Part shown: positions 1 to 46,417 of the stretch, one piece after another | How the letters are laid out: each line of letters begins with the position of its first letter | How positions within the stretch are numbered: position 1 is the stretch's first letter | DNA from: an uncultured Clostridia bacterium | GTDB lineage: Bacteria; Bacillota; Clostridia; Oscillospirales; Acutalibacteraceae | Direction: 5' to 3' | Assembly: GCA_944376265.1 (NCBI GenBank) | Contig: CALWCD010000008.1 | Location: 1 to 46,417 of the forward strand | DNA: 46,417 nucleotides | Translations under genes and position numbers: made by a program | Notes under the pieces: generated by a model | The model's input: the letters and a program-made list of their open reading frames with translations, nothing else | Database searches by the model: none | What the model was told of the DNA's origin: nothing

Positions 1-33
1 CACCATTATACCGCATTTTCTCTCTCAATACGA

Positions 34-102
34 GAAAAAGGCCACCAAAAGGTGACCTTTTTCGACAGGCTGAAGCCCTCCCATTGCCGGGAGGGCTTTT
101 TT
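34..102 (+). terminator. Two adjacent hairpins with T-runs (terminators of an upstream unit)
   Basis: A hairpin at about 34-62 (AAAAAGG-CCACC paired with GGTG-ACCTTTTT, one mismatch) is followed by a stronger one at 73-102 (AGCCCTCCC, loop ATTGCC, GGGAGGGCT, then six Ts). They look like intrinsic terminators of a gene left of the window. The rest of 1-285 holds no gene. A perfect 8-bp hairpin (CTTTTCTC/GAGAAAAG, about 224-245) and a weak TATACT -10 near 207 lie in the leader of the next gene. Confidence 0.6.
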
Positions 103-285
103 GCGGCTCTTTTCAGTTCTCCCTTCCCCGCCTGGAGGAAACCGGATAAAATATCCCCTGGGGATAGGTTTTTTCTCCCGGGGAACCATAGCCGTTCCAT
201 CTCTGTGTATACTAAAATTTGTTCTTTTCTCTCCTCTGAGAAAAGACGGACTTGACACATCTTTTTTCGGGAATGGGGAACCGCT

Positions 286-1863
286 ATGTGGAAACGAATT
301 CTCTGCGCGGCGCTCTGCGTTGCGCTTTGCTGTCTGTGCTCCGGCTGCAGCGGCTATAAATCTGGAAAAACCTTTACCTACCCTCTGTCTCAGAACGTCA
401 CCTCTCTGGACCCCCAGACTGCTTCCGGCAGCGGCGCGGAAATGGTGATCGACTCCCTGTTCGAGGGGCTCTGCCGCATTGACCAGGAGGGGAACGTGAT
501 CCCCGGGGCGGCGAAAAAGTGGGAAGCCAACGAGGACGACACCCAGTTCACCTTTTTCCTGCGGAGCAACGCCCAGTGGAGCGACGGCACGCCTCTCACC
601 GCCCAGGACTTTGTCTTTGGCATTACCCGGGCCCTTTCCTCCAGCACCGGCACCGCGGCAGAAGAGCTGATGATGATCCAAAACGCGGCGGCCTTTTCCC
701 GCGGGGAGGCAGACGCCTCTGCCCTGGGGGTGACGGCCCAGGACGAGCACACCCTGGTCATCCGCCTGGAAGAGAGCAACCCGGACTTTCCCGCTCTCAC
801 CGCCCAGGCACCTTACATGCCCTGCAACCAAGCCTACTTCGAGGCCTGTTCCGGCCATTACGGCCTGTCCTCTGAATATCTCATCACCAACGGGCCCTTT
901 ACCTTCGGCAGCATCTACGCCTGGCAGACCGATTCCGGAAAACGGTCCATCACTGTCACCCGCTCGGACACCTACCGGGGAGACCGAAAGGTGAAGCCTG
1001 CCAGCATCACTTTCCTCATCGACTACGACGACTCCTGGGACACGGACCCGGTGCAGGCCCTGGTGAAAGGCGAGGCGGACATTCTCCCTGTGACGGAATC
1101 CCCGGCGGCGGATGCCAAGGAGCAGGGGTGCGGCATCCTGGAGCTGGACGACGCGGTGACAGGCCTGCTGCTGAACCCCCAGTGCGAAAAGCTGGAAAAC
1201 ACCACCCTTCGGTCCCTGTTTTTCAAAACCCTGGACCGTGCTGCTTTGCTGGCCCAGCGGCTGGACACCCAGGAGGCCCCCGGCATAATGCCCGCCTGCG
1301 TCACCCTGGACGGGGAACCCTACTACGGGGAAGGGGCACAGGCCTACACCCTTCAGGACAGCGACGCCACCCAGGGGCTCTCCTCCCTGCTGTCCCAGCT
1401 GAAGCTGGAACAGGTGCCCAGCATCACGGTGATCTGCCTGGACGATCCTGACTCCGTGGCGGTGACAAACTGCTTCCTGTCTGCCTGGAATGCCTCTCTG
1501 GGAAACGCCTTTAACCTGGAGCGGCTGTCTTACAGCCAGTTCCAAAGCCGGATCGCCTCTGGGGATTACGAGGCGGCCCTGTACACCCTTCGGGCGAGAG
1601 GAACCACCCCCTACGACGTGCTGCGGGCCTTTGAAAGCACTGCCTCCCCCACCCTTCTGCAAAGCGAGGCCTACGACCAGGGGCTGCTCTCTCTGGAGTT
1701 TGACCTGGCTTCCTACCAGGAACTGGAGAACCTGCTGATGGAACAGTACGTGTTCTACCCCATTTTCCAGGACCTGACCTATTATGCCACCAACCCCAAC
1801 ACCCGGGGAATTGCCGTTTCCCCGGACCAGAGCATCGACTTCACCGACGCCCGCAAACGATGA
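286..1863 (+). CDS. ABC transporter substrate-binding lipoprotein, oligopeptide (OppA/SBP_bac_5) type
   Basis: This 525-residue protein has a lipoprotein signal: a positive MWKR start, a hydrophobic Cys-rich segment and a candidate lipid-modified Cys at residue 21 within CSGC. The mature part reads as a family 5 extracellular solute-binding protein, with an early SLDPQTASGSGAEM block, a LFEGL segment, and the motif WSDGTPLTAQDFVFGITRAL typical of peptide binders. Such proteins capture peptides at the outer membrane face and deliver them to an ABC permease. No permease or ATPase of the Opp type lies beside it, and its own terminator separates it from the next genes, so it is either an orphan binder or serves a transporter encoded elsewhere. 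The substrate is unknown. The start has a GGGGAA ribosome site just upstream. Confidence 0.85.
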   Translation: MWKRILCAALCVALCCLCSGCSGYKSGKTFTYPLSQNVTSLDPQTASGSGAEMVIDSLFEGLCRIDQEGNVIPGAAKKWEANEDDTQFTFFLRSNAQWSDGTPLTAQDFVFGITRALSSSTGTAAEELMMIQNAAAFSRGEADASALGVTAQDEHTLVIRLEESNPDFPALTAQAPYMPCNQAYFEACSGHYGLSSEYLITNGPFTFGSIYAWQTDSGKRSITVTRSDTYRGDRKVKPASITFLIDYDDSWDTDPVQALVKGEADILPVTESPAADAKEQGCGILELDDAVTGLLLNPQCEKLENTTLRSLFFKTLDRAALLAQRLDTQEAPGIMPACVTLDGEPYYGEGAQAYTLQDSDATQGLSSLLSQLKLEQVPSITVICLDDPDSVAVTNCFLSAWNASLGNAFNLERLSYSQFQSRIASGDYEAALYTLRARGTTPYDVLRAFESTASPTLLQSEAYDQGLLSLEFDLASYQELENLLMEQYVFYPIFQDLTYYATNPNTRGIAVSPDQSIDFTDARKR

Positions 1864-1867
1864 CACC

Positions 1868-1905
1868 GAAGACTGCCGTGGAACTTTCCCGGCAGTCTTT
1901 TTTTC
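1868..1905 (+). terminator. Intrinsic terminator after the binding protein
   Basis: GACTGCC and GGCAGTC form a 7-bp stem around a 12-nt loop, directly followed by a run of seven or more Ts, a few bases after the stop codon. Confidence 0.85.
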
Positions 1906-1951
1906 GGCGAAAGGCAGGCGGGAGATCCAAAAACAGCCAGGGGCTCCGCCC

Positions 1952-1980
1952 TTGACAACCCGGAAAATTTCCGCTACCCT
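1952..1980 (+). promoter_or_regulatory. Candidate sigma-A promoter of the response regulator
   Basis: TTGACA at 1952-1957 and TACCCT at 1975-1980 are separated by 17 nt and lie about 35 nt before the GTG start. The -35 is perfect and the -10 is weak, so basal strength may be modest. Confidence 0.5.
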
Positions 1981-2012
1981 GAAAGAAACTGCTCACAGGA
2001 AGGAGAGGCCTT

Positions 2013-2693
2013 GTGAAAACCATTGCAATCATCGAAGACGACCAGTCCATTGGGGACCTTTTAGAGGAAGTGCTGGAGCGGGAAGGCTACCTGGTAAAAC
2101 GGGCTTACTCCGGAACAGAAGCGCTGTACCTGCTCTCCCGGCAGCGGCCGGACCTGGTGCTTCTGGACCTGATGCTCCCTGGGCTTTCCGGGGAACAGGT
2201 GCTGGAAAAGCTTTCCGGGGTGCCGGCGATCGTGGTCAGCGCCAAAGCAGGAGTGGATGACAAAGTGCGGCTGCTTCTGGAAGGCGCCGCAGATTACCTG
2301 ACCAAGCCCTTTGAGATCCAGGAGCTGCTGGCCCGCATTCAGGTGCAGCTACGAAAAGCCCCCTCCCCCGCCGCTCCCCTATTCCAAGCGGGGGATCTCA
2401 CCCTGAACACCCTTTCCCGGGAAGTGACTGTGGGGAAAGAGCCGGTTCACCTGACAAAAACGGAATATGCCATTTTAAAGCTGCTGCTGCAGAATCCCAC
2501 TCAGGCAGTGGCAAAATCGGTCATCTTGGACCGAATTGCCCAGGACACTCCCGACTGTACCGAAAGCTCCCTGAAACAGCATGTGAGCAATCTGCGGAAA
2601 AAGCTCCGGGACGCCGGAGGCAGGGAGACCATTCAGGCAGTGTGGGGAATTGGGTTCAAGCTGGTTCTGGACGGGGAAGAAACTTCCCTCTAA
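2013..2693 (+). CDS. OmpR/PhoB-family response regulator
   Basis: A 226-residue two-domain regulator. The receiver domain (about 1-115) shows the acidic pair D9-D10, the phosphoacceptor D52 in LVLLDLMLPG, S76 and K98 in the LTKPF motif. The C-terminal part (about 125-222) is a winged-helix DNA-binding domain ending in VWGIGFKL. The start is GTG at 2013, with AGGAGAGG about 7 nt upstream. It lies just before an ABC transporter operon that ends with a histidine kinase, so it very likely pairs with that kinase. Phased direct repeats at 2715-2757, in the gap between this gene and the transporter, are a natural candidate binding site. By analogy with Bacillota systems of this layout the inducer may be an antimicrobial peptide, but that is inference. 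Confidence 0.93.
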   Translation: MKTIAIIEDDQSIGDLLEEVLEREGYLVKRAYSGTEALYLLSRQRPDLVLLDLMLPGLSGEQVLEKLSGVPAIVVSAKAGVDDKVRLLLEGAADYLTKPFEIQELLARIQVQLRKAPSPAAPLFQAGDLTLNTLSREVTVGKEPVHLTKTEYAILKLLLQNPTQAVAKSVILDRIAQDTPDCTESSLKQHVSNLRKKLRDAGGRETIQAVWGIGFKLVLDGEETSL

Positions 2694-2714
2694 GCCGGAT
2701 GAAGAACTCCGAAA

Positions 2715-2757
2715 TCTTTACCCTTTCTTTACAGTTTTCTTGACCGTTGTCTTGACC
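2715..2757 (+). promoter_or_regulatory. Four phased direct repeats, likely response-regulator binding site
   Basis: The motif TCTT(T/G)AC(C/A) occurs at 2715, 2726, 2738 and 2750, with spacings of 11, 12 and 12 nt, about one helical turn each. A TAAGAT -10 follows at 2767-2772, but there is no -35 at normal distance, as expected for a promoter that needs an activator. OmpR-type regulators commonly bind tandem half-sites spaced by about 11 bp. Confidence 0.65.
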
Positions 2758-2804
2758 TTTGTGCTGTAAGATAACTCCCAGATTCACAAGGAGGCATCGG
2801 AAAC

Positions 2805-3719
2805 ATGGAATACGTTTTGGAAACCAGGGGGCTTTGTAAGCATTACCGCCACTTTAATGCCCTGGACAGTCTGACCATGAGGGTACCCAAAGGGGCTATT
2901 TATGGATTGGTAGGAAAAAACGGGGCAGGCAAAACCACCCTCATCCGGGTGGTGTGCGGGCTTCAAGACCCCACTGCCGGTAGCTACACCCTCTACGGCA
3001 AACGCTGGGGCGAACGAGGATTGGCTCAGGCACGCAGGCGCATGGGCGCCGTAGTGGAGACTCCTTCCCTCTACCCGGACATGACTGCGGTGGACAACCT
3101 GAAAATGCAGTGCCGGGTGCTGGGCCTTCCCGATAACAAGGAAATCCCGGACCTGCTGAAGCTGGTGGGGCTGGAAAACACCGGGAAGAAAAAAGCAAGA
3201 AACTTCTCTCTGGGCATGAAACAGCGGCTGGGCATTGCCGTGGCACTGTGCGGAGACCCGGACTTTTTGGTGCTGGACGAACCGGTCAACGGCCTGGACC
3301 CCCAAGGCATTGTGGAGATACGGGAGCTGATTTTGAAGCTGAATCGGGAACGGCAGATTACCGTGCTCATTTCCAGCCACATTCTGGATGAGCTCTCCAA
3401 ACTGGCCACCCACTACGGTTTTATTGACGGAGGCCGCATGGTGCGGGAGGTGAGCGCTCAGGAACTGGATGCCGCCTGCCGGAAGTGCGTGCGGGCCCAG
3501 GTGACCAACATCCAGGCCCTGGTGTGGGTGCTGGACCGGCTGAACAGGGAATACAGCGTGGTGGACGACAAATGGGTGGACATCTACGGCGCGGTGAACA
3601 TTTCGGAACTGGTGGGAGAGCTGGACAAAGAACAGTGCCAGCTTCTCTCTCTGAAAGAGCGGGACGAGTCGCTGGAGAGCTACTACATCAACCTGGTGGG
3701 AGGGGAACGCGATGGGTAA
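2805..3719 (+). CDS. ABC transporter ATP-binding protein (BcrA/NisF-like)
   Basis: A 304-residue ATPase. The Walker A motif GKNGAGKT lies at residues 37-44, the signature is FSLGMKQRLGIA, and the Walker B motif is FLVLDEPVNGLDP, followed by a switch histidine in ISSHILDEL. A C-terminal extension of about 85 residues is typical of drug- and lantibiotic-export ATPases. It energises the two membrane proteins encoded next. Its stop overlaps the start of the first permease by 8 bp. AGGAGG lies upstream of the ATG. A role in self-protection or resistance to peptide antibiotics (bacitracin or lantibiotic type) is inferred from the family and from the adjoining two-component genes. The actual substrate cannot be read from sequence. 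Confidence 0.9.
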   Translation: MEYVLETRGLCKHYRHFNALDSLTMRVPKGAIYGLVGKNGAGKTTLIRVVCGLQDPTAGSYTLYGKRWGERGLAQARRRMGAVVETPSLYPDMTAVDNLKMQCRVLGLPDNKEIPDLLKLVGLENTGKKKARNFSLGMKQRLGIAVALCGDPDFLVLDEPVNGLDPQGIVEIRELILKLNRERQITVLISSHILDELSKLATHYGFIDGGRMVREVSAQELDAACRKCVRAQVTNIQALVWVLDRLNREYSVVDDKWVDIYGAVNISELVGELDKEQCQLLSLKERDESLESYYINLVGGERDG

Positions 3720-4554
3720 TCTTCTTTCCGCCAACTTTTACCGGCTGCTGCGAAGCAGGGTGTTCTACGCGGGACTTCTGGGCGCCGTGGGGGTGGAAAC
3801 CTACTCCCTGCTCTCCAAATGCCGGGGCATCCGAAACTGGGACAGCGGCCTGGAGGAGGCCTTTTTCTTCTATCCCATGCTGGTCGTTCTAGCCATGCCC
3901 GCGTTCTGCGGCATCTTTTTGGGGGCGGAGTACGCCGACGGCACCCTGCGCAGCAAACTGGCGGCAGGAATCCCCCGGTGGAAGGTCTACACCGCCAACC
4001 TGATGCTGGCCGCTGTGGTTTCCCTGGCTTTTTCCGCCGCAGCTATCCTTCCAGGGCTGGCTCTGGGGATTCCTCTTGTGGGAGGCTTCCACTTGAGCGC
4101 CCAAGCCTTGGCCGCCTATCTTGTCTGCTCCTGCGCGGTGGGGGTGGCGGCCGCCTCTGTTTCCACCATGCTGGCCATGCTGGTCCCCAACCGGGCGGTG
4201 GGTTTGGTGGTGAGCATTCTGCTGGCCCTTGCCCTTTTGTTTGTGGGACAGAGTCTGATGGCTGCCCTGCTGGAACCGGAACTGGTGCAGGAATCCACCC
4301 AGATCGTGGAAAACGGACAAGTGGCTTACCTCACCAAGTACGGCGCACCCATGGTGCCAAATCCCAACTATCTTCAGGGAGTTTCCCGGGCGCTGTGCAC
4401 CTTCTTCCTGTACTTTCTGCCCACCAGCCAGTGTTTCACAGTGGCGTTCACCACCCTGGACTTTCCCTGGCTGCTGCTGACCTTGGCCGCTCTGTTCACC
4501 GCCCTGACCACTGGGGCAGGACTGGGCTTGTTCGTCCGCAAGGACGTGAGATGA
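3712..4554 (+). CDS. ABC transporter permease, first subunit (lantibiotic-protection type)
   Basis: A 280-residue integral membrane protein with about six hydrophobic segments. The order is an N-terminal cytoplasmic LLSANFYRLLRSRVFY stretch, a FCGIFLGAEYADGTLRSKL loop, then repeated membrane spans. That layout fits ABC-2 type permeases of the NisE/NisG or BcrB group. It starts inside the last codons of the ATPase gene and is followed after 13 nt by a paralogue, so all three are one translation-coupled unit. It is clearly related to the next gene, which shares the FCGxFxGA and LVPNR or LFPNRxVG blocks, so the pair likely forms a heterodimeric channel. Confidence 0.85.
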   Translation: MGNLLSANFYRLLRSRVFYAGLLGAVGVETYSLLSKCRGIRNWDSGLEEAFFFYPMLVVLAMPAFCGIFLGAEYADGTLRSKLAAGIPRWKVYTANLMLAAVVSLAFSAAAILPGLALGIPLVGGFHLSAQALAAYLVCSCAVGVAAASVSTMLAMLVPNRAVGLVVSILLALALLFVGQSLMAALLEPELVQESTQIVENGQVAYLTKYGAPMVPNPNYLQGVSRALCTFFLYFLPTSQCFTVAFTTLDFPWLLLTLAALFTALTTGAGLGLFVRKDVR

Positions 4555-4567
4555 GGAGGTGCGCGCA

Positions 4568-5413
4568 ATGAGATCCTTACTTTCGGCGGACCTGTACCGG
4601 CTGGTCCGCAGCAAATCTCTGTATGTGGGAATGGTCTGCCTAGCCTTGATGGAGGTATGGCTGATGAAGAACTCCGCCCAAGGGAGCAGAGTTGTAGAGG
4701 GCATGGAATACCAGAACTTTTTCTCCTTCACCATGTTTGTGCCCTTTGGGACTGCCGCGTTCTGCGGGCTGTTTTTTGGGGCGGACCTTTCCCACAAAAC
4801 CATTCGCAACAAGCTGATCTGCGGCCACACAAAAGGGCAGATCTACCTGTCCCACACGCTGGTGACAGCCCTTGCCACCGTGTGTTTCTGTGCCGCTCCC
4901 ATGGGCGCCGGGGCGGGATATGGCCTGCTAAACGGGCGCATATTCACCCTGAGCAGCGAAGCCCTGCTGGGGTACATTCTCTGCTCTCTGGCGTCGTCGA
5001 TTGCCGCCGGGGCATTGGCGGTGCTGGTGGCCGCCCTGTTCCCCAACCGGTCCGTGGGCATCCTGGTCAGCCTGCTGGCGGCGTTCGTCCTGTTCTGCGG
5101 CGCTCAGATCCTGTGCAATTCCTTGAGTCAGCCGGAAACCATTCCCCAGTTCACCCAGCAGACCCTGGGGGAAAATGTCACCATCTACGTCCCGGACCCG
5201 AACCTGCCTCAAGTCCCCAATCCGGATTACGCCACGGGAGCCTTCCGAATCATCCTGGAATTCCTCTGGAAGTTCCTCCCCGCCTGCCAAGCCACCCAGC
5301 TCACCATGGCGACGGTGGAGTCCTTCGGCCCGCTGCTGCTTTTCAGTGTGCTGTTTTTCGCCCTGGTCACCCTCATCGGACTTTCGCTGTTCTGCCAAAA
5401 AAACATTCAATAG
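4568..5413 (+). CDS. ABC transporter permease, second subunit (paralogue of the first)
   Basis: A 281-residue protein with about six membrane segments and the same block order as the preceding permease: LLSADLYRLVRSKSLY, AAFCGLFFGADLSHKTIRNKL and ALFPNRSVGILVS. Together they are expected to form the membrane part of the exporter. I place the start at ATG 4568, because AGGAGG at 4554-4559 sits 8 nt before it. The in-frame GTG at 4559 overlaps that ribosome site and is an unlikely start. The kinase gene begins 10 nt after its stop. Confidence 0.85.
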   Translation: MRSLLSADLYRLVRSKSLYVGMVCLALMEVWLMKNSAQGSRVVEGMEYQNFFSFTMFVPFGTAAFCGLFFGADLSHKTIRNKLICGHTKGQIYLSHTLVTALATVCFCAAPMGAGAGYGLLNGRIFTLSSEALLGYILCSLASSIAAGALAVLVAALFPNRSVGILVSLLAAFVLFCGAQILCNSLSQPETIPQFTQQTLGENVTIYVPDPNLPQVPNPDYATGAFRIILEFLWKFLPACQATQLTMATVESFGPLLLFSVLFFALVTLIGLSLFCQKNIQ

Positions 5414-5423
5414 GAGTGTCTCT

Positions 5424-6329
5424 ATGACCGCCGTTCTTTGGACCATTCTTCTGCTGCTGACTCTGGCCGTGGCCCTGCTGGGGGTCAAGGTGTACCTGCT
5501 GCACAAAGGCGCCCGCCAGCTGCGGGATGGTCTGGAAGAACGGCTTTCGGAGGACACCAACACCCTGCTCTCCCTTTCCACCAGAGACCGGGAGATGCGG
5601 AAGCTGGCCTCCGCCCTCAACCGGGAACTGCGGCAGCTGCGCCAGGACCGGCTGCGGTACCAGCAGGGGGACCGGGAGCTGAAGGAAGGGGTGGCCAATA
5701 TATCCCACGACCTGCGCACGCCTCTTACAGCCATCTGCGGGTATGTGGAACTGCTGAAAGGCCAGCCCTTGGCCCCGGACATCCTCCGGTACCTGGGGCA
5801 GATCGAAAACAGGACCCAAGCCATGAAACGGCTGACGGAGGAGTTGTTCCGGTACTCGGTGGCGGCCTCCTCCCAACAGCTGGAGCTCCGGCAGGTGGAC
5901 CTGGGCCGGGCCCTGGAGGAGTCTCTGCTCTCCTTTTACGGCACCTTTGAAAGCCGCCGCATCACTCCGGAGGTGACCCTTCCCCCAGCCAAGGTGGAAC
6001 GGCTTCTGGACCCAGGAGCATTGAACCGGGTGCTGGGGAACATTCTGGGAAACGCCCTGAAGTACAGCGCCGGGGACTTGACCGTCACCCTGGACGAAAA
6101 CGGGACCATGGCCTTTTCCAATCTGGCTCCCGGTCTGGACCAGGTGGCGGCAGGAAGACTCTTTGACAGGTTCTACACCGTGGAGGCCGCGCGAAATTCC
6201 ACGGGTCTGGGACTTTCCATCGCCAAACTGCTGACGGAACAAATGGGTGGAACCATCGCCGCAGCCTACCACAAAGGCCGGCTGACAGTAACCCTCTCCT
6301 TTCCGGCAGGCTCCAGCATTTCCCCCTGA
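5424..6329 (+). CDS. Sensor histidine kinase, small, without extracellular domain
   Basis: A 301-residue kinase with one N-terminal membrane segment (about residues 5-27), a short cytoplasmic coiled stretch and a HisKA domain with the phosphoacceptor H95 in SHDLRTPLTAI. An ATPase domain follows with the N-box NILGNALKYS, an F-box FDRFY and a glycine box STGLGLSIAK. The usual D-x-G-x-G box is not evident: the region reads AFSNLAPGLD. Having almost nothing outside the membrane, it probably senses through the transporter or within the membrane. The start ATG 5424 has AGGAG upstream. An open frame continues upstream to 5175 but overlaps the permease and is not coding. Its partner is the regulator at 2013-2693. 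Confidence 0.9.
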   Translation: MTAVLWTILLLLTLAVALLGVKVYLLHKGARQLRDGLEERLSEDTNTLLSLSTRDREMRKLASALNRELRQLRQDRLRYQQGDRELKEGVANISHDLRTPLTAICGYVELLKGQPLAPDILRYLGQIENRTQAMKRLTEELFRYSVAASSQQLELRQVDLGRALEESLLSFYGTFESRRITPEVTLPPAKVERLLDPGALNRVLGNILGNALKYSAGDLTVTLDENGTMAFSNLAPGLDQVAAGRLFDRFYTVEAARNSTGLGLSIAKLLTEQMGGTIAAAYHKGRLTVTLSFPAGSSISP

Positions 6330-6337
6330 CCACAGCA

Positions 6338-6374
6338 AAGGACCGCCCTCCCTACCAGGGGAAAGGCGGTCCTT
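6338..6374. terminator. Hairpin between convergent kinase and ammonium transporter genes
   Basis: AAGGACCGCC and GGCGGTCCTT form a 10-bp perfect stem around a loop of about 16 nt, between the two convergent stop codons. The T-tracts are short, so it is a modest terminator that may serve both strands. Confidence 0.6.
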
Positions 6375-6411
6375 CTGTCAGGAAGGGGAAACGTTTGGGA
6401 AGAACCGGGGG

Positions 6412-8124
6412 TTATTCCACATCCTGGAGGGCGTCGTAGCCCTCCTCGCCGGTGCGGACCTTGACCACGTTCTCCACGTCGTAGACGAAGATCTTGCCGT
6501 CACCGATGTGGCCGGTGTAAAGCACCTTCTTGGCGGTCTCAATCACCGTGCGGACAGGCACCTTGCTCACCACCACGTCCACCTGGACTTTGGGCAGCAG
6601 GGTGGCTTCCACCTGGACGCCCCGGTAATACTCCGGCTTGCCCTTCTGGAGGCCGCAGCCCAGCACGTGGGACACGGTCATGCCGGTGATGCCGATGTCC
6701 ATCATAGCCTTCTTCAGCGCCTCAAACCGGGACTCCTTGCAGAGGATTTCCACCTTGGTGAACTTGGGAGATTCGCCGGAGAACACGGGCTGTTTTTTCA
6801 CCGGCACGGCTTCGGCGGCAGGGACGGTGCCGGTCACCATAACGGGCTCCTCCTGGTCCAGAGCGGCGGTGTCCGGCAGCATGGCGTACCCGGCGTAAGC
6901 GGTGAGCAGTCCGTGCTCGGAAATGTCCAGGCCCACCAGTTCGTCCTCAGGATCCGCCCGAAGTCCCATGGTGTGCTTGATGATCTGGAACACCAGGGTG
7001 ATGACCACCGCCACGTAGGCCGCCACGGAAACCACCCCCAGCAGCTGGATTCCCAAAAGCCCCAAGCCGCCTCCGTAGAACAGGCCGGGCTGGGTGGAGG
7101 TGCCTGTGGCGAACAGGCCGGTCAAGATAGTGCCCAAGGCCCCGCAGACGCAGTGGACGGAAATGGCCCCCACCGGGTCGTCGATCTTGGCCACCTTGTC
7201 GAAGAACTCAATAGAGAGCACCATCACCAGGCCGCAGATCAGGCCGATGAAGAAGGCGCCCACCGGGGAAACCGCGTCGCACCCGGCGGTGATGCCCACC
7301 AGGCCAGCCAGGGCGGCGTTGTACACCATGGAGACGTCAGGCTTTTTGTACCGCGCCCAGGTAAACACCAGGGCGGCGCAGCAGGCCACAGCGGCGGACA
7401 GGTTGGTGTTGAAGAATACCAGTCCGGCCCGCTCAATCAGCTGGTCGGAATCCATGCCCACCGTGGAGGCGCCGTTGAAGCCAAACCAGCAGAACCAGAG
7501 AATGAACACCCCCAAAGCGGCGGCGGTCAGGTTGTGGCCCAGAATGGCCCGGGGCTTGCCGTCCTTGTCATACTTGCCGATGCGGGGCCCCAGGATCTTG
7601 GCGCCAATCAGGGCACAGACGCCTCCCACCATGTGCACCGCCGTGGAACCTGCAAAGTCGTGGAAGCCCAGCTGGGCAAGCCAGCCGCCGCCCCAGATCC
7701 AGTGGCCGGACACGGGGTAGATAATCAGGGAGATGGCCGCGGAGTAAACGCAGTAGGCGCTGAATTTGGTGCGCTCCGCCATGGCACCGGAAACAATGGT
7801 GGCGGAGGTGGCACAGAACACCGTCTGGAACACCGCGTAAGCCCACAGGGGAACTCCTGGAGGAAGGATGTGGCTGTAATCCCCCAGGATCAGGGGGGCG
7901 ATGGTACCGAACAGAGCGGTGCCGCTGCCGAACATAATCCCGAAGCCCACCAGCCAGAAGGCTGGGGTGCCGATGCAGAAATCCATCAGGTTTTTCATCA
8001 GGATGTTGCCTGTGTTCTTGGCCCGGGTAAAGCCTGCCTCGCACATGGAGAAGCCCGCCTGCATAAAGAACACCAGGGCGGCACCCACCAGGACCCAAAT
8101 CGTGTTGACTGCGCTGAATTCCAT
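6412..8124 (-). CDS. amt: Ammonium transporter fused to a PII signal domain
   Basis: A 570-residue fusion. Residues about 1-430 are an Amt/AmtB ammonium channel with many membrane spans and the motif DFAGSTAVHMVGG. A linker of about 40 residues leads to a C-terminal PII (GlnB/GlnK) domain of about 115 residues, with the T-loop region QKGKPEYYRG, LLPKVQVDVVV and the B-loop GHIGDGKIFV. In the T-loop the tyrosine that is uridylylated in enteric PII proteins is replaced (GVQV where GAEY is usual), while the earlier YYRG tyrosine remains. A fused PII would gate its own channel. I prefer ATG 8124, since the protein then begins directly at the first membrane segment. The open frame extends to 8229, but that part contains the leader hairpin. 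Confidence 0.88.
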   Translation of the reverse strand: MEFSAVNTIWVLVGAALVFFMQAGFSMCEAGFTRAKNTGNILMKNLMDFCIGTPAFWLVGFGIMFGSGTALFGTIAPLILGDYSHILPPGVPLWAYAVFQTVFCATSATIVSGAMAERTKFSAYCVYSAAISLIIYPVSGHWIWGGGWLAQLGFHDFAGSTAVHMVGGVCALIGAKILGPRIGKYDKDGKPRAILGHNLTAAALGVFILWFCWFGFNGASTVGMDSDQLIERAGLVFFNTNLSAAVACCAALVFTWARYKKPDVSMVYNAALAGLVGITAGCDAVSPVGAFFIGLICGLVMVLSIEFFDKVAKIDDPVGAISVHCVCGALGTILTGLFATGTSTQPGLFYGGGLGLLGIQLLGVVSVAAYVAVVITLVFQIIKHTMGLRADPEDELVGLDISEHGLLTAYAGYAMLPDTAALDQEEPVMVTGTVPAAEAVPVKKQPVFSGESPKFTKVEILCKESRFEALKKAMMDIGITGMTVSHVLGCGLQKGKPEYYRGVQVEATLLPKVQVDVVVSKVPVRTVIETAKKVLYTGHIGDGKIFVYDVENVVKVRTGEEGYDALQDVE

Positions 8125-8199
8125 GAGAAACCACTTCTTTTCTTGAGAGATATCTATGTGAAGCGGCATTGCCGCTGATCGCCCCGGGAAAGCAAAAAA

Positions 8200-8297
8200 G
8201 CGCCTTGAAAGGTACTGATGACCTTTCAAGGCGCCTTTGCCCCGTTCTATTCCGGCAGAAAAACATTCCTTGCGGGAAAGCAGCTTCGCTTTCCACA
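8200..8297 (-). promoter_or_regulatory. Leader with terminator hairpin before the Amt-PII gene (attenuator candidate)
   Basis: On the minus strand the transcript should begin near 8297. It first forms a 7-bp hairpin (GGAAAGC, hexaloop GAAGCT, GCTTTCC; about 8273-8292). About 35 nt later comes a perfect 14-bp hairpin (8200-8213 with 8221-8234, 7-nt loop) directly followed by TTTTTT. That is an intrinsic terminator inside the 5' leader, about 75 nt before the start codon. Control by transcription attenuation is the natural reading. The signal (nitrogen status, or an RNA-binding antiterminator) is unknown. Confidence 0.65.
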
Positions 8298-8303
8298 GTG
8301 GGC

Positions 8304-8333
8304 ATTATACACCCGGCCAAAAACGGTTGTCAA
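8304..8333 (-). promoter_or_regulatory. Sigma-A promoter of the Amt-PII gene
   Basis: On the minus strand TTGACA (8333-8328) and TATAAT (8309-8304) are both perfect and separated by 18 nt. This is a strong promoter placed about 170 nt before the start codon, leaving room for the hairpin leader. The stretch 8334-8539 holds no gene that I can recognise. Confidence 0.8.
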
Positions 8334-8539
8334 GTTTTTTTGCATGATTTTATCCGACTTGCTTCAAATACAGCGTTTTATCCGAATAATTTTTTAAAAA
8401 CAGCGTAACTTCCGTGATATTTTGCAGGAATCAGACAAGCATCCTGCAAAATAGATCTCTCTCTTCCTCCACTTCCGCCTTCCCTTCAAACCGTCTGGAG
8501 AAATGCGTCGAAAGGGCCAGCTTTTTCTCGCATCCCGCC

Positions 8540-8568
8540 TTGACAGGCTTCCAACCCTGTTATATTAT
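8540..8568 (+). promoter_or_regulatory. Sigma-A promoter of the GH120 gene
   Basis: TTGACA at 8540-8545 and TATTAT at 8563-8568 are separated by 17 nt. Transcription would start about 45 nt before the ATG. Confidence 0.7.
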
Positions 8569-8622
8569 AATAAGTAAGCAGCTGTATTCGCTTAAAATTT
8601 TGGACAAATGGAGGAGTTTGCG

Positions 8623-10608
8623 ATGAGAATTTATGTTGCTGCCAACGCTTTCCGGGATGGCAACGGCACCCAGGAAAGACCCTTCAAGCACATCAACGAC
8701 GCCGCGAAAATCGCCCAGCCCGGCGACGAAGTTCTGGTGGGACCCGGCATATACCGGGAGTATGTAGACCCCCAGAACGCCGGCACCGAGGACGCCCGGA
8801 TCACCTACCGGAGCGTGGAGCCCCTGGGAGCCATCATCACCGGCGCCGAGGTCATCAAGGGCTGGGAGCCCTATGAGGGCAACACCTGGGTCTGCCGGGT
8901 GGCAAACGGCATTTTCGGCGACTACAACCCCTACACCACCTATGTGTACGGCGACTGGTACTTTGCCGGCCGCAGCAAGCACACCGGCTGTGTCTACCTC
9001 AACGACAAGGCCCTGTACGAGGCCGGCAGCATTGAGGAATGCGTCAAGGGCGAAGTGTACAAGTGCTCTTGGGAGCCGGAAGCCAGCACCTATAAGTGGT
9101 ATGCCCAGCAGGACGGGGACTACACCGTGATCTACGGCAACTTCCAGGGCAAGAACCCCAACGAGGAGAACGTGGAGATCAACGTGCGCCGGGAGTGCTT
9201 CATGCCTTCCAAGACAGGCGTTGGCTACATCACCGTCACCGGCTTCAACATCAACAAGGCCGCCACCACCTGGGCCCCTCCCGCCGCCTATCAGGACGGC
9301 ATGATCGGCCCCCACTGGTCCAAGGGCTGGATCATTGAGGACTGCGAGATCAGCAACTCCAAGTGCGCCGGTATCTCTCTGGGCAAGTACCTGGACCCCG
9401 ACAACGACCATTACTTCACCTACAAGCATGTCAAGTCTCCCACTCAGATGGAGCGTGACGCTGTGTGCCGCGGTCAGTATCACGGCTGGCTGAAAGAGAA
9501 CGTGGGCAGCCACATCGTGCGCCGCTGCAACATCCACAACTGCGAGCAGGGCGGCATCATCGGCCGTATGGGCGCTGTGTTCTCCATCATCGAGGACAAC
9601 CATATCCACCACATCAACAACATGATGGAGCTGGGCGGCGCCGAGATCGCCGGCATCAAGCTCCACGCCGCCATCGACGTGATCTTCCGCCGCAACTGGA
9701 TCCACGACTGCACCATGGGCATCTGGTGCGACTGGGAGGCTCAGGGCACCCGGATCACCCAGAACGTGCTGTACAACAACCAGAAGCCTGCGTTTGCCGA
9801 CCGTCTGAAGGGCGGCATGATGAGCCAGGATATCTTCGTGGAAGTGAGCCACGGTCCCACCCTGATCGACAACAACATCCTTCTGTCCGACGCCACTCTG
9901 CGGTTCGCCACTCAGGGCGTGGCCATGGTCCACAACCTGATCTGCGGCGCTCTCACCTGTGTGGGCGGCGGCACCTATCCCCGGTATACTCCCTACCACA
10001 TTCCCCACCGCACCGAAGTCATGGGCTTCATGACCTTCCTCCACGGCGACGACCGGTTCTACAACAACATCTTCGTCCAGAAGTGGCCCGGTGATCCCAT
10101 CATCACCCCCCACGACAGCGACGACGGCCACGACGAGGAAAACCGGGAAGTGGGCACCCATGTGTGGGACGAGTACCCCACCTACGAGGAGTGGATCGCT
10201 CAGTTCGACATGGACTCTGAGACTCCCAACATGATGAAGCTGGCTCCCGCTCACGACTCCCACCTGCCTGTGTGGTCCAAGGGCAACGTGTACTTTAACG
10301 GCGCCAAGGCTTGGAAGCACGAGGAGGACGGCCTGGTGGACAACGACCATCAGGTGACGGTGGAGATCGCCGAGAAGGACGGCAAGCCTGTGCTGACCAC
10401 CAACGTGTACGACTTCCTGGAAGGCTTCAAGGATGAGATGGTGTACACCGGCACCCTGGGCAAGGCCTTCGAGCCGGAAGAGTACTACGAGAATCCCGAT
10501 GGCACTCCCATCACCTTCGACCGGGACTACTTCGGCGAGCATCGCGGCGCCGACGTGATCCCCGGCCCCTTTGCCGCCAAGGAAGACGCTGGCAAAAACC
10601 TTTGGTAA
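8623..10608 (+). CDS. GH120 beta-xylosidase, right-handed beta-helix
   Basis: A 661-residue protein with no signal peptide, hence cytoplasmic. It begins with a beta-helix cap typical of the family (YVAANAFRDGNGTQERPF) and continues as a parallel beta-helix. Its text matches what I recall of the GH120 family founded by XylC of Thermoanaerobacterium, in blocks such as YANFQG-like YGNFQGKNPNEE, IGPHWSKGWIIEDCEI and EIAGIKLHAAIDV. By that comparison the nucleophile is D370 (CDWEAQGT) and the acid/base is E407 (FVEVSHGP). The enzyme would release xylose from imported xylo-oligosaccharides. The start is ATG 8623, with GGAGG at 8610-8614. The ATG at 8608 contains this ribosome site and is rejected. 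A 14-residue insertion lies between the two catalytic positions. Confidence 0.85.
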   Translation: MRIYVAANAFRDGNGTQERPFKHINDAAKIAQPGDEVLVGPGIYREYVDPQNAGTEDARITYRSVEPLGAIITGAEVIKGWEPYEGNTWVCRVANGIFGDYNPYTTYVYGDWYFAGRSKHTGCVYLNDKALYEAGSIEECVKGEVYKCSWEPEASTYKWYAQQDGDYTVIYGNFQGKNPNEENVEINVRRECFMPSKTGVGYITVTGFNINKAATTWAPPAAYQDGMIGPHWSKGWIIEDCEISNSKCAGISLGKYLDPDNDHYFTYKHVKSPTQMERDAVCRGQYHGWLKENVGSHIVRRCNIHNCEQGGIIGRMGAVFSIIEDNHIHHINNMMELGGAEIAGIKLHAAIDVIFRRNWIHDCTMGIWCDWEAQGTRITQNVLYNNQKPAFADRLKGGMMSQDIFVEVSHGPTLIDNNILLSDATLRFATQGVAMVHNLICGALTCVGGGTYPRYTPYHIPHRTEVMGFMTFLHGDDRFYNNIFVQKWPGDPIITPHDSDDGHDEENREVGTHVWDEYPTYEEWIAQFDMDSETPNMMKLAPAHDSHLPVWSKGNVYFNGAKAWKHEEDGLVDNDHQVTVEIAEKDGKPVLTTNVYDFLEGFKDEMVYTGTLGKAFEPEEYYENPDGTPITFDRDYFGEHRGADVIPGPFAAKEDAGKNLW

Positions 10609-10627
10609 TAGACTTCCCTTTGCAACC

Positions 10628-10678
10628 TGCCGGGACTGGTTCTCTCTGGAAAGAGGGGCCGGTCCCGGCCCTTTTTTT
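10628..10678 (+). terminator. Intrinsic terminator after the GH120 gene
   Basis: CCGGGACTGG pairs with CCGGTCCCGG (one G-T pair) and is followed by seven Ts, about 20 nt after the stop. Confidence 0.85.
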
Positions 10679-10699
10679 GCCCGGCAGTTCCCTGGAAGG

Positions 10700-10728
10700 T
10701 AGACGGAACCGCTCCGGCGTGGTACAAT
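10700..10728 (+). promoter_or_regulatory. Promoter of the nucleoside hydrolase gene
   Basis: An extended -10 (TGG then TACAAT at 10723-10728) has TAGACG 17 nt upstream at 10700-10705. A short CGGCG/CGCCG hairpin lies in the leader at about 10750-10773, before the ribosome site. Confidence 0.55.
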
Positions 10729-10798
10729 GTTCGGAGAAAAAATGGGAACGGCGTCGTCCCTGGGAAGGCGCCGTCCTCTTTGAGAGGAGATCCTTGCC

Positions 10799-11740
10799 GT
10801 GACGCCTTACGAACACTCCACAGCCTCCCTGCTGGGACGGCTGCAGCCGCCTCAAGGTCCGGTGGACGTAGTCCTGGACACAGACACCGCCAACGAGGTG
10901 GACGACCAATTCGCCCTGTCCTACCTGCTGGCCTCCCCGGAAAAACTCCGGGTAAAGGCCCTGTACGCCGCCCCTTTCTTTAACGAAAATTCCACCGGTC
11001 CCAAGGACGGCATGGAGAAAAGCTGCCAGGAGATCCTGCGGCTGCTGGAGCTGGCCGGGTTTTCCTCTTTCCGGGACCGTGTGTTTCCCGGCTCCACCGG
11101 CTACCTGCCCGACGAGGCCACCCCGGTGGTCTCCCCCGCCGCCCAGGACCTGGCTCAAAGGGCCATGGAGTATTCCCCAGAACGGCCCCTGTACGTGGCA
11201 GCCATTGGGGTGCTGACCAACGTGGCCTCCGCCTTGCTGCTGGAACCTGCCATTGCGGAGAGGATTGTCCTGGTGTGGCTGGGAGGCCACGCCTGGGACT
11301 GGCCCCACAACCGGGAGTTCAACGCCCAGCAGGACGTGGCCGCCGCCAGGGTGGTGTTTGGCAGCGGCGCGGCTGTGGTGCAGCTGCCCTGCATGGGAGT
11401 AGTGTCCGCTTTTCGGGTCAGTGACCCGGAGCTGCGCCAGCACCTCTGGGGCAAGAACGCCCTGTGCAACTACCTGGTGACCCTGGTGGAGGAATCCCAG
11501 AAGGCAGCGGGAGCCGGCCCCTGCTGGACAAGGCCCATCTGGGACGTGACCGCGGTGGCATGGCTGCTGGGAGGCTTTACGGAAGACCGCCTGGAAGCCA
11601 GACCCATTTTCCAGTACGACCACCATTACAGCTTTGATAAAACACGTCCTCCCATGGCGTACGTGTACTACATCCATCGGGACGAGCTGTTCCAGGACCT
11701 GTTTGAAAAGCTGGCCTTATTGGGAGGGGAGCCGCTGTGA
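10799..11740 (+). CDS. Inosine/uridine-preferring nucleoside hydrolase family protein
   Basis: A 313-residue enzyme. Near the N-terminus it carries VVLDTDTANEVDDQFAL, the calcium-binding D-x-D-x-x-N-E-x-D-D signature of nucleoside hydrolases. The middle contains VAAIGVLTNVASAL and LVWLGGHAWDW, also typical. These enzymes cleave the N-glycosidic bond of ribonucleosides to base and ribose in the cytoplasm. The substrate range cannot be read. The start is GTG 10799, with GAGAGGAGA about 8 nt before. The stop overlaps the start of the next gene (TGATG), so the two are translation-coupled and the neighbour may carry a related substrate or product. Confidence 0.85.
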   Translation: MTPYEHSTASLLGRLQPPQGPVDVVLDTDTANEVDDQFALSYLLASPEKLRVKALYAAPFFNENSTGPKDGMEKSCQEILRLLELAGFSSFRDRVFPGSTGYLPDEATPVVSPAAQDLAQRAMEYSPERPLYVAAIGVLTNVASALLLEPAIAERIVLVWLGGHAWDWPHNREFNAQQDVAAARVVFGSGAAVVQLPCMGVVSAFRVSDPELRQHLWGKNALCNYLVTLVEESQKAAGAGPCWTRPIWDVTAVAWLLGGFTEDRLEARPIFQYDHHYSFDKTRPPMAYVYYIHRDELFQDLFEKLALLGGEPL

Positions 11741-12867
11741 TGGGTCGCTGTTTGAAGAAAGCTGCCTCCTTTGTGAAGGGAGAGGTGGTCCTCACCGCGG
11801 CGGTGCTGCTGGCGGTGATCTCCGCCTTCTTTGTCCCGCCCAGCCCCGCTTACGTTTCCTACATCGATTGGGATACCCTGGCCCTCCTCTTCGGGCTGAT
11901 GGCGGTGATGAAAGGCTTTCAGAAGGAGGGGCTCTTTGAATTTCTGGGCACCGCCCTGCTGAAGCGGATCTACGGCACCCGGGCCATGCTGGCGGTGCTG
12001 GTGTTCCTGCCCTTTGTGTGCAGCATGGTCATCACCAACGACGTGTCCTTGATCACCTTTGTGCCCTTCGGCATTGCGGTGCTGAAACTCTCCCGGCGGG
12101 AGCCCTTGGTGGTGCCCATGGTAGCCATGCAGACCCTGGCCGCCAACCTGGGCAGCATGCTCACCCCCATGGGCAACCCCCAGAATCTGTACCTGTACTC
12201 CCAGTCCGGCATGAGCTTCTGGGAGCTCTGCGGCACCATGCTGCCCTATGTGGCCCTGTCCGGAGTGTGCTTAGGCATCATGCTCTTTCTGGGAAGCTCT
12301 CACGGCATCCGGCAGCTCCCCGTCCAGGCGAAGCTGGGCAGCCCCGTCAACCTGGGCTGGTGCGCCGCCGGTTTTCTCCTGTGCCTGCTGGGAATCTTCA
12401 ACCTGGTGCCTCCCCTGGCCATTGCGGCGGTGGTGCTGGTGTTCCTGCTGTTCAAGGACCGGCAGCTGCTAAAGTCGGTGGACTACTCCCTGCTGGGAAC
12501 CTTTGTGGCTTTCTTTGTGTTCATCGGAAACCTGTCGGCCATCTCCTGGTTCCAGGACCTGCTGGTGTCCGCCCTGGAAGGCCGGGTGGCCGCCATTTCC
12601 GTCATTGCCAGCCAGGTTATCAGCAACGTGCCGGCAGCGCTGCTGCTTTCCGGCTTCACCCAGGACTGGAGCGCCCTGCTGGTGGGGTGCAACATTGGAG
12701 GCCTTGGCACCCTGATCGCCTCCATGGCCAGCCTGATCTCCTACAAACAGGTGGCCCGGGAATACCCCCAGAAGCGGCGGACTTACTTCCTTTGGTTCAC
12801 CGTGAGCAACCTGTGCTTCCTGGCCCTGCTCCTGCTGGAGTACGCCCTGATCCAGTGGCTGTTCTGA
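11740..12867 (+). CDS. SLC13/ArsB-type (ion transporter superfamily) permease
   Basis: A polytopic membrane protein of about 375 residues with some ten hydrophobic segments. It shows two inward hairpin-type blocks typical of this superfamily, VITNDVSLITFVPFGIAVL and SMLTPMGNPQNLYLY; NDVSLI resembles the ArsB/NhaD block, and GNPQN resembles the SLC13 motif. Members carry anions such as dicarboxylates, citrate or arsenite. It is coupled to the nucleoside hydrolase gene by a one-base overlap. A GTG at 11737 is an alternative start two codons from the ribosome site GGGAGGGG. A link to nucleoside or ribose use is suggested by the operon only. Confidence 0.75.
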   Translation: MGRCLKKAASFVKGEVVLTAAVLLAVISAFFVPPSPAYVSYIDWDTLALLFGLMAVMKGFQKEGLFEFLGTALLKRIYGTRAMLAVLVFLPFVCSMVITNDVSLITFVPFGIAVLKLSRREPLVVPMVAMQTLAANLGSMLTPMGNPQNLYLYSQSGMSFWELCGTMLPYVALSGVCLGIMLFLGSSHGIRQLPVQAKLGSPVNLGWCAAGFLLCLLGIFNLVPPLAIAAVVLVFLLFKDRQLLKSVDYSLLGTFVAFFVFIGNLSAISWFQDLLVSALEGRVAAISVIASQVISNVPAALLLSGFTQDWSALLVGCNIGGLGTLIASMASLISYKQVAREYPQKRRTYFLWFTVSNLCFLALLLLEYALIQWLF

Positions 12868-13020
12868 GGAAAAAGAGGATAAGTCCACTAAACCGGACAG
12901 TAAATTTCCCAGCGTTAAATTTTTGTAAAAAACTGAAAAAATAACTTGTGCTTTTGTAAAGTCCCCCGTATAATGGATTTGTAAGTATTAAAAATGCGAA
13001 AAAACGCAAGGAGAATGGTC

Positions 13021-13092
13021 ATGGATCTCGCCGGAAAAGGCACTGCCGCGGTCAGTCTCTCGAAACGGGAGTTTTACAAAGAGACACATTAG
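13021..13092 (+). CDS. 23-codon leader peptide before the Na/phosphate symporter gene
   Basis: A short open frame starts at ATG 13021 behind a good ribosome site (AAGGAG, 8 nt upstream) and ends at TAG 13090-13092. The peptide begins MDLAGKG and ends SKREFYKETH. Its stop codon touches the first bases of a terminator hairpin (13091-13137). A ribosome finishing the peptide would therefore cover the 5' arm of that hairpin. The position, spacing and ribosome site are as expected of a regulatory leader peptide. I do not recognise the peptide. Confidence 0.6.
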   Translation: MDLAGKGTAAVSLSKREFYKETH

Positions 13093-13150
13093 CACGGCTC
13101 AGCGCCGCTGCCCTAGGCAGCAGGTGCCGGTCGTGCTTTTCTTTTTGCGG
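13091..13150 (+). terminator. Terminator hairpin in the leader of the Na/phosphate symporter gene
   Basis: AGCACGGC (13091-13098) pairs with GTCGTGCT (13130-13137) with one G-T pair. An inner stem GCTGCC/GGCAGC sits within, and the hairpin is followed by TTTTCTTTTT. It lies between the leader peptide and the symporter start at 13207, so it is an attenuator rather than an end-of-operon terminator. The upstream promoter is probably TATAAT at about 12970 with a weak -35. Confidence 0.7.
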
Positions 13151-13206
13151 AACAAGTGAACGGTCCTTTCCGGCAATGACATTTAGAAAGAAGGGGAAAT
13201 TGAGGT

Positions 13207-14865
13207 ATGACGATCACGAATTTATTGATGCTGCTGGGCGGCCTGGGGCTCTTCCTGTACGGGATGCAGATGATGGGCTCCGGCTTGGAGGCCGCGGCAG
13301 GCAACCGGATGAAACGCATTTTGGAACGCCTTACGTCCAACCCCATTTTGGGCGTGCTGGTGGGCGGTGTCATCACCGCTGTGATACAGTCCTCCTCTGC
13401 TACCACGGTAATGGTGGTGGGCTTTGTAAACTCCGGCATGATGACGCTGCGCCAAGCCGTGTGGGTGATCATGGGCGCCAACATCGGCACCACCATCACC
13501 GGCCAGCTCATCGCCTTGGACGTGGGCGCTATTGCCCCGCTGTTCGCCTTTATCGGCGTGGTGATGGTGGTGTTCATCAAGAAGCAGTCTGTCCGATATT
13601 ACGGACAGATCATCGCCGGCTTGGGCATCCTGTTCATCGGCATGGACATGATGAGCTCCTCCATGGCGCCGTTGCGTGAGTCGGAAGCTTTCGTCAACCT
13701 GCTCACCCAGTTCAGCAACCCTGTGCTGGGCATTTTGGCCGGCACGATCTTCACGGCCATCATCCAGTCCTCTTCTGCCTCGGTGGGCATTTTGCAAGCC
13801 TTGGCCAGCAGCGGGGTGATTGGCCTGTCCAATGCGGTGTTTGTGTTGTTCGGTCAGAACATCGGCACTTGCATTACGGCGGTGTTGGCCTCTGTGGGCA
13901 CCAGCCGCAACGCCAAGCGCACCACCATCATTCACTTGATGTTCAACATTTTCGGCACCATCCTGTTCACCGTCATTTGCATCTTCTCGCCCCTCACCGA
14001 CTGGGTATCCAGCTGGACCCCGGGCAAACCCTCGGCCCAGATCGCCAATATGCACACCCTGTTCAATGTGGTGACCACCCTGCTGCTGCTGCCCTTCGGC
14101 ACCTATCTTGCCAAGCTTGCCACCCGCATCCTGCCTGAGAAGCCCACCGAGGCTGCGGAGAGCGGCGTGCATCAGCTGCTGTATATCAAGCCGGTGGACC
14201 AGCTGTCCGCGGAACACCATGTGGGCACTTCCGCCATTGTGCTCAACGGCGTCCAGCACGAGCTGGCCCGCATGGCGGAAATGGTGCTGAAAAATGTGGA
14301 CGAAAGCTTCCAGGCTGTTCTGGAGGGCACTCCCGCCAGGCTGGAACAGGTGGAGGAAACCGAGGAGTACATCGACTATTTGAACCAGCAGATTTCCCGG
14401 TATATCTCCCACATTATCGTGTTCGAGACCAACGCTCAGGACTCGGAGCAGGTGAGCGCTTTCTTCAAGATCTCCGGCAACCTGGAACGCATCGGCGACC
14501 ATGCGGTAAATATCTGCGAGTACACCCAGCTGCTGGAACAGAAGCACATCAGCTTTTCCCAGAAGGCAAAAACAGAGATCCAGGCCATGCGGGAAACCAG
14601 TGTGGAGGCTATCCGGTCCCTGGGCGACATGAGCCGGCTGGAGCCCGACGCGCTGAAATCCATTGAGGGCTTCGAGCAGAAGATCGACGACATGACCTTG
14701 GAATTCCGGCAGAACCAGATGATCCGCCTGCGTGACGGAAGCTGCTCCGACGAGGCATGTACACTCTATTCCGAGATGCTCACCGATTTCGAGCGGATTG
14801 GCGACCACATTCTCAACATTGGCCAGGAGCTGAGCCCCAAAAACGCTGTGCCCGTAAAAGCGTAA
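13207..14865 (+). CDS. Na/phosphate cotransporter with C-terminal PhoU-like domain
   Basis: A 552-residue protein. The N-terminal part (about 1-310) is a type II Na/Pi symporter membrane domain with the two inverted-repeat signature motifs, QSSSATTVMV at residues 61-70 and QSSSASVGIL in the second half. The C-terminal part (about 330-545) is an all-helical PhoU-like domain with the repeated motif LERIGDHAVNI and FERIGDHILNI. Bacterial members import or export phosphate with sodium, and the PhoU part is thought to sense or regulate. It is preceded by a leader peptide plus terminator, which suggests regulated read-through. It ends just before a strong terminator. Confidence 0.92.
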   Translation: MTITNLLMLLGGLGLFLYGMQMMGSGLEAAAGNRMKRILERLTSNPILGVLVGGVITAVIQSSSATTVMVVGFVNSGMMTLRQAVWVIMGANIGTTITGQLIALDVGAIAPLFAFIGVVMVVFIKKQSVRYYGQIIAGLGILFIGMDMMSSSMAPLRESEAFVNLLTQFSNPVLGILAGTIFTAIIQSSSASVGILQALASSGVIGLSNAVFVLFGQNIGTCITAVLASVGTSRNAKRTTIIHLMFNIFGTILFTVICIFSPLTDWVSSWTPGKPSAQIANMHTLFNVVTTLLLLPFGTYLAKLATRILPEKPTEAAESGVHQLLYIKPVDQLSAEHHVGTSAIVLNGVQHELARMAEMVLKNVDESFQAVLEGTPARLEQVEETEEYIDYLNQQISRYISHIIVFETNAQDSEQVSAFFKISGNLERIGDHAVNICEYTQLLEQKHISFSQKAKTEIQAMRETSVEAIRSLGDMSRLEPDALKSIEGFEQKIDDMTLEFRQNQMIRLRDGSCSDEACTLYSEMLTDFERIGDHILNIGQELSPKNAVPVKA

Positions 14866-14884
14866 CACTTTCACAGAAGCTAAA

Positions 14885-14923
14885 GCGCGCCGCAAAGTCA
14901 CGAATTTTGCGGCGCGCTTTTTT
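14885..14923 (+). terminator. Intrinsic terminator after the symporter gene
   Basis: GCGCGCCGCAAA pairs with TTTGCGGCGCGC around a short loop, followed by six Ts. Confidence 0.9.
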
Positions 14924-14984
14924 GCGTATTCGGGAAAACATTGGGCACACTACCAGCGTAACACGCTTGGAAAGGGGAACCACT

Positions 14985-15419
14985 ATGATTGAAGAAGATA
15001 CTATCAAACTGCTGCGGGAGTGCAACGCGGGGATCAAAATGGGAGTGAGCTCCATTGACGAGGTGCTGCCCAAAGTGAAAGACAGCGCCCTGCGAAACTC
15101 CCTGGAAAAAAGCCGGTCCGCCCACGGAAAGCTGGGGGATGAAACCCACGCCATGCTGGCCCGGTACGGGGATCAGGGGAAAGAGCCCAGTCCCATGGCC
15201 AAAGGCATGTCCTGGGTAAAGACCAATGTGATGCTCACCCTGGAGGAAAGCGACAAAACCGTGGCAGACCTGATCACCGACGGGTGCAACATGGGGGTAA
15301 AGTCCCTGAGCCGTTACCTGAACCAGTACGAGGCGGCGGAAGAACAGGCCAAGGACATTGCCAAACGGCTTATCGGGCTGGAGTCCCACCTGATCCAGGA
15401 CGTGCAGCCCTATCTGTAA
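14985..15419 (+). CDS. Conserved four-helix-bundle protein (DUF2383/ferritin-like), function unknown
   Basis: A 144-residue, highly helical acidic protein without signal or membrane segments. It has two long helical hairpins, and its composition resembles DUF2383 or ferritin-like bundles. The C-terminal half contains DGCNMGVKSLSRYLNQYEAA and the stretch AKDIAKRLIGLESHL. No clear pair of E-x-x-H iron sites is visible, so I do not claim iron binding. The start is ATG 14985, behind GGAAAGGGG. The open frame continues upstream to 14757, but only through the symporter gene and its terminator. It stands alone between a terminator and tspO. Confidence 0.6.
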   Translation: MIEEDTIKLLRECNAGIKMGVSSIDEVLPKVKDSALRNSLEKSRSAHGKLGDETHAMLARYGDQGKEPSPMAKGMSWVKTNVMLTLEESDKTVADLITDGCNMGVKSLSRYLNQYEAAEEQAKDIAKRLIGLESHLIQDVQPYL

Positions 15420-15492
15420 GCATGTTTCCAGGGGCCCCAGCGTATACTGAGGCAGAAGGAACTCCGGCACCTGCCTGAAAGGATGGAATCCC

Positions 15493-15960
15493 ATGATCAA
15501 GTTGAAACCGCTTTTGGTCAGCCTGCTGCTCAGTCTGGGCACGGGCGGCCTTTCTGCGCTGCTCACCCGCGGCTCCATGGAGCGCTACGGCAGCCTGAAC
15601 CAGCCTCCCCTCTCTCCCCCGGGATGGGTGTTCCCGGTGGTGTGGACCATCCTTTTCACCCTGATGGGCATTGCCGCCTATCTGGTGTGGATGCGGGACA
15701 GCACCGGCCGCAACGGCGCCCTGGCGTTGTACGGGGTCCAGCTGGTGTTCAACTTTATCTGGCCCCTGCTGTTTTTCAACCTGCAAAACTACGCCCTGGC
15801 CTTTTTCTGGCTGCTGGCCCTGTGGGTACTCATCCTGCTGACCACCCTGCGGTTTTTCAAAGAGACTCCCGCCGCGGGCTGGCTGATGGTCCCCTACCTG
15901 GTCTGGGTGGCCTTCGCCGGTTACCTCAACGCCGGAGTGTGGCTGCTAAACCCCCTCTGA
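15493..15960 (+). CDS. tspO: TspO/MBR family membrane protein
   Basis: A 155-residue protein with five membrane segments. It has the family landmarks in order: PPLSPPGWVFPVVWTILFTL near residue 36, LVFNFIWPLLFF in the middle, and VPYLVWVAFAGYLN near the C-terminus. Family members bind porphyrins and related tetrapyrroles in the membrane and are tied to stress and tetrapyrrole control. The next genes on the opposite strand are under cobalamin control, which may be coincidence. The ribosome site AAGGATGG precedes the ATG. Confidence 0.9.
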   Translation: MIKLKPLLVSLLLSLGTGGLSALLTRGSMERYGSLNQPPLSPPGWVFPVVWTILFTLMGIAAYLVWMRDSTGRNGALALYGVQLVFNFIWPLLFFNLQNYALAFFWLLALWVLILLTTLRFFKETPAAGWLMVPYLVWVAFAGYLNAGVWLLNPL

Positions 15961-15963
15961 TGA

Positions 15964-16003
15964 AAAAATCGCTGTGCGCTTTTCACGCACAGCGATCTTT
16001 TTG
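15964..16003. terminator. Bidirectional terminator between tspO and the ECF gene
   Basis: ATCGCTGTGCG and CGCACAGCGAT form a perfect 11-bp stem with a T-run on both strands, between convergent stop codons. Confidence 0.9.
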
Positions 16004-16005
16004 TC

Positions 16006-16518
16006 TTATGTTCTCTCTGCCCGGGGCAGCCACCGGTCCAGCTTGTCCAAAGCAGTCCGCAGGGGATGATACAACAACAGCGCCAGCATAAAATTCCCCC
16101 CGGCATGGACCAGGTCAAAGGTAAAGCCGCTGATGATCCAAGCGATCACCATGGAAACGCCCCCCATGGGCAGGTACACCAAAGAGCAAAGGCTTCCAAA
16201 AGCCAGGCCGAACAGCCCGGAAAACACCGCCCACTGCCAGGATCGCTTCATCCAGCGGAACAGCCAGACAAGGACCGCCAGCAGAGGCCACACGTACAGG
16301 TACATCAGCCACCACAGACCAAAGCCGTAGAGCACCCCTTCCAACAGAAGGAACACCCCCAGGCCGCCGATTACCTGCCGGCGGAACACCAGGGTGAACA
16401 GAATGGTCAGCAGGCTGACAAGCTCCACGTTGGGCAGGAAAGCCAACGCCTCTTTGGACACCACCATCACCGTGCCCATCATGGCCATCAGGCACAGGGA
16501 GGTGAGCCGCGTCTTCAT
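16006..16518 (-). CDS. ECF transporter substrate-binding (S) component, probably for cobalamin or a precursor
   Basis: A 170-residue membrane protein with about six spans and an N-terminal TRLTSLCLMAMMGTVMVV segment typical of ECF S components. Such proteins bind a vitamin and join a shared energising module (EcfA/A'/T) encoded elsewhere. It starts at ATG 16518, overlapping the stop of the upstream lipoprotein gene by one base (TGATG), so the two are coupled. A cobalamin riboswitch heads the operon, so the likely cargo is cobalamin or a corrinoid precursor, as for the CbrT group. The substrate is inferred from the riboswitch and not from binding residues. Confidence 0.8.
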   Translation of the reverse strand: MKTRLTSLCLMAMMGTVMVVSKEALAFLPNVELVSLLTILFTLVFRRQVIGGLGVFLLLEGVLYGFGLWWLMYLYVWPLLAVLVWLFRWMKRSWQWAVFSGLFGLAFGSLCSLVYLPMGGVSMVIAWIISGFTFDLVHAGGNFMLALLLYHPLRTALDKLDRWLPRAERT

Positions 16519-17060
16519 CAATAGCCCACCGTAAAGGTGAACTCAAAGGCGTCGCCGTCGGAGATCTCCGTGTCGTCCACGCCGTAATTCCACATCTGGC
16601 CGCCCTTGGTCAGGCACCACCACTCCTTGTTGGCGTTGTCCACAGTCTCACCGTCCACGGTTTTGACAAACAGGCCGTAGCTGCTCTCTTCCCCGGCGAT
16701 AAGGCCCTCTGCTTCCAGGGCTTCCCGCAGGTTTGCCGCCTGGGTGGTGATGGTGAAATCTTTGGTGGTGCCGTCCTTGTGCACCACCTGGAAGGTGATC
16801 TCCTTTTCCTGGGCGTCTTCCTGGGAGGCGTTTTCTTTCCCTGTCTCGTCCCCCACGCTGGATTCAGACTCCAGCTGGGAAGTTTCCGACGCGGCACCGC
16901 TCTCAGTGGCGCTCTCCTGCGAGGCGCTTTCCTGCGCCTGGGAGACGGTGCTGCTGGACTGGGTGGAAGCGTCGTTCCCGCAGCCGGCCAGCATGGACAA
17001 AACCAGGACCAGGCTGAAAAGCAGCGCGGCGCCCCGGCGGAACATGTTTGTGTGTTTCAT
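16518..17060 (-). CDS. DUF4430 (transcobalamin-like) lipoprotein
   Basis: A 180-residue lipoprotein: signal peptide with lipobox SMLAGC, a Ser/Glu/Gln-rich linker of about 60 residues, then a DUF4430 domain of about 85 residues with the block NKEWWCLTKGGQMWNYGVDD. DUF4430 resembles the C-terminal domain of cobalamin carriers such as transcobalamin and intrinsic factor. It would sit on the outer membrane face and hand a corrinoid to the coupled ECF S component. I chose ATG 17060, because GAGG lies 9 nt before it. An ATG five codons earlier overlaps that site. Cobalamin riboswitch control is visible upstream. Confidence 0.82.
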   Translation of the reverse strand: MKHTNMFRRGAALLFSLVLVLSMLAGCGNDASTQSSSTVSQAQESASQESATESGAASETSQLESESSVGDETGKENASQEDAQEKEITFQVVHKDGTTKDFTITTQAANLREALEAEGLIAGEESSYGLFVKTVDGETVDNANKEWWCLTKGGQMWNYGVDDTEISDGDAFEFTFTVGY

Positions 17061-17214
17061 TGTGTACAACCTCATTTCTAAAACTTAGATTTGAGGGACG
17101 GCGCCTCTTTTTCAGGCGCTCTGGCGCAAACGCTCTGAAAAAGGGGCAGGAAGCTGAGGCCGGAACGCATCCAGCCTTTCCTGTACCATGCGCCAAGAAC
17201 CCGTGGCTTTGGTA

Positions 17215-17430
17215 CGGCCTATCCGGGCAAGTCTTCCGGCTCAGGCATACAAACGGGGCGCTTCACCTTCCCGGCCCAAAGGGCCAGTGGCAGCAAAGAA
17301 GCCGGGAAATCATGTCCCAGCTTCCGGAAGCGTCCCTCTGCCATCACGGCGACGGGTTCGCCGGGGATTCTCACCCCGTTCCTGTGTTCGGCCGCGGAGT
17401 CGTTCCGCGGACACCCGGAGTCCCAACGGG
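17215..17430 (-). ncRNA. Cobalamin riboswitch
   Basis: On the minus strand the leader carries the family's conserved elements in order: GGTGAGAATCC (17375-17365), GCCACTGGCCC near 17290, and the B12 box GAGCCGGAAGACTTGCCC (about 17242-17225). The total length of about 215 nt fits the class. The leader then continues about 150 nt to the lipoprotein gene, including an imperfect TTTTTCAG/CTGAAAAA hairpin near 17112-17146 that may be part of the expression platform. Corrinoid binding should turn the uptake genes off. Confidence 0.9.
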
Positions 17431-17434
17431 GCCT

Positions 17435-17463
17435 ATCATACCCCACTCCAGGCAGTTTGTCAA
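17435..17463 (-). promoter_or_regulatory. Sigma-A promoter of the cobalamin-riboswitch operon
   Basis: On the minus strand TTGACA (17463-17458) and TATGAT (17440-17435) are separated by 17 nt. The -35 abuts the feoB stop codon (17466-17464), so feoB and this operon are packed head to tail but have separate promoters. Confidence 0.8.
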
Positions 17464-19488
17464 TTATCCCAGGCCAAATACTCTGGCGGCCGAGGCAATG
17501 AGAAAGCACAAAACCATGCCGAAGGCCGTGGGAAGCAGGCAGGAAAACACCGTCCACCCCAGGCTTTTGGTCTCCTTCCAAATGGTCCAGCAGGTGGTGG
17601 AGCAGGGCCAGTGGAACAGGGAAAACACCATGACGCACAGTGCCGTCACCCAGGTCCAGCCGTTCTCCCCAAGCAGCGTCCCCAGAGCGGAAAGGTCGCT
17701 CATCTCCACCAGCGCGCCCTGGGACAGGTAGATCATCAGCAGCAGGGGCAGCACCAGCTCGTTGGCGGGCAGAGCCAGGAGAAACGCCAGAAGGATCACC
17801 CCGTCCAGGCCCAGCAGCCGGGCAAAGGGGTCCAGTCCGCCGGCGCACCAGGTCAGCAGGCTCACTCCGTTCCAGGTCAGGTTACCCAAGCACCAGATGA
17901 CCACCCCTGCCGGAGCCGCCACTGCCGCCGCCCTCCCCAGCACGTACAGAGTGCGGTCCAGCACGGAACGGGCCAGCACCTTTCCCACCTGGGGACGGCG
18001 GTAGGGGGGCAGCTCCAGGGCAAAGGAGGAGGGCATGCCCCGGAGCAGGGTTTGGGAAAGCAGCCGGGAGGCCGCCAACGTCATGGCAAAGGAGAGCAGC
18101 AGCAAGCCCGCCAGAAACAGAGCTTCCACCCCTCCCCCCGCCGCCCCGAAAAACAGGGCGATCATGGTGATGAGCAGGGGGAGCCTTCCGTTGCAGGGGG
18201 TAAAGCTGTTGGTGAGCAGGGCGATGAGCCGCTCCCGAGGGGAGTCGATAATCCGGCAGCCCACCACCCCGGCGGCGTTGCAGCCAAACCCCATGCAGGT
18301 GGTGAGGGCCTGTTTCCCGCAGGCGCCGCAGCTCTGGAAGCAGCGGTCCAGGTTATAGGCCACCCGGGGCAGATAGCCCAGGTCCTCCAGCAGGGTGAAC
18401 AGAGGGAAAAAGATGGCCATGGGAGGCAGCATTACCGCCACCACCCAGGACAAGGTGGTGTAGGCGCCGTCCAGCACCACCCCGGTCACCCAGGCCGGGG
18501 CGCTCCACAGGGCGAACAGCTCCCGGAGCCACGCCCCCACCCAGGAGAATCCCTGGCTCAGCAGCTGGGAAGGCACGTTTGCCCCCACCATGGTCAGCCA
18601 CAGGATGCCCAGCAGCAGCAGAGCCATCACAGGGAAAGCGGTCCATTTGCCGGTGAACAGCCGGTCCAGCCGCCTGTCCCGGGGACTGTATCCCCGCTCC
18701 AGGCCTGTGACGGTCCTCCGGGCCAGCTCCCGGGCGTGGTCGGCCAGCGCCCCTGCGATGGCGTCGGAAAACTCCTGGGGCGACTGTTCCTGCCACAGCT
18801 CCTCCAATATTTCTAAAATTCCCCGCTCCTCCTCCGGCACAGGCTGTTCCCCCTCCAAAAGCCGCAGGGAAAGCCAGCGGGCGGGGACATCTGTTCTCCA
18901 CCGGCTCACCAGAGGCTGGAGCCGGTCCAAGGCCCCTTCCACAGGCTGGGGATAGGGTATGTAGCGGGCCTCCCGCTCCTCTGTTTCCTCGGTGGCAGCG
19001 GCCATCAGCCGGGAAAGGCCTTTGCCGCTGCGGGCGGCGCACCCCACTACCGGCACCCCCAGCAGACCGGAAAGCTTCTCCAGGTCCACCCACACCCCTT
19101 TGCGCTTGGCCTCGTCCAGCAGGTTGACGCACACCACCGCCTTGGGGGTGATCTCCAGCACTTGCAGCACCAGGGACAAGCCCCGCTCCAAACAGGTGGC
19201 GTCACACACCACAATTACGGAGTCCGCTTCCCCGGAACAGAGAAACTCCCGGGCAGCCCGCTCCTCCGCCGTGGAGGACAGCAGAGACACACACCCCGGA
19301 AGGTCCATCAGCCGGTACTCCTCCCCCTCAAATTTGCACCGGCCTTGGGCGTTGGTCACGGTTTTGCCCGCCCAGTTTCCCGTGTGCTGACGCAGACCCG
19401 TCAAGGCGTTGAACACGGTGCTTTTCCCCACATTGGGGTTGCCCGCCAGGGCAATGGTCCTGCCTTCCGGCTCTATGGAATTCCCCAC
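17464..19488 (-). CDS. feoB: Ferrous iron transporter FeoB
   Basis: A 674-residue protein. The N-terminal GTPase domain shows G1 GNPNVGKST at residues 16-24, G3 DLPG, and a G4 reading NLLD, as is common in FeoB in place of NKxD. A helical spacer region follows, then a membrane domain with about ten spans and two Gate-type halves (GFGCNAAGVVGCRI and a later half near GLDPFARLLGLDG). It imports Fe(II) across the cytoplasmic membrane. It starts with GTG 19488, 8 nt after AGGAGG. The gene follows feoA, but a terminator hairpin lies between them. Confidence 0.95.
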   Translation of the reverse strand: MGNSIEPEGRTIALAGNPNVGKSTVFNALTGLRQHTGNWAGKTVTNAQGRCKFEGEEYRLMDLPGCVSLLSSTAEERAAREFLCSGEADSVIVVCDATCLERGLSLVLQVLEITPKAVVCVNLLDEAKRKGVWVDLEKLSGLLGVPVVGCAARSGKGLSRLMAAATEETEEREARYIPYPQPVEGALDRLQPLVSRWRTDVPARWLSLRLLEGEQPVPEEERGILEILEELWQEQSPQEFSDAIAGALADHARELARRTVTGLERGYSPRDRRLDRLFTGKWTAFPVMALLLLGILWLTMVGANVPSQLLSQGFSWVGAWLRELFALWSAPAWVTGVVLDGAYTTLSWVVAVMLPPMAIFFPLFTLLEDLGYLPRVAYNLDRCFQSCGACGKQALTTCMGFGCNAAGVVGCRIIDSPRERLIALLTNSFTPCNGRLPLLITMIALFFGAAGGGVEALFLAGLLLLSFAMTLAASRLLSQTLLRGMPSSFALELPPYRRPQVGKVLARSVLDRTLYVLGRAAAVAAPAGVVIWCLGNLTWNGVSLLTWCAGGLDPFARLLGLDGVILLAFLLALPANELVLPLLLMIYLSQGALVEMSDLSALGTLLGENGWTWVTALCVMVFSLFHWPCSTTCWTIWKETKSLGWTVFSCLLPTAFGMVLCFLIASAARVFGLG

Positions 19489-19516
19489 AGGATCACCCTC
19501 CTCGCTGAGTTTTCAG

Positions 19517-19551
19517 AAAAAACGTCCGGCCGGGTCCTCCCCTGCCGGACG
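19517..19551 (-). terminator. Terminator hairpin between feoA and feoB
   Basis: On the minus strand CGTCCGGC pairs perfectly with GCCGGACG (19551-19523) and is followed by TTTTTT. It stands inside what should be a feoA-feoB operon, 29 nt before the feoB start, so it would lower feoB relative to feoA or act as a control point. Confidence 0.75.
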
Positions 19552-19555
19552 CTCC

Positions 19556-19792
19556 CTACAGGGGCCGAACCTTCACCAGCCGGGCATCCCGCCGGCGAAG
19601 AGCCACCACCGCCCCGCGAACGCTATAGGCGCTGGGGTCCCCCAAAGGGCTGTTTCCCAGGCAGCTTACCTGGGCCCCGGTGACGAACCCCAAATCCTGC
19701 AGCCGGCGGCGCATGGGCCCCTGAGCGGAGAGCTCCTCCACCAGGGCCCGGCCACCGGCCCGCAGTTGATCGAGACTTGTGCCTTCCTCCAT
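19556..19792 (-). CDS. feoA: FeoA family protein
   Basis: A 78-residue SH3-like protein with the block PMRRRLQDLGFVTGAQV, followed by GNSPLGDPSAYSVRGAVVALRRRDA, the usual FeoA layout. It is thought to assist or regulate FeoB at the membrane. The start ATG has a strong GGGAGGAAA ribosome site. It is the first gene of the feo pair. I could not find a convincing promoter or Fur-type operator upstream. Confidence 0.9.
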   Translation of the reverse strand: MEEGTSLDQLRAGGRALVEELSAQGPMRRRLQDLGFVTGAQVSCLGNSPLGDPSAYSVRGAVVALRRRDARLVKVRPL

Positions 19793-19901
19793 TTTCCTCC
19801 CTCCCCGCCAAAGGGGAATGCCCCTTTACGCCACTCTATTCCCCCGGGCAAAAAAGTGTGACACAGGCAGGAAATTCCTTTGGAAAAAGGCGCCGGGTTT
19901 A

Positions 19902-19930
19902 TTGACATATGTTCAAAACAGGTGTATGAT
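19902..19930 (+). promoter_or_regulatory. Sigma-A promoter with overlapping near-palindrome, before the DUF134 gene
   Basis: TTGACA (19902-19907) and TATGAT (19925-19930) are separated by 17 nt. The -35 is part of the near-palindrome TTGACATATGTTCAA (19902-19916), one base short of perfect symmetry. A protein bound there would block the promoter. Confidence 0.75.
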
Positions 19931-19965
19931 ATCGTTTGGTAAATTGTGCGGAAGGAGGGAGCTGT

Positions 19966-20316
19966 TTGGCCAGACCAAGCAAATGCCGGAGCATCTGCTC
20001 CATGCCCCAGGTGACGGAGTTTTTTCCCGTTTCCAAAACCCCGAAAGAGCCTGTGGTTCTGGGTGTGGACGCCTACGAAGTGATACGGCTGTTGGACTAC
20101 AAGCACTTTACCCAAGAGCAGTGCGCGGCGCGGATGAACATTTCCCGCACCACGGTTACGCGGATCTACGAGGAGGGGCGCCGGCAGGTTGCCCAAGCCC
20201 TGGTAGAAGGCCGCCCTCTGGTCATCCAGGGAGGCGACGTGATGATCTGCACCGCCCCCCGGCCGGAATGCGCCGGGGAACCTCATTGCTGCCACAGGCA
20301 GGGAAAGGAAGAATGA
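19966..20316 (+). CDS. DUF134 family helix-turn-helix regulator
   Basis: A 116-residue protein beginning MARPSKCRSIC (TTG start), as DUF134 proteins do, with a Cys pair at the N-terminus. The centre (about 45-95) is a sigma-region-4-like helix-turn-helix (FTQEQCAARMNISRTTVTRIYEEGR). Further Cys residues at the C-terminus suggest metal or redox sensing. I prefer TTG 19966, because GAAGGAGGG lies 7-8 nt before it and the family's N-terminus then fits. An in-frame TTG ten codons earlier has no ribosome site. It ends 1 nt before the reductase fusion gene and probably regulates that gene. Confidence 0.85.
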   Translation: MARPSKCRSICSMPQVTEFFPVSKTPKEPVVLGVDAYEVIRLLDYKHFTQEQCAARMNISRTTVTRIYEEGRRQVAQALVEGRPLVIQGGDVMICTAPRPECAGEPHCCHRQGKEE

Positions 20317-20317
20317 C

Positions 20318-22894
20318 ATGAAGATTTTGGTGATCGGCGGCGTGGCTGCAGGCACAAAAGCAGCTGCCAAATGTAAGCGGGAGAACCGGGCCGACCAGGT
20401 GATGGTCATCACCAAGAGCGCGGACATCTCCTACGCGGGCTGCGGGCTGCCCTATTACGTGGGGGGCTCCATTCAGGACAAGGCCGAGCTCATTGTGAAC
20501 ACACCCCAGAAGTACCAGGGCCTCACCGGCGTGGAAGTGCGCACCCTGCGGGAGGCCACCCATGTAGACCCCGCTGCCAAGAAGGTCACGGTGAAGAACC
20601 TGGAAAACGGCCAGGAGGAGATCTACGACTACGACAAGCTTATTGTGGCCACCGGCGCTTCCGCGGTGAAGCCTCCCATCCCCGGGGTGGACCTGCCCGG
20701 CGTGTTCCCCATGCGGGCTCCCGAAGACGCCATCACCATGCGGGATTACCTGACCCAGCAGGAGGTGAAAAAGGCCGTGGTCATCGGCGGCGGCTTCATC
20801 GGCCTGGAGCTGGCGGAAAACCTAGTGGACCGGGGCGTCTCCGTCACTGTGGTGGAAGTGGCCTCCCAGCTGATGCCCGGCGTGCTGGACCCCGAAATGG
20901 CCGGCTACGCCAAGCGCCACCTGCAGCAGCAGGGCGTGCGGGTGCTCACCGGCACTAAGGCCCAGGCCATTCTGGGCGAGGGCGGCGTCACCGGAGTACA
21001 GACAGAGAACGGCCTGCTTCCCTGCGGCGTGGTGGCCCTGTCCGCCGGCATCCGTCCCAACACCGCCTTCCTGAACGACACCGGCATGGAGATGTTCAAG
21101 GGCACCATCCTGGTGGACGAGCAGCTGCGCACCAGCGTGGCGGACATCTACTCCGCCGGCGACTGCGCCATGGTGACGAACCGTCTCACCGGCAAGCCCC
21201 AGTGGTCCCCCATGGGCTCCTCCGCCAACCTGGAAGGCCGCACCCTGGCCCTGGGCCTTAACGGCAAGGGCAAGAAATATCCCGGGGTGCTGGGCACCGG
21301 CGTGGTGAAGCTCCCCGGCCTCAACTGCGGCCGCACCGGCTTGACGGAAGCCGCCGCCCGGGAAGCCGGCTACGACGTGGAGACCGTGCTGGCTGTCACC
21401 GACGACAAGGCCCATTACTATCCCGGCGCCTCCTTCTTCCTGACCAAGCTCATTGCCGACAAGGGCACTCACCAGCTGCTGGGCGTGCAGGTGCTGGGCG
21501 CCGGCGCGGTGGACAAGATGGTGGACATCGCCGTTATGGGCATGTCCATGAACGCCAAGCTGGAGGACTTTGAGAACCTGGACTTCGCCTACGCTCCTCC
21601 CTTCTCCACCGCCATTCATCCCTTTGTGCAGGCGGTATATATTCTGCAGAACAAGCTTTCCGGGGACATGCAGAGCATGACTCCTGCTCAGTATGCCAAC
21701 GGCGAGGCCGAGGGCTACAAGGTCATCGACGTGAATCCCCAGCCCACCATCCGGGGCGCTGTGTTCGTAGACCTGGCCAAGGTGAACGGTCCCCTGGAAG
21801 GCATTGGCAAGGACGAGAAGCTGCTGCTGGTGTGCGGCCGGGGCAAGCGCGCTTACTTCCTCCAGAACCGGTTGAAGTTCTACGGGTATGAGAACACCCT
21901 GGTGCTGGAAGGCGCCACCACCTTTAACGAGGTGCGGGTGAAGGCTCCTGGAGCCACCGTACCCCCCGAGGAAGTCACCCGGGTGAAGGGTCTGGGCTTC
22001 CTGTGGGACAAGAACACTCCCGACTGCTTCAATGGCCGGGTGATCACCCGCAACGGCAAGATCACCGCTGACGAGATGCGGGCCATCACCGAGGCTGCCG
22101 AGCGCTTCGGCAACGGCCAGGTGGCCATGACCTCCCGCCTCACCATTGAAATTCAGCATGTGCCTTTCGACAACATCGAGCCTCTCCGGGAACTGCTGGC
22201 CCAAAGCGGTTTGGAGACCGGCGGCACTGGCTCCAAGGTGCGTCCTGTGGTCTCCTGCAAGGGCACTACCTGCCAGTACGGCCTCATCGACACCTTCGCC
22301 CTCAGCGAGGAGATCCACGAGCGGTTCTACCACGGCTACAACGGGGTGAAGCTCCCCCACAAGTTCAAGATCGCCGTGGGCGGCTGCCCCAACAACTGCG
22401 TCAAGCCCGACCTGAACGACCTGGGCGTTATCGGCCAGAAAGTGCCTCTCATCGACCTGGACAAGTGCCGCGGCTGCAAGGTGTGCCAGGTGGAGAACGC
22501 CTGCCCCATCAACGTGCCTGTGGTGAAGGACGGAAAAGTGGTCATCGACGACAACGCCTGCAACCACTGCGGGCGCTGCGTGGGCAAGTGCCCCTTCAAG
22601 GCTCTGGAGGGCTTCACCAGCGGCTACCGGATCTTCATTGGCGGACGCTGGGGCAAGAAGGTTGCCCGGGGCCGTTACTTGGAAAAGGTGTTCACCGACA
22701 AGGAGGAAGTGATGCAGGTTATTGAGAAGGCCATCCTCCTGTTCCGTGAGCAGGGCAAGACCGGCGAACGTTTTGCCGACACCGTGGAACGCCTTGGCTT
22801 CGAAAACGTGCAGGAACAGCTTCTCTCCAACGACCTGCTCCAGCGCAAGGAAGAAAACCTGAAGCTGGACGTGAAGGGCGGCGCCACCTGCTAA
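20318..22894 (+). CDS. Fusion of CoA-disulfide reductase-like flavoenzyme, rhodanese and sulfite-reductase/ferredoxin domains
   Basis: An 858-residue multidomain protein. Residues about 1-450 form an FAD/NAD(P)H disulfide reductase of the CoA-disulfide reductase/Npx type, with VIGGVAAG at the start and the single active C42 in SYAGCGLPYY. Residues about 455-540 are a rhodanese-like domain with C506 in VCGRGKRA. Residues about 560-710 resemble a siroheme sulfite/nitrite reductase half, with C647-x5-C653 and C690-x3-C694 (GGCPNNC), the usual ligands of a coupled siroheme-[4Fe-4S] centre. Two [4Fe-4S] ferredoxin clusters follow (about 720-775), including CNHCGRCVGKCP. A single chain could pass electrons from NAD(P)H to a sulfur substrate. 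It is coupled to the DUF134 regulator gene. Confidence 0.85.
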   Translation: MKILVIGGVAAGTKAAAKCKRENRADQVMVITKSADISYAGCGLPYYVGGSIQDKAELIVNTPQKYQGLTGVEVRTLREATHVDPAAKKVTVKNLENGQEEIYDYDKLIVATGASAVKPPIPGVDLPGVFPMRAPEDAITMRDYLTQQEVKKAVVIGGGFIGLELAENLVDRGVSVTVVEVASQLMPGVLDPEMAGYAKRHLQQQGVRVLTGTKAQAILGEGGVTGVQTENGLLPCGVVALSAGIRPNTAFLNDTGMEMFKGTILVDEQLRTSVADIYSAGDCAMVTNRLTGKPQWSPMGSSANLEGRTLALGLNGKGKKYPGVLGTGVVKLPGLNCGRTGLTEAAAREAGYDVETVLAVTDDKAHYYPGASFFLTKLIADKGTHQLLGVQVLGAGAVDKMVDIAVMGMSMNAKLEDFENLDFAYAPPFSTAIHPFVQAVYILQNKLSGDMQSMTPAQYANGEAEGYKVIDVNPQPTIRGAVFVDLAKVNGPLEGIGKDEKLLLVCGRGKRAYFLQNRLKFYGYENTLVLEGATTFNEVRVKAPGATVPPEEVTRVKGLGFLWDKNTPDCFNGRVITRNGKITADEMRAITEAAERFGNGQVAMTSRLTIEIQHVPFDNIEPLRELLAQSGLETGGTGSKVRPVVSCKGTTCQYGLIDTFALSEEIHERFYHGYNGVKLPHKFKIAVGGCPNNCVKPDLNDLGVIGQKVPLIDLDKCRGCKVCQVENACPINVPVVKDGKVVIDDNACNHCGRCVGKCPFKALEGFTSGYRIFIGGRWGKKVARGRYLEKVFTDKEEVMQVIEKAILLFREQGKTGERFADTVERLGFENVQEQLLSNDLLQRKEENLKLDVKGGATC

Positions 22895-22898
22895 GCAG

Positions 22899-23180
22899 CG
22901 TGACGCTGCACCCTAGTCGCGAACTGCGGCTTCGCCGCAGAAGCTTTCTTAAACCGGCAGGCTCGCCGCCCGCGTTTGTGGCGCGGGGATGGGTTGGGCT
23001 TGGCTCCGGGCGTGACGCTGCACCCCAGCCGCGAACTGGGGCTTCGCCGCAGAAGCTTTCTTAAACCGGCAGGCTCGCCGCCCGCGCTGAAAGTATAGCG
23101 TGGTTATGAGCTGGCTTTGGCCGTGACGCTGCATTCCAACCGCCCGCTGGGGCTGGCGCACCAGCGGGGACGAAAGGGAA
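22899..23180. repeat. Tandem repeat, period 111-112 bp, two near-identical copies and a third partial copy
   Basis: Units begin with CGTGACGCTGCA at 22899, 23011 and 23122 (periods 112 and 111). The first two share a long block running from CGCGAACTG to GGCTCGCCGCCCGCG, including GGCTTCGCCGC and TTCTTAAACCGG; the third keeps only the head and a diverged body. The repeat lies in the untranslated stretch after the reductase fusion gene, ahead of the terminator at 23223. I see no gene in 22895-23354. Confidence 0.85.
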
Positions 23181-23222
23181 AACCTTGGCGCCCATGTTTC
23201 CACAAACCCGTGAGACAGCAGA

Positions 23223-23255
23223 AGAGAGGACCGCAAAAACGGCCCTCTCTTTTTG
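23223..23255 (+). terminator. Intrinsic terminator after the repeat region
   Basis: GAGAGG-A-CCG pairs with CGG-C-CCTCTC (one mismatch) around CAAAAA, followed by a T-run. It would end transcripts of the reductase fusion gene after a 3' tail of about 330 nt containing the tandem repeats. Confidence 0.75.
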
Positions 23256-23283
23256 CATCCGGCAATTCTGCAAGTTACCTCAA

Positions 23284-23312
23284 TTGCATCCTACAACTCC
23301 ATGGGGTATAAT
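23284..23312 (+). promoter_or_regulatory. Sigma-A promoter of the thioesterase gene
   Basis: TTGCAT (23284-23289) and TATAAT (23307-23312) are separated by 17 nt, about 40 nt before the ATG. Confidence 0.75.
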
Positions 23313-23354
23313 AAAGGTCAGAAATCAAGCGGAACCCAGCAGGAAGGAGACAGT

Positions 23355-23837
23355 ATGGAAAAATACGTGAGGGACTCCTACACCGAGCAGGTGCAGATCC
23401 TGTCCCAATCCAGTTTAAACGGTTACAAGCGGCTGTTTGGCGGACGGCTGATGGAATGGATCGATGTGGTGGCCGGGGTGGTGGCCCGGCGTCACTCCAA
23501 CCGGAACGTGACCACTGCCGCAGTGGACAATCTCCGGTTCGAGGGCCCTGCCTACGGCAACGAGACCATTGTGCTGTGCGGGTATATCACCTACACCGGC
23601 AGGACCTCCATGGAGGTGTGCGTGCGCACCTATGTGGAAGAGCTCAGCGGGAACAAGCGGCTCATCAACGTGGCTTACCTGGTGATGGTTGCCCTGGACG
23701 AGAACGAGCACCCTGTGGAAGTGCCCCGGCTGGTGCTGGCCACCGAAGGGGAACGTCGGGAGTGGGAGGCCGCCCAGGAGCGCACCCGTCTGCGCAAAGA
23801 ACGCCGCCAGATGGAACGGCGTGCCGGGATGATGTAA
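23355..23837 (+). CDS. Acyl-CoA thioesterase, hotdog fold (YciA/BFIT type)
   Basis: A 160-residue single-hotdog protein. It has the early block NGYKRLFGGRLMEWIDVVAGVVARRHSN, with the catalytic-type GG-x-LM-x-W-x-D arrangement, then TTAAVDNLRFEGPAYGNETIV and a charged C-terminal tail. Members hydrolyse acyl-CoA to free acid and CoA in the cytoplasm. The preferred chain is unknown. The start is ATG 23355, behind AGGAAGGAGA. It is monocistronic, between its own promoter and a terminator. Confidence 0.85.
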   Translation: MEKYVRDSYTEQVQILSQSSLNGYKRLFGGRLMEWIDVVAGVVARRHSNRNVTTAAVDNLRFEGPAYGNETIVLCGYITYTGRTSMEVCVRTYVEELSGNKRLINVAYLVMVALDENEHPVEVPRLVLATEGERREWEAAQERTRLRKERRQMERRAGMM

Positions 23838-23848
23838 AACAGCATATT

Positions 23849-23884
23849 AAAAAGAGGCTGTCGCGCTTGCAGCAGCCTCTTTTG
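23849..23884. terminator. Bidirectional terminator between thioesterase and tadA genes
   Basis: AAAAGAGGCTG and CAGCCTCTTTT form a perfect 11-bp stem between the convergent stops. Confidence 0.85.
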
Positions 23885-24352
23885 TCATGTTCGCAGTTTT
23901 TGAAAAAATTCCTGAAGCAGTTGTTTCGCTTCCGCCTCGTAAAAGCCGCGGTAAACCTCCGGCCGGTGGCTGTATGGCAGTGAAAACAGGTCCATGGCCG
24001 TGCCGCAGCAGCCTGCGCGCTCATCGTCCACCCCGTAGACCACCCGGTCCACGTGGGCGTTGATGACAGCGCCGGTGCACATGGGGCAGGGCTCCAGGGT
24101 CACGTACAGTTCGCAGCCGGTAAGCCGCCAGGTGCCCAACGTGCGGCAGGCCTGGGAAATGGCCTCCAGCTCCGCGTGGGCCAGGGCGTTTTTCCCTGCC
24201 TCCCGGCGGTTTCGGCCTTCCCCGATAACCTTGCCGTCCTTGACCACCACGGCTCCCACGGGGACTTCCCCGGCCTGGGCTGCTTCCTCCGCCAAACGGA
24301 GCGCCCGAAGCATGAATTCCTTTTTAGGGAGAAATACCGGTTCCAGCATCAT
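23885..24352 (-). CDS. tadA: tRNA-specific adenosine deaminase
   Basis: A 155-residue zinc-dependent deaminase with the catalytic HAELEAI motif and the zinc motif LEPCPMCTGA, followed by VVYGVDDERAGCCG. TadA converts the wobble adenosine of tRNA-Arg to inosine. The start overlaps the stop of the CPBP protease gene (ATGATG, no ribosome site of its own), so it is probably translated by coupling. ATG 24349 is an equally possible start. Confidence 0.92.
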   Translation of the reverse strand: MMLEPVFLPKKEFMLRALRLAEEAAQAGEVPVGAVVVKDGKVIGEGRNRREAGKNALAHAELEAISQACRTLGTWRLTGCELYVTLEPCPMCTGAVINAHVDRVVYGVDDERAGCCGTAMDLFSLPYSHRPEVYRGFYEAEAKQLLQEFFQKLRT

Positions 24353-25572
24353 AGGACAAAGAACATGCTGGCCGTGTAAACCAGGACAATGGCCACCATT
24401 ACCCAGAACAGGGGTGCCCGGACCATGACCACAGCGCTTTCTCCTGCTCCCAGAGGCTGGGCAGGCCCGTCATATCGGGGAGAACGGTAGGAGATAAACA
24501 TGTCCCGCTTTACCAGCACCAGGAAAATCAGGGCCAAAATTCCCGCGCCAATGGGGACCAGCGTGAGAAGGTTGTCCGCCAGGTAAGCCTTGTCCCCGAA
24601 GAAAAACTGGGTGTGGGCCCCAAAGGTGGCGATAAAATTGTTCAGGCCGTGAATGAGAATGGTCAGCCACAGGTTGTTGGTCTTTGCGTAGATAAACCCG
24701 AACACCAGTCCGGAAATGGTGGCGAACACCACATTGGGGAAATTCAAGTGGGCCATGCCGAACACCAGGCCCGACGCCACAATGGAAAACCCAAGGCCAT
24801 ACTTCCGCAAAGCGGAAAGCACCACTCCCCGGAACACCATTTCCTCGATAAAGGGAACCAGCACCGCCACCACAGCAATTTCCAGCAGGATGGCCTCCAG
24901 GGAATCCGCGTTGGAGGTGTAGGAGGGAGAAGATTCGTAGCCGAATTTTTCCAAAAACTCGCTGATGAAAAACGCGGGGTAATTCCCCAGCAGGGAAAGG
25001 GCCAGGCCCCCCAGCACACACAGCAGTCCTCCCGAAAAGCCCACCTTTTCAAACTTCAGGTAGTCGGAAGGGTCCTTCCTGCGGAAGATGAGATAGGCCA
25101 CAAAGGGCAGCCCTGTGGACAGAGGCACCAAAATCCCGGAAAGCCACAGGTACCCAATGCTGTTGCTGAGAATGTCCACACCCAGCATCATCAGCAGGGT
25201 GGTAAAGGGGATGGACCAGAAAAAGGACAGTCCAACCTGGGCCAGCAGAAGCAGGCACATCCTGTTGAATGTCCGGGACGCGCCCTGTTTTCTGGGGTCC
25301 TTGGGGGGCTTGCCTCCATTCACCACAAAGGGGGCTCCCCCATACCATACGGGCCCGGGATAGGCACCCCAAAACACAGGGGGCGCCGCTTGAGGGGGCA
25401 CCGGAGCCTGAGGATACCCCGGCGCCGCTTGGGGAGGCACCGGAGCCTGAGGGTACCCCGGCGCCGCTTGAGGGGGCACCGGAGCCTGAGGGTATCCCGG
25501 CGCCTCTTGGGTCTGAGGGCAGCCTTCCGGCGGGGCATTGCCGCCGGGGGGCGGTGTAAAGCCGTTGTTCAC
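24349..25572 (-). CDS. CPBP-family intramembrane metalloprotease with Pro-rich N-terminal repeats
   Basis: A 407-residue membrane protein. The first 85 or so residues are rich in Pro, Gln, Ala and Gly and contain three copies of a 13-residue unit (APGYPQAPVPPQA). About eight membrane segments follow, with the CPBP motifs EEMVFRG, FGMAHLN and HGLNN, which form the metal-binding active site. Family members include CAAX-type proteases and bacteriocin-immunity proteins. The substrate is unknown. I place the start at GTG 25572, because AGGAGG lies exactly 8 nt before it. Open codons continue to 25614, at the htpG stop. tadA is coupled downstream. Confidence 0.82.
   Translation of the reverse strand: MNNGFTPPPGGNAPPEGCPQTQEAPGYPQAPVPPQAAPGYPQAPVPPQAAPGYPQAPVPPQAAPPVFWGAYPGPVWYGGAPFVVNGGKPPKDPRKQGASRTFNRMCLLLLAQVGLSFFWSIPFTTLLMMLGVDILSNSIGYLWLSGILVPLSTGLPFVAYLIFRRKDPSDYLKFEKVGFSGGLLCVLGGLALSLLGNYPAFFISEFLEKFGYESSPSYTSNADSLEAILLEIAVVAVLVPFIEEMVFRGVVLSALRKYGLGFSIVASGLVFGMAHLNFPNVVFATISGLVFGFIYAKTNNLWLTILIHGLNNFIATFGAHTQFFFGDKAYLADNLLTLVPIGAGILALIFLVLVKRDMFISYRSPRYDGPAQPLGAGESAVVMVRAPLFWVMVAIVLVYTASMFFVL
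25389..25505 (-). repeat. Three tandem 39-bp repeats inside the CPBP gene
   Basis: Units of 39 bp at 25389-25427, 25428-25466 and 25467-25505 differ at only a few positions and each encode 13 residues. The number of units may vary between strains by slippage without breaking the frame. Confidence 0.85.
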
Positions 25573-25613
25573 GGTATCGACCTCCTTTGCCATAGAATCC
25601 TCACAAAAGCCCA

Positions 25614-27506
25614 TTACAGAAGCTGGCAGAGCTTCTGGGAGAAGTCCGCAGGGTCCTCCAGGGAAATGCCCTCAATAAGCAGGGCCTGGTCGTAGAGGAT
25701 CTCAGCGTAGAGCTTCAGCCGGTCCTTGTCGTTCTGGTACAGGTCGCACAGCCGCTGGAAAATGGGATGCTCCCCGTTTACCTCCAGCACACGCTGGGCC
25801 TTGATCTTCTCCCGGGCAGGCATGGCGTTGAGCACCTTCTCCATCTCGGTGGTGATCATACCATCGGTGGTGATGCACACGGCGTGGCTCTTCAGCTTGC
25901 CGGACACCCGCACGTCGGTCACCTTGTCTCCCAGGGATTCCTTCAGGAAGGTGAGCATTTCCTTGTTCTGCTCCGCCAGTTCCTTGGTCTTTTCCTTTTC
26001 CTCGCTGGTCTCCAGCTCCAGGTCGTCGGAGGAGATGTTGCGGAACTCCTTGTCGTCGTACTTCATCAGCATCCGCAGGGCGAACTCGTCCACGTTGTCG
26101 GTGAGGCACAGCATCTCCATGCCCTTCTCCTTGAGAGTTTCCGCCTGGGGAAGGCCCATCACCCGCTCCACGGTCTCGCCGCAGCCGTAGTAAATGTACT
26201 TCTGCTCCGCCTTCATCCGGGAGACATACTCCTTCAGGGTGACAAGCTTCTTCTCCGTGGAGGAGTAGAACAGCACCAGGTCCTTCAGCTCTTCCTTCTT
26301 GGCGCCGTAGTTGTCGTACATGCCGTACTTCAGCTGGAGGCCAAAATTCTTAAAGAACTCCTCGTACTTCTCCCGGTCGTTGTTCAGCATGGAGGTGAGC
26401 TCCGAGGTGATCTTCTTCTCCAGCCGGCCGGCAATCAGCTTCAGCTGACGGTCATGCTGGAGCATCTCACGGGAGATGTTCAGAGACAGGTCCTGGGAAT
26501 CCACCAGGCCCTTGACAAAGCTGTAGCAGTCAGGCAGCAGGTCGGCGCATTTCTCCATGATGAGCACGCCGCTGGCGTAGAGCTGCAGCCCCTTTTCGTA
26601 CTCCCGGGTGTAGTAGTCCATGGGAGCGGTCTTGGGAATGAACAGCAGGGCCGTATAGGTAGCGGCGCCCTCGGTGGAGGTGCGGATCACCTTCAGGGGC
26701 TCCTGCCAGTCGTAGAATTTTTCCTTGTAGAAGGCCCCCAGCTCCTGGTCGCTGACTTCGGAACGGGACTTCTTCCAGATGGGGGTCATGCTGTTGAGGG
26801 TTTCGGTCTCGAATACGGTCTCGTACTCCGGGTCCTTGCCGTCCACGCCGGTGCCCTCTTTCACCTTGGTGTGCTGCACTTCCATGAGAATGGGATAGCG
26901 GATGTAGTCGGAATACTTCTTCACCAGCTCCTGCACCCGGAACTGATCCAGGAACTCGCTGTACCGCTCGTCCTCGGTGTCGGGCTTCAGGTACAGGGTG
27001 ATGGTGGACCCGTGGCCCTCTTTGGCGCCGGGGGTGATCTCGTAGCCGGAAAGGCCCTCGGACTCCCAGTGCCAGGCCTCCTCCGAGCCGAAGGCCCGGG
27101 TGTCCACCGTGACACGCTGGCTCACCATGAAGGCGGAGTAGAACCCTACGCCGAACTGGCCGATGATGTCCACGTCCTCCTTCTTCTCCGCCTCCTGCTT
27201 GAACTGAAGGGAACCGCTGCGGGCGATGATGCCCAGGTTCTGGTCCAGCTCTTCCTGGGTCATGCCGATGCCGTTATCGGTGATGGAAATGGTGCGGGCC
27301 TCCTTGTCCACCTCCAGGCGGATGGAGAAATCCTCCCGGGAAAGGCCGGTGGCGCCGTCCTCCAACGTGCGGTAATACAGCTTGTCAATGGCGTCGCTGG
27401 CGTTGGAGATCAGCTCCCGGAGAAAGATCTCCTTGTGGGTGTAAATGGAGTTGATCATCAGGTCCAACAGACGTTTTGATTCCGCTTGAAATTCTTTCTT
27501 TGCCAT
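25614..27506 (-). CDS. htpG: Molecular chaperone HtpG (Hsp90)
   Basis: A 630-residue Hsp90. The N-terminal ATP-binding domain carries ELISNASDAIDKLYY, ITDNGIGMT and IGQFGVGFYSAFMV. The middle domain contains GVVDSQDLSLN-like GLVDSQDLSLNISREMLQ, and the C-terminal dimerisation part is of normal length. It helps fold client proteins under stress. AGGAAG precedes the ATG. It stands apart from mutS2 by a terminator and about 150 nt. I saw no CIRCE element upstream. Confidence 0.95.
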   Translation of the reverse strand: MAKKEFQAESKRLLDLMINSIYTHKEIFLRELISNASDAIDKLYYRTLEDGATGLSREDFSIRLEVDKEARTISITDNGIGMTQEELDQNLGIIARSGSLQFKQEAEKKEDVDIIGQFGVGFYSAFMVSQRVTVDTRAFGSEEAWHWESEGLSGYEITPGAKEGHGSTITLYLKPDTEDERYSEFLDQFRVQELVKKYSDYIRYPILMEVQHTKVKEGTGVDGKDPEYETVFETETLNSMTPIWKKSRSEVSDQELGAFYKEKFYDWQEPLKVIRTSTEGAATYTALLFIPKTAPMDYYTREYEKGLQLYASGVLIMEKCADLLPDCYSFVKGLVDSQDLSLNISREMLQHDRQLKLIAGRLEKKITSELTSMLNNDREKYEEFFKNFGLQLKYGMYDNYGAKKEELKDLVLFYSSTEKKLVTLKEYVSRMKAEQKYIYYGCGETVERVMGLPQAETLKEKGMEMLCLTDNVDEFALRMLMKYDDKEFRNISSDDLELETSEEKEKTKELAEQNKEMLTFLKESLGDKVTDVRVSGKLKSHAVCITTDGMITTEMEKVLNAMPAREKIKAQRVLEVNGEHPIFQRLCDLYQNDKDRLKLYAEILYDQALLIEGISLEDPADFSQKLCQLL

Positions 27507-27592
27507 ACTTACAGTTACTTCCTTTCGCTATAGAAACAAACAGCACAAGGCTGAGTGCAAACGGGATTCAGAACTAAAGTTCATTGTAATAC

Positions 27593-27628
27593 AAAACCGC
27601 CCTTTTCGCAAGGGCGGTCCTGGTTTCT
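27593..27628 (-). terminator. Terminator after mutS2
   Basis: On the minus strand ACCGCCCTT and AAGGGCGGT form a stem with a short loop followed by TTTTG, about 30 nt after the mutS2 stop. Confidence 0.7.
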
Positions 27629-27656
27629 TTACAATTTGGAAACAGACCTTTCACGG

Positions 27657-30011
27657 TTATTTCAGCTCCGCGATGGTGACCCCGCTTTCCCCCTCGCCGT
27701 AGGTGCCAAGGCGGAAGCTTTTCACCTGGGCGCACCGGCGCAGATGCTGCTGCACCGCCGCCCGCAGAGCGCCGGTCCCCTTGCCGTGGATAATGGTCAC
27801 CTGGGACAGGTGCATCCGGGAGGCACGGTCCAGGAAGGAGTCCACCTCCATCAACGCCTCTTCCACGGTCTGGCCCCGCAGGTCCAGGCTGGAGGAAGCC
27901 TCCGGGGTGGAGACAGACTTGGTCACGGTCCGGCCGGGCTGCTTCTTTTTCATCTGCCGCTTGCTCAGCAGCCGGATGTTGGACAGAGGCACCCGGGTCT
28001 TGATGATCCCCGCCTGAACCAGCACAAAGCCGTCCTTGGGAGCCTCCAGCACGGTGGCGTCCTTGTCGATGCCGTAAATGAGCACATCGTCTCCCGGCAC
28101 CAGCGCCCGGGGCAGCACATAGTTGTCGTCCCGCCGCTGATGCACCGGGTCGGACAGGCCCTCCAGCTCCTTCATCCCGGAGCGCAGCCTGGCTTTCTGC
28201 TCGGCGGAGAGCTCCTTGTTCTTCTGGCGGCGCAGCTCCTCCAGCTCGTTTACCAGGGCGTCCGCCCGCTGCCGTGTCTTCTGGACAATCTGGGCGGCCT
28301 CCTGCCGGGCGCGCTCCACTTCCTTTTTGGCCTGGGACTGGGCCTCTTCCTTCAGCCGTTCCGCCTCCTGGGCGCTCTCCTTGGCCTTTGCCGCGGAAGT
28401 CCGCAGCTCCTCCATCTGGGTCTCCATGGCCCGGCGGTCCTCTTCCAGCCGGCCCACCACCTGCTCGAAGGCGTTGCTCTCCCGGCTCACCAGCTCCCTG
28501 GCCCGGTCCACAATGGTCTCCGCCATGCCCAGCCGCTGGGAGATGGCAAAAGCGTTGGATTTCCCCGGCACGCCGATGAGCAGCCGGTAGGTGGGCCGCA
28601 GGGTGGCCACGTCAAATTCGCAGCAGCCGTTCTCCACCCCCGCCGTCTGAATGGCGTAGGCTTTCAGCTCCGCGTAGTGGGTGGTGCAGGCCAGCCTTGC
28701 TCCCTTGTACCGAAGCTCCTGGATAATGGCTTCCGCCAGGGCGGCGCCCTCCACCGGGTCGGTGCCGGCGCCCAGCTCGTCCAAAAGGATCAGGCTGCTG
28801 TTGTCCGCCACCTGAAAGATCTTGATGATGTTCACCATGTGGGAGGAGAAGGTGGACAGGGACTGCTCAATGCTCTGCTCGTCCCCGATGTCCGCCAGAA
28901 TGTGCCGGAACACCGACACCCGGCTGCCCTCCCCCACGGGAAGCATCAGGCCGCACATGGCCATCAACGTCAGCAGGCCGATGGTTTTCAGCGCCACGGT
29001 CTTGCCGCCGGTGTTGGGACCGGTGATGATAAGGGTGTCAAAATCCACCCCCAGGGTGATGTCCGTAGGCACCACCTTGTCCTTGGCAATCAGGGGATGC
29101 CGGGCGCTGTGGAGGACGATCTTCCCATCCTCTCCCACCTGGGGCACCACCGCTTTCATCTTGTAGGCCACCTGGGCCTTGGCGAAGATCAAGTCCAGCT
29201 GCACGGCGTACTGGTAGCTCTCGATGATGGAATCGGCAAAGGACCCCGCCTCCCCGGAGAGCTCCAGCAGAATCCGGGAGATCTCCTCCTGCTCGTCGGA
29301 GCGGAGCACCCGGATCTCGTTGTTGGCCTCCACCACGCTCATGGGCTCCACAAACACGGTGGCGCCGCTGGCGGAGGTGTCGTGGACCAAGCCCGGCACT
29401 TCTCCCCGGAACTCCGCCTTCACCGGCACCACGTACCGCCCTCCCCGCTGGGTGACGATGCTCTCCTGCAAATGGCGCTGGTGGGCGGGGGAATGGATCA
29501 GCTTGTCCAGCTGGTCCCGCACCCGCTGGGACGCCGCCCGGATCTTCCGGCGAATGGTGGCCAGGGCCGGGGAGGCGTTGTCCGCCACCTCTTCCTCGCT
29601 GACGATACAGGTGAAGATTTTCTCCTCCAGGTACTTGTTGGGGGCCAGCACCTCAAACCGGCCGGTAAGGGCGGTTCGGACGCTTTCGCTTTTGCCCCAC
29701 CACTGGGTCAGGCCCCGAATGGTCCGCAGGGTGGCGCCGATATCCAGCAGCTCCCGCAGCCCCAGGCCGCCTCCCGCTTGGGCGCGGCGAAGGGGATTGG
29801 TCACGTTTTTCATGCCGTAAAAGGAGGGCGCTCCAAACTTGGCCATGGCCACAAAGGCGGCGTCCGTCTCCTCCAGAAGCCATTTGGCTTCCGCCGCAGT
29901 GAGCACCGGCTCCAGTTCCCGGGCCAGCTGGGCACCGTCGGCACTGGAGGCCTCTTCCGCCACCATCTCTAAAATTTTATCCAGCTCTAACGCTCGGCAA
30001 TGTTTGTCCAT
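27657..30011 (-). CDS. mutS2: Endonuclease MutS2
   Basis: A 784-residue MutS homologue without the mismatch-recognition domain. It shows a core helical region, an ATPase with Walker A ITGPNTGGKTVALKT, Walker B LILLDELGAGTDPVEGAALA, a long coiled coil (about 515-600) and a C-terminal Smr nuclease domain with DLRGQTVEEALMEVDSFLD and IIHGKGTGALR. MutS2 suppresses recombination and, in Bacillota, helps rescue collided ribosomes. It lies downstream of recO on the same strand, a common local order. Confidence 0.95.
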   Translation of the reverse strand: MDKHCRALELDKILEMVAEEASSADGAQLARELEPVLTAAEAKWLLEETDAAFVAMAKFGAPSFYGMKNVTNPLRRAQAGGGLGLRELLDIGATLRTIRGLTQWWGKSESVRTALTGRFEVLAPNKYLEEKIFTCIVSEEEVADNASPALATIRRKIRAASQRVRDQLDKLIHSPAHQRHLQESIVTQRGGRYVVPVKAEFRGEVPGLVHDTSASGATVFVEPMSVVEANNEIRVLRSDEQEEISRILLELSGEAGSFADSIIESYQYAVQLDLIFAKAQVAYKMKAVVPQVGEDGKIVLHSARHPLIAKDKVVPTDITLGVDFDTLIITGPNTGGKTVALKTIGLLTLMAMCGLMLPVGEGSRVSVFRHILADIGDEQSIEQSLSTFSSHMVNIIKIFQVADNSSLILLDELGAGTDPVEGAALAEAIIQELRYKGARLACTTHYAELKAYAIQTAGVENGCCEFDVATLRPTYRLLIGVPGKSNAFAISQRLGMAETIVDRARELVSRESNAFEQVVGRLEEDRRAMETQMEELRTSAAKAKESAQEAERLKEEAQSQAKKEVERARQEAAQIVQKTRQRADALVNELEELRRQKNKELSAEQKARLRSGMKELEGLSDPVHQRRDDNYVLPRALVPGDDVLIYGIDKDATVLEAPKDGFVLVQAGIIKTRVPLSNIRLLSKRQMKKKQPGRTVTKSVSTPEASSSLDLRGQTVEEALMEVDSFLDRASRMHLSQVTIIHGKGTGALRAAVQQHLRRCAQVKSFRLGTYGEGESGVTIAELK

Positions 30012-30094
30012 GATATGTTTCCTCGCGGTTCTTGAAAGTGTAGCTATGTTCTATCTTTAGATATCATCCGCCCGTTTTCGGAACGCCGGCCCGT

Positions 30095-30838
30095 TCACAG
30101 CAGGCTGTAATAGAAGTCCAGAGTCTTGGGCCGCTTTTGCAGAATGTGCACCGTGTAGGCCTCGGCAGCAGCGGAAAGCTCCTGCTGAGCCCCGGGAGAC
30201 ACGGAAAAGGAAAAAATCCGCTCAAAATCCGCCAAAACGATGTGGCGCATGGCGGTGAGCGCCGCGGGAGACAGAGACGCGCAGGGGTCCCCGTTGTCCA
30301 GGTAGCATTCCTTGCAGTAAAGCGTCCCCCGGTTAATCTTGAAATACATCCGCTCCGACTCGTAGGCGCCGCACTGGGCGCAGTAGGCCAGGCTGGGCAT
30401 GTACCCCGCCTCGGAGAGCATGCGCAGCTCCACAATGGCCTTGAGCACCGGCTGGGGCCGGGTGCCCCTGCACAAAAAATGGAGGGCGTTAAGCACCAGC
30501 CGCAGGTACTCCCCGGACTCCACCCCTTCCGGCACCAGCTCCGCCGCCAGCTGGCAGAAATACTGGGCCAGAGCCAGGGCGGTCACGTCTTTGCGCAGGT
30601 CGAAAAACACCTCCAGGGGAAAGGCCTCGTTGATGTTGTAGGCGCCTTTCCCCTTGGAGAGTTTCAAACGGGAATAGCACAGCAGGCCGGTAGCCGCGTT
30701 CTTGCTGTCCTTCAGATTCTTGGCCCGCCGGGCAAAGGCCCGCACCACCCCTTCATCCTTGGTAAGAACCGTCACCAGCCGGTCGCTCTCGCCCACCGTC
30801 TGTTCCTTGATGATCAATCCCTGGGTCTGTACCTGCAC
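30095..30838 (-). CDS. recO: DNA repair protein RecO
   Basis: A 247-residue protein with an N-terminal OB-fold (TQGLIIKEQTVGESDRLVTVLTKDEG), a helical centre and a zinc-binding C-x2-C...C-x2-C pattern (CAQCG and CKECY). RecO loads RecA with RecR and RecF during gap repair. I put the start at GTG 30838, with AGAGG 6-8 nt upstream, which gives the usual family length. The frame is open to 30940, but that extension overlaps the small YqzL-like gene and lacks RecO features. Confidence 0.9.
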   Translation of the reverse strand: MQVQTQGLIIKEQTVGESDRLVTVLTKDEGVVRAFARRAKNLKDSKNAATGLLCYSRLKLSKGKGAYNINEAFPLEVFFDLRKDVTALALAQYFCQLAAELVPEGVESGEYLRLVLNALHFLCRGTRPQPVLKAIVELRMLSEAGYMPSLAYCAQCGAYESERMYFKINRGTLYCKECYLDNGDPCASLSPAALTAMRHIVLADFERIFSFSVSPGAQQELSAAAEAYTVHILQKRPKTLDFYYSLL

Positions 30839-30953
30839 CCTGCACCTCTTCCCCACCGCGGTTTTCCACGCTGTTTCTGATCTGTGTATACCGAATGTAG
30901 TCCTCAATCCTGCCTGTCCGGTAAAAACTTTCCCAAGCACGTTTCACATCCAC
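30753..30953 (-). CDS. Small YqzL-like protein
   Basis: A 66-codon frame starting at ATG 30953 behind GGGGGAAG. The N-terminal half, AWESFYRTGRIEDYIRYTQ, matches the pattern W-x-x-F-x-x-T-G-x-x-x-x-Y of the short YqzL family, often found just upstream of recO in Bacillota. The C-terminal half runs about 86 nt into recO in another frame and looks unconstrained, so the functional part may be only the first 35 or so residues. Its role is not known to me. Confidence 0.55.
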   Translation of the reverse strand: MDVKRAWESFYRTGRIEDYIRYTQIRNSVENRGGEEVQGAGTDPGIDHQGTDGGRERPAGDGSYQG

Positions 30954-31109
30954 AAAAACTTCCCCCTTTCCAAAGGCAGTGCGCCCCGGGTCTATAAGAA
31001 GAGTATTTGCGGAACTTCCCCGCCTATGACAGGAAAAGATTTGTTTGTTCGACGCCCTTCGGCAAACTTCCCGGACGGTTTGTGCTATGGGCCGCCCATG
31101 GAAAAACCT

Positions 31110-32024
31110 TTACAGCTCCAGGTCCTTCTTGGAAAAGCCCAGGCTTTGCAATGTCTCCGGACGCTGGCGCCAGTCCTCCTTCACCTTGACCCACAGCTGC
31201 AAATTCACTTTGCAGTCGAAAAACCGTTCCAGGTCCTGGCGGGCGGCAGTGCCGATCTTCTTCAGCATGGCCCCGCCCTTGCCGATTAAAATGCCCTTGT
31301 GGCCGCTTTTTTCACAGTAGATGGTCACGTCCAGGTCCAGGATGCCCTCCCGGTCCTTCATCCGCTCGGTGACCGCCGCCACTCCGTGGGGCACCTCCTG
31401 GTCCAGCATCCGCAGCACCTTCTCCCGGACAATCTCCGAGGCGATGACCCGCTCCGGCTGGTCGGTAAGGGTATCCTCCGGAAACAGGTGGCCTCCCGGC
31501 AGGCAAAGCTTTTTCAGCTCTTCCATCAGGTCCTTCAACCCGCTGCCGTCCTTGGCGGAGATGGGCACCACCGCCTGGAACTGGTACAGCTGGGAATACT
31601 GGGCGATCTGCTCCATAATGGGGCTTTTGTCCTCCAGCAGGTCAATCTTGTTGATGGCCAGCACCGCAAGCACTTTTCCTCCCTGGAACCGGCGGATCAG
31701 CTCCTGGTCCGCGTGGGACACTTTCGAGCCCGCCTCTGTCACCAGCAGGCAGGCGTCCACGCCGTCCACCGTGCTGGTGACGGACTTCACCATGTAATCC
31801 CCCAGGGAATTTTTGGGCTTTACCAGGCCGGGGGTGTCCAGAAACACCAGCTGGTCCTCCCCCTGGGTGACCACCCCCATGATCCTGGTCCGAGTAGTCT
31901 GGGGCTTCCGGGACACAATGGCGATCTTCTGGCCGATGAGCTTGTTGAGCACCGAGGACTTTCCCACGTTGGGCCTGCCCACAATGGCGATAAACGCCGA
32001 GCGCTGTTGTGCGAAATCGTTCAT
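31110..32024 (-). CDS. era: GTPase Era
   Basis: A 304-residue GTPase: G1 GRPNVGKSS at residues 16-24, switch TTRTRI, G3 FLDTPG, G4 NKIDL, then a C-terminal KH RNA-binding domain with the loop LIGKGGAMLKKIG. Era binds 16S rRNA near its 3' end and assists 30S assembly. It lies after dgkA and before recO. The cytidine deaminase gene often found at this point in Bacillota is absent. Confidence 0.95.
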   Translation of the reverse strand: MNDFAQQRSAFIAIVGRPNVGKSSVLNKLIGQKIAIVSRKPQTTRTRIMGVVTQGEDQLVFLDTPGLVKPKNSLGDYMVKSVTSTVDGVDACLLVTEAGSKVSHADQELIRRFQGGKVLAVLAINKIDLLEDKSPIMEQIAQYSQLYQFQAVVPISAKDGSGLKDLMEELKKLCLPGGHLFPEDTLTDQPERVIASEIVREKVLRMLDQEVPHGVAAVTERMKDREGILDLDVTIYCEKSGHKGILIGKGGAMLKKIGTAARQDLERFFDCKVNLQLWVKVKEDWRQRPETLQSLGFSKKDLEL

Positions 32025-32092
32025 ATGCTATTCCTTTCCACGCAACACAAGGGGGCCCCGCGAAACCGCGGCGCCTCCCGTTGCAGTCCTGT

Positions 32093-32599
32093 TCATTTTT
32101 TCCGGAACGCCTCCAGGCGCTCCTCCACCCAGCCGGGGCCCAAAAAGACGAACCCGGCTGCCGCCGCCAGGGAAAGGACCAGCAGTCCCAACGCCAAGGG
32201 GTGGGCGGCGATCCCCCACAAAAGCTCCCACAGCTCCGGCCGGAACAGAATGACCACACCCACCAACAGGGCCGCAATGGCAGAGAGCAGCACCGCCCCC
32301 GCCGCCATGTCCTTGATGACCCGGATGTAGCGGTTCAGGTTCTTCTGGTTGAAATCGCAGAGCTTCTCCACGGCGGTGTTCAAGGTCTCCGCGGTCATCA
32401 CTCCGCCGATAGCCAAAAGCAGGCAGGCAAACTCCCCACGGCTGAGGGAAAGCTGAGAGGCGAAAAACAGCACGTAAGCGGCCATCACCAGATGGACCCG
32501 CATGTTCCGCTCGGACTTGACACAGGCCCCAATGCCCCGGAAGGCATCGGCAAAGCTGTGCCACATCCGCCGCTCCCCTGCGGGGAACTTGTTATTCAT
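32093..32599 (-). CDS. dgkA: Diacylglycerol/undecaprenol kinase DgkA family, extended
   Basis: A 168-residue membrane kinase. The core shows a cytoplasmic start (SFADAFRGIGACVKSERNMRVH), membrane segments and the catalytic block ETLNTAVEKLCDF. In Gram-positives this enzyme phosphorylates undecaprenol to recycle the cell-wall lipid carrier. The usual length is about 120-130 residues; here an additional C-terminal hydrophobic stretch and a charged tail extend it. The start overlaps the ybeY stop by one base (TAATG). Confidence 0.88.
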   Translation of the reverse strand: MNNKFPAGERRMWHSFADAFRGIGACVKSERNMRVHLVMAAYVLFFASQLSLSRGEFACLLLAIGGVMTAETLNTAVEKLCDFNQKNLNRYIRVIKDMAAGAVLLSAIAALLVGVVILFRPELWELLWGIAAHPLALGLLVLSLAAAAGFVFLGPGWVEERLEAFRKK

Positions 32600-33105
32600 T
32601 ACTCACGGGGAAGGGTGGCGTAGCTGGCGCTGGCGGGCAGGCCCAGCTCCCGCATCACCTGCTCCTCCTTTTCCCGCATGCGCACCCTGGCAAGACCCCC
32701 GGCCTCGTGGTCGTACCCCAGCAGATGGAGCATGGAGTGGGCGGTCAAGAAGCCCATTTCCCGCTCGAAGCTGTGGCCGTAGGTTTTGGCCTGCTCCATG
32801 GCCTTGGGAACGGAGATGACAATGTCTCCCAAAATTTTCGCCCCGGTCTCATGGTTCACGTCGTAATTCCCGTTTTCCCCCATAGGGAAGGAGAGCACGT
32901 CTGTGGGGGCGTCGATATTCCGGTATTGCCGGTTCATTTCCTGGATTTGGTCGTTGTCCACAAAGGAAACGCTGATCTCCGCAGAGTCCTTGAAGCCTTC
33001 CAGCTGAAGCACCGCGTGGCAGCAACGGCGGATGAGCATGCGGATACCGGTGGGGATCTTCACCGCCTTCTGCTGGTTCGAAATGATCACTCTGATTTTT
33101 TCCAT
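32599..33105 (-). CDS. ybeY: Endoribonuclease YbeY
   Basis: A 168-residue metalloenzyme with TDVLSFPMGE and the zinc motif HSMLHLLGYDHE near the C-terminus (three metal-binding His). YbeY acts in 16S rRNA maturation and ribosome quality control. I chose ATG 33105, which begins the typical family N-terminus. The frame is open to 33285, but it overlaps phoH. It is followed by dgkA with a one-base overlap and preceded by phoH, the usual pair. Confidence 0.93.
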   Translation of the reverse strand: MEKIRVIISNQQKAVKIPTGIRMLIRRCCHAVLQLEGFKDSAEISVSFVDNDQIQEMNRQYRNIDAPTDVLSFPMGENGNYDVNHETGAKILGDIVISVPKAMEQAKTYGHSFEREMGFLTAHSMLHLLGYDHEAGGLARVRMREKEEQVMRELGLPASASYATLPRE

Positions 33106-33181
33106 TCTCTGCACCGTTCCTTTCTGTGGGGTCTCCCCGAAATTTTCACCCATTCCCTCACGCCCGTATTGGCGGAGGTTC

Positions 33182-34147
33182 TCACGATTTATTGGCGGTC
33201 CTGCCGGCCCGCTCGTAAGCTTTAATGATATCCTGCACCAGCTTGTGGCGCACCACATCCTTTTCCGTAAACCGGAAAATGGCAATGTCCTCCACGCCCT
33301 TCAAGATGCGCACCGCCTCTTTCAAGCCGGAACGCTTTCCGTCGGGCAGGTCAATCTGGGTGATGTCCCCGGTGATGACCATTTTGGAGTTGAATCCCAG
33401 ACGGGTGAGGAACATTTTCATCTGCTCCCCGGTGGTGTTCTGAGCCTCGTCCAGGATGATGAAGCTGTCGTCCAAGGTGCGGCCCCGCATGTACGCCAAG
33501 GGGGCCACCTCAATGTTTCCCCGCTCCACGTAGCGCTGGTAGGTCTCGGCCCCCAGCATGTCAAACAGGGCATCGTACAAGGGGCGGAGATAGGGGTCCA
33601 CCTTCTGCTGCAGGTCGCCGGGGAGGAACCCCAGCTTTTCCCCCGCTTCCACCGCCGGGCGGGTGAGGATGATCCTGTTCACCTGCTGGGCCCGGAAGGC
33701 ATTCACCGCCATGGCCACAGCCAGGTAGGTTTTGCCCGTGCCGGCGGGCCCCACCCCGATGGTGATGGTGTTCTCCTTGATATTGTCACAATAGGTGCGC
33801 TGGCCCACAGTCTTGGGCTTGATGGGCTTGCCCTTGCTGGTGATGCAGATGCAGTCCCCGGCAAGGCGGGCCACCTTGTCCTCGCTGTCCTCCCCCACCA
33901 TGCGGATGCAGTAGCGCACGTTCTGCTCGGTGAGGGTTTCCCCGCTGCCAATGAGGGTCAGCAGGCTTTTTACGGTGCGGGAGGCTTTGTCCACCGCCTC
34001 CGGGTCGTCCCCGGTAACTTTCAGCTCTGAATCCCGCACCACCAGAGCCACGCCGAATTCCTTTTCGATGAGCCGGACGTTTTCATCGAAGCTGCCAAAA
34101 AGCGTCTCTGCCTGGCCCAGTCTGTCAAGATTGATCTTCTGCTCCAA
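33182..34147 (-). CDS. PhoH-like ATPase
   Basis: A 321-residue protein with an N-terminal RNA-binding-like region and a P-loop domain: Walker [18 protein letters not shown], then [19 protein letters not shown] and Walker [12 protein letters not shown]. PhoH proteins are RNA-linked ATPases usually encoded next to ybeY. A promoter lies about 70 nt upstream and probably drives phoH-ybeY-dgkA-era-recO. Confidence 0.93.
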
Positions 34148-34219
34148 ATAAGCTCTCCTGTTTCCTGTTTTTTTGCTTTTCCCAAACCAGGAAAAAGCTG
34201 TATTTCACTCTCATGGGCT

Positions 34220-34249
34220 ATTATACCACAGGGAGGAGAGTTTCTTCAA
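34220..34249 (-). promoter_or_regulatory. Sigma-A promoter before phoH
   Basis: On the minus strand TTGAAG (34249-34244) and TATAAT (34225-34220) are separated by 18 nt, downstream of yqfD and upstream of phoH. Confidence 0.7.
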
Positions 34250-34295
34250 GCAAAAACACTATGAATGTTTAACAAAATTTATTCCCACAGTTATG

Positions 34296-35498
34296 CTATT
34301 CAAACGAAATCTTTCTCACCTGGCCAATCTCCTCCAGACAGCGGCATGTTGCCGTGAGAACGCACGTCTCTCCTTGGAACTGGTAGGCAAGGCTCTCCTC
34401 CACCACCTGGCTTCCCGGGGGCAGTTCCTCCCGCTGGACACGCCGCAGCTCCCGCAGGGCCGCCTCCTTCCAGGCTTCCTCCTCCCGCACCCGGGACACC
34501 TCTTCCAGGGGCTCCCAGGTGACGGTCTCCCAGCAAAGGGGCAGGGCGCGTCCCAGGGAGCTCCAGCTTTTGCTGTCATGCCAGGACCGGAACTCCCCCT
34601 CCGGGACGCTGTACAGTCCCAGCGGAATGCGCACCCCAAACACCACCAGAGAATGGCAGGTGCGCCGCTCTCCCGCTGGGACCAGCTCCTTCTGTTCCCG
34701 GGGGACCTCCACCGTGAACTCCCGGTAGGTCAACGCCTGGACGCTTCCTCTGGCAGCCCCCAGAATCTGGTACAGTTCCTCTGGCACAGGGGAGTAAGGG
34801 TCCACCTCCTGCTGGTACAGCCCGGCAATCAGCAGCTGCCCCTCTTCCACCGTCTCCCCCAGCCTCACCTCCTGCCGGCCCCGCTCCGCTTCCACGGAAA
34901 CCACCGTCCCTGCCCGGGACGCCACAATGTTGGACCATTCCCTGTCGTCCACCACCTCCGGGGCAGGAAGGGCCTCCTGGAGGGCCACCTCCAGGAAACA
35001 GCCGTCTGTATTCACCGAAAGCCAGGTGGCTTCTGGAAGGTCGTTCTGAATGGCCAGGGCGGCATCTTTGGGGTCCAGCCCACGAAGGGACATCCCCATG
35101 TAAATGCCGTTTTCCCGGGCAGCAGCCAGCACCTGGTTTTTTGTGAGGGCCTGGGTGCCTGTCACGGTGACGCCCCAGCAGAAGCCGCTTAAGAACAGAT
35201 AGACCCCGGCCCCGCACAGAACGCCCAGGGCCATGCCCTTTCGTTTCCAAAGGCGGGCAGCCAGAAAGGGAAAGCCCCTTTTCTTTCGGATTCGGGGCGT
35301 TAAGCCGCACCGGCGGAAAAGGGGCCGCAGACGGCGGTAGTCCTTTGGCTTCCCCCGGAGGACGGTTCCCTCTCCTTCCCGGCGGAACCCCCAGAATTCC
35401 ACGCCGGTTTTCGCTGCGGCGTTGAGGAACCTGGCCCCGCTGCCTGAGATGTAAAACTCCACCCAGCCCGTGAGAAAATGGGCGACCCGCTCAACCAT
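34296..35498 (-). CDS. yqfD: Sporulation protein YqfD
   Basis: A 400-residue protein with an N-terminal cytoplasmic part, one membrane span near residues 88-110 (MALGVLCGAGVYLFLSGFCW), and a large outer domain that includes the conserved VTVTGTQALTKNQVL and ASRAGTVVSVEAERG blocks. YqfD is made in the mother cell during spore formation in Bacillota. The exact role is unclear. It follows yqfC by 12 nt. This is good evidence that the organism is, or descends from, a spore-former. Confidence 0.9.
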   Translation of the reverse strand: MVERVAHFLTGWVEFYISGSGARFLNAAAKTGVEFWGFRREGEGTVLRGKPKDYRRLRPLFRRCGLTPRIRKKRGFPFLAARLWKRKGMALGVLCGAGVYLFLSGFCWGVTVTGTQALTKNQVLAAARENGIYMGMSLRGLDPKDAALAIQNDLPEATWLSVNTDGCFLEVALQEALPAPEVVDDREWSNIVASRAGTVVSVEAERGRQEVRLGETVEEGQLLIAGLYQQEVDPYSPVPEELYQILGAARGSVQALTYREFTVEVPREQKELVPAGERRTCHSLVVFGVRIPLGLYSVPEGEFRSWHDSKSWSSLGRALPLCWETVTWEPLEEVSRVREEEAWKEAALRELRRVQREELPPGSQVVEESLAYQFQGETCVLTATCRCLEEIGQVRKISFE

Positions 35499-35510
35499 AT
35501 CCTGCCTCCT

Positions 35511-35744
35511 TCACCCTCGTTCTCCATAGGTGTACTCCACCTGCCGGATCCTCCCTCGGATTACCGCGGAGCTTTCCGTCAGCCGGGTAAGGCGCATCTC
35601 CTCCCCTCGGATCTCCAGGGTAAGTCTGCCCGCCCGGAGCACCACCCGGTCCTGATCGTAGTCCACAATGCCGTCGCACCCGTCCACCACCGCCTGCCGG
35701 TTGCCGTAAAGCTCCACCACCGGGCCTCCCTGTCCCTTTTCCAT
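35511..35744 (-). CDS. yqfC: Sporulation protein YqfC (YabP/YqfC family)
   Basis: A 77-residue protein of the YabP/YqfC family: VELYGNRQAVVDGCDGIVDYD and a later LEIRGEEMRLTRL, with repeated short strands. The start is ATG 35744, behind GGGAGG. An open frame continues to 36113 but only through the opposite-strand ylbJ region. It is paired with yqfD, as in other spore-formers. Upstream on the minus strand GATACATT (35802-35795) resembles a sigma-E -10 element, but the matching -35 is weak. Confidence 0.85.
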   Translation of the reverse strand: MEKGQGGPVVELYGNRQAVVDGCDGIVDYDQDRVVLRAGRLTLEIRGEEMRLTRLTESSAVIRGRIRQVEYTYGERG

Positions 35745-35852
35745 GGATGTCCTCCCTTCGCTCCAACTCATCCATCCATATGAGGGGAAGCCGGAATGTA
35801 TCACCCCTGCGCCACATAGGCATGGAACAAAAACCCTCTGGAAGGAGCTGCC

Positions 35853-37007
35853 ATGGAAACCCTTCTCCCTGCAAAACCCTGGACCCGTTTCGCTTCTGCT
35901 GCGGCCTTTGCCGCCTTTGGCGCCGCGCTGCTTCTCTATCCCGCTCAGGTGCGGGACAGCGTGGCCGCAAGCCTTATTTACTGCATGGCCTCTCTGGTGC
36001 CCTCCCTGTTCCCCTTTATGGTTCTGTCCAGCTTCGGGGTGCGGTCGGGAGCTGGAGAGGCGCTGGGGCGTGTTCTCGCCCCGGTAACCCGCCGCCTGTT
36101 CCGGCTGCCCCAAGTTTGCGGCGCCACGGTGATCCTCAGCTTCGTGGGGGGATACCCCGCCGGGGCCCGGGGAGTCTCCCTGCTGCTGGAAGAAGGGAAG
36201 ATCACCCGGGAGCAGGCGGGGAGAATGATGACCTTCTGTGTGGCGCCGGGGGCGGCTTTTGTGGTGACCTTTCTGGGCTGCGGGGTGCTGGGGAACCTGG
36301 CGGTGGGCTGGATGATGTTCCTATCGGTGACCCTCTCCGGCCTGGCGCTGGGCATTCTGTCCGGACTGGGCAAGCCTCTTCCCCCCAAGGTTCCCTCCGG
36401 GGTCCGGGAGCCTGCCAGCGGCGCCTTGGTCCGCTCGGTGGCGGATGCCTCCTCCGCCACGGTGAAAATGTGCGGGTGCATCCTGCTGTTTGCCGGAGCC
36501 ATGGCCATTCTTCAGGGCAGCGGAGTGTTTGCGACCCTGGCGAACCTGGCAGCCTCCACCGGCCTTGTGGACAGGAACACCGCCATGGTCTGCCTTTCCT
36601 TTCTGTGGGAGGTTACAGGCGGCACGGGAGACGCCGCCCGCCTGGGGGCCAGCCCCACCCTGTACGCCTTCGGCCTGGCTTTTGGCGGGCTGTGCGTCCA
36701 CGCCCAGGCCGCCTCTTTCTTTCCGGAACTTCCCCTTGCGCCCTGGAAATTCTTCCTTTTCCGCCTGGCCCACGGCCTGCTGTCCGCCGGGCTCTTCCGC
36801 CTGCTGGCGCCGCTGCTGCCCCTTTCCACCCAAGTGGTGTGGGCAGCTTCCAGCCAGACCGTCACCTACAAGCTCTCCGCATCCACTGTCCCGGGCGGCC
36901 TCTCTTTGCTGCTGATGTGCGCCGCCTTTCTGGTGTTTGTGGGAAAGGGGCTTTCCCGCAGAGAACCCTCCCCGCCATCTTGCGCCCAAAAGCACCCCGT
37001 GGTATAA
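35853..37007 (+). CDS. ylbJ: Sporulation integral membrane protein YlbJ
   Basis: A 384-residue membrane protein with about eight spans and the nucleoside-recognition-type Gate blocks found in YlbJ: SLVPSLFPFMVLSSFG, SFVGGYPAGARGVSLLLEEGKITREQA, and SFLWEVTGGTGDAARLG in the second half. YlbJ is made in the mother cell under sigma-E and is needed for stable spores. The ribosome site GGAAGGAG precedes the ATG. It is divergent from yqfCD, which are also sporulation genes. Confidence 0.88.
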   Translation: METLLPAKPWTRFASAAAFAAFGAALLLYPAQVRDSVAASLIYCMASLVPSLFPFMVLSSFGVRSGAGEALGRVLAPVTRRLFRLPQVCGATVILSFVGGYPAGARGVSLLLEEGKITREQAGRMMTFCVAPGAAFVVTFLGCGVLGNLAVGWMMFLSVTLSGLALGILSGLGKPLPPKVPSGVREPASGALVRSVADASSATVKMCGCILLFAGAMAILQGSGVFATLANLAASTGLVDRNTAMVCLSFLWEVTGGTGDAARLGASPTLYAFGLAFGGLCVHAQAASFFPELPLAPWKFFLFRLAHGLLSAGLFRLLAPLLPLSTQVVWAASSQTVTYKLSASTVPGGLSLLLMCAAFLVFVGKGLSRREPSPPSCAQKHPVV

Positions 37008-37008
37008 T
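36980..37008 (+). promoter_or_regulatory. Sigma-A promoter overlapping the end of ylbJ
   Basis: TTGCGC (36980-36985) and an extended -10 (TGG then TATAAT, 37003-37008) are separated by 17 nt. The -10 contains the ylbJ stop codon. It should drive the next two genes in vegetative cells. Confidence 0.75.
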
Positions 37009-37044
37009 GACGGCAGAACTCTCAGCAAAAGGAAGGACGTCGTC

Positions 37045-37278
37045 ATGGGTTGGTTCCGAAAGAAAAAGAAACAGGTGCTGTTCGGGGGAAATATCCCGCC
37101 CAGCTGCGCTTACTGCCAGCACAACAGCGCCAGAGAGGGGGAAGTGGTCTGTGCCCTCCGACAAACACCCCAGGAGGACGCCTGCAAAAAGTACCAGTAC
37201 GACCCTCTGCGGCGGGAGCCCAAGCCGGCGCCTTCCCTGCGGACTTCCCAGTTCCGGCCGGAGGATTTCCAGCTGTAA
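37045..37278 (+). CDS. Small Cys-containing protein, function unknown
   Basis: A 77-residue basic protein starting MGWFRKKKK, with a possible metal site (C-x2-C in SCAYCQHN, then VVCALRQ and DACKKYQYDPLRRE). I recall similar short proteins as conserved hypotheticals in Clostridia, but cannot name a function. The start is ATG 37045, behind AAGGAAGG. It is followed 69 nt later by the DUF4037 gene. Confidence 0.65.
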   Translation: MGWFRKKKKQVLFGGNIPPSCAYCQHNSAREGEVVCALRQTPQEDACKKYQYDPLRREPKPAPSLRTSQFRPEDFQL

Positions 37279-37347
37279 CACGTTGCCCTCAGGCTCTTCC
37301 CCAGGCCTTTTTCATGCCGATACAACCAGAAACGAGGTGGTCTCCCC

Positions 37348-38430
37348 ATGGGGGAATTTATCAAAGGCAAAGAACTGTGCCGAGGCTTTTTCTTTGACAT
37401 AGCCAAGCCCATCCTGGACCGGCAGTTTCCCGGGCTCACCTACACCGCATGCCTTTTGGGATACGGCTCCGACGTGCTGGGCTATGACGACCCGGTCTCC
37501 ACGGACCACATGTGGGGGCCCCGGTTCTACCTGTTTCTGCAAGAGGAGGATCTGGGGCTGAAAGCAGATATCCTGAAGGCGTTCTCCGCCCAGTTTCCGC
37601 CCCTGTACAAGGGGTATCACGTGCACTTCTCCCCACCAGACCCCAACGACCAGGGCATCCGCCACGCCGTGGAGGGCGTTCCGGGGAAAGTGGACCCGCT
37701 GATCTTCTTCTACACACCGGAGGAATACCTGGACTTCTACCTGGGCGCTCATCAATTCGACGCCCTCACCGATCTGGAGTGGCTTTCCTTCTCGGAAAAC
37801 CGGCTGCTCACCCTGGTGAAGGGAGACTTTTACGTGGACGAGCTCCACCTGGCGGAACGGCTGGCTCCCCTGCAGTACTACCCGGAGAACGTGTGGCTGT
37901 ACCTGATCGCCTCCAACTGGGGGATGATCTCCCAGGAACAGGCCTTTGTCAAGCGGTGCGCCTCCCGGGGGGACGACACCGGTTCCATTCTGGTGTGCGC
38001 CCGCATTGCGGAACGGCTGATGCGCCTGGCGTTTCTCTACTGCCGTCAGTACGCCCCTTACAGCAAGTGGTTCGGCACCGCCTTTCAGCAGCTCCCCCTC
38101 CCCCCGGAGATTCCCGAGGCCATCCACGACGCTGTCACGGCCTCCACCATACAACAGCGGGAGGAGAAAATCGTGCTGGCCCAGCAGCTGCTGGCCAAGC
38201 TCCACAACAGCCTGTCCCTCACGGCGCCGGTATCGGACAAGGCCGTGTCCTACTTCGAGCGGGATATCCAGGTGATCTACGCGGACAAGATCGCTCAGGC
38301 AGTCCAAGAGAAACTCACCGGCTCTCTGGCCCAGGCCCCGCTGATCGGCTCTCTGAGCCAGGTCTCCAACTTTGTAGACCTGTACGAAGATGTCTCCAAG
38401 CGCCCCGCCATGGAGTCCCTCTACCAATAA
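37348..38430 (+). CDS. DUF4037 protein, nucleotidyltransferase-like
   Basis: A 360-residue soluble protein. Near residue 38 it has GYGSDVLGYDDPVSTDHMWGPRF, which resembles the G-S...D-x-D core of minimal nucleotidyltransferases. The C-terminal DUF4037 region includes ENVWLYLIASNWGMISQEQAFVKRCASRGDD. Substrate and partners are unknown. Related proteins are sometimes fused to, or placed near, stress or antibiotic-modifying transferases. It ends just before a terminator and marks the last intact gene before the presumed element. Confidence 0.75.
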   Translation: MGEFIKGKELCRGFFFDIAKPILDRQFPGLTYTACLLGYGSDVLGYDDPVSTDHMWGPRFYLFLQEEDLGLKADILKAFSAQFPPLYKGYHVHFSPPDPNDQGIRHAVEGVPGKVDPLIFFYTPEEYLDFYLGAHQFDALTDLEWLSFSENRLLTLVKGDFYVDELHLAERLAPLQYYPENVWLYLIASNWGMISQEQAFVKRCASRGDDTGSILVCARIAERLMRLAFLYCRQYAPYSKWFGTAFQQLPLPPEIPEAIHDAVTASTIQQREEKIVLAQQLLAKLHNSLSLTAPVSDKAVSYFERDIQVIYADKIAQAVQEKLTGSLAQAPLIGSLSQVSNFVDLYEDVSKRPAMESLYQ

Positions 38431-38437
38431 CAACCAC

Positions 38438-38472
38438 CAGCGCCCTGGTCCCCGGATCGGAGCGCTGTTTTT
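38438..38472 (+). terminator. Terminator after the DUF4037 gene
   Basis: CAGCGC pairs with GCGCTG around an 18-nt loop, followed by TTTTT. Confidence 0.7.
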
Positions 38473-38479
38473 CTGCGCA

Positions 38480-38508
38480 AAAAAGAAGGGACAGATCTCT
38501 CTGTCCCC
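38480..38508 (-). terminator. Terminator of the former rubrerythrin gene
   Basis: On the minus strand GGGACAG and CTGTCCC form a stem around AGAGAT, followed by TTCTTTTTTG. It stands about 40 nt after the stop codon of the rubrerythrin fragment. Confidence 0.7.
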
Positions 38509-38544
38509 TCTCAAAACCCTTTTATACTTTCCAAACGGAACTTC

Positions 38545-38604
38545 TTATTTGCCGAAGTAGCGGGCCAGCAGACCGGCGAAGGCCTTGCCGTGGCGAGCCT
38601 CGTC
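38545..38604 (-). pseudogene. 3' end of a rubrerythrin gene (junction fragment)
   Basis: The last 19 codons plus stop (DEARHGKAFAGLLARYFGK) match the conserved C-terminus of rubrerythrin/ferritin-like proteins. Upstream of the Asp codon at 38604 the frame enters unrelated AT-rich sequence. This is the pattern expected where an integrative element has used the 3' end of a gene as its attachment site, leaving a copy of the gene's tail at one end. The full gene should then lie at the other end, to the right of this window. Confidence 0.7.
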
Positions 38605-38771
38605 TTGACAGTTTACAAGCAGCCTACTAGATATAACAAGGAAAAACGATTCATTCACAATATATTGGACTCTCGAAAGTGTTCCGCATTTTGTTTCCCA
38701 CGGTTTTCCCACATAAATAAATAATTGTGGGAAATCTGACAAATTTAGGATGAAATAGCGGCAAAAGACAC
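38605..38771. other. AT-rich junction DNA with TTTCCCAC repeats (possible attachment-site arm region)
   Basis: TTTCCCAC occurs at 38694 and 38705 in direct orientation and as GTGGGAAA at 38727. Another copy lies at 39489. Such short repeats near an integration junction and an excisionase gene resemble arm-type sites bound by tyrosine recombinases. No coding sequence is visible in this stretch. Confidence 0.4.
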
Positions 38772-39002
38772 TTATTTTCCCTCTGTGCTTTCCACTTGTT
38801 CCATTGTCAACTCCCTGCCATCGTATGTATCGAGAAAATCCAGTATAGCTTTCCTTGTTACCTTTCGACAGCCAAATTTGATAGAGCGCAGATATCCACA
38901 ACGAATCAATTGATACACCGTGTTCTTGTTGACTTTTAAAAGCTCTGCCACTTCGGATATCGTGTAAAGCACTTGGGCAGAGGAATCTAACTTCGAATTC
39001 AT
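38772..39002 (-). CDS. Excisionase-like helix-turn-helix protein
   Basis: A 76-residue protein with a MerR/excisionase-type fold: VLYTISEVAELLKVNKNTVYQLIRCGYLRSIKFG, then CRKVTRKAILDFLDTYDG. Such proteins bind attachment sites and steer recombination toward excision. The start is ATG 39002, behind GGAGGAG. In complete elements an integrase gene usually follows directly; here only about 160 bp separate this gene from the rubrerythrin junction, so the integrase is missing or moved. A plain regulatory role is possible. Confidence 0.7.
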   Translation of the reverse strand: MNSKLDSSAQVLYTISEVAELLKVNKNTVYQLIRCGYLRSIKFGCRKVTRKAILDFLDTYDGRELTMEQVESTEGK

Positions 39003-39508
39003 TATATCATCTCCTCCAAGATATATCAACTATCACTTTCTAGCCCAACGCCTGCGGCTAACAGGCCATGGAGTGGTTGTCTCCCCCGCATTCTGATGCC
39101 GGGCCGCCCGATGCTGTGAAGCGTCCAGGGCGGAAGTATCATGATACCAGCCGGATCGCCGCGTCCCGCAGGCGCCGCCTGCGATTTGATCACTCTTCTC
39201 AGAGCGCCGCTCCCCAGCCGGGAACGTATTGGGCTTGGTATGCACTTGTCAAGGTCCTGTGAAGTGGGATGCCTTCATCTTATAAGAACGTATCCAACCG
39301 GCGATTTCTATCACTTGTGCCATTCTTTTTTGGAAAAGGCAGAAAATAACTTGTGGAATCGATTTTGCGCTAGTTCCTTCTTGGAAAATAGGAAGCGCCA
39401 GAGAGCCGAACTCCCTGGCGCTTCCCGTTTCCGGTCTGCCCCCCTTATACCGAGGGGTTACGACATATTGCTTCCACTCCCTTCCCTATTTCCCACAAGT
39501 TGGATGAT
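39003..39508. other. Stretch without a supported gene
   Basis: The part 39060-39245 is strikingly GC-rich between AT-rich flanks. It has a GTG-started minus-strand frame of 70 codons (39245 to 39033) that resembles no family I know. A hairpin AAGCGCCAG/CTGGCGCTT lies at about 39391-39423. One TTTCCCAC repeat lies at 39489. I do not call a gene here. Confidence 0.4.
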
Positions 39509-39661
39509 TCATTTCATCAGCTTTCCAAATTGAGGGATGGCCTTCACCAGGTGGAGCATAATCTCCTGGCGGATGTCCCCCTTTGGCCCGTGGGCGCGGT
39601 ACTCCAGCCAGCGGTCGTTGGACAGGCCGGCACAGTCGCAGAGAATGTTGGGCTTCGCCAT
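39509..39661 (-). pseudogene. Truncated YqaJ-like recombinase N-terminus joined to an unrelated tail
   Basis: A 50-codon frame begins MAKPNILCDCAGLSNDRWL and continues to EYRAHGPKGDI, which I recognise from the start of YqaJ-type phage/element exonucleases, where G-G-S-D-x-A-A-I normally follows. Here the text switches to RQEIMLHLVKAIPQFGKLMK and stops. An internal deletion joining the first and last parts of one or two genes explains this. It overlaps the upstream short frame by one base (TGATG). Confidence 0.5.
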
Positions 39662-39714
39662 CAGGAGACGCCCCCTTTCGGCAAGACCAGAAACGTGTGA
39701 AGATCGATTTTCAT
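39661..39714 (-). CDS. 17-codon frame behind the repeated leader
   Basis: ATG 39714 sits behind GGAAAGGAG and encodes MKIDLHTFLVLPKGGVS, ending in a TGA that overlaps the next ATG. It could be a leader peptide or the remnant of a longer gene. The good ribosome site and the overlap argue that it is translated. Confidence 0.45.
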   Translation of the reverse strand: MKIDLHTFLVLPKGGVS

Positions 39715-39921
39715 GTTGACTCCTTTCCGCGGGTCCCCCCGCAACAGAAAAAGCCGGCCTCCCGAAGGAAACCGGCTTGTGCCTTGGATGCTGGCAGGAA
39801 ACAAAAAAGTGCCATCCGCCAAAAAGGCAAATGACACTTTGCAAACAAGAAACTATGTTCAGCTCCCGCCAAACTCCGATACTGACAAGAGTATTATACC
39901 AGAGGGGTGGGGCGGAGTCAA
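39715..39921 (-). promoter_or_regulatory. Element promoter and leader A with terminator hairpin
   Basis: On the minus strand TTGACT (39921-39916) and TATAAT (39898-39893) are 17 nt apart. The leader contains the block TCTTGTTTGCAAAGTGTCA, immediately overlapping a 14-bp hairpin (39839-39826 with 39820-39807, some G-T pairs) followed by TTTTTTGTTTCC. A second hairpin with a short T-run follows at 39778-39745, then GGAAAGGAG and an ATG. The same promoter-block-terminator-ribosome-site arrangement recurs at 42392-42580. Confidence 0.7.
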
Positions 39922-39986
39922 GAAATCCTGGGAGACACGTGCAAACATCAAGGTAAAAAGGCTGCCCTCCCAGGCTGTCTCTGTCG

Positions 39987-40298
39987 TTATAAATATTTCT
40001 CGTACTCTTGGAAACCATAGAAGAACCGGTGGATCAGCACGGCTTTCTCCTGTTCGTCGATCTCATAGATCATGACGTAGTGTTTGATTACGGCCCGGCG
40101 AAAGCCCTGAGAGGCAAGCCAGGGGTTGCGGCAAAGTTCGTAGAGCGCAGGCATCTCTGAGAGCCGGACATAACAGGCATCCACCGCGTCTGCAAAGTCT
40201 GCCGCCGCCAAAGGAGCGTGGAGTTCCTCCACCATGTAGCGGAGGATGGCGTCCAAATCCTGCTCCGAGTATGGGGTGGTGATGACCTTATATGCCAT
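39987..40298 (-). CDS. ParE/RelE-family toxin
   Basis: A 103-residue protein with the family's basic beta-sheet fold: YKVITTPYSEQDLDAILRYM at the start, a central ALYELCRNPWLASQGFRRAVIKHYVMIYEID, and VLIHRFFYGFQEYEKYL at the end. It overlaps the antitoxin gene by 11 bp, the usual type II order with the antitoxin first. ParE toxins poison gyrase and RelE toxins cleave mRNA; sequence alone does not decide, though the C-terminal pattern leans to ParE. Such pairs often stabilise mobile elements. Confidence 0.85.
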   Translation of the reverse strand: MAYKVITTPYSEQDLDAILRYMVEELHAPLAAADFADAVDACYVRLSEMPALYELCRNPWLASQGFRRAVIKHYVMIYEIDEQEKAVLIHRFFYGFQEYEKYL

Positions 40299-40548
40299 GC
40301 TTCTCCCTCAGCTTGCGCAGGGACTCCCTGGCGTCAACCACGTTCCCGGCCCGGAATTCCTCGGCGGACTGGGCCAGCTTGGCCTCCACGTCCAGCAGCA
40401 TCATTTTTTCCTCATAGGCTTCCAGGCTCATGACCACCATATCCCCATAACCGTTTTTGGTGATGAAGATAGGCTCCTTGGACTCCTTGCACATCTGGGA
40501 GATGTGGGTGGTGTTTTTCAAATCCCGAATGGGAATGATCCGTGGCAT
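40288..40548 (-). CDS. Phd/YefM-family antitoxin
   Basis: An 86-residue protein with the Phd/YefM N-terminal DNA-binding block (IPIRDLKNTTHISQMCKESKEPIFITKNGYGDMVVMSLEAYE, here in parts) and a charged C-terminal tail that should bind the toxin. ATG 40548 lies behind AAAGGAG. Its promoter overlaps a dyad (CTGTGG...CCACAG), fitting autoregulation by the toxin-antitoxin complex. Confidence 0.88.
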   Translation of the reverse strand: MPRIIPIRDLKNTTHISQMCKESKEPIFITKNGYGDMVVMSLEAYEEKMMLLDVEAKLAQSAEEFRAGNVVDARESLRKLREKHGI

Positions 40549-40574
40549 GGACAATGCTCCTTTCTGTGTCATTA

Positions 40575-40613
40575 CTGTGGGATTATTATACCACAGCCTT
40601 CCAAGGAATGCAA
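40575..40613 (-). promoter_or_regulatory. Toxin-antitoxin promoter and operator dyad
   Basis: On the minus strand TTGCAT (40613-40608) and TATAAT (40590-40585) are 17 nt apart. CTGTGG (40575-40580) and CCACAG (40591-40596) flank the -10 symmetrically with a 10-nt gap, a likely operator. Confidence 0.7.
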
Positions 40614-40779
40614 TCCGAAAATCCGAAAAAAGGATTCGACCTACACTCCCTATCCCAAGACCTCTTTCGAACCATCCACTGAAAAAGGACTTTCGTAAAG
40701 CAAAAAGGAGGAGCGGCACAGCGCCGCTCCCCCCCATTTCCAGATACTATGCAACACGGGTTCATTGTGCGTAATCTGG

Positions 40780-41235
40780 TTAATTGTGGTAATTGAATAA
40801 AGCCATTGCCCAGTTTTCGGGCTCGTTTTTCACGATCTGAATCGTCTCAGGGTAGACGCGGGCGGTGTGCTCAGCCAGGTTATAAAATCTGGAATCAAAC
40901 TGATACTCGCCGAACAGGAAGTTCGCCAGGTTCCGCAAATAAAGCAGAGCCATTTCCTGGGACGACCCTGACCAGTATGGCCCCTGCATCGAAAATACCT
41001 CTGCGGCAATCTTTTCTATGTCCGTCCCCAGCGATTCCTTTACTTTCGATACATGGTGCTCTACAGGCAGTGGCCCAGCTCGTGGGCGAAAAGCCCGCAC
41101 ACCATCTGGTACCGCTCCTCTCTGGTGGAGAATTGGGTGATGATAGGGTTCCCGGCGTTGATGTGGATGGTCAGGTTATTGGTACAGGCTGCCTGGGGTG
41201 CGTCGGGCTCCCAGGTCAAGTGGACCCGCACCGGA
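40780..41235 (-). pseudogene. Remnant of a HExxH metallopeptidase/VWA-like element gene
   Basis: One frame reads TNNLTIHINAGNPIITQFST and on to VCGLFAHELGHCL, with a zinc-type HELGH motif, then stops at about 41061. The continuation, VEHHVSKVKESLGTDIEKIAAEVFSM to the end at 40780, is in a different frame. I recall this text type from VWA/CobT-like metallopeptidase proteins that accompany MoxR-type ATPases in mobile elements. The N-terminal and much of the C-terminal part are missing and at least one frameshift is present. Confidence 0.6.
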
Positions 41236-42391
41236 CGACGGGAACCGTACCGTTTTGTCTGGGCGGCTCGATGTCCTTTACCAGGCTCATCCGATCCACC
41301 ACGCTTTGGTTTAAGGCCCGGCAGCCCTCGTAGCTCACATTGGTGGTGACCACCAAGACAGCGTCCGGGTGGCGGCGGATCCCTCCCCGGTGGGCAGGGT
41401 AATGGTTCCCTCCTGCTCCAGCAGGGAGTTGAGTCCCACCAGCACACCGGGCTGCAGGATGGTGGAAGGCTCCTGGATTTCCGCAACATATCCGTTCTTC
41501 AATGCCTTGATAAAGTCCGTCTCCACATAGGAGTAGGTTTGACCCGAAGTTTCTGCAGGTGCGGCGCTGAGCTGCCGCACCTTCTCGGTGACCTTTTCCA
41601 GCACCAGGGCCATGCAGTCCTGGGCGGTGGCGGCTTGGTTCTCCACCCCGGTAAGGGATTGGTACACCCCTGCCGGGTCGTAGTCCATGTCCTCCAGGTC
41701 GGGAAGGTGTAACAGCTTGCTGACGTTTTCATAAGTCATTCCCCCCAGGGAGCGCAGCTGTTCCCGTTCCCGGTCCAGCTGGGCGTCCCCGGTGGCGTGC
41801 TCCGTATCGGGGAACACCATGCCCACGAAATCGTAAATCTCCGTTCCAGCGGAGCAGGTGTACTTCATGTAAGGCAGTCCCAGCCCCGCAGCGATGGCCT
41901 TGGCCCCCATGGTCTTACCTGTGCCAGCGGGGCCGCGAAGGAGGAAATTCCGCATCTGGGCTGGCTTGCCCGTGGTGAGCTTAGCGTGCTTGCAGATGTC
42001 CACCACCTCCGGTGGAATGACGTACCACTCGGGAAGGGCAGGCACCAAGGCCTGTTCCCCGGCGGACAGCTTCCTGCCTGGAGTCAGGGGGTATTTCCCC
42101 ACAAAATCCTTGTGCTCGATGACTTGGACGGGCCGGTGGACACGATTCCCGGAGGTGTTGGAAAAGACGGTAAACTCCCCGGCAAGGACCGTGCCGGGCT
42201 TGTAGAGCCCGGAGTCCAGCTGGGCGCGGGAGACACGCATCAGGTTCCCCGACTTATCCACCCGGACTTTCACGTGGACCGGGCAGCTCTCGTCTTTTAC
42301 CCGCCGGTAGGCATTATCGCAGAGGATCGCCGCGGCGGTTACCGCCTTTGGCAGATCCGGAAAGCCGTCCTTTCGCTGCTCCCGATAACAT
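41236..42391 (-). pseudogene. Frameshifted MoxR-type AAA ATPase
   Basis: A long frame contains an AAA core: Walker [22 protein letters not shown], then YDFVGMVFPDT, and it breaks at ITLPTGE near 41390. The remaining AAA text (RRHPDAVLVVTTNVSYEGCRALNQSVVDRMSLVKDIE, here summarised) is found in the next frame over down to about 41270. The 5' end is also out of register: the ATG at 42391 behind GGAAAGGAG is not in frame with the AAA text. Intact relatives work with a VWA/metallopeptidase partner, whose remnant follows. At least two frame disruptions make this non-functional. Confidence 0.65.
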
Positions 42392-42580
42392 GATGTGCTC
42401 CTTTCCGCAGGCGGGGCCTGCATGAGATGTTTATTTCCACCCTTTCGGGAGAGAAACCGGAAACAAAAAAGTGCCAAAGAGCACAAACTCCTTGACACTT
42501 TGCAAACAAGACACTGTGAACGGCACGCCGTCCGCGATACTTTACGGGTTTATTATAGCATCCGGAAAGGGCCGTGTCAA
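42392..42580 (-). promoter_or_regulatory. Element promoter and leader B with terminator hairpin
   Basis: On the minus strand TTGACA (42580-42575) and TATAAT (42557-42552) are 17 nt apart. The leader contains the same block as leader A (TCTTGTTTGCAAAGTGTCA), then a 13-bp hairpin (42500-42488 with 42481-42469) followed by TTTTTTGTTTCC, and later GGAAAGGAG and an ATG at 42391. Loop and inner stem differ from leader A, while stem base, block and tail are kept. Confidence 0.75.
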
Positions 42581-42840
42581 ACGGCGCGTGCCGGTTTCTC
42601 TATGAGTTTTCCTTAAAACCTAATATAGGCAAGCCATATTTTGCTTTTATCTCTTAGTCTCATCTCCATAACATAAGAGCATTCCCAAATAACACCAGAA
42701 AATAACATAAATTTACTTTATCCCCCTCTTGAAATTCAACTTATTCCGTGTTAGCATAAGAAAAAACATAAATTTCGGATGCAGATTTCACTTTTCTATT
42801 TCCATTTTATGTTGTTAACTCTCGTAAAGGAGGCGCCGCC
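42581..42840 (+). promoter_or_regulatory. AT-rich upstream region of the AlbA_2 gene with direct repeats
   Basis: AGAAAATAACATAAATTT (about 42697-42714) recurs as AGAAAAAACATAAATTT (about 42759-42775), some 61 bp apart. Between them TTGAAA (42729-42734) and TAGCAT (42752-42757) are 17 nt apart and may be the promoter, so a protein bound to both repeats would bracket it. No gene lies here. Confidence 0.5.
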
Positions 42841-44301
42841 ATGCTCGACCAAGAATTTCAACAACTTGTTACCCGTGTTCAGAAACGACAGTATGAGGAG
42901 CAAATCATTGAAGTTAAAGCCGCTCATACGGGTTGTCCAGACCGTCTCTATGATACTTTCTCCTCCTTTAGCAATCAAGACGATGGCGGGACAATCCTTT
43001 TCGGCCTGGACGAAAAACAGCATTTTGCCCCCGTAGGTGTGTACGATGCGCAAGATCTTCAAAAGAAACTTATGGAGATTGGTGAGGCGATGACGCCTAT
43101 TGTTCGCCCAGTCCTTTCGGTGTTTGATGAAAATGGAAAGCTATTTGTGACTGCTGAAATCCCTCCTGTTGATTTGACAGAACGTCCTTGCTATAAAACT
43201 GCAAAAGGCCGTTTGAAAGGATCTTATCTCCGTGTGGGAGATGCGGATAAGCCCATGACCGAATATGAGGTCTACAGCTATGAGGCTTATCGAAAGAAGT
43301 ACCGGGATGATATACGGCCTGTGGAAGAAGCAACCTTAGCTTCGCTCAACCAGGATGATCTGGATGACTATATAGCCAGAAGAAAGAGAAACCGTCCACA
43401 CTTCTCCGCCGTTCCAACAGACCAGCTAAACGAATTGATGAATATAACGAAAAACGGAGAGGTAACCCTCTCCGCCGTCCTGCTCTTTTGTCCTTACCCA
43501 CAGTCTTTTTTCCCTCAACTGGCCATTATCGCCTCCAGGGTCCCTGGGACAGAAATGGGCGCTGTGGGAACGGATGGTCAGCGGTTTACAGATAGCAAGC
43601 GTATCGAGGGAAATCTGATGGAAATGCTGGAAGCTGCCGTTGCATTCGTCAACAGCAATATGCGAACTGCTGTCCAGATCAACCCCAAAACCGGAAAACG
43701 GACAGACGCTCCCGAATATCCCATGGATGCTGTCCGCGAGGTGATCTTAAACGCCCTGGTACACCGGGACTATAGCCGGTACACGGAATCCATGCCCATT
43801 CAGCTTACTATGTTCGCCGACCGTCTAGTCGTGAGAAATCCTGGTGGATTGTACGGCCGTATAACCTTGGATCAACTCGGAAAAATGCAACCTGACACCA
43901 GAAATCCGTTTCTGGTAACAGCTATGGAAACGCTTCATCAAACAGAGAACCGGTATTCTGGAATTCCCCGAATCCGTCAGGCAATGACGGAAGCCGGCCA
44001 GCCAGAACCCCAATTTGAAAATATACGGGGCGAGTTTTCCGTTACTCTCTATAACAGAAAAGTCAGTGCCGCCTCTAGGGATCAGCATCCAATAGACCAG
44101 AGCGGTAAAGACCTCATCGCATTCTGCTCCATTCCGCGAACCAGGAAGGAGTTGACTGAGTTTCTAGGGCTTGCCTCCGGGCAATACGCCATAAAGCGTT
44201 ATGTGGACCCACTGGTGAAATCTGGTGACCTTCGCCTTACTATCCCGGATAGGCCGCGAAGCAGAAATCAAAAATATATCGCTGCAAAGTCCGACGATTA
44301 A
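42841..44301 (+). CDS. AlbA_2/Schlafen-domain putative ATP-binding transcriptional regulator
   Basis: A 486-residue protein. The N-terminal AlbA_2 (Schlafen-like) domain includes EEQIIEVKAAH, a DTFSSFSNQDDGGTILFGLDE block and YLRVGDADKPMTEYEV. The middle has a GHKL-type ATPase text, with DAVREVILNALVHRDYSRY (N-box) and RLVVRNPGGLYG. The C-terminus is a winged-helix-like part. Family members are common in mobile elements and defence neighbourhoods, but functions vary and are mostly unproven. Base composition is clearly lower in GC than the core genes. The start ATG has AAAGGAGG 8 nt upstream. It is the only plus-strand gene in the element portion. Confidence 0.82.
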   Translation: MLDQEFQQLVTRVQKRQYEEQIIEVKAAHTGCPDRLYDTFSSFSNQDDGGTILFGLDEKQHFAPVGVYDAQDLQKKLMEIGEAMTPIVRPVLSVFDENGKLFVTAEIPPVDLTERPCYKTAKGRLKGSYLRVGDADKPMTEYEVYSYEAYRKKYRDDIRPVEEATLASLNQDDLDDYIARRKRNRPHFSAVPTDQLNELMNITKNGEVTLSAVLLFCPYPQSFFPQLAIIASRVPGTEMGAVGTDGQRFTDSKRIEGNLMEMLEAAVAFVNSNMRTAVQINPKTGKRTDAPEYPMDAVREVILNALVHRDYSRYTESMPIQLTMFADRLVVRNPGGLYGRITLDQLGKMQPDTRNPFLVTAMETLHQTENRYSGIPRIRQAMTEAGQPEPQFENIRGEFSVTLYNRKVSAASRDQHPIDQSGKDLIAFCSIPRTRKELTEFLGLASGQYAIKRYVDPLVKSGDLRLTIPDRPRSRNQKYIAAKSDD

Positions 44302-44347
44302 CGATTCATTCCGCAAAGCAAAACAAGTCCATCTTAATTCTCCCACT

Positions 44348-44806
44348 TTATCCCAATCTAACTTGCTCCCCCGCCAAATACCCGCCCAGTACCAGGACGC
44401 CGTCTTGCTCGTAGACTGGGGTGTTGTCCGCCACATAGAGGCGAAGTCTATCCCCTTCCGCTAAGCCCCAGCGCCGGCCCCGGAGGTAGACTTTCACCAA
44501 CCGGCCGTCACGGGCTATGATGACAGCCTTTGGGCGGCTGCGGAATAGGGTCTTCTCCACTTTTTGGACGGTGCCCTCCAACACCACAAATCTCCCCTGT
44601 GCGATACGCCGGACCAGGAGAACACCCAGGCCGGCGCAGACAGCGCCGCACAGCAGAAATGGCAAGCAAAGCGCATGGTCACGGTAGACCAGCGCCGTCA
44701 CGATTAGCAAAACAAAACAGGCCCCCGCTCCGGCAAACCGGAGGAGGGCCTGTTTTCGCAAGAGTGGAGGGAGTTCGCGGATCAACGGCCACAGCCGATT
44801 CCTCAC
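44348..44806 (-). CDS. Small membrane protein of the element, function unknown
   Basis: A 152-residue protein from GTG 44806, overlapping the stop of the upstream gene (GTGA). It has two adjacent membrane spans (about residues 25-65), then a soluble C-terminal domain rich in beta strands (RFVVLEGTVQKVEKT, AVIIARDGRLVKVYLRGRRWGLAEGDRLRLYVADN) that resembles an OB or NfeD-like fold. I do not recognise the family. It is coupled to the upstream gene and probably works with it. Confidence 0.6.
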   Translation of the reverse strand: MRNRLWPLIRELPPLLRKQALLRFAGAGACFVLLIVTALVYRDHALCLPFLLCGAVCAGLGVLLVRRIAQGRFVVLEGTVQKVEKTLFRSRPKAVIIARDGRLVKVYLRGRRWGLAEGDRLRLYVADNTPVYEQDGVLVLGGYLAGEQVRLG

Positions 44807-45369
44807 AGCACCAACACCCTCCTTTTCTTCAGCAGCCCCAGCACCGCTTTTACCATACGATCCCGGCAGAAAGCGTGCTCCATCTGGGCCTCCAGAATAT
44901 GATCCTGGATGTTCTCCTGGGTGTAGATGGCCTCCGTCAGAGCCTGGCTGTTTTCCTCCCCCAGGAGCTCCGGCACAGGTTTTACCCCGTGTTCCTCCAG
45001 GAAGACCAGCTCCGCCATGGTGAGACGCAGCCCTGCTTCCTGCAGCCATTGGAGTGTCTGGGCTTCCTGCTTGTTCAGAGGGAGCCGCAGCTTGCCAGAT
45101 TTTGCGGGGATAAGGACGCACTGAGTCAAGGCCCGGTACTCCCCGGCGGAACTGTCTTCCGTCACTTCTGCCAGGCCCATCCGCTGGAGATGCCGCAGCT
45201 CCTTCCGATGCCAGTGGTTATTCTCCTCTGCCTTGGCAAAGCCGAACCGGCCGTTGAACCACAGCCCCGCCTGGATCCCCGTCAGCTGGAAGGTGTGGCC
45301 GCCCCGCTGGATCTTCAGGATATGCTCGGTGGAGCCCTGTTCCACCAGGCCTTTTGCGATGTATTTCAT
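44803..45369 (-). CDS. Hypothetical protein of the element
   Basis: A 188-residue soluble protein starting at ATG 45369 behind AGAGGAGG. The first third (HILKIQRGGHTFQLTGIQAGLWFNGRFGFA) looks like a small beta domain; the rest is helical and charged, with a possible winged-helix segment (RHLQRMGLAEVTED). I recall similar proteins from mobile elements of gut Clostridia but know no function. Its stop overlaps the next gene's start. Confidence 0.6.
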   Translation of the reverse strand: MKYIAKGLVEQGSTEHILKIQRGGHTFQLTGIQAGLWFNGRFGFAKAEENNHWHRKELRHLQRMGLAEVTEDSSAGEYRALTQCVLIPAKSGKLRLPLNKQEAQTLQWLQEAGLRLTMAELVFLEEHGVKPVPELLGEENSQALTEAIYTQENIQDHILEAQMEHAFCRDRMVKAVLGLLKKRRVLVL

Positions 45370-45435
45370 CTTTCCTACCTCCTCTGATTTGACGTCTATT
45401 CCTATTACACGGCGGAGATCCGAATTTTACAACAC

Positions 45436-45765
45436 TCACAGTAGAAAAAGAGCCGCCACACATCCGCCAATTACCAGGGCCACCCCCAGGCAGACCAATG
45501 CCACTTTCCCCATGAGGTGGGTGTCCATCCCCTCCCGCTCCCGGTCGGTGTCTATGGGTTCCACATCGTCATAATAGCCGTCGTAGTTGGGATCTACTTC
45601 GGGAGCGGCCTGGGATTTCTGGCTTCGCTTCCGGCGCTTCTCTTGGGTGGGAGCAGCCGGCTCTTGGACATTGGTCTGGTACGCAGGCAGGGCTTCCCCA
45701 CACTCCGGGCAAAAAGAAAGGGCGCCGGGCAGAAGCTCAGCACCGCAAAACGGGCAGTATTTCAT
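45436..45765 (-). CDS. Zinc-ribbon membrane protein
   Basis: A 109-residue protein. The N-terminal zinc ribbon has C-x2-C at YCPFCG and C-x2-C at FCPECG. A disordered basic and acidic linker follows, then one C-terminal membrane span (KVALVCLGVALVIGGCVAALFLL, in part) that anchors it with the ribbon in the cytoplasm. The start ATG lies behind AAAGGAGG. Proteins of this layout are common and mostly of unknown function. Confidence 0.75.
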   Translation of the reverse strand: MKYCPFCGAELLPGALSFCPECGEALPAYQTNVQEPAAPTQEKRRKRSQKSQAAPEVDPNYDGYYDDVEPIDTDREREGMDTHLMGKVALVCLGVALVIGGCVAALFLL

Positions 45766-46227
45766 AGCTGGTATCCTCCTTTGGGGTCTTGGCCCAAGTT
45801 TTCACACTACCAGGATACCATGTTTTCCTTCTCCTGTCATCGGCGGGGCATGGGCAGATTGTTGCCACTTTGTGGGCGGCCAAACGTATGGGAATATCAC
45901 CGCATAAATCACTGTGTAGGGAGCCTGGATGAGCACATAGGTCTTTTCATGGTCGGCAACATCCTTTCCGGATGGCGTAGGGCCGGAAGGGAAACAAAAA
46001 AGCGGCCGCACACTTGGGGGACAGAAGCGTCTCTCCCCAACAGCGCACACCGCTTTTTCTTGCTGGCCTTTTGTAAGTTTCGGAAGGGCCATGCATCCAT
46101 TCTCCCTCTCCAGCTCACTTTCCGTATACAGGAGCTTTGGGAGGTTCCCGTGTGGGCAGCGTTAAAAATGGGAAAAAGAAAGGCCGGGTTCACTCCCGGC
46201 GCTTTCTAACCCGTCCCCAGCATCGGT
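45766..46227 (-). promoter_or_regulatory. Intergenic region with hairpin C sharing the element terminator tail
   Basis: On the minus strand a long hairpin (AAAGCGG...TTGGGG pairing with CCCCAA...CCGCTTT, about 46058-45992) is followed by TTTTTTGTTTCC, the same tail as leaders A and B. Downstream, GGAAAGGATG precedes a 13-codon frame (MKRPMCSSRLPTQ, about 45950-45909). I found no convincing promoter and no block TCTTGTTTGCAAAGTG here, so relation to leaders A and B is partial. No larger gene is supported. Confidence 0.45.
46167..46206 (-). terminator. Terminator of the partial gene at the right edge
   Basis: On the minus strand GAAAG-CGCCGGG pairs with CCCGGC-CTTTC, followed by TTTTT, shortly after the stop codon at 46228. 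Confidence 0.8.
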
Positions 46228-46417
46228 TTAGCGAACCGCCTCCACGATGGGTTCCAGCGTGCGGAAGTCCACAAAGTCCACCGCCTTGTTGAAGGTCTCG
46301 ATCATGGCACGTGTCTCCGCAGTTTTCCGCTCTTCCGGCAGGTTTTTTACGCTGTGATAGAGGAGCGTCATCATGGCCTTGTGCTTGAGACTCAGCTTCC
46401 GGTAATCGATGCCGCCC
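46228..46417 (-). CDS. C-terminal part of an unidentified protein (runs off the window)
   Basis: The last 62 or so codons of a minus-strand gene: IDYRKLSLKHKAMMTLLYHS, then VKNLPEERKTAETRAMIETF and NKAVDFVDFRTLEPIVEAVR before TAA (46230-46228). It is helical, basic then acidic, and not recognised by me. It has a good terminator after it, so it is an actively organised gene end and not a remnant. Confidence 0.6.
   Translation of the reverse strand, partial: GGIDYRKLSLKHKAMMTLLYHSVKNLPEERKTAETRAMIETFNKAVDFVDFRTLEPIVEAVR

What the first reader, a model, noticed from the sequence alone, without database searches (positions are those of the whole stretch)
39715..42580. A repeated cis-regulatory leader (promoter, conserved block, terminator, ribosome site) in the integrated element
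Two leaders 2.6 kb apart on the minus strand share: a strong promoter with 17-nt spacing; AGTATCG near the transcript start; the block TCTTGTTTGCAAAGTGTCA; a hairpin whose outer stem (AAGTG/CACTT) is kept while inner stem and loop change with compensating bases; the tail TTTTTTGTTTCC; then GCGGAAAGGAG before an ATG. The second stem arm starts inside the conserved block, so a factor or alternative pairing at that block could prevent termination. A shared attenuator that switches several element genes together fits this, and I do not know it as a named RNA family.
Basis: partly seen in the sequence, partly recalled or inferred. Interest (0 to 1): 0.75.

Follow-up and report, generated by a model that had tools for sequence, protein, structure and literature searches.

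The report
Shared terminator leader of mobile-element operons
Two near-identical gene control regions turn out to belong to a repeated, apparently unnamed family of RNA leaders that put a promoter, a small hairpin and a stop signal in front of several operons of one kind of mobile DNA element in Clostridia, probably as a conditional brake.

Summary
Both leaders exist as described.

A covariance model found the same leader beyond this window: 86 matches in 27 genomes chosen because they carry it, and in 12 of 29 genomes of the host's genus. Sixty-nine distinct copies show strong compensatory change in P1 and the terminator (287 double-changed cells against 99.9 +/- 8.0 shuffled). In 66 of 69 the best sigma-70-like promoter ends 8-11 nt before AGT. 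Copies precede three recurrent operons of one integrative element, led by an SSB-like gene, a conserved gene followed by a YqaJ exonuclease, and ligase/unknown genes. A second terminator was detected in 40 of 65 copies, in none of 15 of the SSB class. No Rfam family matches.

In this window the element is a decayed remnant and the genes behind both leaders are broken.

Best reading: a conditional terminator (attenuator) shared by an element's operons. Antitermination itself and any factor are inferred: no competing helix is supported and no protein was identified. A fixed brake or insulator remains possible.

The parts
42552..42580 (-). Leader 1 promoter, TTGACA-17-TATAAT
   Evidence: 12 of 12 consensus matches
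42518..42541 (-). Leader 1 start motif AGTATC and hairpin P1 (arms 42533-42528 and 42523-42518)
   Evidence: P1 covaries in 69 distinct homologues
42493..42511 (-). Leader 1 copy of the 19-nt block (linker plus 5' arm of the terminator)
42468..42501 (-). Leader 1 intrinsic terminator T1
42398..42408 (-). Leader 1 ribosome site GCGGAAAGGAG, before ATG at 42391-42389
41335..42391 (-). Broken gene behind leader 1: short ATG ORF, then a 5'-truncated and frameshifted AAA ATPase; homologues in four related elements have 622-626 aa, and the SSB-like gene that follows this leader there was not found here
39893..39921 (-). Leader 2 promoter, TTGACT-17-TATAAT
   Evidence: 11 of 12
39857..39883 (-). Leader 2 start motif AGTATC and hairpin P1 (39874-39857)
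39832..39850 (-). Leader 2 copy of the 19-nt block
39806..39840 (-). Leader 2 intrinsic terminator T1
39751..39778 (-). Leader 2 second terminator-like hairpin T2
39720..39730 (-). Leader 2 ribosome site GCGGAAAGGAG, before ATG at 39714-39712
39509..39714 (-). Broken genes behind leader 2: short ORF, then a 50-aa remnant whose start resembles, by eye, the YqaJ-type exonuclease of related elements
   Evidence: YqaJ domain in the intact relative
44348..45765 (-). Three-gene cluster (zinc-ribbon-like by eye, 188-aa and membrane-like proteins) that lies directly upstream of leader B in G1004, G189, G508 and G078; function unknown

Best explanation
The two leaders are members of a structured-RNA family of about 85 nt that serves as a shared conditional terminator for several operons of one type of integrative element in Clostridia. 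RNA polymerase starts at a sigma-70-like promoter so that AGUAUC lies at or next to the 5' end of the RNA. Hairpin P1 and a conserved single-stranded linker are made next, and then the intrinsic terminator T1, in many copies followed by a second one, T2. By default most transcripts stop there. When the element is to be expressed, an element or host factor, or the P1/linker RNA itself acting on RNA polymerase, lets transcription through, so that operons for DNA maintenance (SSB, AAA/VWA, YqaJ exonuclease, RecD2 helicase, ligase) come on together. Shown by sequence: architecture, covariation, repeated placement before the same operons, terminator-like T1 and T2, and, in the SSB class, no promoter-like site above 8 of 12 between T1 and the gene. 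Inferred: that T1 works in the cell, that read-through is regulated, and what does it. In this window the system is a relic. (The factor-free form, listed below at 0.17, is contained in the confidence given here.)
For: Strong covariation in P1 and T1: 93.9% of cells paired, 287 double-changed cells against 99.9 +/- 8.0 in shuffles, slid versions at most 92. The top 8 mutual-information pairs, and 11 of the top 14, are model pairs; the other 3 lie inside T1. Unpaired parts: 69 of 69 begin AGT, 67 of 69 AGT[AT]TC, 67 of 69 NAGT after P1. In 66 of 69 the best promoter ends 8-11 nt before AGT, spacing 17 nt (18 in one). T1 energy mean -20.6 kcal/mol, range -14.1 to -30.8; 57 of 69 have at least 6 U in the 8 nt after the stem. 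T2 detected in 26 of 32 class A/other, 14 of 18 class C, 0 of 15 class B; the best promoter-like score between T1 and ATG in class B is 0 in 13 of 15 and 8 of 12 in 2. Same operon positions in related elements. Test not selected by leader: of 4 IMG/VR loci fetched by the class C protein, 3 carry the leader upstream (71.2, 66.1, 40.9 bits) and the fourth has only 95 nt upstream; the 66.1-bit one appears to be the G189 copy that is in the model.
Against: No competing antiterminator helix is supported. No factor was found: in 5 genomes searched, the 5 NusG-domain matches lie on contigs other than the leader-bearing ones, and a model of the 188-aa neighbour protein has no significant PDB match. 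Internal terminators are not denser in the elements than in control DNA (13 of 262 against 3 of 63 gene pairs), so processive antitermination gains no support there. Linker similarity within an element is raised, but so is that of P1, so co-evolution with a cognate factor is not separated from shared descent. Some A/other and C copies have a promoter-like site of 8-10 of 12 between T1 and the gene, often near the shuffled level. Some T2 candidates are weak (-8.7 and -9.9 kcal/mol). No expression data were available.
Confidence: 0.58

Rival explanations
1. Fixed brake or insulator: a strong promoter followed by strong terminators gives constant low expression and blocks read-in from the chromosome; nothing switches it.
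For: T1 and most T2 look like ordinary strong intrinsic terminators; no alternative helix and no factor found; internal terminators not in excess.
Against: A fixed brake would not need a near-invariant 5' motif, a covarying hairpin and a conserved linker ahead of the terminator, nor the same module before several operons.
Confidence: 0.22
2. Stand-alone small RNA: promoter, P1, linker and T1 make an RNA of about 85 nt that acts in trans; its place before operons is secondary.
For: It has the parts of an sRNA gene, and in some A/other and C copies a weak promoter-like site follows T1.
Against: In the SSB class the T1-to-ATG stretch is 56-200 nt and holds no promoter-like site above 8 of 12, so the gene seems to need read-through; several near-equivalent copies before different operons fit a cis role better.
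Confidence: 0.09
3. Factor-free RNA antiterminator (a special form of the best explanation, contained in its confidence): P1 and the linker bind the transcribing RNA polymerase, as put or canT do, and T1/T2 only stop polymerases that did not start at this promoter.
For: A short 5' RNA directly before tandem terminators; conserved unpaired sequence around P1; precedents in phage HK022 and Tn916 (PMC9378689 abstract; PMC11658703 sections 16 and 20).
Against: The base of T1 is itself conserved as part of the motif (AGYGTC/GGCRCT), which a general antiterminator would not need; no excess of internal terminators.
Confidence: 0.17
4. Riboswitch- or DNA-level control: P1/linker is a small-molecule aptamer, or the stretch from +1 to +50 is an operator or single-strand promoter.
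For: AGTATC at a nearly fixed distance from the -10 box would also suit a DNA-binding protein.
Against: P1 keeps pairing while its sequence changes, and its loop is not conserved, which points to RNA structure, not to a DNA site or a typical aptamer; no antiterminator helix.
Confidence: 0.06

Closest known systems
canT antiterminator and terminators T1-T3 of Tn916 (PMC11658703; abstract, outline and sections 16 and 20 read)
   Same: Promoter, then cis element, then terminator in an integrative element of Gram-positive bacteria, coupling gene expression to the state of the element. One present element carries an integrase with the Tn916-type DNA-binding domain and a sigma-like/HTH_16 gene pair; the likeness of that pair to Tn916 orf7/orf8 is recalled.
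   Different: canT activity lies in 341-452 nt with a complex predicted fold; this motif is about 85 nt with one small hairpin, repeated in an element, with the terminator built in. Sequences were not compared.
conAn antitermination system of pLS20 (PMC8955417; abstract, outline and passages read)
   Same: RNA element at the head of a long mobile-element operon that contains terminators.
   Different: conAn pairs a protein (ConAn1) with an RNA (conAn2) at the conjugation operon; no ConAn1 search was made here and no excess of internal terminators was found.
EGeRS1/EGeRS2 establishment-gene regulatory sequences of pLS20-family plasmids (PMC8708921; abstract, outline, results part 1 of 3 and section 4.1 read)
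   Same: A conserved sequence repeated directly upstream of several operons of one element defines a regulon.
   Different: EGeRS1 is 420-750 bp, GC-rich and showed no constitutive sigma-A promoter; EGeRS2 is a repressed promoter. Here a sigma-70-like promoter is fixed to a short hairpin-linker-terminator unit.
put RNA of phage HK022 (PMC9378689; outline and abstract read)
   Same: Nascent cis RNA that acts on pausing and termination of early transcripts.
   Different: As recalled, put has two hairpins that are not terminators; here the second hairpin is itself terminator-like.
Riboswitch, T-box, leader-peptide and LicT/ANTAR-type attenuators (recalled)
   Same: Promoter, RNA element, intrinsic terminator, gene.
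   Different: No Rfam match, no conserved leader ORF, no competing helix supported, no conserved P1 loop.

Membership tests
Any Rfam 15 family | Match at or above the family's gathering score | tested here: not met
   Window: only a cobalamin riboswitch elsewhere. Seven related loci, 140 kb: only pemK RNA elsewhere. Permissive searches gave only sub-threshold hits.
Intrinsic transcription terminator (T1) | Stable stem-loop followed directly by a U run, sequence variable but pairing kept | tested here: met
Riboswitch/T-box-like two-state attenuator | Competing antiterminator helix supported by covariation | tested here: not met
   (non-model pairs among the top 14 lie inside T1). Invariant stretches cannot covary, so pairing between them is not excluded.
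Leader-peptide attenuator | Conserved short ORF with ribosome site before the terminator | tested here: not met
   17 of 69 cores have any start codon behind a loose SD-like string; the 10 printed show no shared place
LoaP/NusG-paralogue antitermination | NusG-domain paralogue in the element | tested here: not met
   5 NusG matches in 4 of 5 genomes searched, none on the leader-bearing contigs; a factor elsewhere in the genome is not excluded
EGeRS1 | Conserved repeated region of 420-750 bp without sigma-A promoter | tested here: not met
   66 of 69 leaders have a sigma-70-like promoter at the usual place; motif about 85 nt
EGeRS-like regulon | Same regulatory sequence directly upstream of several operons of one element | tested here: met
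canT / conAn processive antitermination | Read-through of several, also foreign, terminators | not testable with these tools
   Needs reporter assays; the indirect test by internal-terminator excess was negative
conAn | ConAn1 protein encoded at the head of the operon | not tested
   No ConAn1 sequence was at hand

The most novel reading that the evidence does not exclude
A new and very compact processive antitermination system of Gram-positive mobile elements: a roughly 45-nt 5' RNA module (AGUAUC, P1, linker), reused at three or more operons, that either recruits an unknown element-encoded protein or acts alone on RNA polymerase to carry it through the tandem terminators T1 and T2, so that DNA-maintenance genes are expressed together only when the element is active.
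Probability: 0.3. Interest if true: 0.8.

Novelty: new variant of a known kind. Interest (0 to 1): 0.6.

Why it matters
It gives a computational handle (a covariance model whose convincing copies mostly score above 45 bits) on a regulon of an integrative element carried by Clostridia, including Lachnospiraceae and Oscillospiraceae by their record titles. If the leader is a conditional terminator, it would join canT, conAn and EGeRS as evidence that termination control, not only promoter repression, keeps mobile elements silent in Gram-positive hosts. Its small size would make the mechanism easy to dissect.

Tried and rejected
Alternative pairing of the AGUAUC-like stretches with the 3' arm of T1: possible in leader 1, but these stretches do not change when the T1 base changes from U-A to C-G. 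Pairing of T1 with a T2 arm: only looked at by eye on printed sequences; no sign of covariation, not counted. C. difficile sRNA SQ1002 (E 2.3) did not recur: chance. Internal terminators as a sign of processive antitermination: striking by eye (sense against antisense 12:1, 12:2, 15:2, 13:2, 6:3, 12:2 in six elements, T1 and T2 included; several only 20-44 nt before the next ORF), but the control gave no excess (only 63 control gene pairs, so weak). Linker similarity between leaders of different class: same-element pairs 0.578 against 0.480, P1 0.390 against 0.317, inner T1 0.289 against 0.260 (permutation p 0.001, 0.001, 0.14; 43 and 852 pairs): not diagnostic. NusG paralogue: none on leader-bearing contigs. 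Fold of the 188-aa neighbour protein: mean pLDDT 71.3 from 4 sequences, best PDB E-value 0.37: no information. Early exact-pattern searches were too strict: own genome only (1 of 295), none; one search found no relative of the AAA protein in viral contigs. Model R1 gave 14 of 250 genomes at E <= 0.01; by eye leaders were real in 5 genomes including the window's and plain terminators in 9. In the viral-contig scan (23 loci) L244, L246 and L264, all of one contig, repeat G189 copies, and L261 (46 bits) was not examined. R2 on loci L006-L012 gave no match, but L006 and L007 stop short of the known leaders, so absence there means nothing. Two low-scoring rows (37.0 and 36.1 bits, both in G1012) are kept in all statistics on 69 copies; dropping them was not tried. 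Class labels rest on regular expressions on the first ORF; 4 of 69 had no ORF found, and in L100 and L224 the ORF called (2 and 28 nt after T1) is probably wrong.
Full report
WHAT IS IN THE WINDOW. Two leaders on the minus strand share a promoter with 17-nt spacing, AGTATCG near the predicted start, the block TCTTGTTTGCAAAGTGTCA, a terminator hairpin whose base is kept while its top changes, the tail TTTTTTGTTTCC and GCGGAAAGGAG before an ATG. The block occurs twice in the window with 0.00 expected. Folding gives strong terminator hairpins. Between AGTATCG and the block lies a further hairpin, P1, different in sequence but equal in place in the two leaders. Leader 2 has a second terminator-like hairpin at 39778-39751. 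Rfam gives nothing at threshold for the region and only sub-threshold hits in permissive searches.

THE GENES BEHIND THEM ARE BROKEN HERE. After leader 1 a short ATG ORF runs into an AAA ATPase that lacks its N-terminal part and is frameshifted; homologues in G078, G189, G508 and G1004 have 622-626 aa. After leader 2 there is a short ORF and a 50-aa piece whose start resembles, by eye, the YqaJ-type exonuclease of related elements (domain in the intact relative). A ParE/Phd-like toxin-antitoxin pair lies between the leaders and an AlbA/HATPase gene beside them. A third leader in the same genome (G000:C37:3717-3813) heads what looks like a shrunken operon. So the window holds a relic; the relatives tell what the leader belongs to.

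A FAMILY, NOT JUST A DUPLICATION. A model from the two leaders (R1) found convincing copies in other genomes of the host's family (read). A model from 14 copies (R2) separates most convincing copies (above 45 bits) from other terminators (the highest of these that I read, 38.0 bits); a few copies fall between or below, such as L266 at 40.9 bits before the class C gene. R2 gave 86 matches at E <= 0.001 in 27 genomes, 3 of them under 40 bits; all 27 were chosen because they carry the motif, so this is not a frequency. Frequency comes (12 of 29 genomes of the genus, the window's included; 40 matches at E <= 1e-5; 398 genomes across the phylum: four reached E <= 0.001, only the window's own genome above 45 bits; this search used stricter filters, which lose weak matches). 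Of 116 loci from a capped pattern scan of genome contigs, 28 hold a match above 45 bits. Named carriers include Acutalibacter sp. 1XD8-36, [Clostridium] clostridioforme AGR2157, several Lachnospiraceae isolates and Bacterium 1xD42-67; in the last, one contig holds 10 of that genome's 11 matches, two of them under 38 bits. That G189 is Acutalibacter sp. 1XD8-36 is inferred from equal contig length and leader position.

COVARIATION. On 82 aligned copies (69 distinct, A6) the P1 + T1 structure is formed in 93.9% of cells, with 13 pairs changed on both sides, 287 double-changed cells against 99.9 +/- 8.0 in shuffles (0 of 500 reach it), and at most 92 in versions slid by 1-3 columns. The alignment was fitted to the structure and leans towards it. 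On the MAFFT alignment of 14 copies, not fitted (though the structure was drawn from it), the result holds: 43 against 18.3 +/- 3.0, slid at most 21. The top 8 mutual-information pairs and 11 of the top 14 are model pairs; the other three lie inside T1, and no further helix appears. Unpaired parts: AGT in 69 of 69, AGT[AT]TC in 67, NAGT after P1 in 67. L131 lacks the AGTATC stretch by what looks like a small deletion.

PROMOTER AND TERMINATORS. In 66 of 69 the best promoter ends 8-11 nt before AGT with spacing 17 (18 in one). Of the other three, L131 is the copy with the deletion, L100 shows a promoter at the usual place by eye, and L214:420 was not looked at. The RNA therefore probably starts at or just before AGUAUC (inference). 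T1 energies average -20.6 kcal/mol, and 57 of 69 have 6 or more U in the 8 nt after the stem. A second terminator T2 was detected in 26 of 32 A/other, 14 of 18 C and 0 of 15 B leaders (65 of 69 with a first ORF); the detector misses some that are visible by eye, such as L087, and some it takes are weak. In class B no promoter-like site scores more than 8 of 12 between T1 and the gene; in A/other and C some reach 8-10, often close to shuffled values. So at least the class B genes appear to depend on read-through of T1.

THE ELEMENT. Gene lists of G1004, G508 and G189, with orthologue matches in G1018, G1019 and G1006, give this order: recombinase and class B sortase (where present), leader A (three A-type leaders in G189) with ligase and unknown genes, a three-gene cluster, leader B with an SSB-like gene, AAA ATPase and CobT-like VWA protein, leader C with a 380-aa unknown protein, YqaJ exonuclease, RecD2 helicase, a protein with a weak zinc-ribbon match and an actin-like protein, then (where present) an HTH gene, a sigma-like/HTH_16 gene pair and an integrase or serine recombinases; domain calls are, partly on one element only, and the recombinase label of the last genes of G189, G508 and G310 is by eye. 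Leader 1 of the window corresponds to the class B leader and leader 2 to the class C leader. In loci fetched by the class C protein alone, 3 of 4 show the leader upstream and the fourth has too little upstream DNA to tell; one of the three appears to be a copy already in the model.

MECHANISM. The sequences put a promoter-proximal terminator in front of class B genes, and tandem terminators in front of many others. Why P1 and the linker are kept is not explained by a passive brake, which is why I favour conditional antitermination (0.58, of which 0.17 is the factor-free form). Against: no competing helix, no factor, no excess of internal terminators over a small control (13 of 262 against 3 of 63 gene pairs), and within-element similarity that is not confined to the linker. 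A structure model of the conserved 188-aa neighbour gave nothing.

NOVELTY. No Rfam family. Eight full-text searches of the open PMC library showed, in the titles and first lines listed, no description of it; comparators found were canT of Tn916, conAn and EGeRS of pLS20, and put. Subscription papers and supplementary tables were not searched, and a survey of thousands of gut candidate RNAs (PMC8040213, passages read) may contain it unnamed. I rate it a new variant of a known kind: a terminator leader shared by operons of a mobile element, with a new motif and layout.

Noticed in passing
window 17209-17431, minus strand: Cobalamin riboswitch (RF00174, 76.1 bits).
   Followed up: no
window 39987-40548, minus strand: ParE-like toxin and Phd/YefM-like antitoxin pair between the two leaders, in the decayed element.
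   Followed up: no
window 42841-44301, plus strand: Schlafen AlbA_2 / HATPase_c_4 protein on the opposite strand between the conserved three-gene cluster and leader 1; no match among the 11 other compared stretches, but a protein of similar look lies near the leader on G078:C43, which was not in that comparison.
   Followed up: partly
window 38772-39029, minus strand: Excisionase-like HTH_17 protein; an 11 of 12 promoter-like site overlaps its start.
   Followed up: no
L206 7973-8036 (G1004:C18): pemK RNA (RF02913, 74.8 bits) between the sigma-like gene pair and the integrase of a related element.
   Followed up: no
G1012:C22 (L216-L219): One 62-kb contig with 10 leader matches on both strands (two under 38 bits), suggesting that the regulon expands in some elements.
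   Followed up: partly
L205 1411-3061 and window 45765-44348: Three-gene cluster (zinc-ribbon-like, about 187-aa, membrane-like protein) found in 11 of 12 compared stretches including the window, directly upstream of leader B where checked; a candidate place for a regulator.
   Followed up: partly
class B leaders, e.g. L045 4790-4866: Instead of T2, SSB-class leaders carry, by eye, a hairpin of the type GGTTTCCGCCTG...CAGGTTGAAATAAA and a small GCAGG/CCTGC stem just before the ribosome site, seen in several elements.
   Followed up: no
L261 8877-8960, minus strand (IMG/VR contig): A 46-bit match to the leader model in a contig not otherwise examined.
   Followed up: no
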